This document shows positions 1 to 64,000 of a stretch of DNA of 64,000 nt, in pieces. The translations under genes and the position numbers were made by a program. Positions within the stretch are counted from its first letter, which is position 1; the number at the start of each line of letters is the position of its first letter. The notes beneath the pieces are model-generated. The model was given only the letters and a program-made list of their open reading frames with translations. It made no database searches and was not told the DNA's origin. Source of the DNA: Pseudoclavibacter sp. AY1F1. GTDB lineage: Bacteria > Actinomycetota > Actinomycetes > Actinomycetales > Microbacteriaceae. The DNA lies in contig NZ_PSTQ01000009.1 of assembly GCF_002931075.1 (NCBI RefSeq), positions 62,001 to 126,000 of the forward strand, read 5' to 3'.

Positions 1-61
1 CGACGGTAAACGTTCGACCCGCTCGAAGGTCAAACCCGCTCCACGCTCGTAAGCTCCCGGC

Positions 62-496
62 ATGCGTATCTCCGAGGTCAGCAGGCGGAGCGGGATCAGC
101 GCGACCGCGCTGCGCTACTACGAGAGCATCGGCCTCGTCACACCGCACCGCTCCAGCAACGGCTACCGGGACTACGACGCCACCACCCTGCACCGACTCG
201 ATCTCATCGAGGCAAGCAAAGAGCTCGGACTCCCCCTCGCGGACATCAGCAGACACCTCGCTTCCCTAGAGGTCGACTCCTGCACCGACGTGCGCGAGCA
301 GCTGCGGCCGCTCCTCGCTGAGCGGGTGCGGCAGATCGATGAGAAGCGGGCACGGCTGGACGAGCTCCGAGCGAGACTCACGGCCGCCAGTCATGGCCTT
401 GTTGAGTGTCCTGACCGCGACGACAGATGCTCTACGGAGTGCATCTTCCGCACCTACGACGAGAGGGCTGGGACCTGCTCCACTCCCTCGGAGTGA
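62..496 (+). CDS. MerR-family regulator with metal-sensor-like cysteines
   Basis: Transcriptional regulator of the MerR family, 144 residues. Residues 1-70 form the winged helix-turn-helix (RRSGISATALRYYESIGL) and about 80-107 a charged dimerisation helix. Cysteines lie at 74, 116, 123, 127 and 139. C74 is at the start of the dimer helix, where ZntR/CueR-type sensors carry a metal ligand, and 116-127 (CPDRDDRCSTEC) resembles their C-terminal metal loop. A thiophilic-metal or redox sensor is therefore inferred. No metal exporter is next to it on the right; the left neighbour is outside the window, so the target is unknown. It converges on the sigma-factor operon. Confidence 0.85.
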   Translation: MRISEVSRRSGISATALRYYESIGLVTPHRSSNGYRDYDATTLHRLDLIEASKELGLPLADISRHLASLEVDSCTDVREQLRPLLAERVRQIDEKRARLDELRARLTAASHGLVECPDRDDRCSTECIFRTYDERAGTCSTPSE

Positions 497-634
497 GACA
501 TGTCAAACCATGGGATGCGGAACACCAACAAGGGCCCACCTTGTCGCGGGGGTGTTCGCGCCAGTGGGTTGCTCTGCCAGGCTCCCTATCGAGTCTCGTC
601 AAGACTCGCCACGTACGCCTTGATCCAGTGAAGA

Positions 635-1189
635 TCAGGGTGAACGCGCTTCACATTGCGACGTGTAGGCGGCAACCCCAGGCTCGTCCGGACGCAGCAG
701 CTCTCGGAGTCGGAGGCGGGCGCGCTGATACCGACCGCGAGCGGTCGACTCACGAACCCCGAGGATGTTGGCGGCCTGAGGCAGCGTGAAGCCGTCCCAG
801 AGGATCAGGCGCACGAGCTCACCTTGATTGGCCGGCAGACGGTCGAGCGCCTCACGCACTTCCAGCGCTGCAGGGTCGGCAGCCTCCGGCTGCGCCTCGA
901 GTTGCTGGCGCAGCCTCAGAGTCAGGTCCGTGCGCCGGACCGAGCCGCGAGCCGCGTTCGCCAGGAGTCGCCGCGCGACCCCGAAGAGCCACATCCGCGC
1001 CTGCTCGGGGTCTGATGGCATGCGGTCGATGCGTCGCCAGGCGACGACAAACGTCTCGCTGAGTAGGTCAGCGGCGTCGGCCGGGACGCTCACCCGCCTC
1101 CCGAAGTAGCTGAGCAGATCAGCCGCGTTCGCATCATGGAGCGCCTCGAGCGTCGCCTCCCGGTCATCGCGCCCCTGCCTGCGGATCAC
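635..1189 (-). CDS. ECF-type RNA polymerase sigma factor
   Basis: Extracytoplasmic-function sigma factor of about 184 residues. Region 2 is seen in ADLLSETFVVAWRRIDRM and region 4 in the helix-turn-helix LPQAANILGVRESTARGRYQ. I chose the GTG at 1189 because it overlaps the TGA of the preceding gene as GTGA and has GGGAG seven bases upstream; an earlier in-frame GTG at 1219 has no good ribosome site and would overlap by 34 bases. The gene is translationally coupled to the membrane protein transcribed just before it, an inverted order compared with the usual sigma then anti-sigma arrangement. Its regulon is unknown. Confidence 0.85.
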   Translation of the reverse strand: MIRRQGRDDREATLEALHDANAADLLSYFGRRVSVPADAADLLSETFVVAWRRIDRMPSDPEQARMWLFGVARRLLANAARGSVRRTDLTLRLRQQLEAQPEAADPAALEVREALDRLPANQGELVRLILWDGFTLPQAANILGVRESTARGRYQRARLRLRELLRPDEPGVAAYTSQCEARSP

Positions 1190-1851
1190 TCGCCACTCCC
1201 GGACGTACTGGCTTCGCACTGGCCCGCCATCTCGAGCGACACTCCACCATCGAGGAAACCGGCATCCTCGAACACGCGCAGTATCTCATCGCCCATGAGA
1301 GAGCTCGCGACGACGCCGTGGTCCACGTCGGGGACGTCCGCCCCGGCCCCACCTCCGGTTCCGATTCGCTCTTCGGAAGCTTGGCGCTCGTCCTGCTCCG
1401 CTACAAGCGCGGCTTCGACGTCTTCTGGAGCGATCGACGCGACAACCGGACCCCAGTCATAGTCGGCCAGGAACTCGCGCGCCGTCTCGGTTCGCTCATC
1501 CACTTCGGCATCCGAGAGCCCGCCACCGTACTCCGGGACGACGCGCGCGACGACCGTGCAGAGACCGAGATCACTGCCCGCGTCGAGCTCGAACGTGCGC
1601 TGCGCGGCGGCATCCGGGACCCACCCGACCCAACTCAGCAGGCCCGGTCCGGCGACCGCCGCCGTCGTCCCGACGCCCAGTAGCCCGACGCTCAGGAACG
1701 CGACTCCGAGACCCGTGCGCAACCGCGAGCGTCGCGGCCGTCGCTCAGCCGCGACAGCCTGCGCGAGGGCGCGCGCCTCAGCCGCGTTCGTGGTGTCAGA
1801 TCCAAGCGCCGGCGGCGCAGCTCGGCGCACCAATCCGTCGATGTCGTCCAT
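1186..1851 (-). CDS. Single-pass membrane protein co-transcribed with the sigma factor
   Basis: Hypothetical 221-residue protein. An alanine- and arginine-rich cytoplasmic N-terminus (1-42) precedes one hydrophobic segment at about 45-68 (VAFLSVGLLGVGTTAAVAG), followed by an acidic extracytoplasmic part with isolated cysteines. It is the first gene of a two-gene minus-strand unit and its TGA is shared with the sigma factor GTG. Position suggests a sensor or modulator of that sigma factor. However, no HXXXCXXC anti-sigma zinc motif is visible, so an anti-sigma call would be guesswork. Confidence 0.7.
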   Translation of the reverse strand: MDDIDGLVRRAAPPALGSDTTNAAEARALAQAVAAERRPRRSRLRTGLGVAFLSVGLLGVGTTAAVAGPGLLSWVGWVPDAAAQRTFELDAGSDLGLCTVVARVVPEYGGGLSDAEVDERTETAREFLADYDWGPVVASIAPEDVEAALVAEQDERQASEERIGTGGGAGADVPDVDHGVVASSLMGDEILRVFEDAGFLDGGVSLEMAGQCEASTSGSGE

Positions 1852-2068
1852 GTCGGTCCTCCTCAGTGGTTGCCCTTCACTGTGAACATGTCCGGATACG
1901 CCGCCTTCTTAACGTGGCATGCGGAATCTGCTTCCGCGCATTCGGCAGGGCGGTTCGGGATGCTCGACGCGACCAGCCGCAGTTCAACCCCTGGTTGGCA
2001 TCCGCTCGAACCCGTCGTCCGTAGCGTCGAGGGCACAACGCATCCGCTGGGAGAAGGAGCACGACGCC

Positions 2069-2971
2069 ATGACGATCGAAGTCGACGGCCTGACCAAGAA
2101 GTATGGGGACAAGCATGCGGTGCGGGATGTGAGCTTCACTGTCCAACCGGGCAAGGTCACGGGGTTCCTGGGCCCGAACGGAGCCGGCAAGTCCACGACG
2201 ATGCGCTCCGTCGTCGGGCTCGACCGCCCCACCTCCGGGCGCGCGCTCATCGATGGCAGCGAGTACCGAGCATTCGCGGCGCCGCTGCGCGAGGTCGGCG
2301 CCCTGCTCGACGCGAAAGCGGCGCACAGGTCCCGCACAGCGCTGAACTACCTCACCTCGATCGCGGCGACGCACCGGATTCCGCGCTCGCGCGTCGCTGA
2401 GGTGCTCGAGGCCACTGGCCTCAGCTCGGTCGCCCGGAAGAAGGTCGGCGGGTTCTCCCTCGGCATGGGTCAGCGCCTGGGCATCGCCGCAGCCCTCCTC
2501 GGCGACCCTGGCACGCTCATCCTCGACGAGCCCGTCAACGGCCTCGACCCCGAGGGCGTGACCTGGGTGCGCGAACTGCTGGCTCGACTGGCATCCGAGG
2601 GGCGAACGGTCTTCCTCTCCTCGCACCTGCTGAGCGAGCTCGCGCTCATCGCTGACCACGTGATCATCATCGGCCGCGGTGAGATCATCGCCGATTCACC
2701 ACTCAGCTCCCTCACCGATCAAGGGGGCAGCCGCGTCCGCGTGCGAACGTCGGACGCCCGAACGCTCACCCATCGACTCACGACCACGGGCGTGACGGTC
2801 GCATCGAACGAACCCGGCCTGTTGGAGGTCGAAGGCCTCACCGCCGAGCAGATCGCCCGCGCCGCCCACGAGGCGGGAGTGCTGCTCACCGAGTTGACGC
2901 CGCTGCGCCAGACCCTCGAAGAGGCCTACAACCACCTCACCCGCGACTCCGTCGAGTACGCCTCGGCCTGA
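2069..2971 (+). CDS. ABC-2 type exporter, ATP-binding subunit
   Basis: ATPase of a BcrA/NatA-like ABC exporter, 300 residues. Walker A (GPNGAGKST) is at about 35-43, the signature is FSLGMGQR in place of LSGGQ, as is usual in this branch, and Walker B/D-loop is LILDEPVNGLDP. The ATG at 2069 follows GAGAAGGAG; a longer frame upstream has no family similarity. It is the first gene of a four-gene operon (ATPase, permease, histidine kinase, response regulator), an arrangement known for antibiotic- or peptide-responsive export and self-protection. The exported substrate cannot be read from the sequence. Confidence 0.92.
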   Translation: MTIEVDGLTKKYGDKHAVRDVSFTVQPGKVTGFLGPNGAGKSTTMRSVVGLDRPTSGRALIDGSEYRAFAAPLREVGALLDAKAAHRSRTALNYLTSIAATHRIPRSRVAEVLEATGLSSVARKKVGGFSLGMGQRLGIAAALLGDPGTLILDEPVNGLDPEGVTWVRELLARLASEGRTVFLSSHLLSELALIADHVIIIGRGEIIADSPLSSLTDQGGSRVRVRTSDARTLTHRLTTTGVTVASNEPGLLEVEGLTAEQIARAAHEAGVLLTELTPLRQTLEEAYNHLTRDSVEYASA

Positions 2972-2998
2972 TCCCGCTTCCCCCGCGAAAGGACCCTC

Positions 2999-3814
2999 AT
3001 GAGCACCACCACCGACACCACCCGCAGCGTGCGCCAGGTCCGCGTGCGCAAGGTCAGCTTGGGTGGCGCTGTCGTCTCCGAATGGATCAAGTTCCGGGGA
3101 CTGGCGTCGAACCACGCCCTCGCAGGACTCACGGCCCTGCTCCTGGTCGCCAACGGAGTCGCGATGCCCTGGGCTTACGTCTTCCGCGACCGTGGCTCAC
3201 CCCAGGCTGACTACGACGCGTACCCCGAGATGATCGTCGACAAGACCGGCTACGTCGGCATCATCCTGGCTGTGCTCGCGGTGCTGATGATCACGAACGA
3301 GTACCGCTCCGGGCAGATCAGCACCACGCTGCTCTCGGTTCCGCGACGGACGCCGGTGCTCGTCGCGAAGGGCGCGATCGTCGCGGGCATCGCCTTCGTG
3401 ATCGGAGCAGCCAGCTCGGCAATCGGGTTCGCGGTCGCCCCGACGGTCCTCGCCGGTGGCGGGTACAGCTACGTCCTGGGCACCCCAGCCCTGCTCCGCC
3501 TCGTCAGCGGCTCCGGGCTGTACCTCGCCGCCATCGGCATCATCGGTCTTGCGATCGGTGCGATCATCCGCAACGTCATCGCCGCAGTGCTCGCGACGAT
3601 CACGTTCCTCCTCATCGTGCCCGTGATCCCGCAGATGTTCACCGAGTTCGGCACTGAGATCACCCGCTTCTTCCCCATCCAAGCAGGCTCGCTGCTGCTC
3701 GCCCCCGTCGGCACGGACCCGATGGGCCCGTGGACTGGCTACGTCGTTCTGCTGACCTGGGCACTGGCGCTCTTCGCGGTCGCGATCATCCTGCTCAAGC
3801 GCCGCGACGCCTGA
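2999..3814 (+). CDS. ABC-2 type exporter, permease subunit
   Basis: Membrane subunit of 271 residues, preceded by a GCGAAAGGA ribosome site 28 bases after the ATPase stop. Six hydrophobic segments are visible, including the first after about 35 residues, IILAVLAVLMI near 85, and a C-terminal VVLLTWALALFAVAIILL. The cytoplasmic YRSGQISTTLLSVPRR stretch between the second and third segments is typical of ABC-2 permeases that pair with BcrA-like ATPases. Expected to form a homodimeric channel with the preceding ATPase. Confidence 0.9.
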   Translation: MSTTTDTTRSVRQVRVRKVSLGGAVVSEWIKFRGLASNHALAGLTALLLVANGVAMPWAYVFRDRGSPQADYDAYPEMIVDKTGYVGIILAVLAVLMITNEYRSGQISTTLLSVPRRTPVLVAKGAIVAGIAFVIGAASSAIGFAVAPTVLAGGGYSYVLGTPALLRLVSGSGLYLAAIGIIGLAIGAIIRNVIAAVLATITFLLIVPVIPQMFTEFGTEITRFFPIQAGSLLLAPVGTDPMGPWTGYVVLLTWALALFAVAIILLKRRDA

Positions 3815-3875
3815 GCACTGAACTGAACAGGCAGCAGGGGACAATGTGAGAACAGTTCAGGATGGAGGTCAGAGC

Positions 3876-5093
3876 ATGGGTGCTCGCGCTTCGGCCCCGG
3901 CAGTGAATGTGGCGGACGTCGAGCGCGTGCTCGGCACGCGGCTACCGCGCTGGCTTGCCGCCCATCCGAGGACGGTGGATGCGCTCATCGCCCTCATCTG
4001 CCTGTCAGCTCAAGCACTTGTGCTCGTCCTCCCCGGTGAGCAACCGCTGTGGCCAGGCCTGCTTCTCGCGATCCTCTCGTGTGGGCTGCTGCTGTGGCGG
4101 CGGGTTTCTCCGCGAGCGGTCCTCGTCGCAGTCGTGCTGGTGGGCGTGGCTGGCATGCTTCTGCCTGCCCCGGTTGCCCTGCTGGGTCTGCCCGTCACCG
4201 TCGGGCTCTACACGCTGGCCTCCGCGACGCCGACTGCGACTGCGCTCGTGGGGTACGCCATCGTCGTGGGTCTGCCCGCGCTCGGGGCGCTTCTGCTGTA
4301 CGTGACGACGGGTGTGACCCATGCGCCGTCACTGCTGGACCCCCTGGCGCTGCTCGCTCTCGCTCTCGGCATCGCCGCTCGCGGCACCGCGCGCCGCCGA
4401 GAAGCCCTCACGGAATTGATGAACGAACGGCTCAGCACGGCGCGTGGCGTGGAACGGCAGCGCATCTCCGCGGAGATGCACGACATCGTCGCCCACTCGC
4501 TCTCGACGATGATCGCCCTCGCCGACGGCGCATCCAACGGCTGGCAGAAGCACCCGGAGCGGTCAGCGCTGGCACTCGACAGGCTCGGCGAGGTCGGTCG
4601 AAGCGCACTCGCCGACATGAACAGGATCTTGCACGTGCTCCGCGACGACGACGCGGTGCTGGGCGAGCGCCTGCACCGCTCGGGCCACAACGTCCCGGAG
4701 CTGGAGGAACTGGTCGAGGTCTTCCGAGATGCGGGTCTGCCCGTCGCACTCACCCGCTCTGGCGAGGCGATGCCCACGAATCCCGCACTGTCGACGACGG
4801 TGTATCGCATCGTTCAGGAGTCACTCACCAACGCGCTGCGCTACGCCGCAAGGGCCACTCGAATCGAGGTCAGCATTGACGTGACTGGGGGCACTGTCAT
4901 GGTGCAGGTCGCTGACGACGGACGCGCAGATCCCCGCGGGGGCCGAGTCCCGAGCCAGGGCAGTGGCCGGGGGCTGCTCGGTGTCGCCGAGCGTGCCGCG
5001 GCGTTCGGCGGCGTCAGCTCGGCTGGCCCACGACCGGGCGGCGGCTGGGTGACGACAGCCACTCTGCGGATCGACGGAGACGCACGCGCATGA
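3876..5093 (+). CDS. NarL-type sensor histidine kinase
   Basis: Sensor kinase of about 405 residues. The N-terminal 180 residues hold five or six membrane helices with little external sequence, so an intramembrane stimulus is plausible. The HisKA_3 phosphoacceptor motif is [11 protein letters not shown] with His at about 202. The ATPase N-box is [15 protein letters not shown] and a G-box [13 protein letters not shown] follows. The start at 3876 has a perfect GGAGGT six bases upstream; an in-frame GTG at 3846 lacks one. The stop overlaps the regulator start as ATGA. It probably senses the ligand exported by the upstream ABC pair. Confidence 0.92.
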
Positions 5094-5788
5094 CCGAGAT
5101 CAGTTCGCCGAAGATCAGAGCCCTCCTCGTCGACGACCAGGAGCTCGTTCGGATGGGCACGGCGCTGACCCTGGACTCGGCCGATGACATCGAGGTCGTC
5201 GGTGAAGCGGCCACGGGTGAGGAGGCGATCCGCCGCACCCGCGAGCTCAAGCCTGATGTCGTGCTGATGGATGTGCGGATGCCCGGCATGGGCGGTGTGG
5301 AGGCGACCAGGATCATCACCACCGCTCACCCGAGCACGCGGGTGCTCGTGCTCACCACCTTCGATATCGACGAGTACGCCTTCGGCGGTCTCGACGCCGG
5401 TGCAAGCGCCTTCCTCCTCAAGAGCACACCGCCGGATCGGCTCCGGGAGGCCGTGAGGACGGTTCATTCGGGCGAAGCCGTGGTCGAGCCCCGGATCACG
5501 AAGCAGCTGATAGACCACTACGCCTCCGGAGGCTCGCATCTGCACCCTGAGAGCCCTGCGAGCCCCGTGGACGACGACCCGAGCCATCCGCTCGACCCGC
5601 TCAGCCCGCGCGAGCTCGAGGTGTTCGCGTGCGTGGTCGCCGGACTCTCCAACGGTGAGATCTGCGAGACGCTCCACCTCTCCCCCGCCACGGTGAAGAC
5701 GCACGTGAACCGCATCTTCGCCAAGCTGCACGTCCGCGACCGAGTTCATGCGGTCATCCTCGGGCACGAGCTGAAAAGGCGACGGTAG
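5090..5788 (+). CDS. NarL/LuxR-family response regulator
   Basis: Two-component response regulator, 232 residues. The receiver domain carries the acidic pair DDQE near the start, the phosphoacceptor Asp in [13 protein letters not shown] (about 57), Thr in VLVLTTFD and the conserved Lys in FLLKST. A linker of about 30 residues leads to a LuxR helix-turn-helix ([20 protein letters not shown], then [13 protein letters not shown]). ATGA overlap with the kinase shows co-translation. It likely controls its own ABC operon; no operator is obvious upstream of 2069. Confidence 0.93.
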
Positions 5789-5814
5789 GGGGCGGGGGCA
5801 GCACGGACAGCTAG

Positions 5815-5881
5815 CGAGAAACGATCGCCCCCGGTGGTATCGCCGGGTTGGGCCTCGCGTGTCCCAGAGCGACGCGTGCCG
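5815..5881 (-). pseudogene. Fossil C-terminus of a SnoaL-like gene
   Basis: Read on the minus strand this stretch encodes RHASLWDTRGPTRRYHRG, matching codon for codon the C-terminus RHASLWDTRGPKLRYHQG of the SnoaL-like gene at 23488-23844. Only about 20 codons remain, and the match stops at the junction with the truncated reductase that follows on the plus strand. It is a gene remnant left by a deletion or recombination; it has no start codon. Confidence 0.65.
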
Positions 5882-6237
5882 AGTCGGTGCTGGGCTTCGA
5901 CGAGTGGCCGTTCGACGGGAAGCGGGTGATCGTGCTCACCTCGCGAACAACGGTCGAGGATGCGCGCGTGACGAGGGCCGCGTCCGTCGACGAGGCGACC
6001 CGCCTCCTCGAGGAGGGCGGAGCGGCGGAGGTGTACATCGACGGTGGCCGCACCATCCAGTCGTTCCTTCGCGCAGGCCTCGTCGACGAGATCACCCTGT
6101 CGGTCGCCCCCATCATTCTCGGCTCCGGACGATCACTCTTCGGCGCCCTCGACGCCGACGTACTCCTCACGGTCCGGGGCAGTCATGCCACCGAGGATGG
6201 CCTCGTCCGAACCACGTACGACGTGACGACCCGGTGA
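5848..6237 (+). pseudogene. Dihydrofolate-reductase/RibD C-domain protein, 5' truncated
   Basis: From about 5885 the frame encodes the C-terminal two thirds of a RibD_C/DHFR-like protein: LGFDEWPFDGKRVIVLTS, then EVYIDGGRTIQSFLRAGLVD and ITLSVAPIILGSGRSLFG. Members of this family are about 180-190 residues and begin with a substrate- and NADPH-binding strand (MRVV..SLDGFI-like), which is absent here. The only possible starts (TTG at 5848) lie in sequence derived from another gene on the opposite strand, so the reductase lost its first 50-60 codons and is probably dead. The remaining frame is open and undamaged, suggesting recent decay. Confidence 0.75.
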
Positions 6238-6296
6238 GATCAGCCACACGAGCCCGCACCGCCCATTCGTGGAACTGAGCAACGTTCACCGGCGCG

Positions 6297-7274
6297 TCAC
6301 ACCCCGTCCGTCGCTCCATCGCCGAACCGCCTCCGGTAGCTCGACGGGGTGCTCCCGAATGCGGCCGCGAAGTTCTGCCGCAGGGTGACGGGGCTCCCGA
6401 ATCCGCAGGCCGCGGCGATCTGGTCGACCGATAGCTGACTGGTCTCGAGGAGGGTGCGCGCTTCGTCGAGGCGGCGCGAGCGCACCCAGGCAGCCGGCGT
6501 CGCCCCGGTCTCGTCGCGGAAGGCGCGCACGAAGGAGCGCTCGCTGAGGTGCGCGGCTTGGGCGAGGCGCGCCACGCTGAGCCCTTCGCCGAGGTGCTCG
6601 AGCGCGAACGCGCAGGCAGCCGCGACCGCTCCCCCACTCGAGTCGGCGGGCACCGGCCGCTCGATGTACTGCGCCTGCCCACCCTCCCGATGAGGGGCGA
6701 CGACCAGGTGACGCGCGACGCGGTTCGCGACCGCCGACCCGAGCCGGGTGCGCACGATGTGGAGGCACGCGTCGATACCGGATGCGGTGCCCGCGGAGGT
6801 CATGACGTCCCCGTGGTCGAGGTACAGCGCGGACGGCTCCACCGATATCTCCGGGTGGCGTCGCGCGAGCTCCTCGGTGCTCTTCCAGTGCGTCACGGCG
6901 CTGCGCCCGGCCAGCAGGCCCGCGTCCGCGAGCGCGTTCGCGCCAAGGCAGAGACCCACGATGGGCACCGCTCGCGCGTGGCGTTCCTGCAGCAGCTTCG
7001 CGAGCGCCGGACTCGGCGCGACTCCATCCTTGATCCACGATGGCACCACGATGAGGTCAGCGTCTCGAGCTCTGTCGAGCCCCTCGATGCCACCGAGCGT
7101 GTAGCCCTCTGACGTCGTCACCGAACCTGCATCCTCGGAGAAGCCTGCATCCTCGGAGAAGAAGGACGTCTGCCACGGCGCCGCCCCACTGCGCGCGACC
7201 TCGTCGAACACCAGATGCGGCACCGAGAGATGAAACATCGAGGCCCCATCGAATGCGTAGACCGCGATCTTCAC
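6297..7274 (-). CDS. GlxA-like regulator: DJ-1/PfpI domain plus AraC helix-turn-helix
   Basis: Transcription factor of 325 residues. Residues 1-170 are a DJ-1/PfpI (class I amidotransferase-like) ligand domain with the nucleophile-elbow analogue GLCLGANALADAGLL; about 215-315 carry two AraC helix-turn-helix motifs (SVARLAQAAHLSERSFVRAF and SVDQIAAACGFGSPVTLRQN). The GTG at 7274 was chosen because AGGAGG lies four bases upstream; longer frames have no support. It is divergent from the isochorismatase-family gene, whose expression it may control. The effector is unknown. Confidence 0.9.
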   Translation of the reverse strand: MKIAVYAFDGASMFHLSVPHLVFDEVARSGAAPWQTSFFSEDAGFSEDAGSVTTSEGYTLGGIEGLDRARDADLIVVPSWIKDGVAPSPALAKLLQERHARAVPIVGLCLGANALADAGLLAGRSAVTHWKSTEELARRHPEISVEPSALYLDHGDVMTSAGTASGIDACLHIVRTRLGSAVANRVARHLVVAPHREGGQAQYIERPVPADSSGGAVAAACAFALEHLGEGLSVARLAQAAHLSERSFVRAFRDETGATPAAWVRSRRLDEARTLLETSQLSVDQIAAACGFGSPVTLRQNFAAAFGSTPSSYRRRFGDGATDGV

Positions 7275-7399
7275 GTGCCCTCCTGCTCTTTGGCGTGAAC
7301 TCATCGTAAACCTGCATTCCCGCCAATGGCGGCGCGCGCCTCGGCGGCAGAACATGGAAGCACGGCGCGTGCCGTCACCAACGTCTGGAGCAGAAGATC

Positions 7400-8038
7400 A
7401 TGACCTCCCCTCGCAGAGCCCTCACCCTCGTCGACGTGCAGCAGCAGTACTTCTCGGGCCCACTCGAGATCCAGTTCCCGCCGCTGGCCGAGTCCCTGCC
7501 CAACATCGCGGCCGCCATCGACTCGGCCACCGAGTCCGGCATCCCGGTCGCGGCGATTCAGCACACGGCGGGCGACCAGGCGCCCGTCTTCAACCCGACG
7601 ACGCCCGAGTTCGCACTGCACCCCGAGGTGGAGCAGCGTCGGCAGCCCGAGTGGAAGAGCGTCGTCAAGCAGTTCGGCTCGGTATTCGCTGACACGGATC
7701 TGCTCCCCTGGCTGCGAGAGCAGGACGTCGACACGATCACCCTCGTCGGCTACATGACCAACAACTGCATCATCGCCTCGGCGGTCGAAGCGGAGGCGCA
7801 CGGGATCGCCGTCGAGGTACTCTCGGACGCGACCGGCGCCATCAACATCGCGAACAGCGCCGGTTTCGCCCCGGCCAAGACGGTCCACACCACGCTCATG
7901 GCCTTGCTGCAGTCGAACTTCGCGGCCGTCTCGACCACCGACAACTGGACGCAGGCGCTCGCCGACGGCCAGCCGCTCGCGAAAGACAACCTCGCCAAGT
8001 CGGCGATGTACGGCGCAGAGCTCGTCGCTCGCGGGTAG
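7400..8038 (+). CDS. Isochorismatase-family cysteine hydrolase
   Basis: Cytosolic hydrolase of 212 residues. The fold's catalytic triad is visible: Asp in TLVDVQQQYF near residue 12, Lys in WKSVVKQFGS, and the nucleophile Cys in GYMTNNCIIASAVEA with the preceding cis-peptide region. The family hydrolyses amides such as nicotinamide, ureidoacrylate or N-carbamoyl compounds, or isochorismate; nothing here selects among these. It is divergent from the GlxA-like regulator and seven bases ahead of the HAD phosphatase, so the three may be one functional group. Confidence 0.88.
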   Translation: MTSPRRALTLVDVQQQYFSGPLEIQFPPLAESLPNIAAAIDSATESGIPVAAIQHTAGDQAPVFNPTTPEFALHPEVEQRRQPEWKSVVKQFGSVFADTDLLPWLREQDVDTITLVGYMTNNCIIASAVEAEAHGIAVEVLSDATGAINIANSAGFAPAKTVHTTLMALLQSNFAAVSTTDNWTQALADGQPLAKDNLAKSAMYGAELVARG

Positions 8039-8044
8039 ATTTCG

Positions 8045-8893
8045 ATGGTGGATGCACCCAGGACGACCTCACGGCGGGCGGTGTTCCTCGACATCGACGG
8101 CACCCTGACGACAGACCTCGGCGAGGTGCCGGAGTCGGCGCACACCGCCATCAAGGAGGCGCAGGCCAACGGGCACCTGGTCTTCCTCGCGACGGGGCGC
8201 AGCCCGCTGGAGATCGACCCGCGGGTGGAGGCGGTCGGCTTCGATGGCATGGTGGCGGGCGCCGGCGCGTACGTCCTCTACGAAGGCGCGTGGATCGTCG
8301 ACAAGCACCTCAGCGAGATCGAGGCGACCGCCCTCACGCGCGCCCTCGACGAGCTCGGAGTCGACTACAGCCTGCAGGGCCGGCACGCCATGCACACGAC
8401 GGTGGGGCACCGGTCGCGGATGCGGCGCATCCTGACCCAGCTCGGGTTCACCGACTTGGAGGAGTCGGGGCTGAGGCATCACGTCATCGACTCGGGCCCG
8501 CTGGAGCTCGACCGGACTGCGAAGGTCGTGTTCAGCAGCGACGACCAGACGACGTTCGACCGGGTTCAGGCGCGCCTCGGCACCGAGTACGCGATCGTCG
8601 GCGGCACCATGCCCGGCCTCGGCACGGGTGGCGGCGAGATCTCCATGCTCGGGGTGCACAAGGCGGCGGCCATCGAGGCACTGCTGCCCTCGCTCGGACT
8701 CGGCATCGAGGACGCGATCGCCGTCGGCGACAGCGGCAACGACCTCGAGATGCTGCTCGCCTGCGGTGTCGGCGTGGCGATGGGGAACGCGACGCCCGCC
8801 GCCAAGGAGGCGGCCGACTTCGTCACCTCGTCCGTGGACGACGACGGCCTGCACGCCGCGTTCGTGCGACTCGGGCTCATCGAGGGCAGCTAG
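8045..8893 (+). CDS. Cof-type HAD-superfamily phosphatase
   Basis: Phosphatase of 282 residues from the HAD IIB (Cof) subfamily. Motif I is FLDIDGTLT, motif II the Thr/Ser in FLATGRS, motif III a Lys in the cap-proximal HKAAAIEALL, and motif IV GDSGNDLEML. The large C2 cap lies at about 85-190. Such enzymes dephosphorylate sugar phosphates, PLP or FMN with broad specificity. It follows the isochorismatase-family gene by six bases and is probably in the same transcript. Confidence 0.9.
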   Translation: MVDAPRTTSRRAVFLDIDGTLTTDLGEVPESAHTAIKEAQANGHLVFLATGRSPLEIDPRVEAVGFDGMVAGAGAYVLYEGAWIVDKHLSEIEATALTRALDELGVDYSLQGRHAMHTTVGHRSRMRRILTQLGFTDLEESGLRHHVIDSGPLELDRTAKVVFSSDDQTTFDRVQARLGTEYAIVGGTMPGLGTGGGEISMLGVHKAAAIEALLPSLGLGIEDAIAVGDSGNDLEMLLACGVGVAMGNATPAAKEAADFVTSSVDDDGLHAAFVRLGLIEGS

Positions 8894-9033
8894 CCAGCAG
8901 AGGTTGTCCCCCTCCTCAGAATCAAGCATCTCCGTGAATCCGGTGGCCCCGCAAAAGGGACACCAAGGACTGAGCGCGTCCTGCTTCCCGGTGGCGATCT
9001 CGTACTGTGGTGGGAAGTTGAAGGAGGGGCCAG

Positions 9034-9618
9034 ATGGGCCGACCGAGTCTTGTGCACGAGCGACGCCCGCAGATCGTCGAGGCCGCGAAGCGAGTCATCG
9101 GCAAGTACGGGGTCGAGGGGGCGACACAGGAGCGCATAGCTTCCGAAGCTCAGCTGAGTCGGGCACACATCCGTCACTATGTCGGCAACCGCGACGAGCT
9201 CATCCAACTCGTCTGGAACTCGACGATGGAACCGTACGCACAAGAGATGCACGAACGCGTGCAGGCCGCGCACACCGGTCTTGGCCTCGCAGGAGTGCTC
9301 GACTTCCTCTTCGGCACCGGCGTCGAAGCGAGTCCAGACGATGCCGTCTTCGACGCGTTCCTGGCTTGGTCCCAGCACGACGAACGCGTCAGGGAACGCC
9401 TGCTCGACAGCTACGAGACAGTTGTCACCGAAGTCGCAACCGCGATCAGGGCGACGTATCCGAAGATGGACGTCGCCGAGAGCGAGGCGCTTGGCTACGC
9501 CATGCTCTGCCTCACCATCGGGTCCTCAAGCATGAGCGTGCTCCAGTTCCCCGCCAAGCAGACCGGCCGACTTCGGGATGTGGCGGCGTCCATGATCCAC
9601 GCGGCGGCGACTGCCTGA
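9034..9618 (+). CDS. TetR/AcrR-family regulator
   Basis: Repressor of 194 residues, with an N-terminal TetR helix-turn-helix (GVEGATQERIASEAQLSRAH, residues about 28-50) and an all-helical ligand domain. GAAGGAGGGGCC precedes the ATG. It converges on the APC permease gene and may regulate it and the divergent amidohydrolase, or the upstream HAD gene; the choice is inference. The effector is unknown. Confidence 0.88.
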   Translation: MGRPSLVHERRPQIVEAAKRVIGKYGVEGATQERIASEAQLSRAHIRHYVGNRDELIQLVWNSTMEPYAQEMHERVQAAHTGLGLAGVLDFLFGTGVEASPDDAVFDAFLAWSQHDERVRERLLDSYETVVTEVATAIRATYPKMDVAESEALGYAMLCLTIGSSSMSVLQFPAKQTGRLRDVAASMIHAAATA

Positions 9619-9645
9619 GAGCCACGACCACCACCGGACCGGGAC

Positions 9646-11049
9646 TCAGCTGCGGTCGGCGCTCGGGACCTCGAGGCTGCGGGTACCCTCGTCATCGCCC
9701 ACCTCATCCTCCGAGCGAATCTGCGCGGGCAGACGGCGGAAGCCCTTCGTAGTGAAGCCGAGGTAGATCACTCCGATGATCAGCCAGGTGACGCCGAGCA
9801 TCTTCGCTGAGGAATCGATGCTCACCCAGAGCGCGACATTGGTGGCGACGCCGATCAGCGGTAGGACGAGGTAGCGGATCACATCCGTCCCCGAACGCCG
9901 GCGCAGGCGAACGAAGTAGTGATTGATCACGGCGATGTTGACCATGATGAAGCCGGTGATGGCTCCGAAGCTCGTGAGCGAGGTCGCGCCGAGAAGGTTG
10001 TCGGTGAAGAACACGGCACCCATGGCCGCGACTGAGACGAGCACGATGTTGTTGACCGGGGTCCCGAATCGCGGCGAGAGCTTGCCGAAGAACCGCTTAG
10101 GGAGCAGACCGTCCCGGCCCATGCCGTAGAGCACACGTGAGACGGCGGCGACGGCGGCGATCGCGCAGAGGATGCTCGCGGCCTGATCAGCGACGAAGAA
10201 CGTGATGTTCAGTGCTTCTCCCCCGATGCGCGGCAGGAGCTCGAAAATCCCTGTGTCGGGGTCCTCGAACTCGGCGTACCCGTTGGGCCACGCGATCTGC
10301 AGGAAGTAGGCGATCGTCGCGAAGCCCAACCCCGCACCGACGCACATGATCAGGATCGCGCGCGGAATCGTGACGGTCGGTTCGTGGGTTTCCTCCGCAA
10401 GCGTCGAGACCGCATCGAACCCGAGGAACGACACGGCGAGGATCGACGCCGCCCACATGACGTTCCCGAAGTTGAACGTAGCCGCGTTGTAGAGGGCTTC
10501 CGGCACGAAGAGGCCGCCCGCACCGCTGCCCTGCAGGACGTAGTTCACGATCAGGCCGATGAGCACCACAGCGAAGATGATCTGGGCCGAGACGACGGCG
10601 ATGTTGAGTCGGCCCGAGATCTTGGCTCCGAGAATGTTCATGACTGCACCGAACGCAGCGGCGAGCACGACCCAGATTGCCGTCGGGATCGCGGGAACGT
10701 ACTCCTCCATGTATATCCCGAACAGCAGGTAGCAGATCATCGGCAGCAGCATGTAGTCGAGCAGGAACACCCAGCCGGTCGCGAATCCGAGGTAGGGATG
10801 CACGCTCTTCTGCACGTAGGTGTACGCGGAGCCTGCGACCGGGAAGGCCTTCACCATCTGCGCGTACGAGTACGCGGTGAAGAACATGACGACCAGCGTG
10901 ACGAGGTACGCGAGGGCCATCATGCCGCCGCTGAGCTCGGTGGCGATGCCGTAGAAGTTGAAGATGGCCGTCGGGGCGAGGTAGGCAAGCCCGAACGCCA
11001 GGAGGTGACGCAGCTTGAGTGATCGAACGAACTGGGTGGCTTGACTCAC
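9646..11049 (-). CDS. APC-family amino-acid/amine permease
   Basis: Integral membrane transporter of 467 residues with twelve predicted helices. The helix-1 pattern FGLAYLAPTAIFNFYG and the helix-6 region ILAVSFLGFDAVSTLAEETH with downstream PRAI are characteristic of the APC superfamily. It imports amino acids or related amines by proton symport or exchange. It is divergently transcribed from the YtcJ-like amidohydrolase; the shared 147-base promoter region suggests uptake and hydrolysis of the same nitrogenous compound. Confidence 0.92.
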   Translation of the reverse strand: MSQATQFVRSLKLRHLLAFGLAYLAPTAIFNFYGIATELSGGMMALAYLVTLVVMFFTAYSYAQMVKAFPVAGSAYTYVQKSVHPYLGFATGWVFLLDYMLLPMICYLLFGIYMEEYVPAIPTAIWVVLAAAFGAVMNILGAKISGRLNIAVVSAQIIFAVVLIGLIVNYVLQGSGAGGLFVPEALYNAATFNFGNVMWAASILAVSFLGFDAVSTLAEETHEPTVTIPRAILIMCVGAGLGFATIAYFLQIAWPNGYAEFEDPDTGIFELLPRIGGEALNITFFVADQAASILCAIAAVAAVSRVLYGMGRDGLLPKRFFGKLSPRFGTPVNNIVLVSVAAMGAVFFTDNLLGATSLTSFGAITGFIMVNIAVINHYFVRLRRRSGTDVIRYLVLPLIGVATNVALWVSIDSSAKMLGVTWLIIGVIYLGFTTKGFRRLPAQIRSEDEVGDDEGTRSLEVPSADRS

Positions 11050-11196
11050 GGGTGCTCCTCTGGGGTCTCCGTCGACTGCATTGTCGAGCGGAGTGGAGCA
11101 CGAAGCGTGCCCCTGACGAATAGATTACCAACATTGCTAATTTATGCCAGACTGCATTTCCAAGTTGTTACGTCTCTACCCGCAAGGAGCGCTCAC

Positions 11197-12879
11197 GTGG
11201 ACCTGACCCTGACGAACGGCAGATTCTTCACCGCCAACGAGGCCGCTCCATGGGCGAGTGGAGTCGTCATCCGTGACGGCAGGATCGCGGAGGTACTGGA
11301 TAAGGACACCCCGGCGCCACCAGCGGGCGCGCATCAGATCCACGACCTGGGCGGACGACTCGTACTGCCCGGTCTGATCGATGCCCACACCCACCCCAGC
11401 GGCGTCGCGAAGAGCGCCTGGCACGTCTCCCTCCCGCAGACGGACGACGTGGATGCGATCCTCGCCTTCATCCGCAAACACGGCGAGCGGCACCCCAAGG
11501 AGGAGGCGCCGTACCTGTTCTTCGAGTACTACCCGAGCACGCTGTTCGCGGGAAGCGCCCCGACGAAGGAGCTCCTCGACTCGGCGATCAGCGACCGCCC
11601 CGTGCTCTGCCAGGACTTCAGCGACCACGCGCACTGGGTCAACTCGAAGATGCTCGAGCTGCTCGAGGTCGACGAGCACACGCCAGACCCCGTGCCTGGC
11701 CTCGAGATGTTCGTCCGTGACGCACACGGCGTGCCGACGGGGCACATCCTCGAGTTCGCGCACCTCCGCTTCATCGACCGCCTGTACGACTCCATCGGGT
11801 GGCGCCCACCAGAGGAGCTGACCGCCGAGAGCCTGAAGCCATTCTTCGACTTCATGACGCGGCACGGCGTCACGTCCCTCTTCGAGGCGCTCATCGAGGA
11901 CGAGGATGTGCTCCCCGCGCTCCGCGAGCTCCACCGGCGCGGCGAACTGCACACCAGGTACGAAGGCGCGGTTCGATTCCGCACCCTCGCCGACCTCCCC
12001 GACGCGATCGAGCGAGCCCAGCGCCTCGACCGCGAGCACGGCACGGATCACATCCGCGTGCGCACGCTCAAGCTCTTCCTCGACGGCACGAACGAGAGCG
12101 GGAACAGCGCGGTCCTCGCTCCCCTGGTCCACAACGACTCTGGCAGCCTCGGCGAGATGCAGATCGAGACCGACGAACTGGTTAGCTGCCTGCTGCTGGC
12201 GAACGAGGCGGAGATCGACGTGCACATCCACATGGTCGGCGACCGCGCCTTCCGGGCTGGATGCGATGCCGTCGACGCCGCCAAGAAGTCGCTATCTGAG
12301 GCAGGCGAGGCCTGGCGGACCCAGGTGACGTTCGCCCACTGCGAGCTCATCGACCCGGCCGACATGCACCGACCTGCCGAGCTGGGCATCATCGTGAACT
12401 GGACGAACCACTGGTCCGCTGGGTACTTCGGCGAAGAAGCCAAGAGCTACCTCGGGGAGGAGCGCTGGAATCGGATGTACGACTTCCGAGGCATCCTGCA
12501 GGCCGGAGCCTCGATGACCTTCGCGAGCGACGTGGTGACGAACTACGAACTCCATCGCGGCAACCCGTTCTTCGGCATGCAGGTGGCAGCGACCCGGGTC
12601 GATCCGGAACTGCCGCTCGACCCCGATCGCTACCCGGGGAGTGTCCGGCCCAGCAGCGATTCGCGCTTCGATGTCACGGCGCTCCTGCGCGGGCACACCA
12701 TCGAGGCGGCGCGGCAGCTCCGGATCGATGACCGGGTCGGGTCTCTCGAGGTCGGGAAGGACGCGAACCTCGTTGTCCTCGACAGGGACCTCTTCGACGT
12801 GGAGCTCGATCAGCTCGGTCAGGTGAGCCCGTCGGCGGTCCTGTTCGAAGGAGAGCTGGCCTTCGGTTCGCTCACCTAG
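11197..12879 (+). CDS. YtcJ-like metal-dependent amidohydrolase
   Basis: Amidohydrolase-superfamily enzyme of 560 residues. The metal-binding HXH is at 64-66 (LIDAHTHPSG); further ligands are seen in VHIHMVGDRAF and FAHCELID, and the late Asp in FASDVVTNYE. The small beta-sandwich domain is formed by the N-terminus (DLTLTNGRFFTANE) and C-terminus (GSLEVGKDANLVVLDRDLF). The GTG at 11197 has AAGGAG upstream. Related proteins deacylate or hydrolyse N-substituted amides; the substrate here is unknown but may be what the divergent APC permease imports. Confidence 0.9.
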   Translation: MDLTLTNGRFFTANEAAPWASGVVIRDGRIAEVLDKDTPAPPAGAHQIHDLGGRLVLPGLIDAHTHPSGVAKSAWHVSLPQTDDVDAILAFIRKHGERHPKEEAPYLFFEYYPSTLFAGSAPTKELLDSAISDRPVLCQDFSDHAHWVNSKMLELLEVDEHTPDPVPGLEMFVRDAHGVPTGHILEFAHLRFIDRLYDSIGWRPPEELTAESLKPFFDFMTRHGVTSLFEALIEDEDVLPALRELHRRGELHTRYEGAVRFRTLADLPDAIERAQRLDREHGTDHIRVRTLKLFLDGTNESGNSAVLAPLVHNDSGSLGEMQIETDELVSCLLLANEAEIDVHIHMVGDRAFRAGCDAVDAAKKSLSEAGEAWRTQVTFAHCELIDPADMHRPAELGIIVNWTNHWSAGYFGEEAKSYLGEERWNRMYDFRGILQAGASMTFASDVVTNYELHRGNPFFGMQVAATRVDPELPLDPDRYPGSVRPSSDSRFDVTALLRGHTIEAARQLRIDDRVGSLEVGKDANLVVLDRDLFDVELDQLGQVSPSAVLFEGELAFGSLT

Positions 12880-12888
12880 GCACTCATC

Positions 12889-13803
12889 TCACTGCTCAGG
12901 GATGATCGAGGCCCCGAGACGCTCTTCAACCTGCGTCCAGACATGACGACCGAGCTCTGGACTGAGGCTCGTCGGCACCGGCGATGCGAGGATCGGTGTG
13001 CCGGTGGCTCCCGTGCGCGGTCCGAAATAGGCGTCAGCTGGAACCACGGGCGCAGTCATCGCCGCGATCACTGGCTGTGCAGCCACGTCCTTGCCCTGCG
13101 CGACCTTCGAGAACACCGGACCCATGACCGTCGCGAGTGCGCGGACAACCGCGGGTCGCTGATGCAGCGGTGGCCGATCCGGCGTCAGCGCGTCGATGGC
13201 GGAGCCGGGGTGGCTGACGATCGATCTGACCGGCGAGCCGCCCCCGATGAGCCGCCTGTCGAGCTCGAACCCCAGGATCTCTGCCGCGTGCTTCGAGGCT
13301 GCGTAGGCGACTCGAGGGCGATAGGAGCCCGGAGTAAGCCAATCCTCCGCATCGAACGGGATCTTCCTCGTGAGGAAACTGCCCGTGCTGACGACCCGCG
13401 CCGCAGGTGCGCGCATGAGCGCAGGGAAGCTCAACCGCAGGAACTCAAGGTGGGCGAGGACATTCACCCCGACAGTGGACTCCACCCCGAAGGGCCCTTC
13501 AACGTAGCTCGGGTGGGCGGCGATGACGCCGGCGTTCATCACGAGACCGTGCACGGGCTGGCCGGTGCCGACGCGCGATCCGGCCGCGCGAACGGATGCG
13601 AGGTCCGAGAGATCGAGTTCGAGGTGACGGTGGCGGCCGGGCTCCGGGAAGAGCGCAATCGCGGTCTGCGCCCGTTCCGCGGACCGGGCTGCCACGATGA
13701 TCTGCGCGCCGAGGCGTGCGAGCCCTTCAGCGATGAAGAATCCGATGCCACTCGTGGCACCGGTGACAATGACCGACTGTCCTTCGAGTCGTGATGTGTT
13801 CAC
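12889..13803 (-). CDS. Short-chain dehydrogenase/reductase
   Basis: NAD(P)-dependent oxidoreductase of 304 residues. TGATSGIG at about 15-22 binds the cofactor; NAGV follows strand 4; the catalytic Ser is in VVSTGSF and Tyr/Lys in YAASK. The C-terminal extension (TPDRPPLHQRPAVVRALATV) resembles the retinol-dehydrogenase-like branch of actinobacterial SDRs. It is divergent from a MarR regulator with palindromes between them, so MarR control by an electrophile or phenolic is likely by analogy. The substrate is unknown. Confidence 0.9.
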   Translation of the reverse strand: MNTSRLEGQSVIVTGATSGIGFFIAEGLARLGAQIIVAARSAERAQTAIALFPEPGRHRHLELDLSDLASVRAAGSRVGTGQPVHGLVMNAGVIAAHPSYVEGPFGVESTVGVNVLAHLEFLRLSFPALMRAPAARVVSTGSFLTRKIPFDAEDWLTPGSYRPRVAYAASKHAAEILGFELDRRLIGGGSPVRSIVSHPGSAIDALTPDRPPLHQRPAVVRALATVMGPVFSKVAQGKDVAAQPVIAAMTAPVVPADAYFGPRTGATGTPILASPVPTSLSPELGRHVWTQVEERLGASIIPEQ

Positions 13804-13888
13804 AGATACGGCTCTCTGCTGAGGCGCGTTGGCGCGTTGATAATTCCTTCAAGTTCTGAAGTTACCGTAGCAGAAGCTTCAAACCTTG

Positions 13889-13900
13889 TAGCAAGTGCTA
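13889..13900. promoter_or_regulatory. Putative MarR operator
   Basis: TAGCAAGTGCTA is an inverted repeat (TAGCA-AG-TGCTA) eleven bases before the MarR start. A second element upstream, CTTCAAGTTCTGAAG with a GAAGCTTC palindrome close by, lies nearer the divergent SDR. Both are well placed for autoregulation and control of the SDR gene. Confidence 0.45.
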
Positions 13901-13910
13901 GCGTGTGCAT

Positions 13911-14342
13911 ATGCAAGACGAGCGCGCTCAGAAGCTGTCAGCAGCCCTCTTCACCGTGTACGACGTCGTCGCGCGCACCAACGACGCCCTCGAACCAGCG
14001 CTCCGCGAGTTCGGGCTCACCGCAGGCACCGCTCATCTCCTCTGGGTGGTCGACCCCGACGCCCCCTCGCCGTCGATGCGCACGGCTGCCGAACGGACGC
14101 ACTGCACCCCACAGAACGTGACCTTCATGTGCCACCAGCTCGAAGCCAAAGGCCTCGTCACTCGAAAACCATCCCCCACCGATCTTCGACAGCGCGTCAT
14201 CGAACTCACCCAAGAGGGTCGCGTAGCTCGCGAAGCGATCATCAAGCTCGCCTCGACCCGCTCACCGCTCGCCGCCGTCGACGAGGCCGACCTCACGAGG
14301 ATCACCGAGCTCCTCAGAAGCGCACCTTCGCGCTCGGCCTGA
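13911..14342 (+). CDS. MarR-family regulator
   Basis: Winged-helix regulator of 143 residues. The recognition region is MRTAAERTHCTPQNVTFMCH and the wing carries KPSPTDLRQRVIELT with the usual Asp-Leu-Arg. Start at ATG 13911; an in-frame GTG six bases earlier is possible. There is no clear ribosome site. It is divergent from the SDR gene and has palindromes in its promoter, so it likely represses itself and that gene. Confidence 0.88.
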   Translation: MQDERAQKLSAALFTVYDVVARTNDALEPALREFGLTAGTAHLLWVVDPDAPSPSMRTAAERTHCTPQNVTFMCHQLEAKGLVTRKPSPTDLRQRVIELTQEGRVAREAIIKLASTRSPLAAVDEADLTRITELLRSAPSRSA

Positions 14343-14388
14343 CTCGCCCGCACGGAAAGGCATGACCATGCCCCCGGACTCGTGCCGG

Positions 14389-15321
14389 TCAGTAGAGCTC
14401 CAGAGCCAGCTCCTGCGCCAGCTCCATGCTCCGCCAGCGTGCAGGGGAGAAGTCGTACGGTATCATCTGCACGGCCTCGACGAGGCTTGTCCCGCGCGCT
14501 GCACCGGCATCTTCGGCGGTGCCCTCGGCGTCATCGGCAGGAGCAGGATGCGACTCTTCCCAGGCGTCGAACCGGTCGTTGTCAGCCTGCGCTAGGCCGG
14601 AGGTCTCGATGACCTCGTTGAGCTTGGCTTCGAAAGCGGCCCGTTCGGCGGCCACCTCCGCCACGCGAGGGTCGTCGACGGCGACCGTGTTGTCGAGCGC
14701 CTCTTCGGCGGCGTCGACCCGGTCACACTCGCGCCGAAGGCCCGGGTGAGTGGCGAGGGCGATGAATCGCGACGCCTGGACGGATGCGCCGAGCACGCCG
14801 AAGATCCGCTCCGTCACGAGCAGGGAGTCCAGGTCGTCCTGCCGCAGGGCACCCTCGGGAAGGCCCGCGAGGCGGTCACTCACGACATCGGAGAGCAGAC
14901 CCAACCTGCTGCCCTGCGCACGCATACGCTGCACGGCGATCCGCTGCTGCTCGAGTTCCACCTGCCGGACGACGAGAGACTCCTCCAGTCGCTCAAGGAT
15001 GCGCGCGACGTCGCCACCCTCCTCGCCACTGCCACTGCCACTGCCACTGTCGGCGGAGTCGGAGTCGGAGTCGGAGTCGCCCGCGTCAGCGAAGGCGTCG
15101 CGGATGTCGTCGAGGGCGATGCCAGCGTCGGCCATCCGTCGGATCCAGAGCAGTTGGATCATCTCGTCGTAGCCGTAGCGGCGCCGGTCGTCGCTCCCTC
15201 GCTCGGGCTCCGGAAGCAGGCCGATCTGGTGGTAGTGACGAATCGCGCGCGGCGTGGTGCCGACGAACTTGGCGGCACCCCCGATCGTGACCTGGCGCGG
15301 CGGGGTGAACGACGAGAACAT
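14389..15321 (-). CDS. MerR-family regulator with acidic Asp-Ser/Gly-Ser repeat insertion
   Basis: Regulator of about 310 residues. The helix-turn-helix is at about 8-45 (GAAKFVGTTPRAIRHYHQIG). The ATG at 15321 follows AGGAAG; an earlier start lacks one. Between the DNA-binding part and the coiled coil (LERLEESLVVRQVELEQQ) lies a low-complexity linker of alternating Asp-Ser then Gly-Ser residues at about 82-100. The C-terminal half is long, acidic and helical, with no recognisable ligand domain. It resembles actinobacterial MerR proteins of unknown effector. It converges with the MarR gene; no target gene is obvious. Confidence 0.85.
   Translation of the reverse strand: MFSSFTPPRQVTIGGAAKFVGTTPRAIRHYHQIGLLPEPERGSDDRRRYGYDEMIQLLWIRRMADAGIALDDIRDAFADAGDSDSDSDSADSGSGSGSGEEGGDVARILERLEESLVVRQVELEQQRIAVQRMRAQGSRLGLLSDVVSDRLAGLPEGALRQDDLDSLLVTERIFGVLGASVQASRFIALATHPGLRRECDRVDAAEEALDNTVAVDDPRVAEVAAERAAFEAKLNEVIETSGLAQADNDRFDAWEESHPAPADDAEGTAEDAGAARGTSLVEAVQMIPYDFSPARWRSMELAQELALELY
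15025..15078. repeat. Hexanucleotide repeats inside the MerR gene
   Basis: Four exact copies of GCCACT (15025-15048) and four of GGAGTC (15055-15078), six bases apart. Both unit lengths keep the reading frame and encode the Gly-Ser and Asp-Ser runs of the MerR linker. Copy number could change by slippage without frameshifting. Confidence 0.9.
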
Positions 15322-15439
15322 GTGCGGCCTTCCTCTTGACGGGCGGGATTGCATCCACTGCACCACATGACGTTACGGAAGCTGCAAGTCCGCGCTCAAC
15401 CTGACAGGCCACCGTGCCGCAGACGACGGGTCTAGAATG

Positions 15440-15450
15440 AGAACTGTTCT
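15440..15450. promoter_or_regulatory. Putative operator of the GntR-ABC operon
   Basis: AGAACTGTTCT is a perfect inverted repeat (five-base arms, one-base centre) 33 bases before the GntR start. It lies where a YtrA-type repressor would autoregulate; assignment to that protein is inference. Confidence 0.45.
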
Positions 15451-15483
15451 GGTGTTATGGTGTTTATGTACAGTGGAGTTCGC

Positions 15484-15864
15484 ATGCGGAAAGTACTGAT
15501 TTCAACGAGTGCCTCGGCGCCCATCTACGAGCAGATCAAGACGCAGGTACGGTCGGCGATCCTGTCCGGAGACGTGGCGGCGGGCGAGACGTTGCCGTCA
15601 TTGCGCCAGCTGGCGGCAGACCTCCGAGTGAGTGTCATCACGGTGACACGCGCCTACAACGATCTCGTCCACGAGGGCCTGGTCCGCAACGAGCATGGGC
15701 GCGGATTCGTCGTGCTGGAGGTCGACCCCACGATCGCCTCCGGAGCCCTGGAGGAGCGAGTCTCCGCCGCACTGCAGGAGCTGCTCATCGCCGCTCGAAG
15801 CGCCCACATCGACATCGACGACATGCACCGACGCCTCGATGAGGCTTGGAGGAACAATGACTGA
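15484..15864 (+). CDS. GntR-family regulator, YtrA subfamily
   Basis: Small regulator of 126 residues. The GntR winged helix is IYEQIKTQVRSAILSGDVAA through LPSLRQLAADLRVSVITVTR, and only a short C-terminal tail (ERVSAALQELLIAARSAHID) follows, as in the YtrA subfamily, which lacks a large effector domain. Start at ATG 15484. It overlaps the ABC ATPase by eight bases. By analogy with YtrA it represses its own operon and is released under cell-envelope or antibiotic stress. Confidence 0.92.
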   Translation: MRKVLISTSASAPIYEQIKTQVRSAILSGDVAAGETLPSLRQLAADLRVSVITVTRAYNDLVHEGLVRNEHGRGFVVLEVDPTIASGALEERVSAALQELLIAARSAHIDIDDMHRRLDEAWRNND

Positions 15865-16705
15865 CGACGCAGCGCAGATCACGGACCTGCGCATCACCCG
15901 CCCCGACTTCACGGTCGAGGACGTTTCATTCACCATCCCACGCGGCTCAGTGGTTGGACTCGTCGGCCCGAACGGCGCCGGGAAGACCACAATCATCCGC
16001 TCCCTGCTCGGCCTGATCACTCCCGATGCGGGACGAATCGAGGTGCTCGGCGGCCCAGCCGGCGCGAGCGCGGCCCTCGCGAAGACGGGCATCGTGCTGG
16101 ACCGACCGACGGCCGCCGAAGACTGGCGCGTGACCTCGCTCGACCGCAGACTCGCGCCGTTCTACCCGAGGTGGGACCACGCCCGCTTCGCACAGCTGCT
16201 AGACCAGTTCGGAATCCCGCAGAAACGGCGAGTCGGCGAGCTCTCGCGAGGCCAGGGCGTAAAGCTCGCACTCTCGTGCGCACTGGCACAGCGACCTGAA
16301 CTCCTGATCCTCGACGAGCCCTCGAGTGGGCTCGACCCGGCATCGCGCCGAGAGATCACCGACGTGATCCGCGAGTTCATGGTCGATCCGCAGCACGCAG
16401 TGCTGTTCTCGACGCACATCACGACCGACCTCGACGAACTCGCCGACGACGTCATCGTGCTCGTGGGCGGGCGCATCGCTCACCGGGGCCCGCTCCCTGA
16501 CGTCAAGGAGAGCTTCGCCATCGCGCGCGGAACGGGAACAGTACCCGCGAGCGCCCTCGGCCCGCAGCACACCGGCCAGGGGTGGTCCGCGCTCATCCGC
16601 ACCGACGACTCCCCTCAATACGGGCCAGAGATCGTGATCGACGAGGCGACCATCGACGACATCATCATCCACCTGAACGCCGCGCACGAGGAGGCAACAG
16701 CATGA
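15857..16705 (+). CDS. ABC transporter, ATP-binding subunit (YtrB-like)
   Basis: ATPase of 282 residues. Walker A is GPNGAGKT near 36-43, the signature is ELSRGQGVKL, and Walker B is LLILDEPSSGLDP followed by the switch His in FSTHITTDLDEL. Start at ATG 15857 inside the end of the GntR gene. The C-terminal 60 residues are a poorly conserved accessory region typical of YtrB/BcrA-like proteins. It pairs with the following permease. Confidence 0.92.
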   Translation: MTDDAAQITDLRITRPDFTVEDVSFTIPRGSVVGLVGPNGAGKTTIIRSLLGLITPDAGRIEVLGGPAGASAALAKTGIVLDRPTAAEDWRVTSLDRRLAPFYPRWDHARFAQLLDQFGIPQKRRVGELSRGQGVKLALSCALAQRPELLILDEPSSGLDPASRREITDVIREFMVDPQHAVLFSTHITTDLDELADDVIVLVGGRIAHRGPLPDVKESFAIARGTGTVPASALGPQHTGQGWSALIRTDDSPQYGPEIVIDEATIDDIIIHLNAAHEEATA

Positions 16706-17340
16706 CGCTCGCATTCACTCGCTTCGACCTGACGTCCTGGGCCTTCAAGAAGCAGACGCTGCTGCTGCTCGCGTTCATCGCCCTCATCGGCATCGTGCTT
16801 CCGATACCGGGAATGGCGATCGCCGCATCCGCACTCGTCACATCCCTAATCCTCTCCGCCCCGTTCCTGGGCGACGAACGAGATCGACTCGACACGCTCT
16901 ACGGAGTGCTCCCGATCTCGCGCAGCACCGTCGTCGTCGGCCGCGCGCTCTCAGTGCTCCTGTTCGGCCTCGCGGCCGTCGCCGTCGCTACCGCCGTAAC
17001 CTTCGTCATGGCCTGGGTGCGCAACCGCGAGCTGGCGCCCGAGCTCCTCATCGTCAGCTACGCGGCGGCGTTCGCGATCGTCGGCCTGGCGGTCGGCGTG
17101 CAGCTCCCCGTGCTCTTCCGCGTCGGCTACACCCGCGGACGCTTCATGGTCTACGTTCCGGTGATCGTCATCGCGGGCGGAGCGTGGGTGGGCCAGGCCG
17201 CCGGCATCCTCGGCGACCAGACGTTCTCCGCACTACCCCTCGAGGGTGTCGTCGCCGCATGTGCCGCCATCGGCGTCATCGGCATCACCGTCGGCACGGG
17301 CCTCGCTGTGCGGTTCTACGGAGCGCGCGAACTGCGCTGA
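16702..17340 (+). CDS. ABC transporter, permease subunit
   Basis: Membrane protein of 212 residues with five or six hydrophobic segments (for example LLLAFIALIGIVLPIPGMAI and the C-terminal VVAACAAIGVIGITVGTGLA). The DERDRLDTLYGVLPISRS loop after the second segment is typical of ABC-2 permeases from GntR-controlled operons. ATGA overlap with the ATPase. It completes the GntR-ATPase-permease operon; the substrate is unknown. Confidence 0.88.
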   Translation: MTLAFTRFDLTSWAFKKQTLLLLAFIALIGIVLPIPGMAIAASALVTSLILSAPFLGDERDRLDTLYGVLPISRSTVVVGRALSVLLFGLAAVAVATAVTFVMAWVRNRELAPELLIVSYAAAFAIVGLAVGVQLPVLFRVGYTRGRFMVYVPVIVIAGGAWVGQAAGILGDQTFSALPLEGVVAACAAIGVIGITVGTGLAVRFYGARELR

Positions 17341-17377
17341 CCCCGACCCGCCCCCACACACCATGGATTGCAATACC

Positions 17378-17404
17378 TTGCATTGCAAACTAAAGTGCAA
17401 TGCA
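17378..17404. promoter_or_regulatory. Putative PadR operator
   Basis: Two overlapping-style palindromes, TTGCATTGCAA (17378-17388) and TGCAATGCA (17396-17404), run up to the PadR start codon, with a further TTGCAA upstream. TAAAGT between them could be the -10 element of a leaderless transcript. Repeated TTGCA half-sites before a padR gene suggest autorepression. Confidence 0.5.
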
Positions 17405-17790
17405 TGACAACCTCAGTTGGTGCGCAACTTCGCAAGGGTGTCGTCGAGTACTGCGTCCTCGGACTCCTCCAACAGGGGCCCATGTATGGGTGGCTGATCT
17501 CAGAACGACTGGTCTCCCTCGGGCTCATCGGGAGCATCGGGACGCTCTACCCGTTGATGACTCGACTGCGCGAGCGTGAGCTGATCGCCGCGCATGCCGA
17601 CGACTCCGATTCGGCGCGCCCCCGGAAGTACTACGCGCTCACCAGCCAAGGGCTTGCCGAGTTGGAGCAGTTCCGGTCCCAGTGGGCACCGTTCGCCTCC
17701 GCCGTGGAGGAAGTCACCCAATCACGCACGAGCACGAGCACGACCGACATCATCGGCTCGCGCGATCCGAGGGAAGCAGGAGACCAATGA
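17404..17790 (+). CDS. PadR-family regulator
   Basis: Regulator of 128 residues with the PadR winged helix: VEYCVLGLLQQGPMYGWLIS, then GTLYPLMTRLRERELI and a wing RPRKYYALTSQGLAEL. I start it at ATG 17404 (MTTSVGAQLRKG); an earlier ATG at 17368 would run through the operator. The stop overlaps the next start (ATGA). It is coupled to a HAAS-type membrane protein, a common PadR partnership in Gram-positive bacteria. Confidence 0.9.
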   Translation: MTTSVGAQLRKGVVEYCVLGLLQQGPMYGWLISERLVSLGLIGSIGTLYPLMTRLRERELIAAHADDSDSARPRKYYALTSQGLAELEQFRSQWAPFASAVEEVTQSRTSTSTTDIIGSRDPREAGDQ

Positions 17791-18326
17791 AGCCTTTCGA
17801 ATCGCAGAATGAAGTCGCCGGCAGCTACCTGAAGGAGCTCCGGGCCGCGCTTCGCGATGGCACACCCCAGGTCCGGGACGAAGTGCTCAACGACATCGCG
17901 GACACGCTCCGCGGTCTCGACGTCGACGAGACTCAAGCGCGCATTCGAGAACTCGGCACGCCGGACACGATCGCCGCCGACGCCATGGCGGAGACAGCCT
18001 CGCTCGAAGATGCCGGGCCGAGCCGCGCCTACCCGATCATCACGTCCATCGTCCTCATCGCCGGCTGGTACCTCGTGCCGGTGCTCGGCTGGGTGGCCGG
18101 ACTCATCATGATCGGCGCTAGCCAGGACTGGTCGTCGCGAGTGCGCAGAAACGGGATCCTCGCATCCGTGGCCGTCATCGTCGCCTCGACGATCGGGCTC
18201 TTCGCGTTCCGAGGTACGGACGCGTGGCTCGTCGGCGTCATCATCTTCGGCGTGCTGCCATTCCTCGGCAACATCTTCGTCGCCGACTACCTCCGCCGCC
18301 GGTGGGGACTGCCCGCTCGGCGGTAG
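17787..18326 (+). CDS. HAAS/DUF1700-like membrane protein paired with PadR
   Basis: Membrane protein of 179 residues. The N-terminal 60 residues are a small helical domain (VAGSYLKELRAALRDG, VRDEVLNDIADTL) of the HAAS type found next to PadR regulators, followed by three or four hydrophobic helices (IITSIVLIAGWYLVPVLGWV, LASVAVIVASTIGLFAF, FGVLPFLGNIFVADYL). Family members are thought to act with the PadR partner in envelope signalling; no enzymatic motif is visible. Confidence 0.75.
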   Translation: MKPFESQNEVAGSYLKELRAALRDGTPQVRDEVLNDIADTLRGLDVDETQARIRELGTPDTIAADAMAETASLEDAGPSRAYPIITSIVLIAGWYLVPVLGWVAGLIMIGASQDWSSRVRRNGILASVAVIVASTIGLFAFRGTDAWLVGVIIFGVLPFLGNIFVADYLRRRWGLPARR

Positions 18327-18366
18327 GCACCGGGTGCTTGCGAGATGATCAAGCCAGACGCGCAGG

Positions 18367-18468
18367 TCAGCCTCCAGCAGCCTCCAGCGCTTCCCGCAGC
18401 TTCGCCGCGAACGCTTCCGGCTGGCCGGCGTAGCCGAACTCGCCGCCCATGAACCCACCGTGGTGACT
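18367..18468 (-). pseudogene. Fossil C-terminus of an alpha/beta hydrolase
   Basis: The minus strand encodes SHHGGFMGGEFGYAGQPEAF followed by AAKLREALEAAGG and a stop. The SHHGGF-GGEFG pattern resembles the catalytic-His loop and C-terminal helix of actinobacterial alpha/beta hydrolases. Nothing homologous precedes it, so only about 33 codons survive. The family call rests on memory of this motif. Confidence 0.4.
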
Positions 18469-18540
18469 GGGTGATCTCGCCCTCCCAGATCCTGCGCATG
18501 CGTGTGGGGGCTCGAAACGATCTCCCCCGCATCGTAGGAC

Positions 18541-18603
18541 GCCGGCCTGCGCGAGCGTGAAGTGTTCGCCTGCGTCGTCGCCGAACTTTCGCCCGTTCTC
18601 AGC
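18541..18603 (+). pseudogene. Fossil of a LuxR-type helix-turn-helix
   Basis: The plus strand reads [20 protein letters not shown], matching the start of the NarL/LuxR output domain in the response regulator at 5090-5788 ([17 protein letters not shown]). The match begins abruptly and breaks off within 20 residues, at the end of the convergent MFS gene. A remnant of a response regulator. Confidence 0.5.
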
Positions 18604-19824
18604 TCAGGCACGGTCGAGCGCTGTGTCGTGAATCGCGGACTCGGGGAAGCCGCTGCGTTTCGCGGTTGCCGTCACGCCGAGCGCCAGAACGAGGAGGACC
18701 AGCGCCGCCCACGGCAGTGATGTCGGTCTGAAGCTGGTGATCAAGAAGCTCCCCGCGATCGCGCCACCAGCGATGCCGATGTTCCAGCACGTCACCACCA
18801 GCGATTGCGCGAGGTCACCGGCGGCCCCCGCGGCCTCGGCGGACGCGGTCTGAAGCAGCGTCGCAGCACCGCCGAATGCGAGACCCCACACGCCGACGCT
18901 GACGAACACCAGCCATGACGCGTCGGTGGCGAGACCCAGAGCAAGTGACGCCCCGGCGAACAAGACGCAACTCGAGATCATGAGCGAACGCAGATGGCGG
19001 TCGATGAGGGCGCCTGTGATCGCGATGCTCAGCAAGGACGCGATGCCGAAGACGAGCAAGACGATGTCGATGCGGTCGACCATGCCGTTCTCGGCGAGGT
19101 AGGGCGCGATGTACGTGTACAGAACGTTGTGTGCGAGCACGAAGGCGAGTGTGACGACCAGCACGGCGGCTATGCCGGGGATGGCGAGGGTTCGTCGAAG
19201 CGGAAGAGCAGCGGACCGCGCTTGACCGGGGAATTTCGGCACGCTCACGAACACCCAGAGCAGCAAGACAAGCGCGAGGAGGGTCATGATTCCGAAGGTG
19301 TACCGCCAGCCGATCAGGCCCGCCAGGAAAGTACCTGCTGGAACGCCGATCGCGAGGGCGACCGGAGTGCCGGCCATCGCGATCGCCATCGCCTTGCCGC
19401 GCTGTTTCGGTGCAACCATGCGCCGTGCGTATCCCGCGAGCAGCGCCCACAGCAGCCCGGCGACTACCCCCGCCAGGAGCCGAGAGGCAAGGGTGAGGAT
19501 GTAACTCTCTGACATGGCGGTGACGGTATTCGCGACGGCGAATCCCGCGATGGCGAGCAGTAGGAGCCTGCGGCGTGGCCAGCCGATCGTCGCGGCAGTC
19601 AGCGGAATGGCGGCGAGGGCAGAACCGATCGCGTAGACCGTCACCGTCTGTCCAGCCGCTGCTTCGGTGACATTGAGATCACCACTCATTTCGGGCAGTA
19701 TCCCGGCCGGCAGCGCTTCGGTCATGATGGTGACGAACCCTGCGGTGGCCAACGCCAGGAGCCCGGAAAGGGGTAGCCGATCGTGGCCGGCCGCACGCGT
19801 CGCGGTGTGCTGTAGTCGAGTCAT
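18604..19824 (-). CDS. MFS exporter (AraJ/CmlA-like DHA1)
   Basis: Twelve-helix major facilitator, 406 residues. GFVTIMTEALPAGILPEMSG after helix 1 is typical of the AraJ/Cml drug-efflux branch; motif A is LTAATIGWPRRRLL, and motif C-like VVAGLLWALLAGYARR is in helix 5. ATG at 19824 is used because an earlier TTG frame would run through the MerR operator. It is divergent from a MerR regulator, suggesting inducible efflux of a small molecule. Confidence 0.9.
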   Translation of the reverse strand: MTRLQHTATRAAGHDRLPLSGLLALATAGFVTIMTEALPAGILPEMSGDLNVTEAAAGQTVTVYAIGSALAAIPLTAATIGWPRRRLLLLAIAGFAVANTVTAMSESYILTLASRLLAGVVAGLLWALLAGYARRMVAPKQRGKAMAIAMAGTPVALAIGVPAGTFLAGLIGWRYTFGIMTLLALVLLLWVFVSVPKFPGQARSAALPLRRTLAIPGIAAVLVVTLAFVLAHNVLYTYIAPYLAENGMVDRIDIVLLVFGIASLLSIAITGALIDRHLRSLMISSCVLFAGASLALGLATDASWLVFVSVGVWGLAFGGAATLLQTASAEAAGAAGDLAQSLVVTCWNIGIAGGAIAGSFLITSFRPTSLPWAALVLLVLALGVTATAKRSGFPESAIHDTALDRA

Positions 19825-19841
19825 GGCCTCATCGTCAGTCG

Positions 19842-19863
19842 TTGACGTTAGCGTTAAGGTCAA
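19842..19863. promoter_or_regulatory. MerR-type promoter/operator for the MFS exporter
   Basis: Imperfect palindrome whose outer arms are TTGAC and GTCAA and whose centre is GTTAGCGTTAAG. On the minus strand it supplies a TTGACC -35 box to the MFS gene, with the dyad between promoter elements where MerR proteins bind and untwist DNA. Confidence 0.55.
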
Positions 19864-19889
19864 GCTGACGACCGATGAGGAGATGGCAC

Positions 19890-20252
19890 ATGAAGATCGG
19901 TGAGCTCGCCCGCATGACAGGCACGTCCGCGCGAGCCTTGCGGTACTACGAGGATGAGCAGCTCATCATCCCCAGGCGCATGCCGAACGGGTATCGAGAG
20001 TACGACGAGTACCTTGTCGACCGGGTCACCCAGATCCGTGGCCTACTGGATGCTGGTCTCCCCACTCGGATCATCAAGCAGATCCTGCCGTGCCTCGACC
20101 GGCCCCGCACCATCCACTTCGCCGACGCGACTCCGGAGATGCTCGAAACCCTCGAACACGAACGCGACCGGATGGACGAGAGAATCGAGTTCCTCGCGCG
20201 CAACCGTGCCGCGATCACCGAGTATCTGGAAGAAGTTCGAGCTCTCGCCTGA
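19890..20252 (+). CDS. MerR-family regulator
   Basis: Regulator of 120 residues: helix-turn-helix KIGELARMTGTSARALRYYE, the wing RRMPNGYREYDEYLVDRV, and a dimer helix ETLEHERDRMDERIEFLARN. There are no paired cysteines in the C-terminus (one at about 70), so a metal sensor is unlikely; a small-molecule ligand for the divergent MFS pump is inferred. ATG at 19890, preceded by GAGGAG. Confidence 0.9.
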   Translation: MKIGELARMTGTSARALRYYEDEQLIIPRRMPNGYREYDEYLVDRVTQIRGLLDAGLPTRIIKQILPCLDRPRTIHFADATPEMLETLEHERDRMDERIEFLARNRAAITEYLEEVRALA

Positions 20253-20360
20253 CCCGCTCGACTTGACCTTCACGCCAACGCGAAGGCAGTGGTTCGGCGC
20301 CAAGGGAGACAACTCTCGGTAGCAGAACGGCCTCAGCCTCGAATCGTTCCCACTGAGAAT

Positions 20361-20402
20361 CACCAACCAATATGGTCGGTTTAGCATCCAGTCCGGTTGG
20401 TG
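20361..20402. promoter_or_regulatory. Inverted repeat upstream of the DHA2 exporter
   Basis: CACCAACC (20361-20368) and GGTTGGTG (20395-20402) are perfect reverse complements 26 bases apart; AACCAATATGGTCGGTT lies inside. Likely binding region for the TetR encoded at the end of this operon. Confidence 0.4.
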
Positions 20403-20457
20403 GCTGCCTAGACTCTTCCGCGTGCCGGGACAGCTCGGCGCAGAAGAGGAGAGCGAC

Positions 20458-21912
20458 ATGATCAAGGCCGCAACGACATCTGGGCGCCAATGGTGGGCGC
20501 TAGCCGTGCTGACCCTGAGCCAGTTGATGGTCGTTCTCGACGTCACGATCGTGAACATCGCGCTTCCGTCCGCCCAGGCGGAGTTGGGTTTCGCGGATGA
20601 CGGCCGCCACTGGCTCGTCACTGGGTATGCCCTCGCGTTCGGAAGCCTGCTTCTCATCGGCGGCCGACTGAGCGACTACTTCGGTCGACGACGGATGCTC
20701 GTGCTCGGTCTCGTCGGCTTCGCCCTGGCTTCGGCACTTGGCGGATTCGCCCAGAGCTTCGAGACCCTGCTCGCCGCGCGAGTCCTCCAGGGCGCATTCG
20801 GAGCCGTACTCGCCCCTGCCGCTCTCTCCCTGGTCTCGACGACCTTCGAGGATCGCCGCAGCCGCATCCGCGCGTTCTCCATTTTCGGCGCGGTCTCCTC
20901 TGCCGGCGGGGCCATCGGCCTGCTTCTCGGCGGAGTGCTGACCGAATACCTGTCGTGGCACTGGTGCATGTTCGTGAATCTGCCCATCGCAATCATCGCT
21001 CTTGCGGGCATTGGACTCATCAGGAAGCAGCCAGTCGTCGACAGGAACGCATTGGATCTTCCCGGAGCGCTGACCTCCGTGGCAGGCATGGTCGCACTCG
21101 TCTTCGGCCTGGGCAACGCGGAGCAGGGCGGATGGCTCGACGTCTGGACTCTCGCCCCCATCGTCGCGGGCATCGCACTGCTCGTCGTGTTCGTCATCAT
21201 CGAACGTCACGCCGCCAATCCACTCCTCCCTCTGCGAGTGCTCGTCGATCGCAATCGCGGCGCGGCCAACCTCGTCGGCCTTCTGGTCAACGGAGGGCTC
21301 TTCGGAGTGTTCCTGTTCAGCACCTACTTCCTCACCGAGGCACTCGGATACTCGCCTTTGGCGACCGGACTCAGCTTCGTTCCCGTGGTGCTGGGCATCA
21401 TCGTGACCTCCACCCTCGTGGGCTCGCGACTCGCAGCAAGGTTCGGCCCTCGGTACTTGATCGCGGCCGGTGCTGCGCTGGCAGGAATCGGCCTCGTGAT
21501 GCAGACGGGAACGGATGCGAGCAGCGAGTTCGCCCGGGATCTCCTCCCCGGGCTTGTCGTCTACGGGCTCGGTCTGGGCCTCGTGTTCGGGCGACTCCAG
21601 GAAGCCGCGACGGCGAGGGCAGAGCGTCGGGATATTGGCGTGGCTTCAGCGCTGATCAACGCCAGCCAGGAGGTGGGTGGTGCGGCCGGTATCGCCTTGA
21701 TCAGTTCGCTCGCCGCCGGAGCGACCGCGGCACTCGTCGCATCCGCCCCACAGAGTGCCGCACTGGTGGCGGCGGTGACCGTGGAGAGCTACCACGCCGC
21801 ACTCTGGGCCGCCGTAGGGTTGTACGCACTGGCCGCGGTCGTCTCGTTGATAGTGTTCCGCAGCGGAACGATCGACATCGACCCCGACGCCGAACCCCTG
21901 ATCGGACACTAG
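20458..21912 (+). CDS. DHA2-family (14-helix) multidrug MFS exporter
   Basis: Proton-driven exporter of 484 residues. Motif D1 LMVVLDVTIVNIALPSAQ in helix 1, motif A GGRLSDYFGRRRMLVLG, and motif C in GAVSSAGGAIGLLLGGVLT identify the EmrB/QacA-type DHA2 group; fourteen hydrophobic segments are visible. ATG at 20458 has AGAGGAG upstream. It is followed after twelve bases by a TetR regulator, which probably represses the pair. The substrate is unknown. Confidence 0.93.
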   Translation: MIKAATTSGRQWWALAVLTLSQLMVVLDVTIVNIALPSAQAELGFADDGRHWLVTGYALAFGSLLLIGGRLSDYFGRRRMLVLGLVGFALASALGGFAQSFETLLAARVLQGAFGAVLAPAALSLVSTTFEDRRSRIRAFSIFGAVSSAGGAIGLLLGGVLTEYLSWHWCMFVNLPIAIIALAGIGLIRKQPVVDRNALDLPGALTSVAGMVALVFGLGNAEQGGWLDVWTLAPIVAGIALLVVFVIIERHAANPLLPLRVLVDRNRGAANLVGLLVNGGLFGVFLFSTYFLTEALGYSPLATGLSFVPVVLGIIVTSTLVGSRLAARFGPRYLIAAGAALAGIGLVMQTGTDASSEFARDLLPGLVVYGLGLGLVFGRLQEAATARAERRDIGVASALINASQEVGGAAGIALISSLAAGATAALVASAPQSAALVAAVTVESYHAALWAAVGLYALAAVVSLIVFRSGTIDIDPDAEPLIGH

Positions 21913-21924
21913 GAGGAGCGAGCA

Positions 21925-22506
21925 ATGAGCCATCCTGCGACGTCCGCGGTCATCGATGCGGCAGCAGCCCTCTTCGCGCGATATGGATTCACCCGCACCT
22001 CGGTGCAGGCCGTCGCGGATGCAACGGATTACTCCAAGGCCGGACTTCTGCACCACTTCCCCACGAAACTCGCCCTCCACAAGGCCGTTCTCGAAGAATG
22101 CAGACGAGAGACCGAGCGGGTGAGAGATCGCGTGGCCGACCTAGCCGTTGGCGAGGAACGAGACCACCGGTCGATCGAGCTGCTCGTCGATCTGTCCCTG
22201 GCGAGGCCCGGCCTCGCCAGCCTGCTCCTCAGCACGATCGTGCCGATGGGCGACGACGACGTCTCAGACGTTGAACCTCTCGGCGACATCCTGTTCGAGG
22301 CGTTCGACACTGAGCCCATGAACGATGCACGCCGCATCCGCGTCACCGGAGCACTCGTCGCCCTCGGCGTACTCGCGCTCGAAGCGCGTCGATCGGACTG
22401 CGCCTCCCCCTGGCGCAACGAGATCATCGCGACAAGCATCGACACCCTCGGGCGATCAGGATCCAGCTACGCGGGCACTGGGATGCGAGAGGGAAACGCT
22501 CTGTAG
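21925..22506 (+). CDS. TetR-family regulator of the DHA2 exporter
   Basis: Repressor of 193 residues. The helix-turn-helix spans FTRTSVQAVADATDYSKAGL with the following LLHHFPTK, and the C-terminal domain is helical. GAGGAGCGAGCA precedes the ATG, twelve bases after the exporter. Expected to bind the inverted repeats before 20458 and release on binding a pump substrate. Confidence 0.9.
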   Translation: MSHPATSAVIDAAAALFARYGFTRTSVQAVADATDYSKAGLLHHFPTKLALHKAVLEECRRETERVRDRVADLAVGEERDHRSIELLVDLSLARPGLASLLLSTIVPMGDDDVSDVEPLGDILFEAFDTEPMNDARRIRVTGALVALGVLALEARRSDCASPWRNEIIATSIDTLGRSGSSYAGTGMREGNAL

Positions 22507-22626
22507 TCGTCGATGACGCCAGACGCGAGGAGGGCACGCGGCCATAGAGTTCCCGTGGCGACGCCGATCACCTCGGCGGTTGTGTCGGAGTCAAAGTTCC
22601 GCTGCGAACCAGGCCCGGCGTCTCTC

Positions 22627-23339
22627 CTACATCTGCCTCATGTCGAGTGCGAAGCGGAAGCGCACGTCATTGCGTTCGAGGCGGTCCAGCGCAGTATTGA
22701 TGTCGCGGGCTGGGAGCACTTCGACGTCGGCGGTGATGCCGTTCTCGCTGCAGAAGTCGAGCATGGCCTGCGTACCGACGGTTCCACCGCTCCCTGCAGA
22801 GGCGAGGCTCTTCCTCCCGATGAGGAGCGCCATCGGATCGAATTGCAGAGATCCCAAGGCGCCAAGCGCGCAGAGTGTGCCGTCGAGAGCGAGAGCACGG
22901 ATATACGGCGTGAGGTCATGGGGCACGGACGCGGTGTCAATGATGAGGTCGAAGCGGTTGGCTTGCGTGCTCATCGCGGCAGGGTCTTTGGACACGATGA
23001 CCTCGTGGGCACCGAGGGCCTTCGCTCCCGCGGCCTTGGCTTCTGAGGTGGTGAACAGCACGACGTGCGCGCCGAGGGCGTGGGCGAACTTGACGGCGAG
23101 GTGGCCCAGGCCACCGAGCCCTACGATCCCGATGGTCTCTCCCGGTCCGGCGTTCCACCGAACCAGGGGTTCCCAGACGGTGATGCCCGCACACATCAAA
23201 GGGGCGACTCCGGCGGGATCGAGCTTGTCGGGCAGTAGGTAGACGAACTTCTCGTTTGCGATGTACTCGCTTGCGTAGCCGCCCTGAGTGGGAGTGCCGT
23301 CGACACGGTCGGTGCCACCGTAGGTGAGCGTGGTCATCA
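22627..23339 (-). pseudogene. Zinc-type alcohol dehydrogenase, 5' truncated
   Basis: From about 23339 the minus strand encodes the C-terminal two thirds of a CAD/YjgB-like NADP-dependent alcohol dehydrogenase: TLTYGGTDRVDGTPTQGGYA, the cofactor loop GIVGLGGLGHLAVKFAHALG, and a normal end ALDRLERNDVRFRF. The N-terminal part with the catalytic-zinc Cys, GHE motif and the four structural-zinc cysteines is missing. The in-frame sequence from 23340 to 23487 is unrelated, so the gene was truncated by a deletion or fusion. A complete enzyme is about 350 residues; this frame cannot bind zinc. Confidence 0.8.
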
Positions 23340-23487
23340 GGAGGATCGTCTCACGATCTTTTCTCCAAGCAGAGAGCTGACCGACTCTGAGGCCTGGGGC
23401 TGATTGCCCAGGAGCGAGATCGAGCAGACGAGAAGCGGCCGCGCGCGAACGCTCCGTTCCGAGGACGGTTCCGATGGCCGCAAGCAC

Positions 23488-23844
23488 TTAGCTCGGGATG
23501 ACCGTCCCCTGGTGATACCGAAGCTTGGGGCCTCGCGTATCCCAGAGTGACGCATGCCGACTGTCCCGGTCTGCCTCGTGGATCACGTAGTTCACGAGCA
23601 CGAGCTCCGCACTCACACGATTGAAAAGCCACTCGGATGTGCGTGGCAGGGGGCGCTCTTCCTCGCTCTCGAGGGCCGCCACCGACTCCGCATAGGTCCA
23701 CCGACGTCCAGAGCGTCCGATCTCCGCGAAGTCCTCGGCGAGCAAAGTGGACGTCTGTGCGGAGTCCCCCCGTACTGACGAAGAAAGCAACGCGAGTTCA
23801 GCGTTCTTGATGTCCGCGAAGTCTTCCGTATCCGTCTCCCACAT
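23488..23844 (-). CDS. SnoaL-like/DUF4440 protein
   Basis: Small protein of 118 residues with the NTF2-like cone-fold pattern: N-terminal helix IKNAELALLSSSVRGD, LLAEDFAEIGRSGRRWTYAE, then strands RVSAELVLVNYVIHEAD and RHASLWDTRGPKLRYHQGT. Such proteins hydrolyse or isomerise small ligands, or only bind them; no function can be fixed. Its C-terminal codons have a degenerate twin at 5815-5881. Confidence 0.8.
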   Translation of the reverse strand: MWETDTEDFADIKNAELALLSSSVRGDSAQTSTLLAEDFAEIGRSGRRWTYAESVAALESEEERPLPRTSEWLFNRVSAELVLVNYVIHEADRDSRHASLWDTRGPKLRYHQGTVIPS

Positions 23845-23903
23845 AGAGCGACCCTATCGACGGAGCAGGCGGTCTCCGCTGCAATCAGGGTGCAGACACC
23901 TCG

Positions 23904-24620
23904 TTACTCCTCGTCGATGATGACTTCCCAGAGCCCGAAAGGCGTGAACCCGGCGGCCCGCGCCAGCGCAACGGACTCGACATTGTCCACTTGGCAGCGG
24001 TACTGCGGCTCGTATCCCAGCGACATGGCGGCCGCGATCGCCGCGCGGACCGTTTCGCGGCCAAGACCTCGACCTCGGAACTCTGGGAGGGTGAGCACTC
24101 CAAGGTCGGCCAGCCGAGTCCCATTCCAGGGGTACATGCTCACAACGGATGCGAGCTTGTCACCCACGAAGGCGCCGAACACGAGCCAGTGGTCGAGTTC
24201 GACGAACGCCTCCTCGAGATCCTCATCCGGTGCTGCGGCTACGAGCTCCTCGAAGGCGTGAGCATCCGCAGCAGTCAGCTGCCGCGTCCGATCACCGAGC
24301 GCCTCCCCACGAAGGGTGGCCTGCTCGTCGAGCGTCAAATAGAAGAGGTGATCCGGGCTGTTGAGCGTGAGGCCAGCGCGATCTAGAACACTCCGAAGGG
24401 AGAGATCGTCGATTCGTTCTCCGTCGGCGAGCGCGAGTTCGCTGGCGCGAGCCGGCGTCAGCGAGAGGAGCATCGGCCCCGCCTCCAAGCGAAGAAGCGC
24501 CACCGATCGACTTTCGGGCAGTGAGGGGTCGACTACGACACGGACAGAGTCGTCGACGCGCGCATCCAGCACCGATGGCAGCCACCGGTTGGTCACGAGA
24601 TTTGAGAACACGCCATTCAT
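23904..24620 (-). CDS. GNAT-family N-acetyltransferase
   Basis: Acetyltransferase of about 238 residues. The GNAT fold is in the C-terminal half: VFGAFVGDKLASVVSMYPWN, the acetyl-CoA loop LPEFRGRGLGRETVRAAI and the end VDNVESVALARAAGFTPFG. The N-terminal 90 residues carry no clear domain. ATG at 24620 is a reasonable start, but the ribosome site is weak. The substrate is unknown. Transcribed divergently from the PhzF gene. Confidence 0.85.
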   Translation of the reverse strand: MNGVFSNLVTNRWLPSVLDARVDDSVRVVVDPSLPESRSVALLRLEAGPMLLSLTPARASELALADGERIDDLSLRSVLDRAGLTLNSPDHLFYLTLDEQATLRGEALGDRTRQLTAADAHAFEELVAAAPDEDLEEAFVELDHWLVFGAFVGDKLASVVSMYPWNGTRLADLGVLTLPEFRGRGLGRETVRAAIAAAMSLGYEPQYRCQVDNVESVALARAAGFTPFGLWEVIIDEE

Positions 24621-24696
24621 CCTGCCGCACCGTGCGGGGAGCCAATAGATCGAACTGGCTCTGGCTCTCCACGCAGGGGCAGGGAAACATGCACTC

Positions 24697-25644
24697 ATGA
24701 GCACTCCACGTTCCACGACCTCCTCCGCCGAGTTTGAGCGCACTGCCGACGTGCTGCGCTTATCGGCGTTTGCCAGCGAACCGGGCGGAGGCAACCCTGC
24801 TGGTGTTGTTCTGAATGCATCCATGCTGTCTGATACGGAGATGCAGCGCATCGCCGCCGAGGTCGGCTACGCCGAGACGGCCTTCGTCGTCGTTCCCAGC
24901 ATCGACGCAAACGAACGCCACGTGCGTGTGCGGTACTTCTCGCCCGGAGTTGAAGTTCCCTTCTGTGGTCACGCGACGATCGCGACGGCCGTGGCGCTCG
25001 CAGAACGCCGCGGCCCGGGGCAGTTTACGATCGAGACTCTTGTCGGCCCCGTGGTGATCGAAACTTCGCGTGCCGACGCGCAGTCAGCGTCGCCCGGCGA
25101 TGCCTCGGCCGACGCCAGCCCCGTGACCGCATCCTTCACCAGCGTCGAGACTGACGTGCGCGAGCTTGCACCTCCAGTCGCCGACCGACTGCTCTCCCTG
25201 CTCCACCTCGACCCCGCAGACCTCGATGGGGATTGGCCGCTGCGTGAAGCCTTTGCAGGCAACTGGCATCCCATCGTCGCGGTACGTGAGCAGGCCACGT
25301 TCGATGCATTCAGTTTCGACCCTGCCGCGGTCCGGGCTTTGATGGATGAACAGGGCTGGGCTGGCACCGTCACCGTCGTCCGCCGTCAACAGCCCACCGC
25401 ATCCGGGGAGCTGGTCGTCGAGGCCCGCAACCTGTTCCCGGTTGGCAACATCACGGAGGACCCCGCAACAGGGTCGGCGGCCGCGTCTCTCGGCGCGTAC
25501 CTCCGTCAGGTCGGAGCCATCACGCCGAAGGCACGATTCAGGGTGCTGCAGGGCAGACATGTCGGTCGCCCGAGCCTGATCACCGTCGATGTGCCAGTCA
25601 CTGGTGGCATCACTGTGACCGGAACTGCGACGCCGATCGAGTAG
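24697..25644 (+). CDS. PhzF-family epimerase/isomerase
   Basis: PhzF-like protein of 315 residues. The N-terminal NPAGVVL, the catalytic Glu in GYAETAFVVV (near 58), CGHATIATAVAL, and the second-half signature EDPATGSAAASLGAYL are conserved. Two alpha/beta halves form the diaminopimelate-epimerase fold. Phenazine genes are absent, so this is one of the many genomic PhzF paralogues with an unknown small-molecule substrate. Confidence 0.9.
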   Translation: MSTPRSTTSSAEFERTADVLRLSAFASEPGGGNPAGVVLNASMLSDTEMQRIAAEVGYAETAFVVVPSIDANERHVRVRYFSPGVEVPFCGHATIATAVALAERRGPGQFTIETLVGPVVIETSRADAQSASPGDASADASPVTASFTSVETDVRELAPPVADRLLSLLHLDPADLDGDWPLREAFAGNWHPIVAVREQATFDAFSFDPAAVRALMDEQGWAGTVTVVRRQQPTASGELVVEARNLFPVGNITEDPATGSAAASLGAYLRQVGAITPKARFRVLQGRHVGRPSLITVDVPVTGGITVTGTATPIE

Positions 25645-25673
25645 CGTTCGCACGCCATGTTCCGTGCGGCTCA

Positions 25674-25722
25674 CGGCCCGCGGCCCGCGGCCCGTGGCCG
25701 GTGCGCCGGTGCGCCGGTGGCG
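25674..25722. repeat. GC-rich short repeats after phzF-like gene
   Basis: Three near copies of GGCCCGC followed by two of GGTGCGCC form a GC-rich patch in the convergent gap between the PhzF-like gene and the SDR. It may fold and end transcription; there is no T tract. Confidence 0.5.
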
Positions 25723-25780
25723 ATGCCAGTGACGACCGCACCGCTCCCCGCGTTCCCCGGATGACACTTCCGCGACTGAC

Positions 25781-26584
25781 TCAGGAACGCAGACGCACGT
25801 CGCCGAGGACCCGGGCGCTCGTCCGCACGAGTGCCCTTCTCGAGAGCAGTCGCGTGCTGAACGCCGTGAGCCTGTTGACCCCACCCGAGACGACGCTCGG
25901 CCCGCCTCCAACTCGATCGAGCGCGCGGAACGCCGTGTCGATGACCTGCGCACTCGTCTGCTTCCGGCCGACTGACGCTTCCTCTGAGCCGACGACGTCG
26001 AAGAACTCGGTCTTCGTCGCGCCCGGGCTCACGGCGAGGACGCGAAGACCTGTGCCGCGGGCCTCCGCCCAGAGGGCTTCCGTGAAGCTCAGCACGAACG
26101 CCTTGGTCGCGCCGTAGACCGCCATCCCGGGCGTCGGCTGGTACCCGGCCGTGCTGGCGACCGTGACGAGCGCGCCCGTCCCAGCCTCAAGCAGCTGGGA
26201 CATGAAGGTCCGGCTGAGTTCGACGAGCGCAACGACGTTCAGCTGCATCTCGTCGACCATGCGCTCCGGGCTTGACGAGTCGAATGGGCCGTGGCTCCCG
26301 AAGCCGGCGTTGTTGACGAGCGAGGAGATGTGGATGTCCCGTCGCGCCAGCTCGTCGCGGAGCGACACTACGGCGCCCGCGGTGGTGAGGTCGATGGGGA
26401 CCACGGCGACGTCCACACCCGTGGATGCCCGAAGCTCGTCTGCCAGCTTTTCGAGTCGCTCGGCCCGACGTGCCACGAGCACAAGGTTCGAACCCCGGCT
26501 CGCGAATCGCTTGGCGAATTCGACGCCGAGCCCGGAGCTTGCGCCTGTGATGAGTGCGGTGCCGCCGCGGAGATCGAGAGTCAT
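25781..26584 (-). CDS. Short-chain dehydrogenase/reductase
   Basis: NADP-dependent SDR of 267 residues: cofactor loop ALITGASSGLGVEFAKRFAS, basic NADP-selecting VARRAERLEKLA, NNAGFG, catalytic Ser in VASTAGY and YGATK. The C-terminal part (SEEASVGRKQTSAQVIDTAF) resembles DltE-like/YqjQ-type SDRs. It is divergent from a TetR regulator with a palindrome between them. The substrate is unknown. Confidence 0.9.
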   Translation of the reverse strand: MTLDLRGGTALITGASSGLGVEFAKRFASRGSNLVLVARRAERLEKLADELRASTGVDVAVVPIDLTTAGAVVSLRDELARRDIHISSLVNNAGFGSHGPFDSSSPERMVDEMQLNVVALVELSRTFMSQLLEAGTGALVTVASTAGYQPTPGMAVYGATKAFVLSFTEALWAEARGTGLRVLAVSPGATKTEFFDVVGSEEASVGRKQTSAQVIDTAFRALDRVGGGPSVVSGGVNRLTAFSTRLLSRRALVRTSARVLGDVRLRS

Positions 26585-26605
26585 GAGTGTCCTTTGCCGG
26601 AAACG

Positions 26606-26626
26606 AATGTTGTCGGTGACAGCATT
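26606..26626. promoter_or_regulatory. Putative TetR operator
   Basis: AATGTTGTC-GGT-GACAGCATT is an inverted repeat with one mismatch in nine-base arms. It lies between the divergent SDR and TetR genes, overlapping the region after the TTGACA -35-like element of the SDR promoter on the minus strand (about 26650). Confidence 0.5.
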
Positions 26627-26675
26627 GCGGAAACAGCCATTGTTGTCAACGTCAACATGGGGGTAGGCTCGACAC

Positions 26676-27305
26676 GTGCCCGATCAGCCCTACCACCACG
26701 GTGACTTGCGCCGCACGCTCCTGGAAGCCGCCGCCGCGAGCATCGAATCCGACGGTGTCGATGCGCTGTCCTTGCGCCAACTCGCCCGCGAAGCCGGGGT
26801 CAGCCACGCCGCGCCCAGCCGCCACTTCCGCGACAAGCAAGCACTCCTCGACGCACTCGCAGAAGACGGATTCCGTCGCATGGCGGCCACACTCGAGCAG
26901 GCCGCGACAATCGAGACCAAGACACAAGAGGGCGCCCGCGCCGCGTTCGACGCCATCTCGCGCGCCTACGTCGAATTCGCTCTCGCTCAGCCAACGCTCC
27001 TCGCGATGATGTTCGGATTGAAGCATGCGCCGGATGCGAAACAAGAGCTCATCCGGGCTGGCCATGCATCGATGGAGATCACGCTGCGTCTCGTCGTGGA
27101 GGCACAGTCGATTGGCGCGATCGCTCCCGGTGATCCGCAGCGCATTGCGCTCGTCGCATTCGCGACACTCCACGGGATAGCCACACTCGCATCCGGTGAC
27201 CTGCTCGACGGCGTCCCATCCGACGATCTCCTCGTGGAAGCAAGCGATCTCCTCTGGCGAGGCATGCGCACGAAGCTGCTGGCAGGCCCTGAGCTGACTC
27301 CCTAG
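26676..27305 (+). CDS. TetR-family regulator
   Basis: Repressor of 209 residues with a GTG start. PDQPYHHGDLRRTLLEAAAA at the N-terminus and the helix-turn-helix LSLRQLAREAGVSHAAPSRH are characteristic of the HGDL group of TetR proteins; the C-terminus has the TetR_C_13-like pattern. It probably represses the divergent SDR gene through the palindrome at 26606. Confidence 0.9.
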   Translation: MPDQPYHHGDLRRTLLEAAAASIESDGVDALSLRQLAREAGVSHAAPSRHFRDKQALLDALAEDGFRRMAATLEQAATIETKTQEGARAAFDAISRAYVEFALAQPTLLAMMFGLKHAPDAKQELIRAGHASMEITLRLVVEAQSIGAIAPGDPQRIALVAFATLHGIATLASGDLLDGVPSDDLLVEASDLLWRGMRTKLLAGPELTP

Positions 27306-27374
27306 CCCAAGTTCGCGGTTGTGGCAGGCGCGAAACGCGGACAGAGCCCCGGCGCCGCTGAAACCGTGACATCA

Positions 27375-27392
27375 GTCATGTTCGAGCATGAC
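27375..27392. promoter_or_regulatory. Inverted repeat before the hydrolase-kinase operon
   Basis: GTCATG-TTCGAG-CATGAC, a perfect six-base inverted repeat with a six-base centre that is itself nearly symmetrical, 89 bases before the hydrolase start. A candidate site for the operon's own response regulator. Confidence 0.4.
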
Positions 27393-27480
27393 AAGAGGGC
27401 ACTACTGCCGAACGCGGTCATGCACTGGACTCGAAGGACCACAACGGGGCACGACGCCCCCTTCTCGAGACGAGCCGCGC

Positions 27481-28425
27481 ATGCGTAAACCCCTGAAGGT
27501 CTTCCTTCTCACTGTCACCGCCATCTTGGCGCTCCCAGCCCTCACCCTCGCGACCACCTCGATCGCGAACGCCGTGATCTCGACCCGCGAGATCGCGGAG
27601 ATCCGTCCGTACGGGCAGCTCGTTCCGGTCGATGGCAAGCAGATGAACGTCGTCGAGAGCGGTGCGGGCGAGCAGACGATCGTGCTGCTCCCCGGCCTCG
27701 GCACAGCTGCACCCGGGCTCGACTTCCAACCGCTCATCGCGGAGCTCGACGACGCCTACCGGGTCATCACGGTCGAGCCGTTCGGTACTGGGCTGAGTAA
27801 CCAGACAGACGCCCCTCGCACCACAGAGAACATCGTTCGCGAGGTGCACGAGGCGCTGCAGCACCTCGAGGTCGACCGATACGTGCTGATGGGCCACTCG
27901 ATTGCCGGCATCTACGCCCTCGAGTACAGCGCCACGTACGCGGACGAACTCGTCGCCTTCATCGGAATCGACAGCAGCGTGCCCGATCAGCCCGGCTGGG
28001 ATGAGCCGATTCCCACTGAGGGGCTCGTCGAGCTGCGCGACCTGGGCATCCTCAGGGCCCTGTCTGCTATCTCCGGGGATCCGACCGCGGGCCTCCCCTA
28101 CGACGACGAGACCAAGAAGCAGATGCAACGGCTCACGACCAGGAACTCCACGGCTCCCACGATGCTCGACGAGATGACCAACGCGCCCAGCAATTTCGCG
28201 TCGGTGAGTGGCACGACGTTCACCCCAACCCTCCCCGTCCTGCTGTTCGTGGTGGCGGAAGACTCCGACGTCTCCGGCTGGCTTGAACTGCACGAGCAGC
28301 AGGCGTCGAGCGTCGAACGCGGTGAAGTCATCACCCTTGAAGGAGAGCACTACCTGCACCACACGAAGTCGCCCGAGATCGCGCGAGACACCGCCCGGTT
28401 CCTGGACTCGATCTCTGCAGGCTGA
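27481..28425 (+). CDS. Membrane-anchored alpha/beta hydrolase
   Basis: Hydrolase of 314 residues with an N-terminal signal anchor (KVFLLTVTAILALPALTLAT). Oxyanion loop PGLGT, nucleophile elbow GHSIAGIYAL, and the catalytic His in EGEHYLHH are visible; the acid is probably the Asp in VAEDSDV. The catalytic domain should face outward. It is followed five bases later by a histidine kinase and response regulator, so it may modify an envelope lipid or signal that the kinase reads. ATG 27481 is the first codon that gives a clean signal anchor. Confidence 0.85.
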   Translation: MRKPLKVFLLTVTAILALPALTLATTSIANAVISTREIAEIRPYGQLVPVDGKQMNVVESGAGEQTIVLLPGLGTAAPGLDFQPLIAELDDAYRVITVEPFGTGLSNQTDAPRTTENIVREVHEALQHLEVDRYVLMGHSIAGIYALEYSATYADELVAFIGIDSSVPDQPGWDEPIPTEGLVELRDLGILRALSAISGDPTAGLPYDDETKKQMQRLTTRNSTAPTMLDEMTNAPSNFASVSGTTFTPTLPVLLFVVAEDSDVSGWLELHEQQASSVERGEVITLEGEHYLHHTKSPEIARDTARFLDSISAG

Positions 28426-28430
28426 CCGGC

Positions 28431-29645
28431 ATGACGGATGGCAGGTTCCGTGGGCCCCGAGCCGCCGCCGATCTCCGGTGGATGCGCGGCTCGACCGCGG
28501 TCACACTGTGGGCGCTTGTCATCATCGGCTGCTTCCTGCAGTTCACCTTCGGACTGGACGGCGCCCCAGAGCCCCGCAGGATCGCGCTGATCATCGCGAG
28601 TGCCGCATCCGCCATCTTGGCGATCGCCGTCATTCCGATGCTGCTGCGCCCCGACTTCCGAGCATCAGCGCGCCACCCGATCTTCGTCGCCCTCATCAGC
28701 CTGTGCGTCGCAACTTGGGCGCTGGCGCTGATTCCACCGTTCGCGGGATGGGGCTGGGCGTTCCTCTTCGCGATTGCCGGCGGGATGCTGAGCTGCGTTG
28801 TCCCCCTCTGGTGGCGGGTCGGAGTGCTCGCGCTGACGCTCGCGGCGCTGGCGCTCGGGTTCACGTCCGCGGGCCCGCTCCCGGCCCCGACGGACGGAGT
28901 CTCCGCGATCTCGGACGCCGCTTCCACGTTCGTCGTCGTCGGCACGCTCGCCCTGATGACCGTCATGCCCCTGAGCGCGGTCTGGGTCTTCAGAGTTGTT
29001 CTGCGCCTCGAAGAGGCGAGGCGGATGGCCTCCGATCTGGCGGTAGCCACGGAGCGCCTCAGGTTCGCCACCGATCTGCACGACATCCAAGGCCACCACC
29101 TGCAGGTCATCGCGTTGAAGAGCGAACTCGCCGAGCGCCGGCTTCTCGCCGATGAACCGGGTCTCGCGGCAGACGAGCTCGCGGCGATTCGAAGCATCGC
29201 GAAGGCCGCACTTGAAGACACCCGTGCCGTCGTCAACAACTACCGCACGGTCACCGTGGCCGTCGAAGCGCGCAACGCTGCGGCCGTCCTGCGCTCGGCG
29301 GGCATCGCCTGCCAGGCGAACCTGGATGCGCCCGAACTCACAACGCCCCTCGGCGCGGTCTTCGCTCTCGCGATTCGTGAGAGCGCCACGAACATCCTGC
29401 GACACAGCAAGGCAACCGAAGCGTCCCTCGAACTCGTGAGGCTCGACACGGGCGGCTATCGCCTCACCGTCACGAATAACGGGGCCGGCACGTTGCGGGC
29501 AACAGGCACCGGGATCGCCGGAATCACCGAACGAGTCGGAACCTGGAACGGAACGGTCACGACGAGCCGGCACAACGACACCTTCACCCTGGTCGTCTGC
29601 ATCCCGACACCCACCGAACCGCACCGATCGGACACGAAGCGATGA
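28431..29645 (+). CDS. DesK-like sensor histidine kinase
   Basis: Kinase of 404 residues. Five to six membrane helices occupy residues 20-185; HisKA_3 reads DLHDIQGHHLQVIALKSELA with the phosphorylated His at 217; the ATPase domain has IRESATNILRHSKA and GTGIAGITERVGTW. DesK-type kinases often sense membrane fluidity or lipid-related cues, which would fit the preceding membrane hydrolase; that link is inference. ATGA overlap with the regulator. Confidence 0.92.
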   Translation: MTDGRFRGPRAAADLRWMRGSTAVTLWALVIIGCFLQFTFGLDGAPEPRRIALIIASAASAILAIAVIPMLLRPDFRASARHPIFVALISLCVATWALALIPPFAGWGWAFLFAIAGGMLSCVVPLWWRVGVLALTLAALALGFTSAGPLPAPTDGVSAISDAASTFVVVGTLALMTVMPLSAVWVFRVVLRLEEARRMASDLAVATERLRFATDLHDIQGHHLQVIALKSELAERRLLADEPGLAADELAAIRSIAKAALEDTRAVVNNYRTVTVAVEARNAAAVLRSAGIACQANLDAPELTTPLGAVFALAIRESATNILRHSKATEASLELVRLDTGGYRLTVTNNGAGTLRATGTGIAGITERVGTWNGTVTTSRHNDTFTLVVCIPTPTEPHRSDTKR

Positions 29646-30244
29646 TACGAATCCTGATCGCCGACGACGAGGAGCTCATCCGCGGTGCCCTTGTCGCCCT
29701 CCTCTCACTGGAAGGCGACATCGAGGTGGTCGCCGACGTCAGCAACGGTCGCGCCGCCGTGGCAGCAGGCACCCTCCATCACCCGGACATCGCCCTCCTC
29801 GACCTTGAGATGCCGGAGCTGGATGGGATCGAAGCCGCCGTAGAGCTGCATGCTGCTCGGGCATGCCAGACGATCATCGTCACGAGGCACGCCCGCCCTG
29901 GCACCCTGAAGCGGGCGCTCACCGCGCACGTGCGGGGCTTCGTTCCGAAATCGACACCGGCCTCAGAACTCGCCAGCATCATCAGGGCCGTCGCGTCTGG
30001 CGAACGCTACATCGACGCGCAGCTCGCCGCCGCAGCGCTCACCGAGGAGGAAAGCCCGCTCACGGCACGCGAAGCCGACGTGCTCCGCCTGACTCGCGAC
30101 GGCCTGCCCACGAAGCACATCGCGAAGACGCTCGGACTCGCACACGGGACGGTGCGCAACCACCTCTCAACCGCCATGGCGAAACTGCACGCGGAATCCC
30201 GAATCACCGCCGCAGCGATCGCCCGCGACAGTGGATGGATCTGA
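29642..30244 (+). CDS. DesR-like response regulator
   Basis: Regulator of 200 residues. Acidic pair in IADDEE, phosphoacceptor Asp in IALLDLEMPELDG, Thr in TIIVTRHA and Lys in FVPKST, then a LuxR helix-turn-helix (TAREADVLRLTRDG, GLAHGTVRNHLSTAMAKL). The short length and sequence match DesR-like regulators paired with DesK-like kinases. Third gene of the hydrolase operon. Confidence 0.93.
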   Translation: MIRILIADDEELIRGALVALLSLEGDIEVVADVSNGRAAVAAGTLHHPDIALLDLEMPELDGIEAAVELHAARACQTIIVTRHARPGTLKRALTAHVRGFVPKSTPASELASIIRAVASGERYIDAQLAAAALTEEESPLTAREADVLRLTRDGLPTKHIAKTLGLAHGTVRNHLSTAMAKLHAESRITAAAIARDSGWI

Positions 30245-30269
30245 CCTGGCAGACTCGACGTCAGCTACG

Positions 30270-30791
30270 TCAGCTACGTCGCCGGTGGCGGTCGACGGCG
30301 TCGTTGTTCCCGCACCGCGGTGAGCAGTACCGGCGTGTTGCGTTCCTGCCGACGTCGACGAACACCTGCTCGCATCCACCTCGGGCGCAGGCCCCGAGCC
30401 GCACGCCGCGCGACTCGGTGAGGAAGATCGCCAGCCCACCGGCTGTGACCGCCCGGACCCGCGCCAGCAGATTGTCGCTCTCGGGAGCGAAGTGCAGGTG
30501 CGGGTCGAGGCCGTCATGGGTGGTCAGATAGACACCCCGGGACGCACCTATCTCGAGAAGCGCGTTGACTTTCTCGCAGCGCGCCCGGGCATCCAGGCCC
30601 TCGAATACCCCGCGCAGGTGCATCGCCCAGTCGAGCAGCTCTCCCACGAAGCTCGGGAGTGCATCCCGACCGCGGATCTCGTGCCGCTCGAACGCCTCAC
30701 CGATGCGCTCCGCCGGGTCACCGCTCGACGCCGCGTTGACCAGGTCGGCCGCGAGCAGCACGCCGGTCATGTTGTCATGGTTGAACTGCAT
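30270..30791 (-). CDS. CGNR zinc-finger protein
   Basis: Protein of 173 residues. The N-terminal two thirds is the helical ABATE-type domain, and the C-terminal zinc finger reads GACARGGCEQVFVDVGRNAT then RRYCSPRCGN, with the usual CGNR present as CGNN. Proteins of this class are stress-linked DNA-binding regulators in actinobacteria. It is divergent from the AEC carrier gene, a plausible target. Confidence 0.88.
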   Translation of the reverse strand: MQFNHDNMTGVLLAADLVNAASSGDPAERIGEAFERHEIRGRDALPSFVGELLDWAMHLRGVFEGLDARARCEKVNALLEIGASRGVYLTTHDGLDPHLHFAPESDNLLARVRAVTAGGLAIFLTESRGVRLGACARGGCEQVFVDVGRNATRRYCSPRCGNNDAVDRHRRRS

Positions 30792-30828
30792 TGACCTATT
30801 GCATCACGGTGGGTACGTGGGAATCATC

Positions 30829-31743
30829 ATGACTGCGATCGTGCCCGTGCTGCTGACATTGATCGGCGGCGCGGTGCTGAAGCGAACCCTGCTGAGGTCG
30901 GGCGCTTTCTGGAGTGGCCTCGAACAACTCACGTACTACGTGCTCGGGCCGGCCCTCTTCATCACCTCGATCGGGAACGCCGACCTCGGCACCATCGACG
31001 TCGGCCCGCTCCTGCTGACGACGACCGCCCCGATCATCGCCGCAACGGGTGTGCTCGTCGCGGCGCGGCCCACACTCAGATCCTCCGGACCGGCCCTCGG
31101 ATCGATGGTGCAGGGCGCCATCCGCATCAACACCTACATCGGCCTGGTCGTCATCAACGCGCTGCACGGTGAGCTCGGAATCGCCACGTTCGCGATCGCC
31201 TGCGCAATCTCGGTGCCAGTCGTCAACCTTCTCTGCGTCTCGACCCTCACGATCTACGGCGCCCACGATGAGGCCCGGCCAAGACCGAAGCTCTTGCGAG
31301 AGATCGCCAAGAATCCGCTCATCCTCAGCTGCCTCGTCGGCCTTGCCCTGAGCATCACGAACTTTGAGTTGCCGACCGCGATCACGAGCACCCTCGACCT
31401 GGCAGCGTCGTCCGCCTTGCTCTGCGGCACCCTCATCGCCGGCGCCAGCATCAGCTTCACCTGGAGGAAACGAGACCTCATCGAGGTGACCGTCCCGACA
31501 CTCATCAAGCTCGCGGCGCTGCCGCTCGCAGCGGCCAGCCTGGCTATCGCGCTCGGCGCGGATCAGCTGACACTCCACACCATCGTCGTCCTGACGGCCG
31601 TCCCCACCGCCCCTTCGGCCACCATCCTCTCCGCGAAACTCGGCGGAGACACCCGACTCATGGCGACCATCATCGGCGTGCAGACACTGCTGTCGACGTT
31701 GTCTATGCCGCTCATGCTCGATGTGGCGTCACGCTTGGCGTGA
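30829..31743 (+). CDS. AEC-family transporter
   Basis: Auxin-efflux-carrier-family membrane protein of about 304 residues with ten hydrophobic segments (TAIVPVLLTLIGGAVLKRTL at the start; NPLILSCLVGLALSITNFEL in the middle; TAVPTAPSATILSAKLGGD near the end). Bacterial members move malate, malonate or other organic anions. An in-frame GTG twelve bases upstream is an alternative start. Divergent from the CGNR regulator. Confidence 0.88.
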   Translation: MTAIVPVLLTLIGGAVLKRTLLRSGAFWSGLEQLTYYVLGPALFITSIGNADLGTIDVGPLLLTTTAPIIAATGVLVAARPTLRSSGPALGSMVQGAIRINTYIGLVVINALHGELGIATFAIACAISVPVVNLLCVSTLTIYGAHDEARPRPKLLREIAKNPLILSCLVGLALSITNFELPTAITSTLDLAASSALLCGTLIAGASISFTWRKRDLIEVTVPTLIKLAALPLAAASLAIALGADQLTLHTIVVLTAVPTAPSATILSAKLGGDTRLMATIIGVQTLLSTLSMPLMLDVASRLA

Positions 31744-31860
31744 CGGCCTCGCCTCTCCGCCTGATTTCTCCGCGAGACGACCTGCAATCCACACACCCAC
31801 GACGGCGAGCGCGAGCGCGGCCCCGGTCGGGCGGCGTCGATCGCGCCACAAGGCCCCCAC
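31729..31860 (-). CDS. Possible 43-residue membrane peptide
   Basis: A GTG-initiated frame with one hydrophobic helix (GAALALAVVGVWIAGRLA) flanked by a basic N-side (LWRDRRRPT) and a polar tail. GAGAGG is one base before the start. It lies antisense in the gap after the AEC gene, overlapping its last codons. The protein-like helix pattern supports it, but it could be chance. Confidence 0.25.
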   Translation of the reverse strand: MGALWRDRRRPTGAALALAVVGVWIAGRLAEKSGGEARPSRQA

Positions 31861-31927
31861 GCCTCTCACCCCACCGAGCCTGACTGCTATAGTTTCCATG
31901 ACGGAATACAAACCGAGAGGTGGATCA

Positions 31928-32914
31928 ATGACGATGACAACCCCCGCCCCCCGCAAGCGCATCGCAGTCACAGCTGGAGACCCCGGCGGAGTTGGCCCCG
32001 AGCTGCTTGCCCGCGCAATTGCACGACGAGCGAACGGGGAGGGTGACAACCTTGTTGTTTTCGCAGCGGAAGACGAGCTTCGTCGTGGCTTCGAGCAAGC
32101 CGACCTCCGCGAGTCGATGGACGAGCTCCTGGCAGCCGATGGCGTGGAGGTCCGCCCGCTGTCCGACTTCCCGTCGACTCCCGTCGGTGAGGTGCATGGC
32201 GACTCCGGTCGCTGGGCGCTGACCGCGCTCCGTGCCGCTCTCGACGCGATCGAGTGCCAGGACGCCGATGCCCTCGTCTTCGGTCCGCTCAACAAGGCCT
32301 CCCTCCACGCTTCCGGCATGCAGGAGTACGACGAGATGCGCTGGTTCGAGGGCCAGATGCAGACCGAAAGCGAGGTCTCCGAATTGAACGCCTCCGCAGG
32401 GTTGTGGACGTCGCGGGTGACCTCACACGTGCCGCTGCGCGCGGTTGCGGACCTGATCACCGAAGAACGAATCATCGCAGTCACCCGCCTGCTCTCCGAG
32501 CAGATGAGCGCTGCGGGCTACACGAACCCGAAGCTCGCCGTCTGCGCGTTGAATCCGCACGGCGGTGAGAACGGGAGCTTCGGCACCGAGGAGATCGACA
32601 TCATCGCGCCCGCCGTGAAAGCGGCGGCGGCTCAGGGCCTGAACGTCGAAGGTCCGTTCCCTGCAGACACCCTCTTTGTGACGGCGAAGCGACGGGGCTA
32701 CCAGGGCATCGTGACGATGTTCCACGACCAGGGCCAGCTGGCGCTCAAGGCGATGGGGTTCGCGGGAGGCGTGACGGTGGAAGCAGGGCTCGGCATCGCG
32801 ATCGCCACACCTGCGCACGGCACGGCGTTCGACATCGTGGGCACGGGACAGGCCGACACCGCCTCGATGTTCAACGCCCTCGACATCGCGGGCCGCCTGA
32901 CCGACGCCTCGTGA
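31928..32914 (+). CDS. pdxA: PdxA-family dehydrogenase with altered substrate loop
   Basis: NAD-dependent 4-hydroxythreonine-4-phosphate dehydrogenase family, 328 residues. Conserved: GDPGGVGPE near the start, FGPLNK, and the three metal-binding histidines at 167 (TSHVPL), 211 (NPHGGE) and 266 (HDQG). The substrate-phosphate loop GHTE of biosynthetic PdxA is replaced by EYDEM at 133-137. Actinobacteria usually make vitamin B6 by PdxST, so a catabolic PdxA2-like role is more likely. ATG at 31928 has AGAGGTGG five bases upstream; a TATAGT box lies at about 31887. A GTGA overlap leads to a small frame. Confidence 0.85.
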   Translation: MTMTTPAPRKRIAVTAGDPGGVGPELLARAIARRANGEGDNLVVFAAEDELRRGFEQADLRESMDELLAADGVEVRPLSDFPSTPVGEVHGDSGRWALTALRAALDAIECQDADALVFGPLNKASLHASGMQEYDEMRWFEGQMQTESEVSELNASAGLWTSRVTSHVPLRAVADLITEERIIAVTRLLSEQMSAAGYTNPKLAVCALNPHGGENGSFGTEEIDIIAPAVKAAAAQGLNVEGPFPADTLFVTAKRRGYQGIVTMFHDQGQLALKAMGFAGGVTVEAGLGIAIATPAHGTAFDIVGTGQADTASMFNALDIAGRLTDAS

Positions 32915-33093
32915 CGGTGGTCGCACTGACGAGGTCCGTCGTCACTGAGGTGATGCGCGCCGGCATCGTGTGGCAACCCGTCTACGAAATTGCCCGCGCG
33001 CCACTCGCCCTCGTGCCGGGAAACATCGGAGATGTCGGTGGCCTCGTCGATGCCGTGCGGGGCATCTCCTACCAGCGGTCATCCGCGGAGTAG
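32911..33093 (+). CDS. 60-residue protein coupled to the PdxA-family gene
   Basis: GTG start overlapping the PdxA-family TGA as GTGA. The sequence (VVALTRSVVTEVMRAGIVWQ, then ARAPLALVPGNIGDVGGLVD) looks protein-like, with alternating hydrophobic strands, but I do not recognise it. Its end overlaps the convergent ROK gene by 25 bases, so it may be a truncated remnant of a larger partner gene. Tight coupling argues that it is translated. Confidence 0.45.
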   Translation: MTVVALTRSVVTEVMRAGIVWQPVYEIARAPLALVPGNIGDVGGLVDAVRGISYQRSSAE

Positions 33094-34229
33094 CGCTCGA
33101 TCATCTCCCAGATCGCGACGGATGCGGCGCCGCGCGCCCAATCGCTCATGGTGGTGGGCACGATCTCCGTGTCGAGTTCCGTGCTCCACGACGGCCGCGA
33201 CTCGGCGATAGCTTCGTGCATCGCCGCCGCTCCGACCTTCGCGATCGCGATGCCCTCGCCAGAGAGGATGAAGCGTGTGACGTACGACATGGTGGCGATG
33301 CTGGCGATGAACCTGCCGAGGTAGGAAGCCGCCTCGGTCACTACGAGGAGCGCTCCCTGATCACCGGCTTGCGCCAGCTCGATGGCTTCGTCGAAGGAGA
33401 GCAGCCGCCCACATGCCGCGGAGGCGGCGATGGCGACATTGGTCGAAGCCAGGTACGCGAGCGCGCTCCCTCGCGGCCCCTCCGGAACTGTCGGTCCCGA
33501 CGGATTCAGGATCAGCATGCTGGGTGACGGCGATGCCGCGTCGAGCTGCCTGACGACGTCACCATTGATGACGAGCCCGCATCCCACGCCCACGCCCACA
33601 GTCACCAGCGCGAAGCGCTCGCTGTCTCGATCGGCCGAGAAGAGATGCTGGGCGACAGTCAGAGCGGTCACGTCATTTTCGACGATCACCGGGAGTCCGG
33701 ATTCCTCGGAGAGCCGCTGCCCCAGCGGCACGCTGCGCCAGCCGAGACTGCGCGAGAGCACGACGCTCGAGTTGTCGTCGGTGTGTCCGCCGAGCGAGAC
33801 GCCGACGCTGTGCACCGGTTCCCCCTGGGACAGACGAGCGATCACAGCGGCCGCGACGCGGATGACATCGTCCGGGGTCGACGAGGGCAGGGGCTGATCC
33901 ACTCGCGCGAGGATGGACGCCCGGGCGTCCGTCAGCACGCCATGGACAGCATCGACGGCCACTTTCACGCCGATGAACCGCAACGACGGGGACACATCGA
34001 GTGGGCGCACGAGGCGGCCATGCACTGGATCAGCAACGGCGTCAGCCTCGACGAGGAGGCCCTGCTCGATGAGTGGCCTTGCCAGGCGGGTCATGCTCGC
34101 CGGCGAGAGCCCGAGGCGTCGAGCCACGTCGCTCCGGGAGATCGGCCCATGCAGGACAACCGCGCGGGCAACGGCCCGCGCCGTGTCGATGGTCTGCGTC
34201 CCGGTCTCAATGATCGCCATGACGTTCAT
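33069..34229 (-). CDS. ROK-family repressor of the alpha-galactoside operon, zinc motif missing
   Basis: NagC/XylR-like regulator, 386 residues. An N-terminal helix-turn-helix (ISRSDVARRLGLSPASMTRL) precedes a ROK sugar-kinase-like domain with VGVGVGCGLVINGDVV. In place of the usual zinc-binding CXCGXXGCXE only NPSGPTVPEGPRGSALA is present, with no cysteine, so the domain has lost its zinc site. It is divergent from the alpha-galactosidase operon, with an NagC-like palindrome over that promoter. It probably binds a galactoside or its product. Confidence 0.88.
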   Translation of the reverse strand: MNVMAIIETGTQTIDTARAVARAVVLHGPISRSDVARRLGLSPASMTRLARPLIEQGLLVEADAVADPVHGRLVRPLDVSPSLRFIGVKVAVDAVHGVLTDARASILARVDQPLPSSTPDDVIRVAAAVIARLSQGEPVHSVGVSLGGHTDDNSSVVLSRSLGWRSVPLGQRLSEESGLPVIVENDVTALTVAQHLFSADRDSERFALVTVGVGVGCGLVINGDVVRQLDAASPSPSMLILNPSGPTVPEGPRGSALAYLASTNVAIAASAACGRLLSFDEAIELAQAGDQGALLVVTEAASYLGRFIASIATMSYVTRFILSGEGIAIAKVGAAAMHEAIAESRPSWSTELDTEIVPTTMSDWARGAASVAIWEMIERYSADDRW

Positions 34230-34346
34230 CGTACCGCTCCACCATTCCGAGCTGAAACATAAAACCTCAACATTGCTACCGCTGCAGTAGGTAGAGCAGC
34301 CTCATTCATGCCCAGAGGGCGTCAAACCAGGGTTGTGCGGAGCGAA

Positions 34347-34375
34347 TTGACCAGAGTGTTTATTGTTGCAATAAT
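34347..34375 (+). promoter_or_regulatory. Promoter and ROK operator of the alpha-galactoside operon
   Basis: TTGACC (34347-34352), a 17-base spacer and AATAAT (34370-34375) form a good promoter. The palindrome TTATTG-TTG-CAATAA (34360-34374) sits across the spacer and -10 box. It resembles NagC/Mlc sites, so the divergent ROK protein would block polymerase directly. Confidence 0.65.
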
Positions 34376-34397
34376 CATGGCTACCCCCTGAAAGGCA

Positions 34398-36569
34398 ATG
34401 GTGCTGATGGAATCCATGGAGCGACGCGTTCTCGAACTGAACGGCGCAGACGTACAGGTGATCGTGGATGCGCGGTCGGAGCAGGTCCCGCGCATCATCC
34501 ACTGGGGTCGCCCCCTCGGGCTCGACGCCGTGGGCCTCGAGTCGTTCGCAAATGCAAGCAGGCCTCAGATCGCCTCGAACAGCATCGACAGCCCCGTTCC
34601 CTTCAGCATCGTTCCGGATGCCAGCCGCGGGTGGGTCGGCGCCCCCGGCGTCGAGGGACACCGTGGCGGCCGCGACTTCGCCCTGCAGCTGTCCACCCGC
34701 ACCGTCAGCCTCGAGACTTCGGCCGACGTTCGAGTCGAGAATCAGTTCGTCGCGGCCCTGGCGGACGACGCCCTCGAGATCGAAGCCGACCTGGTGCTCG
34801 AGCTGCTGACATCCGGTCTCGTGCGTTCCCGCCTCACGGTGCGCAACACCGGCGCCGAGGCGTACACCGTCGACGCCGTGCGCCTCGGCCTCCCTGTGCC
34901 AACTCGAGCTGGTGAGGTACTCGACTTCGCCGGGCGCCACATGCGCGAGGCGCAAGCACAGCGTCACTCCCTTACCGTCGGCACTCATGCCCGCGAGGGT
35001 CGCCACGGCCGCACCGGCCACGACGCGAGCCTGCTGTACGCGGTAGGAACCCATGGTTTCGGCTTCCGTCACGGTGAAGTGTGGGCCGCGCAGACCGCGT
35101 GGAGCGGCAATCACCGCACGTTCGTCGAGCGCCAGACCAACGGGCGCACCATCCTCGGAGGCGAGGAGATCCTGCTCCCCGGAGAAGTTGCCCTCACCAC
35201 GGGCGAGGAATACTCGACCCCATGGATCTACGGCTCCTACGGTGAGGGCATCGACGGCGTCGGGCGCCGCTTTCACCACCACCTGCGAGCGCGAAAGCGC
35301 AACCGTTCGACCCCACGCCCGGTTGTCCTCAACACCTGGGAAGCGGTCTACTTCGACCACCAACCCGCCGAGGTCTTCGACCTCGCGACGAAGGCAGCCG
35401 AGGTCGGCGTCGAGCGCTTCGTGCTCGACGATGGCTGGTTCCTGGGTCGCCGGAGCAAGCAGTCAGGGCTGGGCGATTGGACTGTCGATCGGGCGATCTG
35501 GCCGGATGGGCTGCTCCCCCTCGCCGAGCATGTGCGCGGGCTCGGCATGGAGTTCGGACTTTGGTTCGAGCCCGAGATGATCAACCCGGAGAGCGACGCC
35601 GCACGAGCGAACCCGGACTGGATCCTCTCCCCCGGACACCGGCAGCCACCGACCTCTCGATACCAGCAGGTGCTGGATCTGCAGAACCCCGCGGCCTATG
35701 CACACGTTCGGGACGCCATCGCCGGTCTCGTGCGCGAGCTCGACCTCGCCTTCATCAAGTGGGACCACAACCGCGACCTCACCGATGCGGGCCATGACGG
35801 CGGACGCGCAGCGGTGCACGGTCAAACGCTGGCGTTCTACCGACTCCTCGACGAGCTCCACTCCGAGTTCCCCGACCTCGAGATCGAGTCGTGCTCCTCA
35901 GGCGGCGCCCGCGCCGACCTCGAGGTTCTCGAGCGCTCGGACCGCATCTGGGCCAGCGACTGCATCGACGCGAACGAACGTCAGCGCATCGACCTCTGGA
36001 CCAGCGTGACCGTGCCGCCGGAGCTCCTCGGCTCACACATCGGGTCGAGCATCGCCCACGCCACGAAGCGACGTCACGCACTGTCCTATCGTGCGATGAC
36101 GGCGCTGCTCTCGAACCTCGGCATCGAGTGGGACCTGCGCGAGGCCACCGACGACGAACTGGAAGCACTCAGCGGCTGGGTTCAGCTCTACAAGCAACTC
36201 CGCCCCCTCCTGCATGCCGGTGAGGTGGTGCGCAGCGATCACCCGGACCCGGCCCTCAGCATTCGGGGTGTTGTCGCGCAGGATCGCTCGGATGCGCTGT
36301 TCTCGGTCGCCGCTGTCGCAACCGGCGTCGGTGCGCCTCCTGGTGCGGTGACGCTTCCCGGACTCGACCCCGCCGCGACCTACGACGTGAGCGCCGCAGC
36401 CCCCGCCGACGGAGTGCTGCAGTACAACAGCCACCCGCTTCCGGCCTGGTGGAGCACCGGCGTCCGAACGACCGGTGAGGCCCTCGGCCACGCCGGAATC
36501 CAAGTGCCAGCCCTGGCGCCCGACCACGCACTGCTCATCCGCGCAACGCAGGTGGGTGAGGAGGACTGA
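34398..36569 (+). CDS. GH36 alpha-galactosidase
   Basis: Cytoplasmic alpha-galactosidase of 723 residues with no signal peptide. An N-terminal beta-supersandwich (1-300) precedes the TIM barrel: LDDGWFLGRR, the nucleophile Asp456 in IKWDHNRDLT, ESCSSGGARADLEVL, and the acid/base Asp521 in WASDCIDANERQ. Start codons at 34398, 34401 (GTG) and 34407 are all possible after GAAAGG. First gene of an operon with two permeases and a binding protein; it hydrolyses raffinose- or melibiose-type oligosaccharides after uptake. Confidence 0.93.
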   Translation: MVLMESMERRVLELNGADVQVIVDARSEQVPRIIHWGRPLGLDAVGLESFANASRPQIASNSIDSPVPFSIVPDASRGWVGAPGVEGHRGGRDFALQLSTRTVSLETSADVRVENQFVAALADDALEIEADLVLELLTSGLVRSRLTVRNTGAEAYTVDAVRLGLPVPTRAGEVLDFAGRHMREAQAQRHSLTVGTHAREGRHGRTGHDASLLYAVGTHGFGFRHGEVWAAQTAWSGNHRTFVERQTNGRTILGGEEILLPGEVALTTGEEYSTPWIYGSYGEGIDGVGRRFHHHLRARKRNRSTPRPVVLNTWEAVYFDHQPAEVFDLATKAAEVGVERFVLDDGWFLGRRSKQSGLGDWTVDRAIWPDGLLPLAEHVRGLGMEFGLWFEPEMINPESDAARANPDWILSPGHRQPPTSRYQQVLDLQNPAAYAHVRDAIAGLVRELDLAFIKWDHNRDLTDAGHDGGRAAVHGQTLAFYRLLDELHSEFPDLEIESCSSGGARADLEVLERSDRIWASDCIDANERQRIDLWTSVTVPPELLGSHIGSSIAHATKRRHALSYRAMTALLSNLGIEWDLREATDDELEALSGWVQLYKQLRPLLHAGEVVRSDHPDPALSIRGVVAQDRSDALFSVAAVATGVGAPPGAVTLPGLDPAATYDVSAAAPADGVLQYNSHPLPAWWSTGVRTTGEALGHAGIQVPALAPDHALLIRATQVGEED

Positions 36570-37498
36570 TGGCAACCGAAACCCTGGCGATCCCGGCCAA
36601 GGACCGCAAGCGCCAGCGCCGGCCCCGCTCCCTCGGCCGGGAGAACCTGGCCGGTTGGCTGTTCGCCGCACCGGCGATCATCGGCTTCGCGGCCTTCTTC
36701 GTCTGGCCTGCGCTACGCGGCGCGTACTTCAGCTTCACGAAGTACAACCTGCTCACCGACCCCGAGTGGGTCGGACTCGACAACTACACCCGCATGTTCG
36801 CGGATGAGGTCTTCTGGAATGCGCTCGGCGTCACGGTCTACTACGTGCTGCTCAACATCGGCTTCCAGACGCTGCTCGCACTCGGCGTCGCGGTGCTGCT
36901 GCATCGACTCACGCAGTCGCTGGTGATCCGTGGCATCGCCCTGCTGCCGTACATGATTGCGAACGTGATCGCCGCGCTCGTCTGGTTCTACCTGTTCGAT
37001 TACCAGATCGGGCCGATCAACGAGCTCATCGCCTGGCTGGGGCTCGACCGAATCGCGTTCCTCGGCGATCAGGCCTGGGCGATACCGACCATCGCGTTCA
37101 TCAACGTGTGGCGCCACCTCGGCTACACGGCACTGCTGATCTTCGCCGGTCTCCAGATGATCCCGCGCGATGTCTACGAGGCCGGTGCGATTGACGGCGC
37201 TGGGGAGCTGCGCATGTTCCGCAGCATCACGCTTCCCCTGTTGCGTCCTATCCTCGCGATGGTCCTGGTGATCACGGTCACCGGCGCCTTCCAGGTGTTC
37301 GACACCGTCGCAGTCACGACGGGCGGCGGACCGGTCAACGCCACGCGAGTCATCAACTACTACATCTACGACGTGGCCTTCACGCGTGGCGACTTCGGAT
37401 ACGGCTCGGCCCTGGCCGTCGCCCTGTTCGTCCTGCTCGCGGTCTTCACGTATATCCAGCTGCGGGCGACCCGCGCCAACCAGACCGACCTGGGATGA
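36569..37498 (+). CDS. Sugar ABC transporter permease (MalF-like)
   Basis: Inner-membrane subunit of 309 residues with six helices; the N-terminus is short and basic. The EAA loop reads YEAGAIDGAGELRMFRSITLP. Its ATG shares a base with the alpha-galactosidase stop (TGATG). Pairs with the next gene in a CUT1 importer. No ATPase is encoded here, so a shared MsiK-like ATPase elsewhere is likely, as is usual in actinobacteria. Confidence 0.93.
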   Translation: MATETLAIPAKDRKRQRRPRSLGRENLAGWLFAAPAIIGFAAFFVWPALRGAYFSFTKYNLLTDPEWVGLDNYTRMFADEVFWNALGVTVYYVLLNIGFQTLLALGVAVLLHRLTQSLVIRGIALLPYMIANVIAALVWFYLFDYQIGPINELIAWLGLDRIAFLGDQAWAIPTIAFINVWRHLGYTALLIFAGLQMIPRDVYEAGAIDGAGELRMFRSITLPLLRPILAMVLVITVTGAFQVFDTVAVTTGGGPVNATRVINYYIYDVAFTRGDFGYGSALAVALFVLLAVFTYIQLRATRANQTDLG

Positions 37499-37502
37499 CA
37501 CC

Positions 37503-38477
37503 ATGACCATGACGAAGAGTTCACGCACAAGCAAGAGCACAAGTCCGACGCCCCCGTCGGAGGAGCCCGCGGAGTCCGAAGTGGCGGGTAAGAAGCCACG
37601 GCAGAAGGCGTCGATCGGTCGCATCGCGGCGTGGGTGCTGCTCTGGGTCCTGCTGCTGATCACCCTGTTCCCGTTCTACTGGATGCTCCGCACCTCGCTG
37701 TCGAACAACCTCTCGCTCGCCGGCAACCCGGGGAACCCGTTCCCCGTCGACTTCACCCTCGGCGCGTACAAGCGGGTCCTCGGACTGGCCACCACCGAGG
37801 AGTCGATGGCCGAGGGCGGGTCGGGCGCCTCGATCGACTTCTGGCTCTACCTTCGCAACTCGGTGATCGTCGCCACGCTCATCACCGTCGGCCAGGTGGT
37901 GTTCTGCTCGATGGCGGCCTACGCCTTCGCTCGGCTGAAGTGGGCTGGCCGCGACCTGGTCTTCGGCATCCTGCTGTGCGCCCTCATGGTGCCTGTCATC
38001 TTCACGACGATCCCGAACTTCATCACCATCCGGGACCTCGGGCTGCTGAACACGCACCTCGGCATCGCTCTACCGACAATGCTCATGACACCCTTCGCGA
38101 TCTTCTTCCTCCGGCAGTTCTTCCTCGGCATCAACCGCGAGGTTGAGGAGGCCGCCATCCTCGACGGCGCCGGACACATCCGCCGCTTCACGTCGATCGC
38201 GTTGCCGCTCACGGCCTCGCCGATCGCGACGCTCGCCATCCTCACCTACATCAACAGCTGGAACGAGTACTTCTGGCCGCTTGTGGTCGGGCGTGCGGAG
38301 GACGTCCGTGTCCTCACGGTGGCGCTCGGCGTCTTCCGGTCGCAGACGCCGCAGGGTGGTCCCGACTGGGCCGGCCTCATGGCGGCCACCCTCATCGCCG
38401 CCCTCCCGGTGATCGTCCTCTTCCTCCTCCTCGGCAAGCGCATCATCAACTCCATCGGCTACTCGGGCACGAAGTGA
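37503..38477 (+). CDS. Sugar ABC transporter permease (MalG-like)
   Basis: Second CUT1 permease, 324 residues. A polar Ser/Thr/Pro-rich N-terminal 45 residues, then six helices beginning IAAWVLLWVLLLITLFPFYW. The EAA loop is EEAAILDGAGHIRRFTSIAL. Four bases after the MalF-like gene. Forms the heterodimeric channel of the alpha-galactoside importer. Confidence 0.93.
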   Translation: MTMTKSSRTSKSTSPTPPSEEPAESEVAGKKPRQKASIGRIAAWVLLWVLLLITLFPFYWMLRTSLSNNLSLAGNPGNPFPVDFTLGAYKRVLGLATTEESMAEGGSGASIDFWLYLRNSVIVATLITVGQVVFCSMAAYAFARLKWAGRDLVFGILLCALMVPVIFTTIPNFITIRDLGLLNTHLGIALPTMLMTPFAIFFLRQFFLGINREVEEAAILDGAGHIRRFTSIALPLTASPIATLAILTYINSWNEYFWPLVVGRAEDVRVLTVALGVFRSQTPQGGPDWAGLMAATLIAALPVIVLFLLLGKRIINSIGYSGTK

Positions 38478-38518
38478 CCCACCCCTCTCCTCGCTCCACA
38501 CGAATCGAAAGGCACTCA

Positions 38519-39868
38519 ATGAAGAACGCCAAGAAGATCGCCATCGCGGCGGTCGTGACCGGCACGCTGTTCGCCGCAACAGCCTGCTCCGGCGCCAGCG
38601 GCGGCGACGACGGAGGCTCGGAAGCCGCGTCGCTGCGCTACTGGCTGTGGGACTCCAACCAGTTGCCCAGCTACGAGCAGTGCATCGCTGACTTCACGGC
38701 GGCCAACCCGGAGATCGACGTTCAGATCGAACAGGTCGGCTGGAACGACTACTTCGAGACCCTGACGACCAGCCTCGTCGGCGGCGACGCCCCAGACGTC
38801 ATCACCAACCACGCCTCCTTCTACCCGGAGCTCGCGACCTCTGGCTCGCTGCTGGAACTCGACGACGTCGACGTCGACCTCGAGTCGTTCCGAGACGGCC
38901 TCGCGGAACGGTGGATCGGCGAAGACGGCAAGCGCTACGGCCTGCCGAAGGACTGGGACACCGTCGCCACGCTCTTCAACACCGACTACCTCACGGAAGC
39001 CGGATACACGCCAGAAGACCTCAACAACCTCGACTGGAACCCAGACGACGGTGGAACCTGGGAAGAGACGATCGCGCATCTCACGGTTGACGCCAACGGG
39101 GTGCGCGGCGACGAAGCGGGCTTCGACAAGAACAACGTGGCCGTCTACGGCCTCGGCCTCAAGGCCAAGTCGGGCATCGGGGCCTTCGGCCAGACCCAGT
39201 GGAGCCCATACGCGCTGTCGAACGACTGGAGCTACGCGGACCAGAACACGTTCGGCACGGAGTTCAACTACGCGGATGAGAAGTACATCGAGACCATCGA
39301 ATGGTGGTCAGGCCTGATCGAGAAGGGCTACATGCCCGGCTACGAGGCCGCGATCTCGGGCACGAGCATCCAGGAAGCCTACGGCGCCGGACGCTACGCG
39401 CTTGTCACCGATGGCAGCTGGAACGCCAAGGCCTACTTCGGCATGACCGGCGTTGAGACGGGGATCGCACCCCTGCCCGTCGGGCCCAGTGGTGACCGCG
39501 CCGGTGTCATGAACGGCCTCGCGGACTCCGTCATCGCCGGAACCGAGCACCCGGAAGCTTCCAAGAAGCTGGTCGCCTACCTCGCGACCGCCGACTGTCA
39601 GGACATCGTGGCGGAAGCCGCCGTCGTCTTCCCCGCCGTTCAATCATCGAGCGACAAGGCTCGCGAGGCTTTCAGCGACGCCGGCATCGACGTCTCGGTG
39701 TATTACGACGCGTTCGACGCGGGCGAGTACGTTGAGGCTCCCATCGCCAACAACTGGAGCTCGATCCTCGCCATCATGGAGCCCGCCGTCGAGGCTGTGC
39801 TCCTCGGGCAGGGTGACGAGAACACCCTGAAGCAGGCCGCTGACCAGGTCAACCAGCTGTTCCCGTAG
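38519..39868 (+). CDS. Sugar-binding lipoprotein of the ABC importer
   Basis: Extracellular solute-binding protein of 449 residues. Lipoprotein signal KKIAIAAVVTGTLFAATAC with the lipidated Cys near 21, then the family-1 binding-protein fold (SLRYWLWDSNQLPSYEQCIA; GGDAPDVITNHASFYPEL; YGLPKDWDT). It captures alpha-galactosides and delivers them to the two permeases. AAAGG precedes the start. Last gene of the operon, followed by a clear terminator. Confidence 0.93.
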   Translation: MKNAKKIAIAAVVTGTLFAATACSGASGGDDGGSEAASLRYWLWDSNQLPSYEQCIADFTAANPEIDVQIEQVGWNDYFETLTTSLVGGDAPDVITNHASFYPELATSGSLLELDDVDVDLESFRDGLAERWIGEDGKRYGLPKDWDTVATLFNTDYLTEAGYTPEDLNNLDWNPDDGGTWEETIAHLTVDANGVRGDEAGFDKNNVAVYGLGLKAKSGIGAFGQTQWSPYALSNDWSYADQNTFGTEFNYADEKYIETIEWWSGLIEKGYMPGYEAAISGTSIQEAYGAGRYALVTDGSWNAKAYFGMTGVETGIAPLPVGPSGDRAGVMNGLADSVIAGTEHPEASKKLVAYLATADCQDIVAEAAVVFPAVQSSSDKAREAFSDAGIDVSVYYDAFDAGEYVEAPIANNWSSILAIMEPAVEAVLLGQGDENTLKQAADQVNQLFP

Positions 39869-39885
39869 GGACTCAGCGCGGCTCA

Positions 39886-39920
39886 GGGGCACTCCGACGT
39901 CCTCGTCGGGGTGCCCCTTT
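39886..39920 (+). terminator. Rho-independent terminator of the alpha-galactoside operon
   Basis: GGGGCACTCCGAC, a six-base loop GTCCTC, then GTCGGGGTGCCCC and TTT. Thirteen-base stem with a single mismatched position, 17 bases after the binding-protein stop. Confidence 0.85.
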
Positions 39921-40000
39921 CGCATCCCAGCGTGCGCCCAGCACGGATGCAGGCTGCGGGTCCCGTCGAGCCGCGGCGGAACGGACTCACGGAACGTCCG

Positions 40001-40103
40001 ACGAGAGCTGTAAGTCGGGCAGCGAGGAGCGGCACCGACACGAAGGCGATGCCGTCGGCCAGGTTCGACAGCACGTTCGCGCTCCAGAGCACACGAAAAT
40101 CCG
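40001..40103 (-). pseudogene. Fossil N-terminus of an MFS transporter
   Basis: The minus strand encodes FRVLWSANVLSNLADGIAFV then SVPLLAARLTA, the classic first helix of an actinobacterial macrolide-efflux-like MFS protein. After about 34 codons the similarity ends in unrelated sequence and a stop at 39883. The rest of the gene has been deleted. Confidence 0.7.
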
Positions 40104-40126
40104 CGATCGGGTGGCATCCGGGAAGC

Positions 40127-40684
40127 CTACCGATGCACGGCTTCCCTGAGGTCTTTGATCAAGCGGGGAGTCCGCCCGCGTCGAACCCCGGGCAGCCAAG
40201 TCCTGGCCGGGTAGCTCAGTCGCACGACGAAGTAGTTGAGGTACTCGACGACGCCGAACGCCCACGTGAACGCGACCAGCGCCGCGGCCGGCCATGAGCT
40301 GGGCCACCAGGCCACGATGCCGACGAGCCCACCAATCAACACCACGAGGTTCAGCCACTTCAGAGCCCAGAAGACACGGGCGAGCCCGACGGGCATCCTT
40401 GATTCCCCGACCCAGCGCCGCGCCAGGAGCCAGTACGCACCGCCCTGCAGCAGCACGAACAGCAATGGCGCGAGGGCTGACCAGAACGCCGCGAGGTCCA
40501 TGCCAGTCGTCAGGATGGTCGGCACGGCCCACACCCCCAGCAGCGTGAACGTCACAACTGACGTCAGCTCGCCGGCGCCGAGTGAGAGGTATTGGCGGCG
40601 GGCGTCATGCCGCGTGCGAGGCGGCGAACCGCTCGATCGAGACGACCGCGCTCCGTCGGAGGGTGGCTGCAGGTGGTCCGTCAC
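40127..40684 (-). CDS. Four-helix membrane protein of unknown function
   Basis: Hypothetical membrane protein of 185 residues. A basic, disordered N-terminus (1-35) leads to four helices, for example ELTSVVTFTLLGVWAVPTIL, ALAPLLFVLLQGGAYWLLAR, LNLVVLIGGLVGIVAWW and AAALVAFTWAFGVVEYLNYF, and a basic tail. Its start overlaps the LacI stop by four bases, so it is the last gene of the LacI operon or reads through. Role unknown. Confidence 0.75.
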   Translation of the reverse strand: MTDHLQPPSDGARSSRSSGSPPRTRHDARRQYLSLGAGELTSVVTFTLLGVWAVPTILTTGMDLAAFWSALAPLLFVLLQGGAYWLLARRWVGESRMPVGLARVFWALKWLNLVVLIGGLVGIVAWWPSSWPAAALVAFTWAFGVVEYLNYFVVRLSYPARTWLPGVRRGRTPRLIKDLREAVHR

Positions 40685-41760
40685 CGCGAGCGCTCAACAG
40701 AGTTGCCGCTACCCCCGCTGCTGCTGCGCACCACGAGCTTGGTCGGCAGGATGCGGTGCTCACCGACCCGCGGCGACTCGCCCTCCGCATTCGCATCCAC
40801 GCGCCCGACCACCATGTCGACGGCGGCGGATGCGAGTTGCGCCGGGTCCTGCGCGAGGCTCGTGAGCTGCAGGTACGGCAGGTCCGCCTGTTCGGAGTTG
40901 TCGAACCCGACGACGGCGAGGTCCTCGGGGACACGCTTGCCGAGGAGGCGCGCCTGAGCGACAACTCCCTGCGCGCTGCGGTCGTTGAAGGCGACCACCG
41001 CGGTGGTCTCCGGGTAACGCTCCAGCGCATCCTCGATCGCCTTCGCGCCGGCGGCTTCCGACGCTCCCCCGGCAACTATCGCAATCTCGTCGCCGAGCCC
41101 GGCCGCGGCCGTGGCTTCAAGGAACGTCGCCGTGCGCACCTCATCACCCGAGACGCCCGGCGCCCCGAGGTACAGGATGCGCGAATGTCCGCGCTCGTGC
41201 AGATGCCGCACGGCGATCTCCATGCCGCGCGCGTCGTCCATGGAGACGCTGTCGAAGTGGTCAGACGAGTACTGGCTGGCGACCGTGACAACTGGAACCT
41301 CGCCGGCGATGCGGTCGATCCGTTCCTCGGGCAGCGACGCCCCGAGCAGCACGAGCCCCTCAACTCGCTCCCCAAGCAGCGCCTCGATCGCATCCGTTTC
41401 CCCGCGCCGCTTCGTCACGGCGGCAAGCGAGACGTTGTATCCGGCCTCCCGCGCCGCGAGCTGCAGCTCGTCGATGAGCTGACCGTGGAACGGCTGCGCT
41501 GCGTGGAAGACGATGCCGATGAGACGCGAGCGACCCTGCTTGAGCATCCGCGCCCGCTCGTCGCGCCGGTAGCCGAGGCGGGTTGCGACCTCGAGGACGT
41601 GCGCGCGCGAAGCTGGGCTCGCACCCGGCACGTCCCGCATGACAATCGACACGAGCGGCTGTGAGACACCAGCCGCGTCGGCGACATCGCGCATCGTGAC
41701 GCGCCTACCGCCGCCCGGGCGCGCCGGGCGGCGGTAGTCACGTTCGTCGGCGTCGCTCAT
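40681..41760 (-). CDS. LacI-family repressor
   Basis: Repressor of 359 residues: helix-turn-helix TMRDVADAAGVSQPLVSIVM with hinge-helix residues near 65, then a periplasmic-binding-protein-like domain (RLIGIVFHAAQPFHGQLIDE; VEGLVLLGASLP; DLAVVGFDNSEQADLPYLQL). The start overlaps the upstream isomerase stop (ATGA). It probably controls its own operon and the divergent sugar porter through the palindrome at 43667. Confidence 0.92.
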   Translation of the reverse strand: MSDADERDYRRPARPGGGRRVTMRDVADAAGVSQPLVSIVMRDVPGASPASRAHVLEVATRLGYRRDERARMLKQGRSRLIGIVFHAAQPFHGQLIDELQLAAREAGYNVSLAAVTKRRGETDAIEALLGERVEGLVLLGASLPEERIDRIAGEVPVVTVASQYSSDHFDSVSMDDARGMEIAVRHLHERGHSRILYLGAPGVSGDEVRTATFLEATAAAGLGDEIAIVAGGASEAAGAKAIEDALERYPETTAVVAFNDRSAQGVVAQARLLGKRVPEDLAVVGFDNSEQADLPYLQLTSLAQDPAQLASAAVDMVVGRVDANAEGESPRVGEHRILPTKLVVRSSSGGSGNSVERSR

Positions 41761-42584
41761 ACCTCGATGCTAAAGGCCTCCCGGAAGCGGCGCAGCGCGA
41801 GGTCGGAATCGGCGGACGCAAACGCCTCCATCGCGACGACTCCCCGATACCCCAGCTCGTCGAGGGCACGCGCGACCCGCGGGTAGTGGATCTCGCCCGT
41901 GCCCGGCTCGCAGCGGCCCGGCACATCCGCGACCTGGATCTCGCCGATGTACGGCAGCGCCCGGCCGCACAGGTCGACAAGATCACCCTCGCCGATCTGC
42001 GCGTGGTACAGGTCCAGGTTGAGTCGGAGGTGCGGGCTGTCGACAGCCGCGACGAGCGCGATCGTGTCGCTCGCCCGGTTGAACGGAACCCCAGGGTGGT
42101 CGACGGCGTGGTTCAGGTTCTCGAGCGTGAAGACCTTGCCGTACTCCTCGCCGAGCTTCGCGAGCCGCTCGAGCGTGCGCAGCGCGGCGAGCCAATCGGC
42201 CGGGGTCGTGTGCGCACTCGGCCGCACGGGCAAACCGTCGTCGTCGAGACCCGTGCCGTGGATCACGAGGCGCGGCACGTTCAGCACCTGCGCCGCCTCG
42301 AGCGACTCGCGCGCGGTGGTCACGATCTCGTCGGCTCCATCCGGGTCGATCAGCTCGCCGCGGATGTACCCCGACATGGAGCCGAACGTCGCGCCGGTCG
42401 CGACGAGCGCATCCAGGTCCTTCTCCCACCAGCGCCAGATCTCGACCTCGAACCCGGCGTCATCGATGCGGCGCACGCGCTCCTCGAACGGCAGGTCGAG
42501 GAAGAGCATTTCCGCGCAGGCGGCAAGCACAAACGGCGATGCCGCGGAGCTGCCAGTGCCCGTAGCCGCAACTGCCGCGCTCAT
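41757..42584 (-). CDS. TIM-barrel sugar isomerase/epimerase
   Basis: Xylose-isomerase-like TIM-barrel enzyme, 275 residues, close to hydroxypyruvate isomerase/IolI types. Metal-binding residues expected in FTLENLNH (Glu), HLRLNLDLYHAQIGEG (Asp, His) and the late Glu of VVAMEAF. It lies between a LacI repressor and a Gfo/Idh dehydrogenase, with four-base overlaps on both sides; together they probably oxidise and isomerise an inositol-like or unusual sugar. Confidence 0.88.
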   Translation of the reverse strand: MSAAVAATGTGSSAASPFVLAACAEMLFLDLPFEERVRRIDDAGFEVEIWRWWEKDLDALVATGATFGSMSGYIRGELIDPDGADEIVTTARESLEAAQVLNVPRLVIHGTGLDDDGLPVRPSAHTTPADWLAALRTLERLAKLGEEYGKVFTLENLNHAVDHPGVPFNRASDTIALVAAVDSPHLRLNLDLYHAQIGEGDLVDLCGRALPYIGEIQVADVPGRCEPGTGEIHYPRVARALDELGYRGVVAMEAFASADSDLALRRFREAFSIEV

Positions 42585-43594
42585 CGGACGACCTCAACCG
42601 GTGCGCCGGTCTTGACCGACTCGATGCAGGCGAGCGCGATGACCATCGCCTCGAGCGCGGCTTCCGTGCCGGGGCGGGGGGTCTCGACGCCGGCGACGGC
42701 GTTGACAAACGCCTGCAGCTCGCCCGTGTAGGCGGCGCGCATGAGCTGCGTGTCGGCGCGCACGGTGTCGCAGGATGCGCCGGCCGCGCCGTAGAGGCGG
42801 AGGCTCGACGCGGCGAGCTCGCCGGCCGTCGCCATGCCTGCGCTGCCGAAGACCTCGGCGCGGGTGTCGTACCCGTAGGCGGCCGAGAAATTCGCCTCTG
42901 CCGTGGCAATGGCGCCGTTGTCGTAGCGGATCGTGACGACCGAGGTGTCGAGCAGCCCCTTGTCCTTGAAGTCCGGAGCGACAAGCGCATCAGCAACCGC
43001 GTAGACGGAGGTCGCTCGGGCGCCCGGGTTGAAGAAGTTGAGGGTGTCGAAGTCGTGGATGAGCGTCTCAAGGAAGATCGTGAACGGCGGGATCGCGGCG
43101 GGGTTCGCAAGTCCCGGGTCGCGGGTCACCGAGCGGAGCAGCTGCGGGGTGCCGAGGGTTCCCGCGTCGAGGGCGGAGCGCAGCTCGGGGAAGCCGTTCG
43201 CGTAGCGGCGGTTGAAGCCGACCTGGAAGACGACTCCGTGACGCTCGACGGCGGCCTCGACGCGGCGCAGTTCCGCAAGCGAGACGCCGGTCGGCTTCTC
43301 GCAGAAGATGGCCTTGCCCGCCGCGGCCGCCTGCTCGACAAGCGCGGTGTGGAAGCGCGGCGGTGCCGTGATGACCACCGCGTCGAGGTCGGGGCGGGCG
43401 AGCAGCTCGGCGACGTCCGTGTACGGCTGTTCGACGCCGAGCGAATCGGCGAGCGACGCTGCTGCACCCTCGACGGGGTCGGCGATGGCGATGAGCTCGG
43501 CATTCGGGATGTCGCGGGCGATGAGCGCTGCGTGGTTGCTGCCGATGCGGCCGGCACCGATGAGGGCGACGCGGATGTGGGGGTTCGTGGTCAT
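42581..43594 (-). CDS. Gfo/Idh/MocA-family dehydrogenase
   Basis: NAD(P)-dependent sugar or inositol dehydrogenase, 337 residues. Rossmann motif ALIGAGRIGSNHAALIA at the start, the catalytic Lys in CEKPTG, and the downstream His/Asp pair in LIHDFDTLNFF. The sequence most resembles inositol 2-dehydrogenase, but other cyclic polyols are possible. First gene of the minus-strand operon with the isomerase and LacI, and divergent from the sugar porter. Confidence 0.9.
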   Translation of the reverse strand: MTTNPHIRVALIGAGRIGSNHAALIARDIPNAELIAIADPVEGAAASLADSLGVEQPYTDVAELLARPDLDAVVITAPPRFHTALVEQAAAAGKAIFCEKPTGVSLAELRRVEAAVERHGVVFQVGFNRRYANGFPELRSALDAGTLGTPQLLRSVTRDPGLANPAAIPPFTIFLETLIHDFDTLNFFNPGARATSVYAVADALVAPDFKDKGLLDTSVVTIRYDNGAIATAEANFSAAYGYDTRAEVFGSAGMATAGELAASSLRLYGAAGASCDTVRADTQLMRAAYTGELQAFVNAVAGVETPRPGTEAALEAMVIALACIESVKTGAPVEVVR

Positions 43595-43666
43595 GGTGTT
43601 TCTCCTGGGGACGGCGGTGCCGACACGACACTGTGCTGCTGGGTGCGCCCAGCAAGAGCAGACTAT

Positions 43667-43696
43667 TACGTACTAGCGCTCGACGTCTAGTACGTA
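43667..43696. promoter_or_regulatory. Long palindromic operator between dehydrogenase and sugar porter
   Basis: TACGTACTAG and CTAGTACGTA are perfect ten-base inverted repeats with a ten-base centre (CGCTCGACGT). The element lies between two divergent units controlled by one LacI protein and touches TATAAG (43695). Strong candidate LacI operator. Confidence 0.65.
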
Positions 43697-43754
43697 TAAG
43701 GTTGCCTCCAATCGGCCGGTCGACCCGGCCCAGATCGCGGACAAAGGAGTTCTC

Positions 43755-45203
43755 ATCACTTCCACGCACGGGGCATCAGCGTCAGAGACAGCCCTTCCCA
43801 AACTCACACCGGGCCCGTACCGCAAGCGGCTCGGCCTCATCTCGATCGTCGCCTGCTTCGGCGGCCTGCTCTTCGGCTACGACACGGGCGTCATCAACGG
43901 CGCCCTGCGCCCGATGGCCGCCGAGATCGGCCTCGACGCCTTCACCGAGGGTGTCGTCACCAGCTCCCTCGTGTTCGCCGCCGCCTTCGGCGCGCTCTTC
44001 GGCGGACGCATCTCCGACGCCATCGGCCGCCGCCGCACGATCATCATCCTCGCCGTCCTCTTCTTCGTCGGCACGGTCGTCGTCGTGGCGTCGCCGAACT
44101 TCGCGCTGCTGGTCGTGGGACGCATCCTGCTCGGCCTCGCCGTCGGCGGCGCATCCACGGTTGTGCCGGTCTACCTTGCCGAGCTCGCGCCGTTCGAGAT
44201 CCGCGGGTCGATCACGGGCCGCAACGAGGTCGCGATCGTCACGGGCCAGCTCTCCGCGTTTGTCATCAACGCGATCCTCGGCAACACGCTCAGCCACGTC
44301 GATGGGGTCTGGCGCATCATGTTCGCGGTCTGCGCTATTCCGGCGATCTGCCTGTTCTTCGGGATGCTCCGCATGCCCGAGTCGCCCCGCTGGCTTGTCG
44401 AGAAGGGCCGCCACGCGGACGCCCTCGCCGTACTCAAGACGGTCCGCTCCGAGGAGCGCGCGATCGCCGAGCTCGGCGAGGTCGAGCAGGTCGCGGAAGA
44501 GGAGCAGAAGGAATCGAAGGTCGGTCTCGCGGCCGTTCTGACGAACAAGTGGCTCATCCGCATCCTGCTCATCGGCATCGGCGTCTCGATGATGCAGCAG
44601 CTGACCGGCATCAACTCGATCATGTACTACGGCCAGGTCGTGCTGATCGAGTCCGGCTTCGAGGCAAGCGCAGCCCTCATCGCGAACATTGCGCCCGGCG
44701 TCGTCGCCGTCATCGGCGGGTTCATCGCCCTGTACATGATGGACCGCGTCGACCGCCGGAAAACGTTCGCGATCGGCCTCACCCTCACGACCACGTGCCA
44801 CTTGCTCATCGGCGCCTCATCACTGCTACTGCCCGTCGGGAACCCGGCCCGCCCGTTCGTGATCCTCATCCTCGTCGTCGCGTTCGTCGCATCAATGCAG
44901 ACCTTCCTCAACGTCGCCGTCTGGGTCTACCTGGCAGAGATCTTCCCGCTGCACATGCGCGGCCTCGGCATCGGCGTCTCCGTGTTCTTCGGCTGGATGA
45001 CCAACGGATTCCTCGCCCTCTACTTCCCGAGCCTCATCGCCGGGATGGGCATCAGCGGCGTCTTCTTCCTGTTCGCCGGCATCGGAGCCCTCGCGCTGAT
45101 CTTCACGATCACGCAGGTTCCCGAGACCCGCGGCGTGACCCTCGAGAAGCTCGAGGTCGGTGTCACGACGGGAGCCATCCACGTGCTCGGCAAGAGCCGC
45201 TAA
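43755..45203 (+). CDS. Sugar porter (SP family) with ATC start codon
   Basis: Twelve-helix proton/sugar symporter of 482 residues if started at ATC 43755. AAAGGAG sits five bases before that codon, and TSTHGASASETALPKLTPGP leads into helix 1 (CFGGLLFGYDTGVINGAL). Between the upstream stop at 43674 and ATG 43914 the frame has no ATG, GTG or TTG, and starting at 43914 would delete helix 1 and its essential GYDTG motif. Family signatures follow: GGRISDAIGRRRTI, PESPRWLVEKGR, and the end motif VPETRGVTLEKLE. Likely imports the sugar or cyclitol used by the divergent operon. Either a rare ATC start or a damaged ATG. Confidence 0.85.
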   Translation: MTSTHGASASETALPKLTPGPYRKRLGLISIVACFGGLLFGYDTGVINGALRPMAAEIGLDAFTEGVVTSSLVFAAAFGALFGGRISDAIGRRRTIIILAVLFFVGTVVVVASPNFALLVVGRILLGLAVGGASTVVPVYLAELAPFEIRGSITGRNEVAIVTGQLSAFVINAILGNTLSHVDGVWRIMFAVCAIPAICLFFGMLRMPESPRWLVEKGRHADALAVLKTVRSEERAIAELGEVEQVAEEEQKESKVGLAAVLTNKWLIRILLIGIGVSMMQQLTGINSIMYYGQVVLIESGFEASAALIANIAPGVVAVIGGFIALYMMDRVDRRKTFAIGLTLTTTCHLLIGASSLLLPVGNPARPFVILILVVAFVASMQTFLNVAVWVYLAEIFPLHMRGLGIGVSVFFGWMTNGFLALYFPSLIAGMGISGVFFLFAGIGALALIFTITQVPETRGVTLEKLEVGVTTGAIHVLGKSR

Positions 45204-45224
45204 CCACCAGAGAATTCAAGACTC

Positions 45225-45244
45225 GGCCGCTTCTGCGAGCGGCC
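45225..45244 (+). terminator. Hairpin after the sugar porter
   Basis: GGCCGCT-TCTGCG-AGCGGCC, a perfect seven-base stem 22 bases after the stop. No T tract follows, so it may only slow transcription. Confidence 0.5.
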
Positions 45245-45408
45245 GACCCGCCCGCGGGGCCGGCTACGATTTGGACGTCCTGGCCGGACCCCGCGGGCTT
45301 TTCTGCGCGCCTACCTGAGCGTCCGCCGAGAAGCGCGAAGACGTGCATCCGATGTCGGAACGCTTTCGCCCGCCCGAGTGTTGTCCTGATGTTGGAGAGG
45401 ACATACCC

Positions 45409-45864
45409 ATGACGCAGTACACGAAAGACCAAGACGCCATCGCTCGGCTCACGCCTGAGCAGTACGCCGTGACACAGCAGTCGGCGACCGAACGCCCATT
45501 CGACAACGAGTTCTGGCACAACGACGACCGGGGCCTCTACGTCGACATCGTCTCCAGCGAGCCCCTGTTCGCCTCGACCACCAAGTACGACAGCGGATGC
45601 GGGTGGCCCAGCTTCACGAAGCCACTGAGCGCAGAGAACATCGTCGAGAACTCCGACACGTCGCTCGGCATGCGGCGCACGGAGGTGCGTTCGTCCGCCG
45701 CTGACAGCCACCTCGGCCATGTCTTCGACGATGGCCCCGCCGACCAGGGAGGGCTGCGCTACTGCATCAACTCGGCTGCGTTGCGCTTCGTTCCGCTCGA
45801 AGACCTTGAGACGGATGGCTACGGCCAGTACATCGGACTGTTCGAGGACAAGGCGGGCATGTGA
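45409..45864 (+). CDS. msrB: Peptide-methionine (R)-S-oxide reductase, zinc-free form
   Basis: Repairs methionine-R-sulfoxide in proteins; 151 residues. SGCGWPSF with resolving Cys64, [10 protein letters not shown], and the catalytic Cys119 in RYCINSAAL. The two CXXC zinc clusters of zinc-type MsrB are absent. ATG 45409 follows GGAGAGG; earlier in-frame codons have no support. Its stop overlaps msrA by one base, so both stereoisomers are repaired by one operon. Confidence 0.95.
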
Positions 45865-46373
45865 TGACTGACGAGCGCGCGATTCTTGCCGGCGGATGCT
45901 TCTGGGGGCTCGAGGAACTCATCCGCGACCTGCCTGGGGTGTTCAGCACGCGGGTTGGCTACGCCGGCGGCACCACCCCGAACGCCACCTACCGGCACCA
46001 CGGCGACCATGCCGAGGCCGTCGAGATCGAGTTCGACCCGTCGAAGACCTCGTACCGTGATCTGCTCGAGTTCTTCTTCCAGGTACACGACCCGACCACG
46101 AAGAACCGGCAGGGCAACGACCGTGGCACGAGCTACCGCTCGGTGATCTTGGCGCTCACCCCCGAGCAGGAGCGAGTGGCGCGCGAGACGATCGCCGACA
46201 TCGACGCATCTGGTCGCTGGCCCGGCAAGGTCGTCACGAAGCTCGAATCGGCCGGCGAATTCTGGGATGCGGAGGAAGAACACCAGAACTACCTCCGCAA
46301 GCACCCGGGCGGCTACACGTGCCACTACGTGCGCCCCGGCTGGGTGCTCGAAGACTCGGCTGCGACGAGCTAG
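45864..46373 (+). CDS. msrA: Peptide-methionine (S)-S-oxide reductase
   Basis: Repairs methionine-S-sulfoxide; 169 residues. The catalytic Cys12 is in GGCFWGLEE, followed by [26 protein letters not shown] and the YHQ-like EHQNYL. No C-terminal recycling cysteines are seen. It is coupled to msrB (TGATG). A GTG three bases earlier is an alternative start. Confidence 0.95.
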
Positions 46374-46390
46374 CTGCGAGCACGTCTGGA

Positions 46391-46457
46391 CGCCCGCCGT
46401 CGGGCGCTGGGCGTGCTCGCTGGTTGGTCGTTGGTCGTTGCCCGTTGGTCGTTTTGG
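46391..46457. repeat. Hairpin and GTTGGTC repeats after msrA
   Basis: CGCCCG-CCGT-CGGGCG (46391-46406) is a perfect six-base hairpin. It is followed by GTTGGTC units at 46423, 46430 and 46444 with a variant GTTGCCC between and GTTTTGG after. The stem probably ends msrBA transcription; the heptamer repeat has no known role. Confidence 0.6.
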
Positions 46458-46468
46458 GCAGGTCGCCG

Positions 46469-46969
46469 TCAGGCGTTCGACGACTCCCCATCAACAACCG
46501 CGGTGACCCGGTCGAGGTAGAGCGACACGAGCTTCGCTTCCTGCGGGGAGAGGTCCTCGGAGAGGTGGCGGATCTGCCCGGTGACCGGGTCGATCTCGTC
46601 GGCGTCGAGATCGGTGTCGACCGGCACGATCATCTTGCGGCGGCGATCGTCCGGGTCAGGCATCGTGCGGACAAGGCCCGCGTCGGTGAGGCGCTGCACG
46701 AGCATGGTCGCCGACGCACTCGTGACGTCGAGGTACTCGGCAAGACCGCCGGGACTTGTGGTGATCCCGTCGCTCGTGCGCTCGAGGATGAACCTCATCG
46801 CAGCTCGGTGCGTCTCGCTCAGCTCGCCGGTCGCCTGGCGCCGCCGACCGAGGCGGGCCTCCGCACGGCGGAGTTCGTCGACGGCATCCGATGCATCATC
46901 GCCTGGAGTCGAAGATGGATGCTCGCGGGTTGCCGAGCTCTGGTCGCGGCTGTTCGAGACGTCAGTCAT
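46469..46969 (-). CDS. MarR-family regulator
   Basis: Regulator of 166 residues. The N-terminal 45 residues are polar and disordered; the winged helix is GGLAEYLDVTSASATMLVQR with the wing PDPDDRRRKMIVP. The C-terminal helix is acidic. The start at ATG 46969 lies 20 bases after a small membrane-protein gene transcribed in the same direction. A TAGC-TAG-GCTA palindrome upstream of that gene suggests autoregulation of both. Confidence 0.88.
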   Translation of the reverse strand: MTDVSNSRDQSSATREHPSSTPGDDASDAVDELRRAEARLGRRRQATGELSETHRAAMRFILERTSDGITTSPGGLAEYLDVTSASATMLVQRLTDAGLVRTMPDPDDRRRKMIVPVDTDLDADEIDPVTGQIRHLSEDLSPQEAKLVSLYLDRVTAVVDGESSNA

Positions 46970-46989
46970 AGGCGCAGGACCGGCTTGTT

Positions 46990-47163
46990 TCAGAGGAACG
47001 TGGACACGGCGGCGATGAAGCCGACGCTGAGCGTCGCGCCGATCGCGCACAGAGCCAGGAACTCCTTGGGGAGCGTGCTGCGCTGGTAGGCGTCCCAGTA
47101 GCGGTCCGAGGTGGAGCGCTGGGAGGACTTCTCGGAGGGGGAGGTGGGGGCTACGGAAGTCAT
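46990..47163 (-). CDS. 57-residue single-helix membrane protein upstream of MarR
   Basis: Small frame with ATG at 47163: a Ser/Pro/Thr-rich N-terminus (MTSVAPTSPSEKSSQRSTSD), an aromatic patch RYWDAYQRSTLPKEF, and one hydrophobic helix LALCAIGATLSVGFIAAVST ending in FL. The clean amphipathic-then-transmembrane layout, the palindrome just before it and the 20-base gap to the MarR gene argue for a real, co-transcribed gene. Function unknown. Confidence 0.6.
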   Translation of the reverse strand: MTSVAPTSPSEKSSQRSTSDRYWDAYQRSTLPKEFLALCAIGATLSVGFIAAVSTFL

Positions 47164-47168
47164 GTAGT

Positions 47169-47179
47169 TAGCCTAGCTA
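47169..47179. promoter_or_regulatory. Putative MarR operator
   Basis: TAGCCTAGCTA, a perfect inverted repeat (TAGC-TAG-GCTA on the minus strand) five bases before the small membrane-protein start. GGAATATAG just upstream on that strand offers a -10 box, so binding here would block transcription. Confidence 0.5.
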
Positions 47180-47220
47180 TATTCCTTGGAGGCGACAAGG
47201 TGAGAACTCCCCGCCACCCT

Positions 47221-47970
47221 CTACCGCCCGAGCGCCCCCGAGATCCCGCGCGCCGCCATCCGCACCCCGAGCGCGAACTGCGGCTCGGCGAGCCGCTCGA
47301 CGTGCGCGATGATCGAGACGGCCGCGACGACATCGCCGTGTGCATCCACCACCGGCGAGGCCATGGAAAACGCGCCAGGCGTCATCTCCTCGACCGACCT
47401 CGAGAGCCCCGTCGCACGGATCTCCGCGAGCCGCCGCCGCAACGCCTTCGGGTCGGTGATCGTGTTCGGCAGATACTGTCGCGGCTTCGACGCGACCACC
47501 TCGTCGAACACCTCGATAGGCGAATGCGCGAGCAGCACGAGACCAACACCGGTCGCGTGCAGCGGCAGACGCGCGCCGACATCGGAGATGACCCGCACCG
47601 CGTTCGGGCTCGAGATGCGCTCGAGGTACACCGCACCGAGACCGTCGCGCACCGCGATGTGCACGTTCTCCTCCGTCGCGTCCAGCAGGTCTTCAAGGTA
47701 TGGGCGCGCGATGGCGCGCAGCCGCTCGGCGGTCGTGCGCCGCGCGCCCAGGCGCCACAGCTTGATACCCACCCGGTACGCGCCCGAGTCCGTGCGCTCG
47801 AGGCCACCCCACTCGGTCCAGGATGCGAGCATCCGGTGCGCCGTCGACACCGGCAGGTTCGCCGCCGACGCGACCTGCGTGAGCGTCAGCTCCTCGCGAA
47901 CCGAGAACGCCTCGGCGATCGCGAAGAGCTTCTGCGCCACGCTGCGCTCGTCACCACCGCCACCTGCCAT
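47221..47970 (-). CDS. IclR-family regulator of the dioxygenase
   Basis: Regulator of about 249 residues. N-terminal winged helix SVAQKLFAIAEAFSVREELT with recognition helix ASAANLPVSTAHRMLASW; C-terminal GAF-like IclR effector domain (NVHIAVRDGLGAVYLERISS; HATGVGLVLLAHSP). I use ATG 47970, since an earlier start at 48024 would put the start codon inside a perfect palindrome. Divergent from the extradiol dioxygenase and likely its activator or repressor in response to an aromatic compound. Confidence 0.88.
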   Translation of the reverse strand: MAGGGGDERSVAQKLFAIAEAFSVREELTLTQVASAANLPVSTAHRMLASWTEWGGLERTDSGAYRVGIKLWRLGARRTTAERLRAIARPYLEDLLDATEENVHIAVRDGLGAVYLERISSPNAVRVISDVGARLPLHATGVGLVLLAHSPIEVFDEVVASKPRQYLPNTITDPKALRRRLAEIRATGLSRSVEEMTPGAFSMASPVVDAHGDVVAAVSIIAHVERLAEPQFALGVRMAARGISGALGR

Positions 47971-48007
47971 GCCCGTAATGCTAGCCGCGGGCGGAGCATC
48001 CACATCG

Positions 48008-48024
48008 ATGATGCTCAGCATCAT
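48008..48024. promoter_or_regulatory. IclR operator-like palindrome
   Basis: ATGATGCT-C-AGCATCAT, perfect eight-base arms around one base, midway between the divergent IclR and dioxygenase genes. Confidence 0.6.
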
Positions 48025-48146
48025 GAAGTTCAGCTTCCCTGATATGTGGGTTCGAGACGAAAGTGGTGGTGTGCCCAAGAACGGCACGCGCACACCGCGG
48101 CCGAGAACCGCCACAGACGCACTGCACCAGACGAAAAGGATCGACG

Positions 48147-49169
48147 ATGATCAAACTGCTCTCCCACCTCTCGCACATCGAGATCGCAACGCCAGACGTC
48201 GCGGCCTCGGTGAAGTTCTACGAAGAAGAGTTCGGCCTGCGCGTCGTCGCACGCGAAGACGGCAAGGTCTACCTCCGCTCGTGGGGCGACTACTACACGT
48301 ACAGCCTCGTCGTCGCCGAGGGCCCGGAAGCGGCGCTCAACGTCATGGGCTGGCGCACCTCCAGCGCCGAAGCGCTCGACGAGGCCGCCAAGCGCGTCGA
48401 GGCCGCGGGCGTGCAGGGCACGTGGGCTGAGGGCAGCGTCGGCCACGGCAAGTCGTACACCTTCACCGGCCCATACGGCCACACGATGGAGCTCTACTGG
48501 GACGTCGAGAAGTACCAGGCAGACGCCGAGCACGCCTCCGTCTTCCCCGACCGCCCCGAGAAGCGCTCGAAGCACGCCGTCGGCCCCCGCCAGCTCGACC
48601 ACGTCACCGTTGCCGCCTCCGACGTGCGCGGCTTCGCCAAGTGGTACAACGAGGTCCTCGGCTTCCGCATCATGGCCTACACCGTGCTCGACGACCACCC
48701 CGTCACCGTCTTCTCCGTGCTCACCACGAACGAGAAGTCGCACGACCTCGGCGTTGTCCTCGATAGCTCGTCACGCCCCGGCCGCATCAACCACTACGCC
48801 TACTGGGTCGACACCCGCGAAGAGCTCCTCCAGGGCGCCGACGTGCTCATGGAAAACAACATCCCCATCGAGTACGGCCCCTCCATCCACGGCATCGGCG
48901 AGCAGAGCTTCCTCTACCTCCGCGACCCCAGCGGCATGCGCATCGAGGTCAACACCGGCGGCTACCGCAACTACGTGCCCGACTGGGAGCCCAACGACTG
49001 GAAGCCCTCCACCGGCTCCAACAACCTCTACCGCAACGGCGCCATGCCGATCTCCATGACCGAGTCGTTCCCGCCAGACGCCGGCCGCCCCACCGCCACC
49101 GAAGAAGGCATCCTCCCAGGCACCGAAGAGGCCATCCTCAACCCATACGCCGTGCAGGGCCGCGGCTAG
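48147..49169 (+). CDS. Extradiol (catechol 2,3-) dioxygenase
   Basis: VOC-fold ring-cleaving dioxygenase of 340 residues made of two domain repeats. The N-terminal half begins HLSHIEIATPDVAASVKFYE; iron ligands in the second half are His in RQLDHVTVAASD, His in RINHYAYWVDT and Glu in MRIEVNTGG. The tail NNLYRNGAMPISMTESFP resembles Bacillus-type catechol 2,3-dioxygenases. No hydroxylase or downstream meta-cleavage gene is near, so the natural catechol is unknown. Regulated by the divergent IclR protein. Confidence 0.9.
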   Translation: MIKLLSHLSHIEIATPDVAASVKFYEEEFGLRVVAREDGKVYLRSWGDYYTYSLVVAEGPEAALNVMGWRTSSAEALDEAAKRVEAAGVQGTWAEGSVGHGKSYTFTGPYGHTMELYWDVEKYQADAEHASVFPDRPEKRSKHAVGPRQLDHVTVAASDVRGFAKWYNEVLGFRIMAYTVLDDHPVTVFSVLTTNEKSHDLGVVLDSSSRPGRINHYAYWVDTREELLQGADVLMENNIPIEYGPSIHGIGEQSFLYLRDPSGMRIEVNTGGYRNYVPDWEPNDWKPSTGSNNLYRNGAMPISMTESFPPDAGRPTATEEGILPGTEEAILNPYAVQGRG

Positions 49170-49242
49170 GGCGGTAGCAGGCGAGGCTCGCGGCGCAGGA
49201 CTCTCCAGCCGACGCCGCGAGGTCTGCACTCGCAAACAGCAC

Positions 49243-49321
49243 GAACACGAACGGCGCGGGCCCCGCGCATCCACCAGGTTCCTCCTTTCCTGGTGGATGC
49301 GCGGGGCCCGCGTTCGTGTTC
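49243..49321. terminator. Very large hairpin between convergent genes
   Basis: Two perfect paired blocks: 24 bases starting CGCGGGCCCCGCGCATCC (49255-49278) pair with 49289-49312 around a ten-base loop, and GAACACGAA (49243-49251) pairs with TTCGTGTTC (49313-49321), leaving a three-base bulge. It lies between the dioxygenase and the convergent SDR gene, so it may terminate both. It is far longer than a normal terminator and has no T tract. Confidence 0.7.
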
Positions 49322-49343
49322 ACACAGCTAGCGGATCCTCTCG

Positions 49344-50078
49344 TCAGTGCTTCGGCAGGGGCACCCCGGTGACCGAGGCGAGTTCTTCGAGGAGTCGCTC
49401 GCGGAACTCCGGGTCGCGCACCCCGCTCGCGGGCTGCCGCTGCGCGCCGTGATGCCAGTAGCCGCCGCTCACCTGCAGGTCAGGATCAACGGCTAGTCGC
49501 TCCTGAGTCTCGTGCCCCAGGTCGAAGTCGTCTGGCGCCCCTGCGCCGCCCATCTTGGTCGCCACCCAGCCGGGGTCGACGGAGTTCGCGAGCACGCGAG
49601 GAGCCCACCGCTCGGCGACCGCGGCCGAGAATGCCGCGACGAGCAGCTTCGTGTCGGAGTAGCTCGCGGTCTCCGCTTCGCCTGTCCAGTCGAGTCCATC
49701 GAGCGTCGCGCGGCCGCCTCGGTGCATGCTGCTGCTCAAGTAGACGTGCCGGGTCGCGGTCGTCAGCAGCGCAGTGAACAAGTAGGGTGCGACCACGTTG
49801 ACCGGCAGCAGGCTCGGACCCGAGAGCACGCCGGCGTTGTGGATGACCGCGTCGATAGCCGCGCCGTCGTTCAGCTCGCGCGTGGCATCCAGCACCGCCT
49901 CGCGGTCGGCGAGGTCGGCGATGACGACGTCCGCACCTCGCCCGAGCAGCTCGGCGACCGCATCCACCCGCCCTGGACTGCGCGCGTGCACGATCACCTC
50001 ATGCCCCTGCTCGAGGAGCGCCTCCGCCGTCGCGCGGCCAAGACCGTCGGTGGAACCGGAGATGAGGATGCGAGCCAT
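49344..50078 (-). CDS. Short-chain dehydrogenase/reductase
   Basis: SDR of 244 residues: RILISGSTDGLGRATAEALL, VVIADLADREAV, HNAGV, and the catalytic stretch VYLSSSMHRGG with YSDTKLL (Tyr-Lys). The first residues of the longer frame have no similarity, so ATG 50078 is used. The substrate is unknown; it converges with the dioxygenase gene. Confidence 0.88.
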   Translation of the reverse strand: MARILISGSTDGLGRATAEALLEQGHEVIVHARSPGRVDAVAELLGRGADVVIADLADREAVLDATRELNDGAAIDAVIHNAGVLSGPSLLPVNVVAPYLFTALLTTATRHVYLSSSMHRGGRATLDGLDWTGEAETASYSDTKLLVAAFSAAVAERWAPRVLANSVDPGWVATKMGGAGAPDDFDLGHETQERLAVDPDLQVSGGYWHHGAQRQPASGVRDPEFRERLLEELASVTGVPLPKH

Positions 50079-50277
50079 GCGCCCATCCTCACACCCCGGC
50101 AACCGACACCCCCACGGCGCGATCCTGCGCCTAGCGCAGAACGACGACGCAACGCAAGGGGTCCGTCCGCGCAAGAGAGGAGCCATACGCTCAACGACGC
50201 CCACGTTCGCACAGAGTCCCGGTGCACGCTCCCCAGACAACACGGGCTCCTCCTCCACCCCTCTCCGAAGGTCTCAC

Positions 50278-50490
50278 ATGCCTGCCATCGAACGGCGCCC
50301 CATCCCCACCGCAGCCTGGACGACCCCCCTCATCGCAGTCGCTGCGGGGGATGACGTCGTCGTCACCTTCACCGTCGACGATGGCGGCTTCAGCCCCCTC
50401 GGCGCCACCTTCACGCTCCCGCAGGAGCACTCCCTCGCAACCGACGCGGTCGACACCGTCACCGTGAGCCCATTCGCCTGCCTGGCATAA
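50278..50490 (+). CDS. 70-residue hypothetical protein
   Basis: Small protein: AAWTTPLIAVAAGDDVVVTF, then TVDDGGFSPLGATFTLPQEH, ending VSPFACLA. It alternates strand-like hydrophobic stretches and has no membrane helix or signal. TCCGAAGGTC precedes the ATG, and a membrane-protein gene begins ten bases later, suggesting a two-gene unit. Not recognised. Confidence 0.45.
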   Translation: MPAIERRPIPTAAWTTPLIAVAAGDDVVVTFTVDDGGFSPLGATFTLPQEHSLATDAVDTVTVSPFACLA

Positions 50491-50500
50491 GGAGAAGAAC

Positions 50501-50743
50501 ATGACTCGACAAGAAGGCTTCGCCCTCGGCTACCTCGTCGCGGGGCTCGCCCTCGGCGTGATCGCACTCGTCGCAGACCTCATGGGCGGCCCCACCTACC
50601 TGCACGCCCTCACCTGGGTCGGAGGGTTCGCGGGCGGCTACGGCGCCGTCACGATGATCAAGGGCGCCAGGCAGCGCAGACGGCATCCACTCGGGACCAC
50701 CGACTACGAACCGGACACCAGCAACCCGCCGCACCTCGGCTGA
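50501..50743 (+). CDS. 80-residue two-helix membrane protein
   Basis: Two hydrophobic helices (GYLVAGLALGVIALVADLMG and ALTWVGGFAGGYGAVTMI) followed by a basic stretch KGARQRRRHPLG and a polar tail. AAGGAGAAGAAC before the ATG is a strong ribosome site. Function unknown; ten bases after the preceding small gene. Confidence 0.7.
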   Translation: MTRQEGFALGYLVAGLALGVIALVADLMGGPTYLHALTWVGGFAGGYGAVTMIKGARQRRRHPLGTTDYEPDTSNPPHLG

Positions 50744-50756
50744 ACCGCCGAGTCAC

Positions 50757-51539
50757 CTACCGGCCGTGGATACGACGTCTGATCTCCCCCGCGGCCACCT
50801 CGAGCACCGTCCGCAGCCACCCCTCGTCCTGCGGACGTTCCTCTGACCAGGTGACCGCGAGCGCGGCCGCCGGCCAGCCCGCATGGTCGAGCACGGGCAT
50901 CCCGACGGAGCGCATCCCGACGGACACCTCGCCGTTCTCCGACGCGAGCCCGCCGCCCCGAATCGCGTCCAGGAGCCCCCGCAACTCGCGCGGGCTTCTC
51001 GGGCCGCGGCCCGTGCGGTCGGCGAACGATGAGACGTCCGGGTACAGCGCTCGCACCTGCTTCTGCGGCATCGCGGCGAGCATCGCGCGACCGGATGCGG
51101 TGAGGTGCGCCGGCAACCGAACGCCCACGTCCGCGACCAGCACCGGGCGGCGCCGCGCGCGCTCGTCCACGATATAGAGCACATCCCGCCCACTCATCAC
51201 AGCGAGGTGCGCGCTCTCCCCCACCTGGTCGACGAGGTCCGCGACGACCTGATGGCCGACACGGGCGAGGGGCTCCTGCCGCGCGTATCCGCCCGCCAGC
51301 TCGAACGCGGCCGTGCCGAGACCCCAGCGACGCTCACCGCGGAGGTGCACGACGAAGCGCCGCTCGAGGAGCGTCGCCAGCAGGTGGTAGATCGTCGAGC
51401 GCGGGATGCCGAGCTGGGTCGCGATGGTGCTCGCCGCCACGGGGCCGCGCTGGTTGCTCAGGAAGCTGAGGATCGCGAGCGTCTGATCGGCCGCCGGCAC
51501 CTGGGGACCAGCGGTCGCACTGCCGCTGTCCTCGGTCAC
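50757..51539 (-). CDS. IclR-family regulator next to hutH
   Basis: Regulator of 260 residues with a GTG start. Winged helix LAILSFLSNQRGPVAASTIA with LGIPRSTIYHLLATLLER; effector domain with HLAVMSGRDVLYIVDERARR, PAHLTASGRAMLAA and GMPVLDHAGWPAAALAVTW. It is divergent from histidine ammonia-lyase and is the likely regulator of histidine breakdown here. The frame stays open far upstream through hutH antisense, which is not coding. Confidence 0.88.
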   Translation of the reverse strand: MTEDSGSATAGPQVPAADQTLAILSFLSNQRGPVAASTIATQLGIPRSTIYHLLATLLERRFVVHLRGERRWGLGTAAFELAGGYARQEPLARVGHQVVADLVDQVGESAHLAVMSGRDVLYIVDERARRRPVLVADVGVRLPAHLTASGRAMLAAMPQKQVRALYPDVSSFADRTGRGPRSPRELRGLLDAIRGGGLASENGEVSVGMRSVGMPVLDHAGWPAAALAVTWSEERPQDEGWLRTVLEVAAGEIRRRIHGR

Positions 51540-51592
51540 GCGCTTGCCACGGCCAGGCGACGACGGGGCCTCGGCCTGGGGGCACCGATGGC

Positions 51593-51640
51593 GGTGGCGG
51601 TGGCGGTGACGGTGGCGGTGGCGGTGACGGTGGCGGTGCC
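51593..51640. repeat. GGTGGC/GGTGAC hexamer repeat in the iclR-hutH gap
   Basis: Eight consecutive six-base units, mostly GGTGGC, with every third GGTGAC, giving an 18-base higher period. It occupies the centre of the 312-base gap 51540-51851 between the divergent IclR and hutH genes. The rest of that gap holds only promoter-like sequence (CATGTTGGACACC at 51717). Confidence 0.9.
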
Positions 51641-51851
51641 GGCAGCCGTGACCAACATCCGTGCGAAAAGCGGCCCGGAACACCCGAAAGTCCAGAAATG
51701 GGTCGAAATTGCACTCATGTTGGACACCGAGCCGACCGCCATCTCCGCGGCAGGCCTCCGTTCGCCGCCGTGAGGCCAGTTGTCTGAGATCACAGACACT
51801 GAGTGTCCTCCGCGCGCAGACAAACCGCAACGGGTGGAGTGGAATCGACAC

Positions 51852-53453
51852 ATGAGCACAGCCGCATCTGCCACCGGTCCCAACGAGCCCCGTGACGACA
51901 CCGCAGGTACGACCAGCACCGAGACCGTCGTCCTGGGCCTGCGCCCGCTCGAACCAGCCGAGGTCGTCGCGGTCGCGCGTCACGGCGCTCGTGTCGAGGT
52001 GGCGCCGTCCGCGCTCGCAGAGGTCGCACGCTCGCGGGAACTCATCGAGCGCCTCGCCGACGATCCGAACCCGCACTACGGCATCTCGACGGGCTTCGGC
52101 GCGCTCGCAACGACGTTCATCGCACCCGAGCGGCGCGTGCAGCTGCAGGCGAGCCTCGTGCGCTCGCACGCGGCGGGCACCGGCCCGGAGGTGGAGCGCG
52201 AGGTGATCCGGGCGCTTCAGCTGCTCCGACTGCAGACTCTGACGACGGGTCGGACGGGCGTGCGCCCCGTTGTCGTTGAGACGTACGCGGCGATGCTCAA
52301 CGCCGGTCTCACGCCGATCGTGCGCGAATACGGCTCGCTGGGCTGCTCGGGTGACCTCGCCCCCCTCTCGCACCTGGCGCTCGCCGCGACGGGCGAGGGC
52401 ACCGTGCGCGACGCGACGGGCACCGAGGTGAATGCACGACACGCGCTCGACGCGGCGGGCATCGAGCCGCTTGTCCTGCGCGAGAAGGAGGGGCTCGCGC
52501 TCATCAACGGCACCGATGGGATGCTCGGGATGCTGCTGCTCGCGATCCACGACATCGAGATGCTGTTGACCACAGCCGACCTGGCGGCGGCGATGTCCGT
52601 GGAGAGCCAGTTCGCGACGGACGCCGTGTTCGCCGCCGACCTGCAGGCTCTGCGCCCGCAGCTCGGGCAGGGCGACTCGGCGGCGAACCTTCGGCGTTTC
52701 CTCGCCGGTTCACCCATCGTCTCGAGCCACCGCGGCGCCGACGACGGCCGAGTGCAGGATGCTTACTCGCTGCGCTGCTCCCCTCAGGTGCACGGCGCGG
52801 CCCGCGACACGGTCGCGCACGCGGCGCTGATCGCGTCGCGGGAGCTCGCGTCCGCGGTCGACAACCCGGTTGTGGCGGTGGATGGGCGGGTCGCGTCGAA
52901 CGGCAACTTCCACGGGGCGCCCGTCGCGTATGTGCTCGATTTCCTTGCCATCGCGGTGGCCGATGTGGCAAGCATCTCCGAGAGGCGCACCGATCGCGCA
53001 CTCGACCCGGCCCGCAACCGCGGGCTGCCGCCGTTCCTCGCCCACGAGGTCGGCGTCGACTCCGGCCTCATGATCGCGCAGTACGCGGCGGCCGGCATCG
53101 TGTCGGAGCTCAAGCGGCTCGCAGCGCCAGCATCGGTCGACTCGATCCCGTCGTCGGCAATGCAGGAGGACCACGTGTCGATGGGCTGGGCCGCAGCGCG
53201 AAAGCTGCGCCGCGCCGTCGACGGACTCGGAAGGGTGCTCGCCATCGAGGTGCTCACCGGGTCGCGCGCGCTGCAACTGCGAGGGCCTCTCGAGCCGGGG
53301 CCCGCGACCGCAGCCGTCAGCGCCCTCGTCGCCACAGTCTCCGCCGGTGCCGGACCCGATCGCTTCCTCAGCCCCGAGATGGAGGCCGTGGCCGAACTCG
53401 TGCTCTCCGGCGAGGTCGCCCGCACCGCACTGGAGCATTCGACCGCGAGCTGA
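51852..53453 (+). CDS. hutH: Histidine ammonia-lyase
   Basis: Deaminates L-histidine to urocanate, first step of the Hut pathway; 533 residues. The prosthetic MIO ring forms from Cys165-Ser166-Gly167 in GSLGCSGDLAPLSH, the Cys variant known from Streptomyces-type enzymes. Catalytic Tyr in PHYGISTGFGALAT, and conserved QDAYSLRCSPQVHGAARDT and SSAMQEDHVSMG. No hutU, hutI or hutG is adjacent, so the rest of the pathway is elsewhere or the enzyme stands alone. Probably controlled by the divergent IclR. Confidence 0.94.
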   Translation: MSTAASATGPNEPRDDTAGTTSTETVVLGLRPLEPAEVVAVARHGARVEVAPSALAEVARSRELIERLADDPNPHYGISTGFGALATTFIAPERRVQLQASLVRSHAAGTGPEVEREVIRALQLLRLQTLTTGRTGVRPVVVETYAAMLNAGLTPIVREYGSLGCSGDLAPLSHLALAATGEGTVRDATGTEVNARHALDAAGIEPLVLREKEGLALINGTDGMLGMLLLAIHDIEMLLTTADLAAAMSVESQFATDAVFAADLQALRPQLGQGDSAANLRRFLAGSPIVSSHRGADDGRVQDAYSLRCSPQVHGAARDTVAHAALIASRELASAVDNPVVAVDGRVASNGNFHGAPVAYVLDFLAIAVADVASISERRTDRALDPARNRGLPPFLAHEVGVDSGLMIAQYAAAGIVSELKRLAAPASVDSIPSSAMQEDHVSMGWAAARKLRRAVDGLGRVLAIEVLTGSRALQLRGPLEPGPATAAVSALVATVSAGAGPDRFLSPEMEAVAELVLSGEVARTALEHSTAS

Positions 53454-53477
53454 CGGGCACCGCTTCGCAGCTCGCGG

Positions 53478-53525
53478 GACAAGGGCACCTGGTGACAAGG
53501 GCGCCTGAGGACGAGGGCACCCGGA
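53478..53525. repeat. Three tandem 16-base repeats after hutH
   Basis: GACAAGGGCACCTGGT, GACAAGGGCGCCTGAG and GACGAGGGCACCCGGA in direct tandem, 25 bases after the hutH stop. The rest of the 201-base gap to the next gene shows no gene. Confidence 0.8.
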
Positions 53526-53654
53526 GAGAAGTTTTGGCGATTCCCGTGCTTTCCGGCGATCCGGTGCACCACAATCAGTGTGGGCGCCGTATACCTCAAC
53601 CTTCCCTGCCGGCCGTTTGTGGCACCTCGCCGCTCCCCTATCGAGAGGGCCTCC

Positions 53655-54425
53655 ATGTCGAGTCCGAACCCCACATCCCCCACCACTCCTCCCGCATCCG
53701 GAGGCTCGCGCTCCGGGTTCTCGCGCAGGTCGTTCGTAGCTGGCGCGGCCTGGTCCGCACCCGTCGTCGCCATCGCAGCCGCTGTGCCATTCGCCTCAGC
53801 GTCTGGCAGCTGCACGGAGCAAGCGCAGGTCGATTGGGCTACCACTTTCGTCGCAGCTGCTGACAAGCGGAGCGGGCAGGGCGAATCCGTGACGCCAACG
53901 GGCGCCGTCGTCACCTACACGGTCGCTGTCACGACGGGCCCGAACATCGAGATCCCGGCTACGTCCGACAACCTGAACTCCACCTCATCAGGCGTGTTCC
54001 TCGGCGACCGCCAGACCGTCGCCTCAGCGGACAAGGAGTTCGACGCCGCCTATATGCAGAGGGCAACCGTGACCTTCGATCGGCCTGTCACGAAGGTCAG
54101 CTTCCGCATTTTCGACGTCGATGGCAGCACTTTCTACCGCGAGCACCTCCGAGTGGTCAGCGTTCCCGAAGCGGTCGGGATCCCGGGCGGCGGCGAGAAC
54201 ACCAGGGTCGAGTTCGATCCACTGTCCAACACGTTCCGCCCAATAGACGACGAAGCAATCGGGCAGGTCCTCGCGGGTTCAGTGGGCTACGAAATTACCG
54301 GCCCGACGACTTCCTTCACAGTGGAACTTACGACTCCTCGGACAGCAGTACCGCCGCAGGGCGTCCTGAGTCACGGAGTACGAATGACAAACATCGCGTA
54401 CACAACTGCCTGCGCCCTCGCGTAG
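53655..54425 (+). CDS. Tat-secreted protein of unknown function
   Basis: Exported protein of 256 residues. The twin-arginine signal is FSRRSFVAGAAWSAPVVAIA with a likely cleavage after FASAS near residue 55. The mature part is beta-rich (GAVVTYTVAVTTGPNIEIPA; ATVTFDRPVTKVSFRIFDVD) with two cysteines, resembling actinobacterial surface beta-sandwich proteins. No enzyme motif or sortase signal is seen. AGAGGGC precedes ATG 53655. Confidence 0.75.
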   Translation: MSSPNPTSPTTPPASGGSRSGFSRRSFVAGAAWSAPVVAIAAAVPFASASGSCTEQAQVDWATTFVAAADKRSGQGESVTPTGAVVTYTVAVTTGPNIEIPATSDNLNSTSSGVFLGDRQTVASADKEFDAAYMQRATVTFDRPVTKVSFRIFDVDGSTFYREHLRVVSVPEAVGIPGGGENTRVEFDPLSNTFRPIDDEAIGQVLAGSVGYEITGPTTSFTVELTTPRTAVPPQGVLSHGVRMTNIAYTTACALA

Positions 54426-54439
54426 CTTCCAGCGCTTGG

Positions 54440-55249
54440 CTACTGAGCCGGCGGAACCTCGTCCCACCCCTGCTGCGGGGTTTCGCAGGTGTCGCGGAAG
54501 ACGTACTGCGACGGCAGCTTCCGCTGATGCGACGACCAGTCGATGGCGGGGCGACGCTGCTCTTTGGGGAGGTAGCCGAGCCGGTAGACGGCCATGAGCT
54601 CGAACTCATCCGGCACCTTGAGGAGGTCGACGATCTTGTCCCATTGGCCGGGCACTTCCATGGGGAAGGAAACGAACTGGATGCCCATGCCGATCTCGCC
54701 CGTGGTGAGCCAGATGTTCTCCATGGCGGCGCCCATGCTGAACACGGAGTAGAACGACGACAGCTCCCCTGGCCTGTACTCGGCGCGGTCGAGCATGACG
54801 CCGAGCAGCAGCGGGGATCCGGCGACGAGCTTGCGGTTTTCCTCACCGAGCGTGTTTGGCACGCGCAGTGAGTTCATGAGGAACTGCCCTCGCTTCGTGA
54901 AGACCTGGCTCGTGAACGGGCGAAGCGGCGCGGGGAGCTTGTCGAAGAGCATCCCGTCTCGACGATCCTCCATCTCCTGCTTGCTGAAGCGGAAGTACGG
55001 CTTGTAGCGCTCGAAGAAGGTGCCGTTGCTCATCGCGGTCGTCATGCTCTCGCCACTGATGCTCGCGATGGCCTCGATCGTCTCGCGCGCCTCCACGACC
55101 ACGAACCGCCACGGCTGGCTGTTCAGCTGCGAGGGCGCACGTCCGGCGACCTCCATGAGGAGGCGCTGATGTTCCTCGCTGACGGGGTCGGGGAGGAAAG
55201 GGCCGTTCGTGGTCTTGCGGCGTCGCAGAACGTCGAGGAATTCCATGCG
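54440..55249 (-). CDS. Nitroreductase-family protein
   Basis: FMN-dependent nitroreductase-like enzyme of about 269 residues. The N-terminal FMN site [14 protein letters not shown] followed by [20 protein letters not shown] is typical, as is [21 protein letters not shown]-terminal [11 protein letters not shown] fits the family end. A start at 55264 is possible. Such enzymes reduce nitroaromatics, quinones or enones with NAD(P)H. Confidence 0.88.
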
Positions 55250-55353
55250 CTGAGTCTGTCGCATCCGCCTGAAACGTATGCCGAGCGATCACTGCCGGCG
55301 GAACGCCCCTCCATCACTCACCTTGAACAGCAATTCCACCGGCAGCGATCGCC

Positions 55354-55463
55354 GTCGACACGGGGCCACGGGGTCACGCGGGCACGTCGACACGGGGGGC
55401 ACGCGGGCACGTCGGCACGGGGGGCACGCGGGCACGTCGACACGGGGTCACGCGGGCACGGGG
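55354..55463. repeat. 25-base tandem repeat
   Basis: About three and a half copies of a 25-base unit beginning CACGCGGGCACGTCGACACG (copies at 55375, 55400, 55425, and a partial at 55449) plus a degraded leading copy. Copies differ at one or two positions. It lies in the gap between the nitroreductase and a membrane-protein gene and has no spacer structure. Confidence 0.9.
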
Positions 55464-55467
55464 CGCG

Positions 55468-55821
55468 TCAGCGGCGAGCGGATGCTGACCGAGCGGATGC
55501 GCGGAGCGCGAGCGCGTAGAAGGGCGCAGCCGCGAGGGCGATGGCAGGGTGGCGCCGTGAGTGCGTGCCGGCGAAGGGGATCGCGGCGAGCGGCACCGCG
55601 GTCGGCAGCAGCAGCTTCCCGGCCCGGCGGCGGCTCTCGTCACGGCTCGCGAGAAGCGCGATGCCCGCGGCGAGCGTCAGCGCGGACGTGCAGATGTAGA
55701 GCGCGTGGTGGATCCAGTGCCAGCGCCCCGTGCGCACGACGCCCGTGGCGACCCCTGCACCGAGGGCGCAGTTGGCGGCGTAGCTGGTCGTCGCGGCGAC
55801 CAGCAGCGGGGGCACGTTCAC
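55468..55821 (-). CDS. Small membrane protein
   Basis: Protein of 117 residues with three or four hydrophobic segments (LLVAATTSYAANCALGAGVA; HWIHHALYICTSALTLAAGI; LLLPTAVPLAAIPFAG; IALAAAPFYALALRA). RTGRWHWIHHALY suggests a conserved loop. It resembles uncharacterised actinobacterial membrane proteins. Role unknown; lies downstream of the methyltransferase on the same strand. Confidence 0.65.
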   Translation of the reverse strand: MNVPPLLVAATTSYAANCALGAGVATGVVRTGRWHWIHHALYICTSALTLAAGIALLASRDESRRRAGKLLLPTAVPLAAIPFAGTHSRRHPAIALAAAPFYALALRASARSASARR

Positions 55822-55929
55822 GTCGCCGAACCTACACCGGCGGCCTGGAGCGAACGCCGGGCCGGCGCAAGAAGCTGAAGCCGGCGCAGGAAGCTGGAGC
55901 CGTTCATTCGCCGCGGGTCGAGCATCCGC

Positions 55930-56658
55930 TCATCTCTGTGGTGTGAGCGTCTCGTCGCGGGTCAGCAGCAGGCGGTACGGGAACTGTTGCCGCACGAGCC
56001 ACCCCTCCGGAACGGCCGCCCGCAGCTCGGGGGCCGTGTAGCTGCGGCGGATGGACAACGTCCCGTCGTAGTGAACGAACGAGCCCCGGTCGAGGGGCTT
56101 CGTGGCGACGCCGAACGCGGCGAGCGCGAGGCGTCCGCGCTCGATGTCGCTGTGCAGGGAGAGCGGGGCGAGGGCCGCGCTGTCGGCGAGGAGGCTGGCG
56201 AGCGCAGCCGGGTCGAGGTGGTGCAGCAGGTGGTTGGAGGTGACGATGTCGAACCGCTCCCCCGCTGCCACGAGCTCGCCGCTCGACGCCGCCCGAAAGT
56301 CGACGCCGCGCCGTGTGAGCCCGCGCGACTCCACGAACTCGTGCGCCCGCTCGTCCGGGTCGATCGCGGTCACCTCGAGGCGGAGCCCGTCGCGCGCCGC
56401 CCACGAGGCGAGGGCGAGCGGAATATCCCCTCCCCCGAAGCCGATGTCGAGCAGCCTGGATGCGCGCTGCCGGTCGAGCAAGGGCCGCACGTCGCGCAGG
56501 TACACGCGCCGCCACCCCGCGACGAGCGCGTTCACGGCGCGGAACTGCGCGTACGTCGCGAAGAGGCGGCCACGGTCGCAAGCGGGGTCGTCCATGAGCT
56601 CAAGCGAGCTCGTGTCGCGCGTCAACGGGCGAAGCGCTGAAAGCACGGGAGGCCTCAC
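55930..56658 (-). CDS. Class I SAM-dependent methyltransferase of the PKS cluster
   Basis: Methyltransferase of 242 residues. SAM motif I is LLDIGFGGGDIPLALASW, motif II LEVTAIDPD, and post-motif VTSNHLLHHLD. GTG 56658 has GGGAGGG eight bases upstream and overlaps the stop of a 29-codon frame as GTGA. Type III PKS operons of actinobacteria commonly include such a methyltransferase, probably acting on the alkylresorcinol, pyrone or quinone product. Confidence 0.88.
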   Translation of the reverse strand: MRPPVLSALRPLTRDTSSLELMDDPACDRGRLFATYAQFRAVNALVAGWRRVYLRDVRPLLDRQRASRLLDIGFGGGDIPLALASWAARDGLRLEVTAIDPDERAHEFVESRGLTRRGVDFRAASSGELVAAGERFDIVTSNHLLHHLDPAALASLLADSAALAPLSLHSDIERGRLALAAFGVATKPLDRGSFVHYDGTLSIRRSYTAPELRAAVPEGWLVRQQFPYRLLLTRDETLTPQR

Positions 56659-56744
56659 AGCTCTGGCCCTCCCTGCTCGGCTGCGGCGAAGACGACGTCG
56701 CGGACCGCAGCGCGGCCGCCTGCCGCCCAGGTCTCGAACCTCAT
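56655..56744 (-). CDS. 29-codon frame bridging PKS and methyltransferase
   Basis: The ATG overlaps the PKS stop as ATGA and the TGA overlaps the methyltransferase start as GTGA, so ribosomes can pass through all three frames. It encodes MRFETWAAGGRAAVRDVVFA then AAEQGGPEL. Either a translational-coupling micro-ORF or the residue of a deleted third gene; related clusters often have an FAD oxidoreductase here (from memory). Confidence 0.4.
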   Translation of the reverse strand: MRFETWAAGGRAAVRDVVFAAAEQGGPEL

Positions 56745-57850
56745 GCGCGCATCCGCGTGAACCTGCCGACTTCGACGGTGAGGCCGGGCCCGAACGCCAT
56801 CGCGCAGAGCGCTTCACCGGCTCCTTCGAGGTGGGTGTCGTCAGCGCCTTCCGACAGGAGCCGCTCGAGGATGAACAGCACGGTCGCGCTCGACATGTTG
56901 CCGTAGTCCCGCAGCACGCCGCGTGACGGGGCGAGCTGCTCGTCGGTGAGCCCGAGGGACTGCTCGACCTTGTCGAGGATGCTCCGCCCGCCCGGGTGAA
57001 TCGCCCACAGTGGCGTCTCCGACGGCACGGTCGGCGCGAGGAGCGGTTCGACGACATCGCCGATTGACGCGCCGATGATGCTCGGCACGTACCCGGAGAG
57101 ACGCATCCGGAACCCACTGTCGCCGATGGTCCACGCCATCTCCGACTCGCCTTCGTCGGTGATGGTGCTCTCGAGGGCGTCGATGGTCAGGATGCTCGCT
57201 CCGGCCGGGGCAGGGCGCGCGGTCACGAGCGCTGCCGCGGCGCCGTCGGCGAAGACGGAGGTCGCGACGATCTGCTCGGGGTCGTTGGAGCTCGTCAGGT
57301 GGATGGTGCACAGCTCGACGCACACGATAAGCACGACTGCGTTCGGGTCGGCGCGAGCGAACGCATCCGCTGCCCGCAATGCGGGGAAGGCGCCGTAGCA
57401 GCCCATGAAGCCGAGGTGGAAGCGCTGCACGCGCGGTGACAGCCCGAGCCCGCGCACGATCTCGTAGTCGGGGCCGGGCGCGTAGAAGCCGGTGCACGAG
57501 ACGGTGACGACGTGCGTGATGTCGGCCGCGTCGAGGCCGCTGCCGTCGAGGGCCGCTCGGGCGGCACCGAGTAGCAGTTCGGGCACGCGCTCGGCGTAGA
57601 GCTGATTGCGGGCGCCTGTGGACGCGTCGAGGACGAGCCCGTCGGCAACAAGCGCTGAGTCGGTGCCGCCGGCGAGCGCGTCCACGACCGTGTGTCTGCG
57701 TTCGATCGCCGAGCCGTCGAACGCCGCGCCGATGAGGCGGGCACCGAGGCGGTTGATGCCGGGCTGACCTGCGAACAGGTCGCGGGCCTGGGTCTGCGGC
57801 AGCTCGGTCGGGGGCACTGCGGTGCCGATGCTGCGGATGTGCACGCTCAC
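56741..57850 (-). CDS. Type III polyketide synthase
   Basis: Chalcone-synthase-like homodimeric PKS, 369 residues, GTG start at 57850. The catalytic triad is Cys151 (GFMGCYGAF), His285 (WAIHPGGRS) and Asn318 (DYGNMSSAT); GFYAPGPDYEIVRGLGL is typical of the bacterial RppA/alkylpyrone branches. It extends a fatty-acyl or malonyl starter with malonyl-CoA. Operon with a methyltransferase. Product unknown. Confidence 0.92.
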   Translation of the reverse strand: MSVHIRSIGTAVPPTELPQTQARDLFAGQPGINRLGARLIGAAFDGSAIERRHTVVDALAGGTDSALVADGLVLDASTGARNQLYAERVPELLLGAARAALDGSGLDAADITHVVTVSCTGFYAPGPDYEIVRGLGLSPRVQRFHLGFMGCYGAFPALRAADAFARADPNAVVLIVCVELCTIHLTSSNDPEQIVATSVFADGAAAALVTARPAPAGASILTIDALESTITDEGESEMAWTIGDSGFRMRLSGYVPSIIGASIGDVVEPLLAPTVPSETPLWAIHPGGRSILDKVEQSLGLTDEQLAPSRGVLRDYGNMSSATVLFILERLLSEGADDTHLEGAGEALCAMAFGPGLTVEVGRFTRMRA

Positions 57851-57943
57851 GCCACGACCGTACGCCCCGCATCCTGGGAGTGCCGCGAGGCGCCGCCCCG
57901 CACGATCGCTGCCCGACGCGACCACCGCCCTCTCGCCCGATCA

Positions 57944-57997
57944 CTGCCCGGCGTTTCCCCCGCTACGGGGCGCGCCAGAGAGTGAAACGCCGGGCAG
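57944..57997. terminator. Hairpin with repeated GATCRCTGCCCG arms
   Basis: CTGCCCGGCGTTTC (57944-57957) pairs perfectly with GAAACGCCGGGCAG (57984-57997) around a 26-base loop. A related GATCGCTGCCCG occurs at 57904. Located after the M23 lipoprotein gene and before the PKS gene on the minus strand, so it may terminate the former. Confidence 0.6.
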
Positions 57998-58035
57998 CGA
58001 TGCGTCCGTCACGCGCGGGGCGGGGCGGGGCGCCG

Positions 58036-59307
58036 CTACTCGCCGGGGTAGGTCATGAGGTCGCCGGTGATCGGCACCTGGTTGGCGCGCTCCCCAGCGT
58101 TCGTCTTGTCGACCTTGTACGCCTTGCCCTGTTCGCCGGCGTCGAGGGCAGCCTGTGAGGTGACCTGGCCGTCGAGCGTGAACGTGTCGAACACGAACGG
58201 CAGCCCGTTGGAGGCGAGGGGGTTCGGGGAGTCCATGATGTGGAAGTGGAGGTGCGGGGCGTCGGTGTTGCCGGTGTTGCCGAGCAGGCCGAGGCGGTCT
58301 CCGCGGGCGAGCTGCTGCCCGACTTCGAGCTCGAAGACGTTGCCGGCTTTGAGGTGCGCGTAGAAGGCGTAGTTGCCGCCGCCGATGTCCTGCACGACGT
58401 AGTTGCCGCCGTATTCGTCGAGGGTGAGCGTGGGACCTGGGGCGGTGCCGGCTCTCTGCTCGGCGCGGTCGCTTGTGATTGCGACGATGGGCCCGTCGGC
58501 GACGGCGATGACGTTCTCGCCGAAGCCCGGGTAGCTGCGCGCGTTGTCGCGGGCACCGTCGTAGAGGTTCATCGTGGGGGTGAGCTTGACGTAGTCGATC
58601 GCCCACCGTTCGGGCGCCCAGTAGGTGCCGTTGATGGGGCTGACGGCACCACGGTGCGCGGTGAGCCCGCAGCAGCCGTTGGCGTCGAGCCAACCGCTGC
58701 CCGTGAGGGGCGGCCCGATGACGGCAACCTCGCGTTTGTCGACGCCGACCGCCTGCGTCGTCTGCTCGATCGTCTTCTCGTAGAGAGGCGGCTGCGCCTT
58801 GGGCATCTCGACAGTGACGGTGTGTTCGATTCGGTCGGGCACTTCGGCGTCGGATGCGACAGTCGCGTCCATCCACACCGTCGCGTTCTGACCGGGGCCG
58901 AGCTCGAGCCCACCACCGTCTGTGGCGCCGGGGACGCGCATCACGTCGTTGAGGTCGTCGCCCTCGAGTTCCTGCAGCACCGACCCGCCTGCGCTCGCCT
59001 CGACCGCCTTGATGGCGACCTTCGACGGCGACCCGTTGGTGAGCTGCAGCTCGTAGGCGAAGTGGATGCGCTCATCGGTTCCGAGCACGGGGATCGGCTC
59101 GGCGAGCGCGGAGACCACAACGGGCGTGAACTGCTCGCCGATCGTGCCAGGGCCCGGTTCGGCCGGCGGTGTCTCGCTGACGGCGGTTGGCGCATCTGCC
59201 CCAATGGTGAGGGCCGGGCTGGCCGAGCAGGCGCTCAGGACGAAAAGGCCTGCCGCCGCGAGCGCGGCAGAGAAGACACGCGCGTTCCCCGCCCTGATGC
59301 CGGTCAT
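58036..59307 (-). CDS. M23-family metallopeptidase-like lipoprotein
   Basis: Exported protein of 423 residues. Lipoprotein signal VFSAALAAAGLFVLSAC with Cys at 27; a beta-rich middle (50-210) of unknown fold; the C-terminal LytM/M23 domain has HRGAVSPINGTYWAPERW with AIDY, a strand GPTLTLDEYGGNYVVQDIGG, and the HXH zinc motif in HLHFHIMD. The first zinc His and Asp are spread further apart than in classical LytM, so activity is likely but not certain. A cell-wall hydrolase role is inferred. Confidence 0.85.
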   Translation of the reverse strand: MTGIRAGNARVFSAALAAAGLFVLSACSASPALTIGADAPTAVSETPPAEPGPGTIGEQFTPVVVSALAEPIPVLGTDERIHFAYELQLTNGSPSKVAIKAVEASAGGSVLQELEGDDLNDVMRVPGATDGGGLELGPGQNATVWMDATVASDAEVPDRIEHTVTVEMPKAQPPLYEKTIEQTTQAVGVDKREVAVIGPPLTGSGWLDANGCCGLTAHRGAVSPINGTYWAPERWAIDYVKLTPTMNLYDGARDNARSYPGFGENVIAVADGPIVAITSDRAEQRAGTAPGPTLTLDEYGGNYVVQDIGGGNYAFYAHLKAGNVFELEVGQQLARGDRLGLLGNTGNTDAPHLHFHIMDSPNPLASNGLPFVFDTFTLDGQVTSQAALDAGEQGKAYKVDKTNAGERANQVPITGDLMTYPGE

Positions 59308-59452
59308 GGCTTGAGTTTAGGCTCGCGGCCGGGGGCCCGCCAGAGAGCGGTGGTCATGGTTTTGCGGTGTCCCGTGCTTCGGGAAACGAGGCCACGCGTG
59401 TCGGCGCGCGAGGCTCCCCGGTGCCCACTCGACCCAAGCCAGTTGGCGCCTA

Positions 59453-59498
59453 TTGACACCAGCTGGCGTCGCCCCTAGGTTTGGTGACACGTGTTACC
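59453..59498 (+). promoter_or_regulatory. Promoter and LacI-type operator of the GPH-GH2 locus
   Basis: TTGACA (59453-59458), 17-base spacer and TAGGTT (59476-59481) make a strong promoter. GGTGACACGTGTTACC (59483-59498) directly follows: a 16-base dyad with one mismatched pair and an ACACGTGT core, positioned over the transcription start. The LacI gene at 63560 is a likely binder. Confidence 0.65.
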
Positions 59499-59509
59499 CA
59501 CATCCAGAA

Positions 59510-59523
59510 TGTGATCGATCACA
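59510..59523. promoter_or_regulatory. TGTGATCGATCACA palindrome
   Basis: Perfect 14-base palindrome in the leader of the GPH gene. Its TGTGA...TCACA half-sites are those of CRP/GlxR, but the centre is four bases rather than six, so either a CRP-family variant or another regulator is involved. Confidence 0.45.
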
Positions 59524-59587
59524 ACACTGGACAACCACGACGCTCGAAGAGCTCGCGCTAGACCGAACATTTGACGAAGGAGTCAAC

Positions 59588-61060
59588 ATGACGTCGCATC
59601 CAGAACCCGAAGCCGCGGCAGGTGACGTGCGCGCAGCTGTCGGCAGCGCGCCGATCTCCGACGCAGTCAGCGCCCCCGTCGCGGACGTGGTGGAGGAAAC
59701 TCCCGTTCGCCTCCGCGAACGCATCTCCTACGCCACGGGTGACATCGGCGGCAACCTCATCTTCGCCACGGTCTCCTCGTTCGTGCTCTTCTACTTCACG
59801 GACACCGTCGGCATCGGCGCCGCCATCGCCGGCACGATTATCCTGCTCGGCCGAGTGCTCGACGGCACGATGGATCTCGTCGTCGGCACGCTCATCGACA
59901 AGACGCAGACCCGCTGGGGCAAGGCGCGCCCCTAAATCCTCCTCAGCACACCGATCGTGACGCTCGCGTTCGTCGGCCTCTTCAATGTGCCGGCGGGACT
60001 GAGCTCGACGGGTCAGGAGATCTACGCCTTCGTCTTCTACTTCCTGTGCCTCGCGATCGGCTACACGGGCTCGAACCTCGCCTACCACACGCTCCTCTCC
60101 GTCATCACCTCTGACGGCAAGACACGCGTTTCGCTGACCGTCATGCGCACGTTCGCGGCGCTCCTCGCGACGCTCCTGGTGAACTTCTTCACCATCCCGA
60201 TCGTCGGTCAGTTCGGCGGCGGCCAGACGGGCTGGTCGGTCACTGTGGCGATCTACGCGGCCATCGCCGCCATCACGTTCATCGTCGTCTTCCTCGGCAC
60301 GAAAGAACGCGTCACCACCACAGTCGAAGCCGACCGCAGCTCTTCACGTCCCGTGCTCGAGCTCATCCGCATCCTGCTCAAGAACAAGTACTTCTACCTG
60401 GGCTTCGCGCTCTTCTTCACGCAGTTCCTCGCCTCCGGTGTGGGCAGTGTCGGTATCTACTTCGCCAAGGATGTTCTCGGTAACCCGAACCTCTACAGTT
60501 TCTTCAGCCTCGCGACCATGGGCCCACTGCTCATCGGCATGTGGTTCATGCCGGCGATCACAGCTCGCTTCGGCAAGCGCCTGCCCTTCCTCGTCGGCTC
60601 TGCGCTGGCCGTCGTCGGGCTCGGGATCGCGCTCATCGACCCGACGAACTTCACAATGGTCATCGCGGGCAGCATCGTCCGATCGATCGGCACCATCCCC
60701 GTATCCGCGGCTCTCTTCGCGCTCGTCGCCGACATCGTCGACTATGGGGAATGGCGCACGGGCGTTCGAGTGGACGCGATGACGTACTCGGCCGCGACGG
60801 CGGGCCAGAACCTCGGCGCGGGTGTCGGAGCGGCGCTCGTCGGCTGGCTGCTCGCGGCAAGCCAGTACGACGGCGCGGCTGCCACGCAGCTCCAGTCGGC
60901 GATCGACATGGAGATCTTCCTCTTCCTGGGGCTGCCACTCATCGTCTACGCCCTGCAGTTCGTCATCGCGATTTTCCTCAACATCGACCGGTACCAGCCG
61001 GGCATGTCCGAGGACCTGCGCCTGCGGAGAACGGGCGCGATCCGCATCCCGCAGAACTGA
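59588..61060 (+). pseudogene. GPH-family sugar symporter interrupted by one TAA
   Basis: Glycoside-pentoside-hexuronide:cation symporter, 490 codons in total. ATG 59588 has AAGGAG upstream. Helix 1-3 and the RWGKARP loop are normal; codon 116 is TAA (59933-59935), and the same frame continues at once with ILLSTPIVTLAFVGLFNVPA to a natural end. The family consensus at that spot is an aromatic residue after KARP, so TAC or TAT to TAA is the probable change. The downstream two thirds shows no other damage. Either a recent nonsense mutation, a sequencing error or readthrough. Partner GH2 gene follows. Confidence 0.85.
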
Positions 61061-61104
61061 CCGCGCACGTCCACCAGCACCCTCACGAGAGAGCAGGCCA
61101 GCAC

Positions 61105-63513
61105 ATGGCACGAGAACCCTTCAACCGCGGCTGGACCGTGAAGCCCAAGACCAGCATCTTCGCGCAGATCGGCGGTGCCGGCTCCGAGGGGGTGGAGGTC
61201 GACCTGCCGCACGACGCGCTCTTCGGCGAGCAGCGATCCGCGGCCAACTCGGGCAAGAACGCCTACTTCCCGAGCGGAACCTACGAGTACTCGAAGAGCT
61301 TCGAGGTGCCCACCGAATACCGGGGGAAGCGTGTCTCGGTCGAGTTCCAGGGCGCCTACCGTGACGCGGTCGTGTTCGTCAACAATGCCTATGCCGGCCA
61401 GCGACCGTTCGGGTACTCGGCGTTCACCGTCGACCTCGACGACCACCTCGAGTACGGCACCGACAACACCATCCGGGTCGAGGTGCGCTCCCACGACGAC
61501 TCTCGTTGGTACGCGGGGGCGGGCCTTTACCGCGACGTGACGCTGATCGTCACGGACCTCGTGAAGATCGCGAACTCGGGACCCCAAGTCACGACGCCGG
61601 ACATCGACGCGGACCGGTCGATCGTCGAGCTGGCGGTGCCACTCGAGAACCACTCACCGAATCGGGCGACCCCGGTCGTGAGCACAGAGATCCGGGACGG
61701 GCAGGGTGCGCTCGTCGCTTCCGGAACGACGCCCACGACCCTTCGTGCCGGAGCTGCTACGACGGCCCGGCTGCGCCTCCACATCACGGACCCCACCCTC
61801 TGGAGCGTGGACACTCCCCACCTCTACACCGCCGTGACGACGCTTGTCGACGGCGGCACCGAGGTCGACTCGCGAAGCACGACATTCGGGGTGCGGCGGC
61901 TTCAGCTCGACCCCGTCTTCGGGCTCCGCATCAACGGAGTCGCCACAAAGCTGCGCGGCGCGTGCATCCATCACGACAACGGGCTGCTGGGAGCCGCGGC
62001 GATTCGACGAGCGGAGGAGCGCAAGATCGAGCTTCTCAAGGGCGCAGGGTTCAACGCCATCCGCATGTCCCACAACCCCGCCAGCTCTGCCCTCCTGGAT
62101 GCCTGCGACCGGCTCGGCATGCTCGTCATGGACGAGACCTTCGACGTCTGGACCGAGAGCAAGTCGTCGTTCGACTACTCCCTCTCCTTCCCAGAGTGGT
62201 GGGAACGGGACATCGAGGCGTTCGTCGCGAAGGACTTCAACCACCCGAGTGTCATCTTCTACTCGATCGGCAACGAGATTCCCGACACGGGCAACCCGCT
62301 CGGCTCCGAGTGGGGGCGCCGGCTTTCGGAGAAAGTGCGCGAGCTCGACGGCACGCGTTTCATCACCAACGGGGTCAACGGATTCGTCTCGACGCTTCCC
62401 ACGCTGCTGCCGCTGATGAAGAGCCGGAGCCAGAACGCGGAACCAGAAGGCGGGGTCAACGGCGCCGGCGAGATGATGAACCAGGTCAACGCATCCGAGC
62501 TCGTTACGAAGGCCACGGAGGAATCGTTCGGCGTGCTGGACGCCGCCGGCCTGAACTATGGCGACTCCCGCTACGAGCTGGACAAGGAGCTGTTCCCGAA
62601 TCGCGTCATCATCGGCACGGAGACGTTCCCCCCGAACATCGACCGCAACTGGAAGCTCGTGCAGGAGCACAACCACGTCCTGGGAGACTTCACCTGGACC
62701 GGATGGGACTACCTGGGCGAAGTCGGCATCGGTCGGAATCAGTTCCTCGATGAGCAGCCGCAGTTCGAGGCACCGTTCCCGTGGCTGACGGCCTGGTGCG
62801 GCGACCTCGATCTGACCGGCTTCCGCCGTCCCGCCTCCTACTACCGAGAGATCGTGTTCGGTCTCCGAACCGCACCCTACCTAGCGGTCGTCAGACCTGA
62901 GGCAGTGAGCCGCGAAGTCCGCCTCGGACAATGGGCCTGGTCCGAGTCGATCAGCAGCTGGGATTGGGCCGTCGACGAGGAGACACCGATGCAGGTGGAG
63001 GTGTACTCCCCCTCGGAGACGGTTGAGCTCGTGGTGAATGGGAGGTCGGTCGGCACGGCGCAGGCAGGGCCGGAAAACCGCTTCCGAGCGACCTTCGACC
63101 TGCCATACGAGCGGGGAGTCATCGAGGCATTTGCCGTCGTCGGAGGCGAGCGCGCCGAGTCCGTGTCGCTGCGGTCGCATGACGGCACCCCGAGCCTCAG
63201 CGTGTCAACAGATCGCAGCACGCTCGACGCGGACGGAGGGGACCTCGCCTACGTCGACATCGAGCTTCGGGACACGAACGGCGTGCTCGTCACCTCAGAG
63301 CCGCGACGCGTTACCGTGCAGGTCGAGGGTGCTCGACTCGAGGCGCTCGGCAGCGGGAAGCCGGACAACACGGAGCGCTTCGACGAACAGACGCACGCAA
63401 CCTTCGACGGCCGTCTGCAGGCGATCATCCGCCCGACAGGGCCGGGGCCCATCACGGTCTCAGTCCGTGCAGACGATGCTGAGGCGGTGACGCTGCAGCT
63501 GGCCGCACGGTAG
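61105..63513 (+). CDS. GH2 glycosidase (beta-galactosidase/glucuronidase type)
   Basis: Cytoplasmic glycoside hydrolase of 802 residues. N-terminal jelly-roll (FNRGWTVKPK; GTYEYSKSFEVPTEYRGK), immunoglobulin-like domain, then the TIM barrel with RLQLDPVFGLRINGVATKLR, acid/base Glu391 in FYSIGNEIPDTG and nucleophile Glu506 in IIGTETFPPN; two C-terminal beta domains follow. ATG 61105 chosen; the frame is open upstream inside the symporter, but that part is not coding. Acts on the sugar imported by the GPH symporter. Confidence 0.93.
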   Translation: MAREPFNRGWTVKPKTSIFAQIGGAGSEGVEVDLPHDALFGEQRSAANSGKNAYFPSGTYEYSKSFEVPTEYRGKRVSVEFQGAYRDAVVFVNNAYAGQRPFGYSAFTVDLDDHLEYGTDNTIRVEVRSHDDSRWYAGAGLYRDVTLIVTDLVKIANSGPQVTTPDIDADRSIVELAVPLENHSPNRATPVVSTEIRDGQGALVASGTTPTTLRAGAATTARLRLHITDPTLWSVDTPHLYTAVTTLVDGGTEVDSRSTTFGVRRLQLDPVFGLRINGVATKLRGACIHHDNGLLGAAAIRRAEERKIELLKGAGFNAIRMSHNPASSALLDACDRLGMLVMDETFDVWTESKSSFDYSLSFPEWWERDIEAFVAKDFNHPSVIFYSIGNEIPDTGNPLGSEWGRRLSEKVRELDGTRFITNGVNGFVSTLPTLLPLMKSRSQNAEPEGGVNGAGEMMNQVNASELVTKATEESFGVLDAAGLNYGDSRYELDKELFPNRVIIGTETFPPNIDRNWKLVQEHNHVLGDFTWTGWDYLGEVGIGRNQFLDEQPQFEAPFPWLTAWCGDLDLTGFRRPASYYREIVFGLRTAPYLAVVRPEAVSREVRLGQWAWSESISSWDWAVDEETPMQVEVYSPSETVELVVNGRSVGTAQAGPENRFRATFDLPYERGVIEAFAVVGGERAESVSLRSHDGTPSLSVSTDRSTLDADGGDLAYVDIELRDTNGVLVTSEPRRVTVQVEGARLEALGSGKPDNTERFDEQTHATFDGRLQAIIRPTGPGPITVSVRADDAEAVTLQLAAR

Positions 63514-63559
63514 CCATGGCCCCGCGCGGAGACGCGAGCACCTGCGCGCGGGGCACACG

Positions 63560-64000
63560 TCACGTGGTCTCTCGCGTGACCACCTCGAACGGGGCGAATG
63601 CGCGCGGGGCGGGGCCGACGTCGGCCCCGAGGCGCTCTTCGAGTTCACGTGCCAGCGCCTCGACGAGCGGCTCCCAGGTCGTTCGGACACTGGAAAGCGC
63701 GGGCGACCAGAGAGCCCCCGTCGCCGTGTCGTCGACGCCGATGACAGACATGTCGGCCGGTACCGAAACACTGCGTTCTCGCGCGCCGGCAAGCAGCGCC
63801 AGGGCGACGTCGTCGTTGTAGCAGGCGACGGCCGCGGGGGCACGGTCGCTCATGATCTCGGCAACGGCCGCCGCTCCGCCCTCGCGGGTCAGCGGCACGC
63901 GCACGAGCTTGGGCGCGGGCAACCCGTTCTCTTGGCTGTACTCCTCAAGCAACGCCAGCCGCGACGGCCCGTAGGGGTCGCTCCGCGCGTCGGAGATGGC
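63560..64000 (-). CDS. LacI-family repressor, partial at the window edge
   Basis: C-terminal 146 codons of a LacI-type sugar repressor, running off the right end. Seen: DPYGPSRLALLEEYSQENGL, APAAVACYNDDVALALLAGA, and SVIGVDDTATGALWSPALSS, followed by TTWEPLVEALARELEERL, the usual end of the effector domain. The helix-turn-helix lies outside the window. It converges on the GH2 gene and probably controls the GPH-GH2 operon. Confidence 0.9.
   Translation of the reverse strand, partial: AISDARSDPYGPSRLALLEEYSQENGLPAPKLVRVPLTREGGAAAVAEIMSDRAPAAVACYNDDVALALLAGARERSVSVPADMSVIGVDDTATGALWSPALSSVRTTWEPLVEALARELEERLGADVGPAPRAFAPFEVVTRETT

Follow-up and report, generated by a model that had tools for sequence, protein, structure and literature searches.

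ATC is almost never used as a start codon. Here, we ask whether a sugar porter gene of Pseudoclavibacter sp. AY1F1 begins with one and, if so, what such a start would mean for the synthesis of the transporter. The window analyzed is a 64,000-nucleotide stretch of contig NZ_PSTQ01000009.1, and its features are listed in Table 1. The reading frame of the transporter is open from the TAG at 43674-43676 to the TAA at 45201-45203. Its first ATG, GTG, or TTG is the ATG at 43914, 79 codons beyond the upstream stop; the first-pass annotation had claimed that none lies between the two, and a frame scan confirmed this. An ATC at 43755-43757 on the forward strand was found, from both the sequence and its translation, to be in frame with the coding sequence, and 26 codons are open ahead of it. 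The same annotation had placed an AAAGGAG five bases before this ATC, and its coordinates proved exact. The gene therefore has the makeup of a genuine conserved AUN-start gene: no canonical start codon stands at the proper place, and the Shine-Dalgarno (SD) spacing to the AUN codon is correct.

Table 1. Features of the sugar porter locus (positions in the window)
Feature	Position	Strand	Remarks
LacI-family regulator	40681..41760	-	PF00356, PF13377
Xylose-isomerase-like TIM barrel protein (sugar isomerase/epimerase type)	41757..42584	-	PF01261, 94.1 bits
Gfo/Idh/MocA oxidoreductase, inositol 2-dehydrogenase-like	42581..43594	-	Divergent; TIGR04380, 301.9 bits, below cutoff of 355
Inverted repeat TACGTACTAG-N10-CTAGTACGTA, 30 nt	43667..43696		Possible operator in divergent promoter region
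Invariant 26-nt block	43740..43765	+	Six orthologs; 15 nt noncoding
Shine-Dalgarno AAAGGAG	43743..43749	+	Spacer TTCTC, 5 nt to ATC
AUC (ATC) start codon, very probable	43755..43757	+	Same position in 6/6 genus orthologs
Sugar porter (SP family, MFS) coding sequence	43755..45203	+	482 aa plus stop when read from ATC; TIGR00879, PF00083, GlcP 4lds
Met54, first in-frame canonical codon	43914..43916	+	Judged internal, not a start

The encoded protein belongs to the sugar porter family of MFS transporters (TIGR00879, 332.3 bits against a cutoff of 237.8). Its match to PF00083 (Sugar_tr) scores 337.4 bits over residues 30 to 467, and the closest solved chain in the PDB is that of the glucose transporter GlcP (4lds), matched from residue 28. 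Like the SP-family sugar porters GlcP, XylE, and the GLUTs, it is of this family over nearly its whole length; the start codon is the unusual part. Read from the ATC, the protein enters the Sugar_tr profile at position 2, in agreement with the earlier description of a normal SP-family N terminus. Read from 43914, it enters only at position 48, and the earlier claim that this start would remove helix 1 is upheld to that extent; in this family, the missing part corresponds to that helix.

Orthologs were sought in 10 Pseudoclavibacter genomes at E values of up to 1e-100. Six of the genomes carry one, 95 to 100% identical and full length or nearly so, and none was found in the other four at this threshold. 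All six orthologs have kept the noncanonical ATC at the same place. The named near-copies are those of Pseudoclavibacter terrae, P. helvolus, Pseudoclavibacter sp. RFBB5, and Pseudoclavibacter sp. AY1H1 (L028 to L031). A search of 398 sampled genomes of the family with the pattern AAAGGAGTTCTCATCACTTCCAC, allowing up to three mismatches, returned exactly those six, with one site each and no mismatches. The orthologs differ from one another at 23 to 43% of fourfold sites, and 82 of 281 such sites are identical across the six. Around the ATC, an invariant run extends from -15 to +11 (26 nt) and takes in the spacer and the second and third codons; upstream of it, the leaders differ in length. Another invariant run of equal length lies inside the coding sequence, at offset 852 from the ATC. 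ATC is also the favored Ile codon, and the invariant Ile codons of the gene often keep their third base across the six (32 of 38), so the unchanged C alone is no proof of a start. Since the six copies form one family in one genus and most likely have a single origin, they stand for one event and not for six independent ones. The identical site in all six is more than chance, and the AUC is very probably the true start of the sugar porter.

The wider family suggests how this codon arose. Starts were counted in 80 homologous loci of named genomes. A canonical codon stands at or near the ATC column in 74; it is joined by a loose SD-like 4-mer within 12 codons in 66, while in the other eight (L046, L060, L097, L041, L083, L105, L069, and L070) no motif was seen or the codon fell outside the stretch examined. 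ATC is found in four loci, the Pseudoclavibacter near-copies L028 to L031, and two (L101 and L107) have no start call. The Mycetocola reblochoni homolog (L101, about 1400-1500) lacks a canonical start up to 12 codons from where one is expected; its nearest in-frame GTG lies 21 codons upstream and is followed by a Gly/Ala/Arg-rich stretch. Because 74 of the 80 loci have ATG, GTG, or TTG at or near this place, an old change from ATG to ATC in the ancestor of the group is the likely origin. The same GACAAAGGAGT precedes the ATG of several homologs, including those of Sinomonas (L042) and Arthrobacter (L050), so the SD was probably strong before that change.

Seven paralogous loci of the genus (L007 to L013) have ATG at this place. 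One of them, L007 in genome G004, is about 91 to 93% like the ATC transporter L004, so a similar protein gets by with an ATG start. In a tree of 45 rows with the N terminus left out, L007 groups with the six ATC genes (SH-aLRT, 99), and the nesting of L007 within the ATC group has an SH-aLRT of 81. L007 may thus be nested there, and the history may be either a single gain, after which L007 went to ATG, or a gain that followed the duplication. L004 and L007 lie about 22 kb apart on contig C5 of G004, correspond by identity to P. helvolus L031 and L032, respectively, and, as a ready-made pair, lend themselves to a comparison of what the two start codons do.

In the mechanism proposed here, the strong AAAGGAG would place the 30S subunit at the AUC, which the ordinary CAU initiator tRNA would read even though the third codon base is mispaired (C-C). 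Initiator-type anticodon arms were located with the exact pattern GGGCTNATAACCC; all are CAT, one per genome, in 9 of the 10 genomes, with no match in G007, which is 83% complete. No arm with GAT, as expected of a dedicated AUC tRNA, matches the exact pattern in the 10 genomes, a search by which an arm of differing sequence would be missed. A special AUC-reading initiator tRNA was rejected, with only the CAT arm found by this one exact pattern.

Initiation at the AUC would be weak, roughly a tenth of that at AUG by analogy with measured cases, and the codon probably lowers translation of the transporter; the reduced expression that the first-pass annotation had anticipated is plausible. In Staphylococcus, conserved starts of the AUA and AUU type behind strong SDs work at about 10% of AUG, with ccpN reaching up to 30% in rich medium (passages of PMC13009471). 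In Bacillus subtilis, a rny-lacZ fusion with a mutant AUC start is reported to be expressed at much below the wild-type level (PMC10303841, in part). IF3, according to the text seen of PMC10158994, favors stronger third-base pairs, and rising IF3 eliminates the products of weak pairs, AUC/UAU among them, a comparison that rests on AUC/UAU and not on the exact pair AUC/CAU. Passages of PMC5472188 give the start of the IF3 gene infC as ATT in Escherichia coli and ATC in Streptomyces and report that, in the latter actinobacterium, SigR made from a GTC start is lowered by extra IF3 and raised by IF3 fidelity mutants. IF3 would discriminate against the transporter AUC as it does at infC, and, by this analogy, we consider it somewhat probable that synthesis from the AUC is IF3 sensitive. 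The conserved codon would then cap translation at a low level, with the cap rising when there is little IF3 per 30S subunit. Five leader stretches, drawn from four of the six genomes, were folded in search of RNA structure, and none lies clearly below shuffled sequences (z, -0.07 to 0.89).

The infC gene itself was compared across the Microbacteriaceae in 38 loci (L117 to L125 and L192 to L220), 9 from the genus and 29 from other genera; the latter come from 30 of 39 matches, one of which was the own genome. The codon placed by the SD is ATC in 36 loci and ATT in 2. In the six transporter-bearing genomes, infC begins with ATC after AGGAG, and no canonical codon lies upstream in frame. Such codons are absent upstream in 22 of the 38 loci and present in 16, so in those 16 the ATC or ATT call rests on SD placement and alignment; in L118 (Pseudoclavibacter), L200, and L202, an ATG lies five codons ahead of the infC ATC. 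The start of infC in the Microbacteriaceae may be misplaced by gene callers.

Further genes of this kind were sought in 1.264 Mb (31% of the genome), in 399 strongly coding frames of at least 90 codons, a smaller number than the roughly one gene per kilobase that would be expected. Sampling was not random: the transporter lies in the window, and C26:170001-190000 was chosen in the knowledge that infC lies there (L124, G000:C26, about 188100). Only strict SD motifs were counted, so an AUC gene with a weaker SD could be missed; a strict canonical SD start was recognized in 135 of the 399 frames. Twelve sites combine an SD with a noncanonical codon. A canonical codon follows directly in six and 7 to 8 codons on in four, and the remainder are the transporter and infC, in which the next canonical codon lies 53 and 31 codons away, respectively. 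No third AUC-type gene was found among the 399 frames, in 31% of the genome. AAAGGAG or AAGGAGG stands 4 to 10 nt before a canonical codon in at least 11 of the 399 frames (first 100 codons of each). The top-scoring candidate of the survey, L143 (5177-8377, minus strand), is a long frame with codon bias and an unprotein-like, Gly/Arg/Asp-rich translation. Judged by eye from that translation, it was set aside as a shadow frame, probably antisense to a real gene.

The transporter is divergent from the oxidoreductase, the TIM barrel protein, and the LacI-family regulator (Table 1). An ortholog of the oxidoreductase adjoins the transporter in all six loci (88 to 100% identical), and the neighboring genes lead us to guess that the transported sugar is inositol or a related polyol. 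The LacI-family regulator is the candidate binder of the inverted repeat, and transcription would probably be controlled separately by it at the divergent operator. The repeat occurs once per genome, at the same intergenic place, in the six transporter-bearing genomes and is absent from the other four. In 4 of the 10 genomes, a backwards control pattern matches just as often, at a single site (up to two mismatches); what speaks for an operator is therefore the fixed place of the repeat, which is suggestive only. No sigma-70 consensus promoter was found in 43560-43800. Elsewhere in the window, 45343-46373 holds two adjacent genes that, from their translations, we take to resemble methionine sulfoxide reductases B and A.

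Whether the AUC has a function is a separate matter from its use as a start. A regulatory role kept by selection is a tentative proposal, to which we give rather less than an even chance. To the same tentative degree, sugar uptake may be wired to the translation machinery, with synthesis tracking the IF3/30S ratio, and hence the growth state, as a second layer above LacI-type transcriptional control. The strongest rival accepts the same start site and differs in function only: the AUC would be real and merely tolerated, a weak start fixed by ancestral drift and offset by the strong SD, without regulatory role. Its restriction to one genus with a probably single origin, the GACAAAGGAGT-type SD before ATG in other genera, and the lack of a folding signal in the leader all speak for this. 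Against it, full initiation is only one base change (to ATG) away, and still ATC has been kept in all six orthologs over their 23 to 43% fourfold divergence, and the spacer and the second and third codons are also unchanged. Moreover, the sample holds just one other gene of this kind, infC, in which AUN starts are regulatory according to passages of PMC5472188. We regard mere tolerance as doubtful, though a serious contender.

The other readings place the start elsewhere or deny it. Translation from the ATG at 43914, with the part upstream as an untranslated leader, would have the first canonical codon, a conserved one, on its side, but no SD-like sequence lies in the 25 nt before it. Among codons 14 to 53, ahead of this ATG, 18 of 40 are variable, all synonymously and none nonsynonymously, so this stretch is translated; over the 52 codons after the ATC, the variable codons are 23 synonymous and 3 nonsynonymous. 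Of the 74 homologs with a canonical start of their own, 69 have an internal Met aligned at residue 54. With the Pfam match truncated and helix 1 lost as well, this start was rejected as highly improbable. A start upstream or in another frame, reaching the transporter frame by read-through or frameshifting, draws on the 26 open codons before the ATC in the window and on codons that run over the ATC in other frames, one or two per ortholog and each its own: GTG at -122 and TTG at -53, both in frame +1, in L001 to L003, and separate starts in each of L004, L005, and L006. None of these recurs at one position and in one frame across all six, however, and no other-frame ATG, GTG, or TTG within 150 nt upstream is shared by all. 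L006 has an in-frame TGA 36 nt (12 codons) before the ATC, with no NTG codon between, and the leader lengths vary. This reading, for which no shared candidate was found within 150 nt, was likewise rejected and has very little to recommend it.

That the ATC is a misread base or a fresh mutation of ATG that damaged the gene in this strain is next to impossible: although ATC is one base from ATG and such a mutation is reported for one broken PAAR gene copy in Neisseria (PMC10210955, in part), the same bases stand in six separate genomes despite their 23 to 43% fourfold differences, and the coding sequence is intact and conserved. The first-pass annotation had left the choice between a true ATC start and a mutated ATG and had proposed aligning close relatives to see an ATG here; the true start stood, the read error or strain-level mutation fell, and the relatives with an ortholog have ATC as well. 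The codons show an intact protein on which purifying selection acts.

Known systems resemble the AUC start of the transporter in part. For infC, passages of PMC5472188 and PMC13009471 give AUU as the start in E. coli, ATC as that in Streptomyces, and AUA as that in Staphylococcus aureus; the Microbacteriaceae loci compared here have ATC or ATT. As in infC, an AUN start follows a good SD and is kept across species, but infC is autoregulated and widespread, whereas the transporter has its ATC in a single genus and cannot control its own synthesis. Streptomyces sigR (PMC5472188, in part) is likewise an actinobacterial gene other than infC with a noncanonical start conserved within its genus. It differs in its GTC codon, in the experimental demonstration of IF3 repression, and in encoding a sigma factor whose start sets its ratio to RsrA. 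The AUA of ccpN and the AUU of cvfC1 in Staphylococcus are conserved noncanonical starts with strong SDs, and ccpN acts in carbon metabolism with medium-dependent initiation; they differ in being from Firmicutes, in their codons, and in having been measured, at about 10% of AUG (all from passages of PMC13009471). In E. coli pcnB (AUU), a gene other than infC is again limited by an inefficient start, with a different codon, gene, and phylum (parts of PMC9410913 and PMC13009471). For the L12ae gene of Staphylothermus marinus, ATC was proposed from an alignment in the absence of a valid start codon, but in an archaeon, for a ribosomal protein, and from a single genome (PMC2678158, in part). Among the matches listed from the open-license literature, no title or abstract opening describes an AUC start on a sugar porter, and no publication in that literature was found that joins Pseudoclavibacter, a transporter, and a start codon.

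Gene callers restricted to ATG, GTG, and TTG would put the start of the transporter 53 codons late. In the parts of the literature cited here, few bacterial genes besides infC are known to have a conserved AUN start (pcnB, ccpN, and cvfC1). An AUC conserved in six genomes on a metabolic transporter, with the codon shared with infC, offers a simple test for IF3 control beyond infC in the Microbacteriaceae. If the proposed control is true, IF3 would govern a regulon of two or more genes in an actinobacterium other than Streptomyces.
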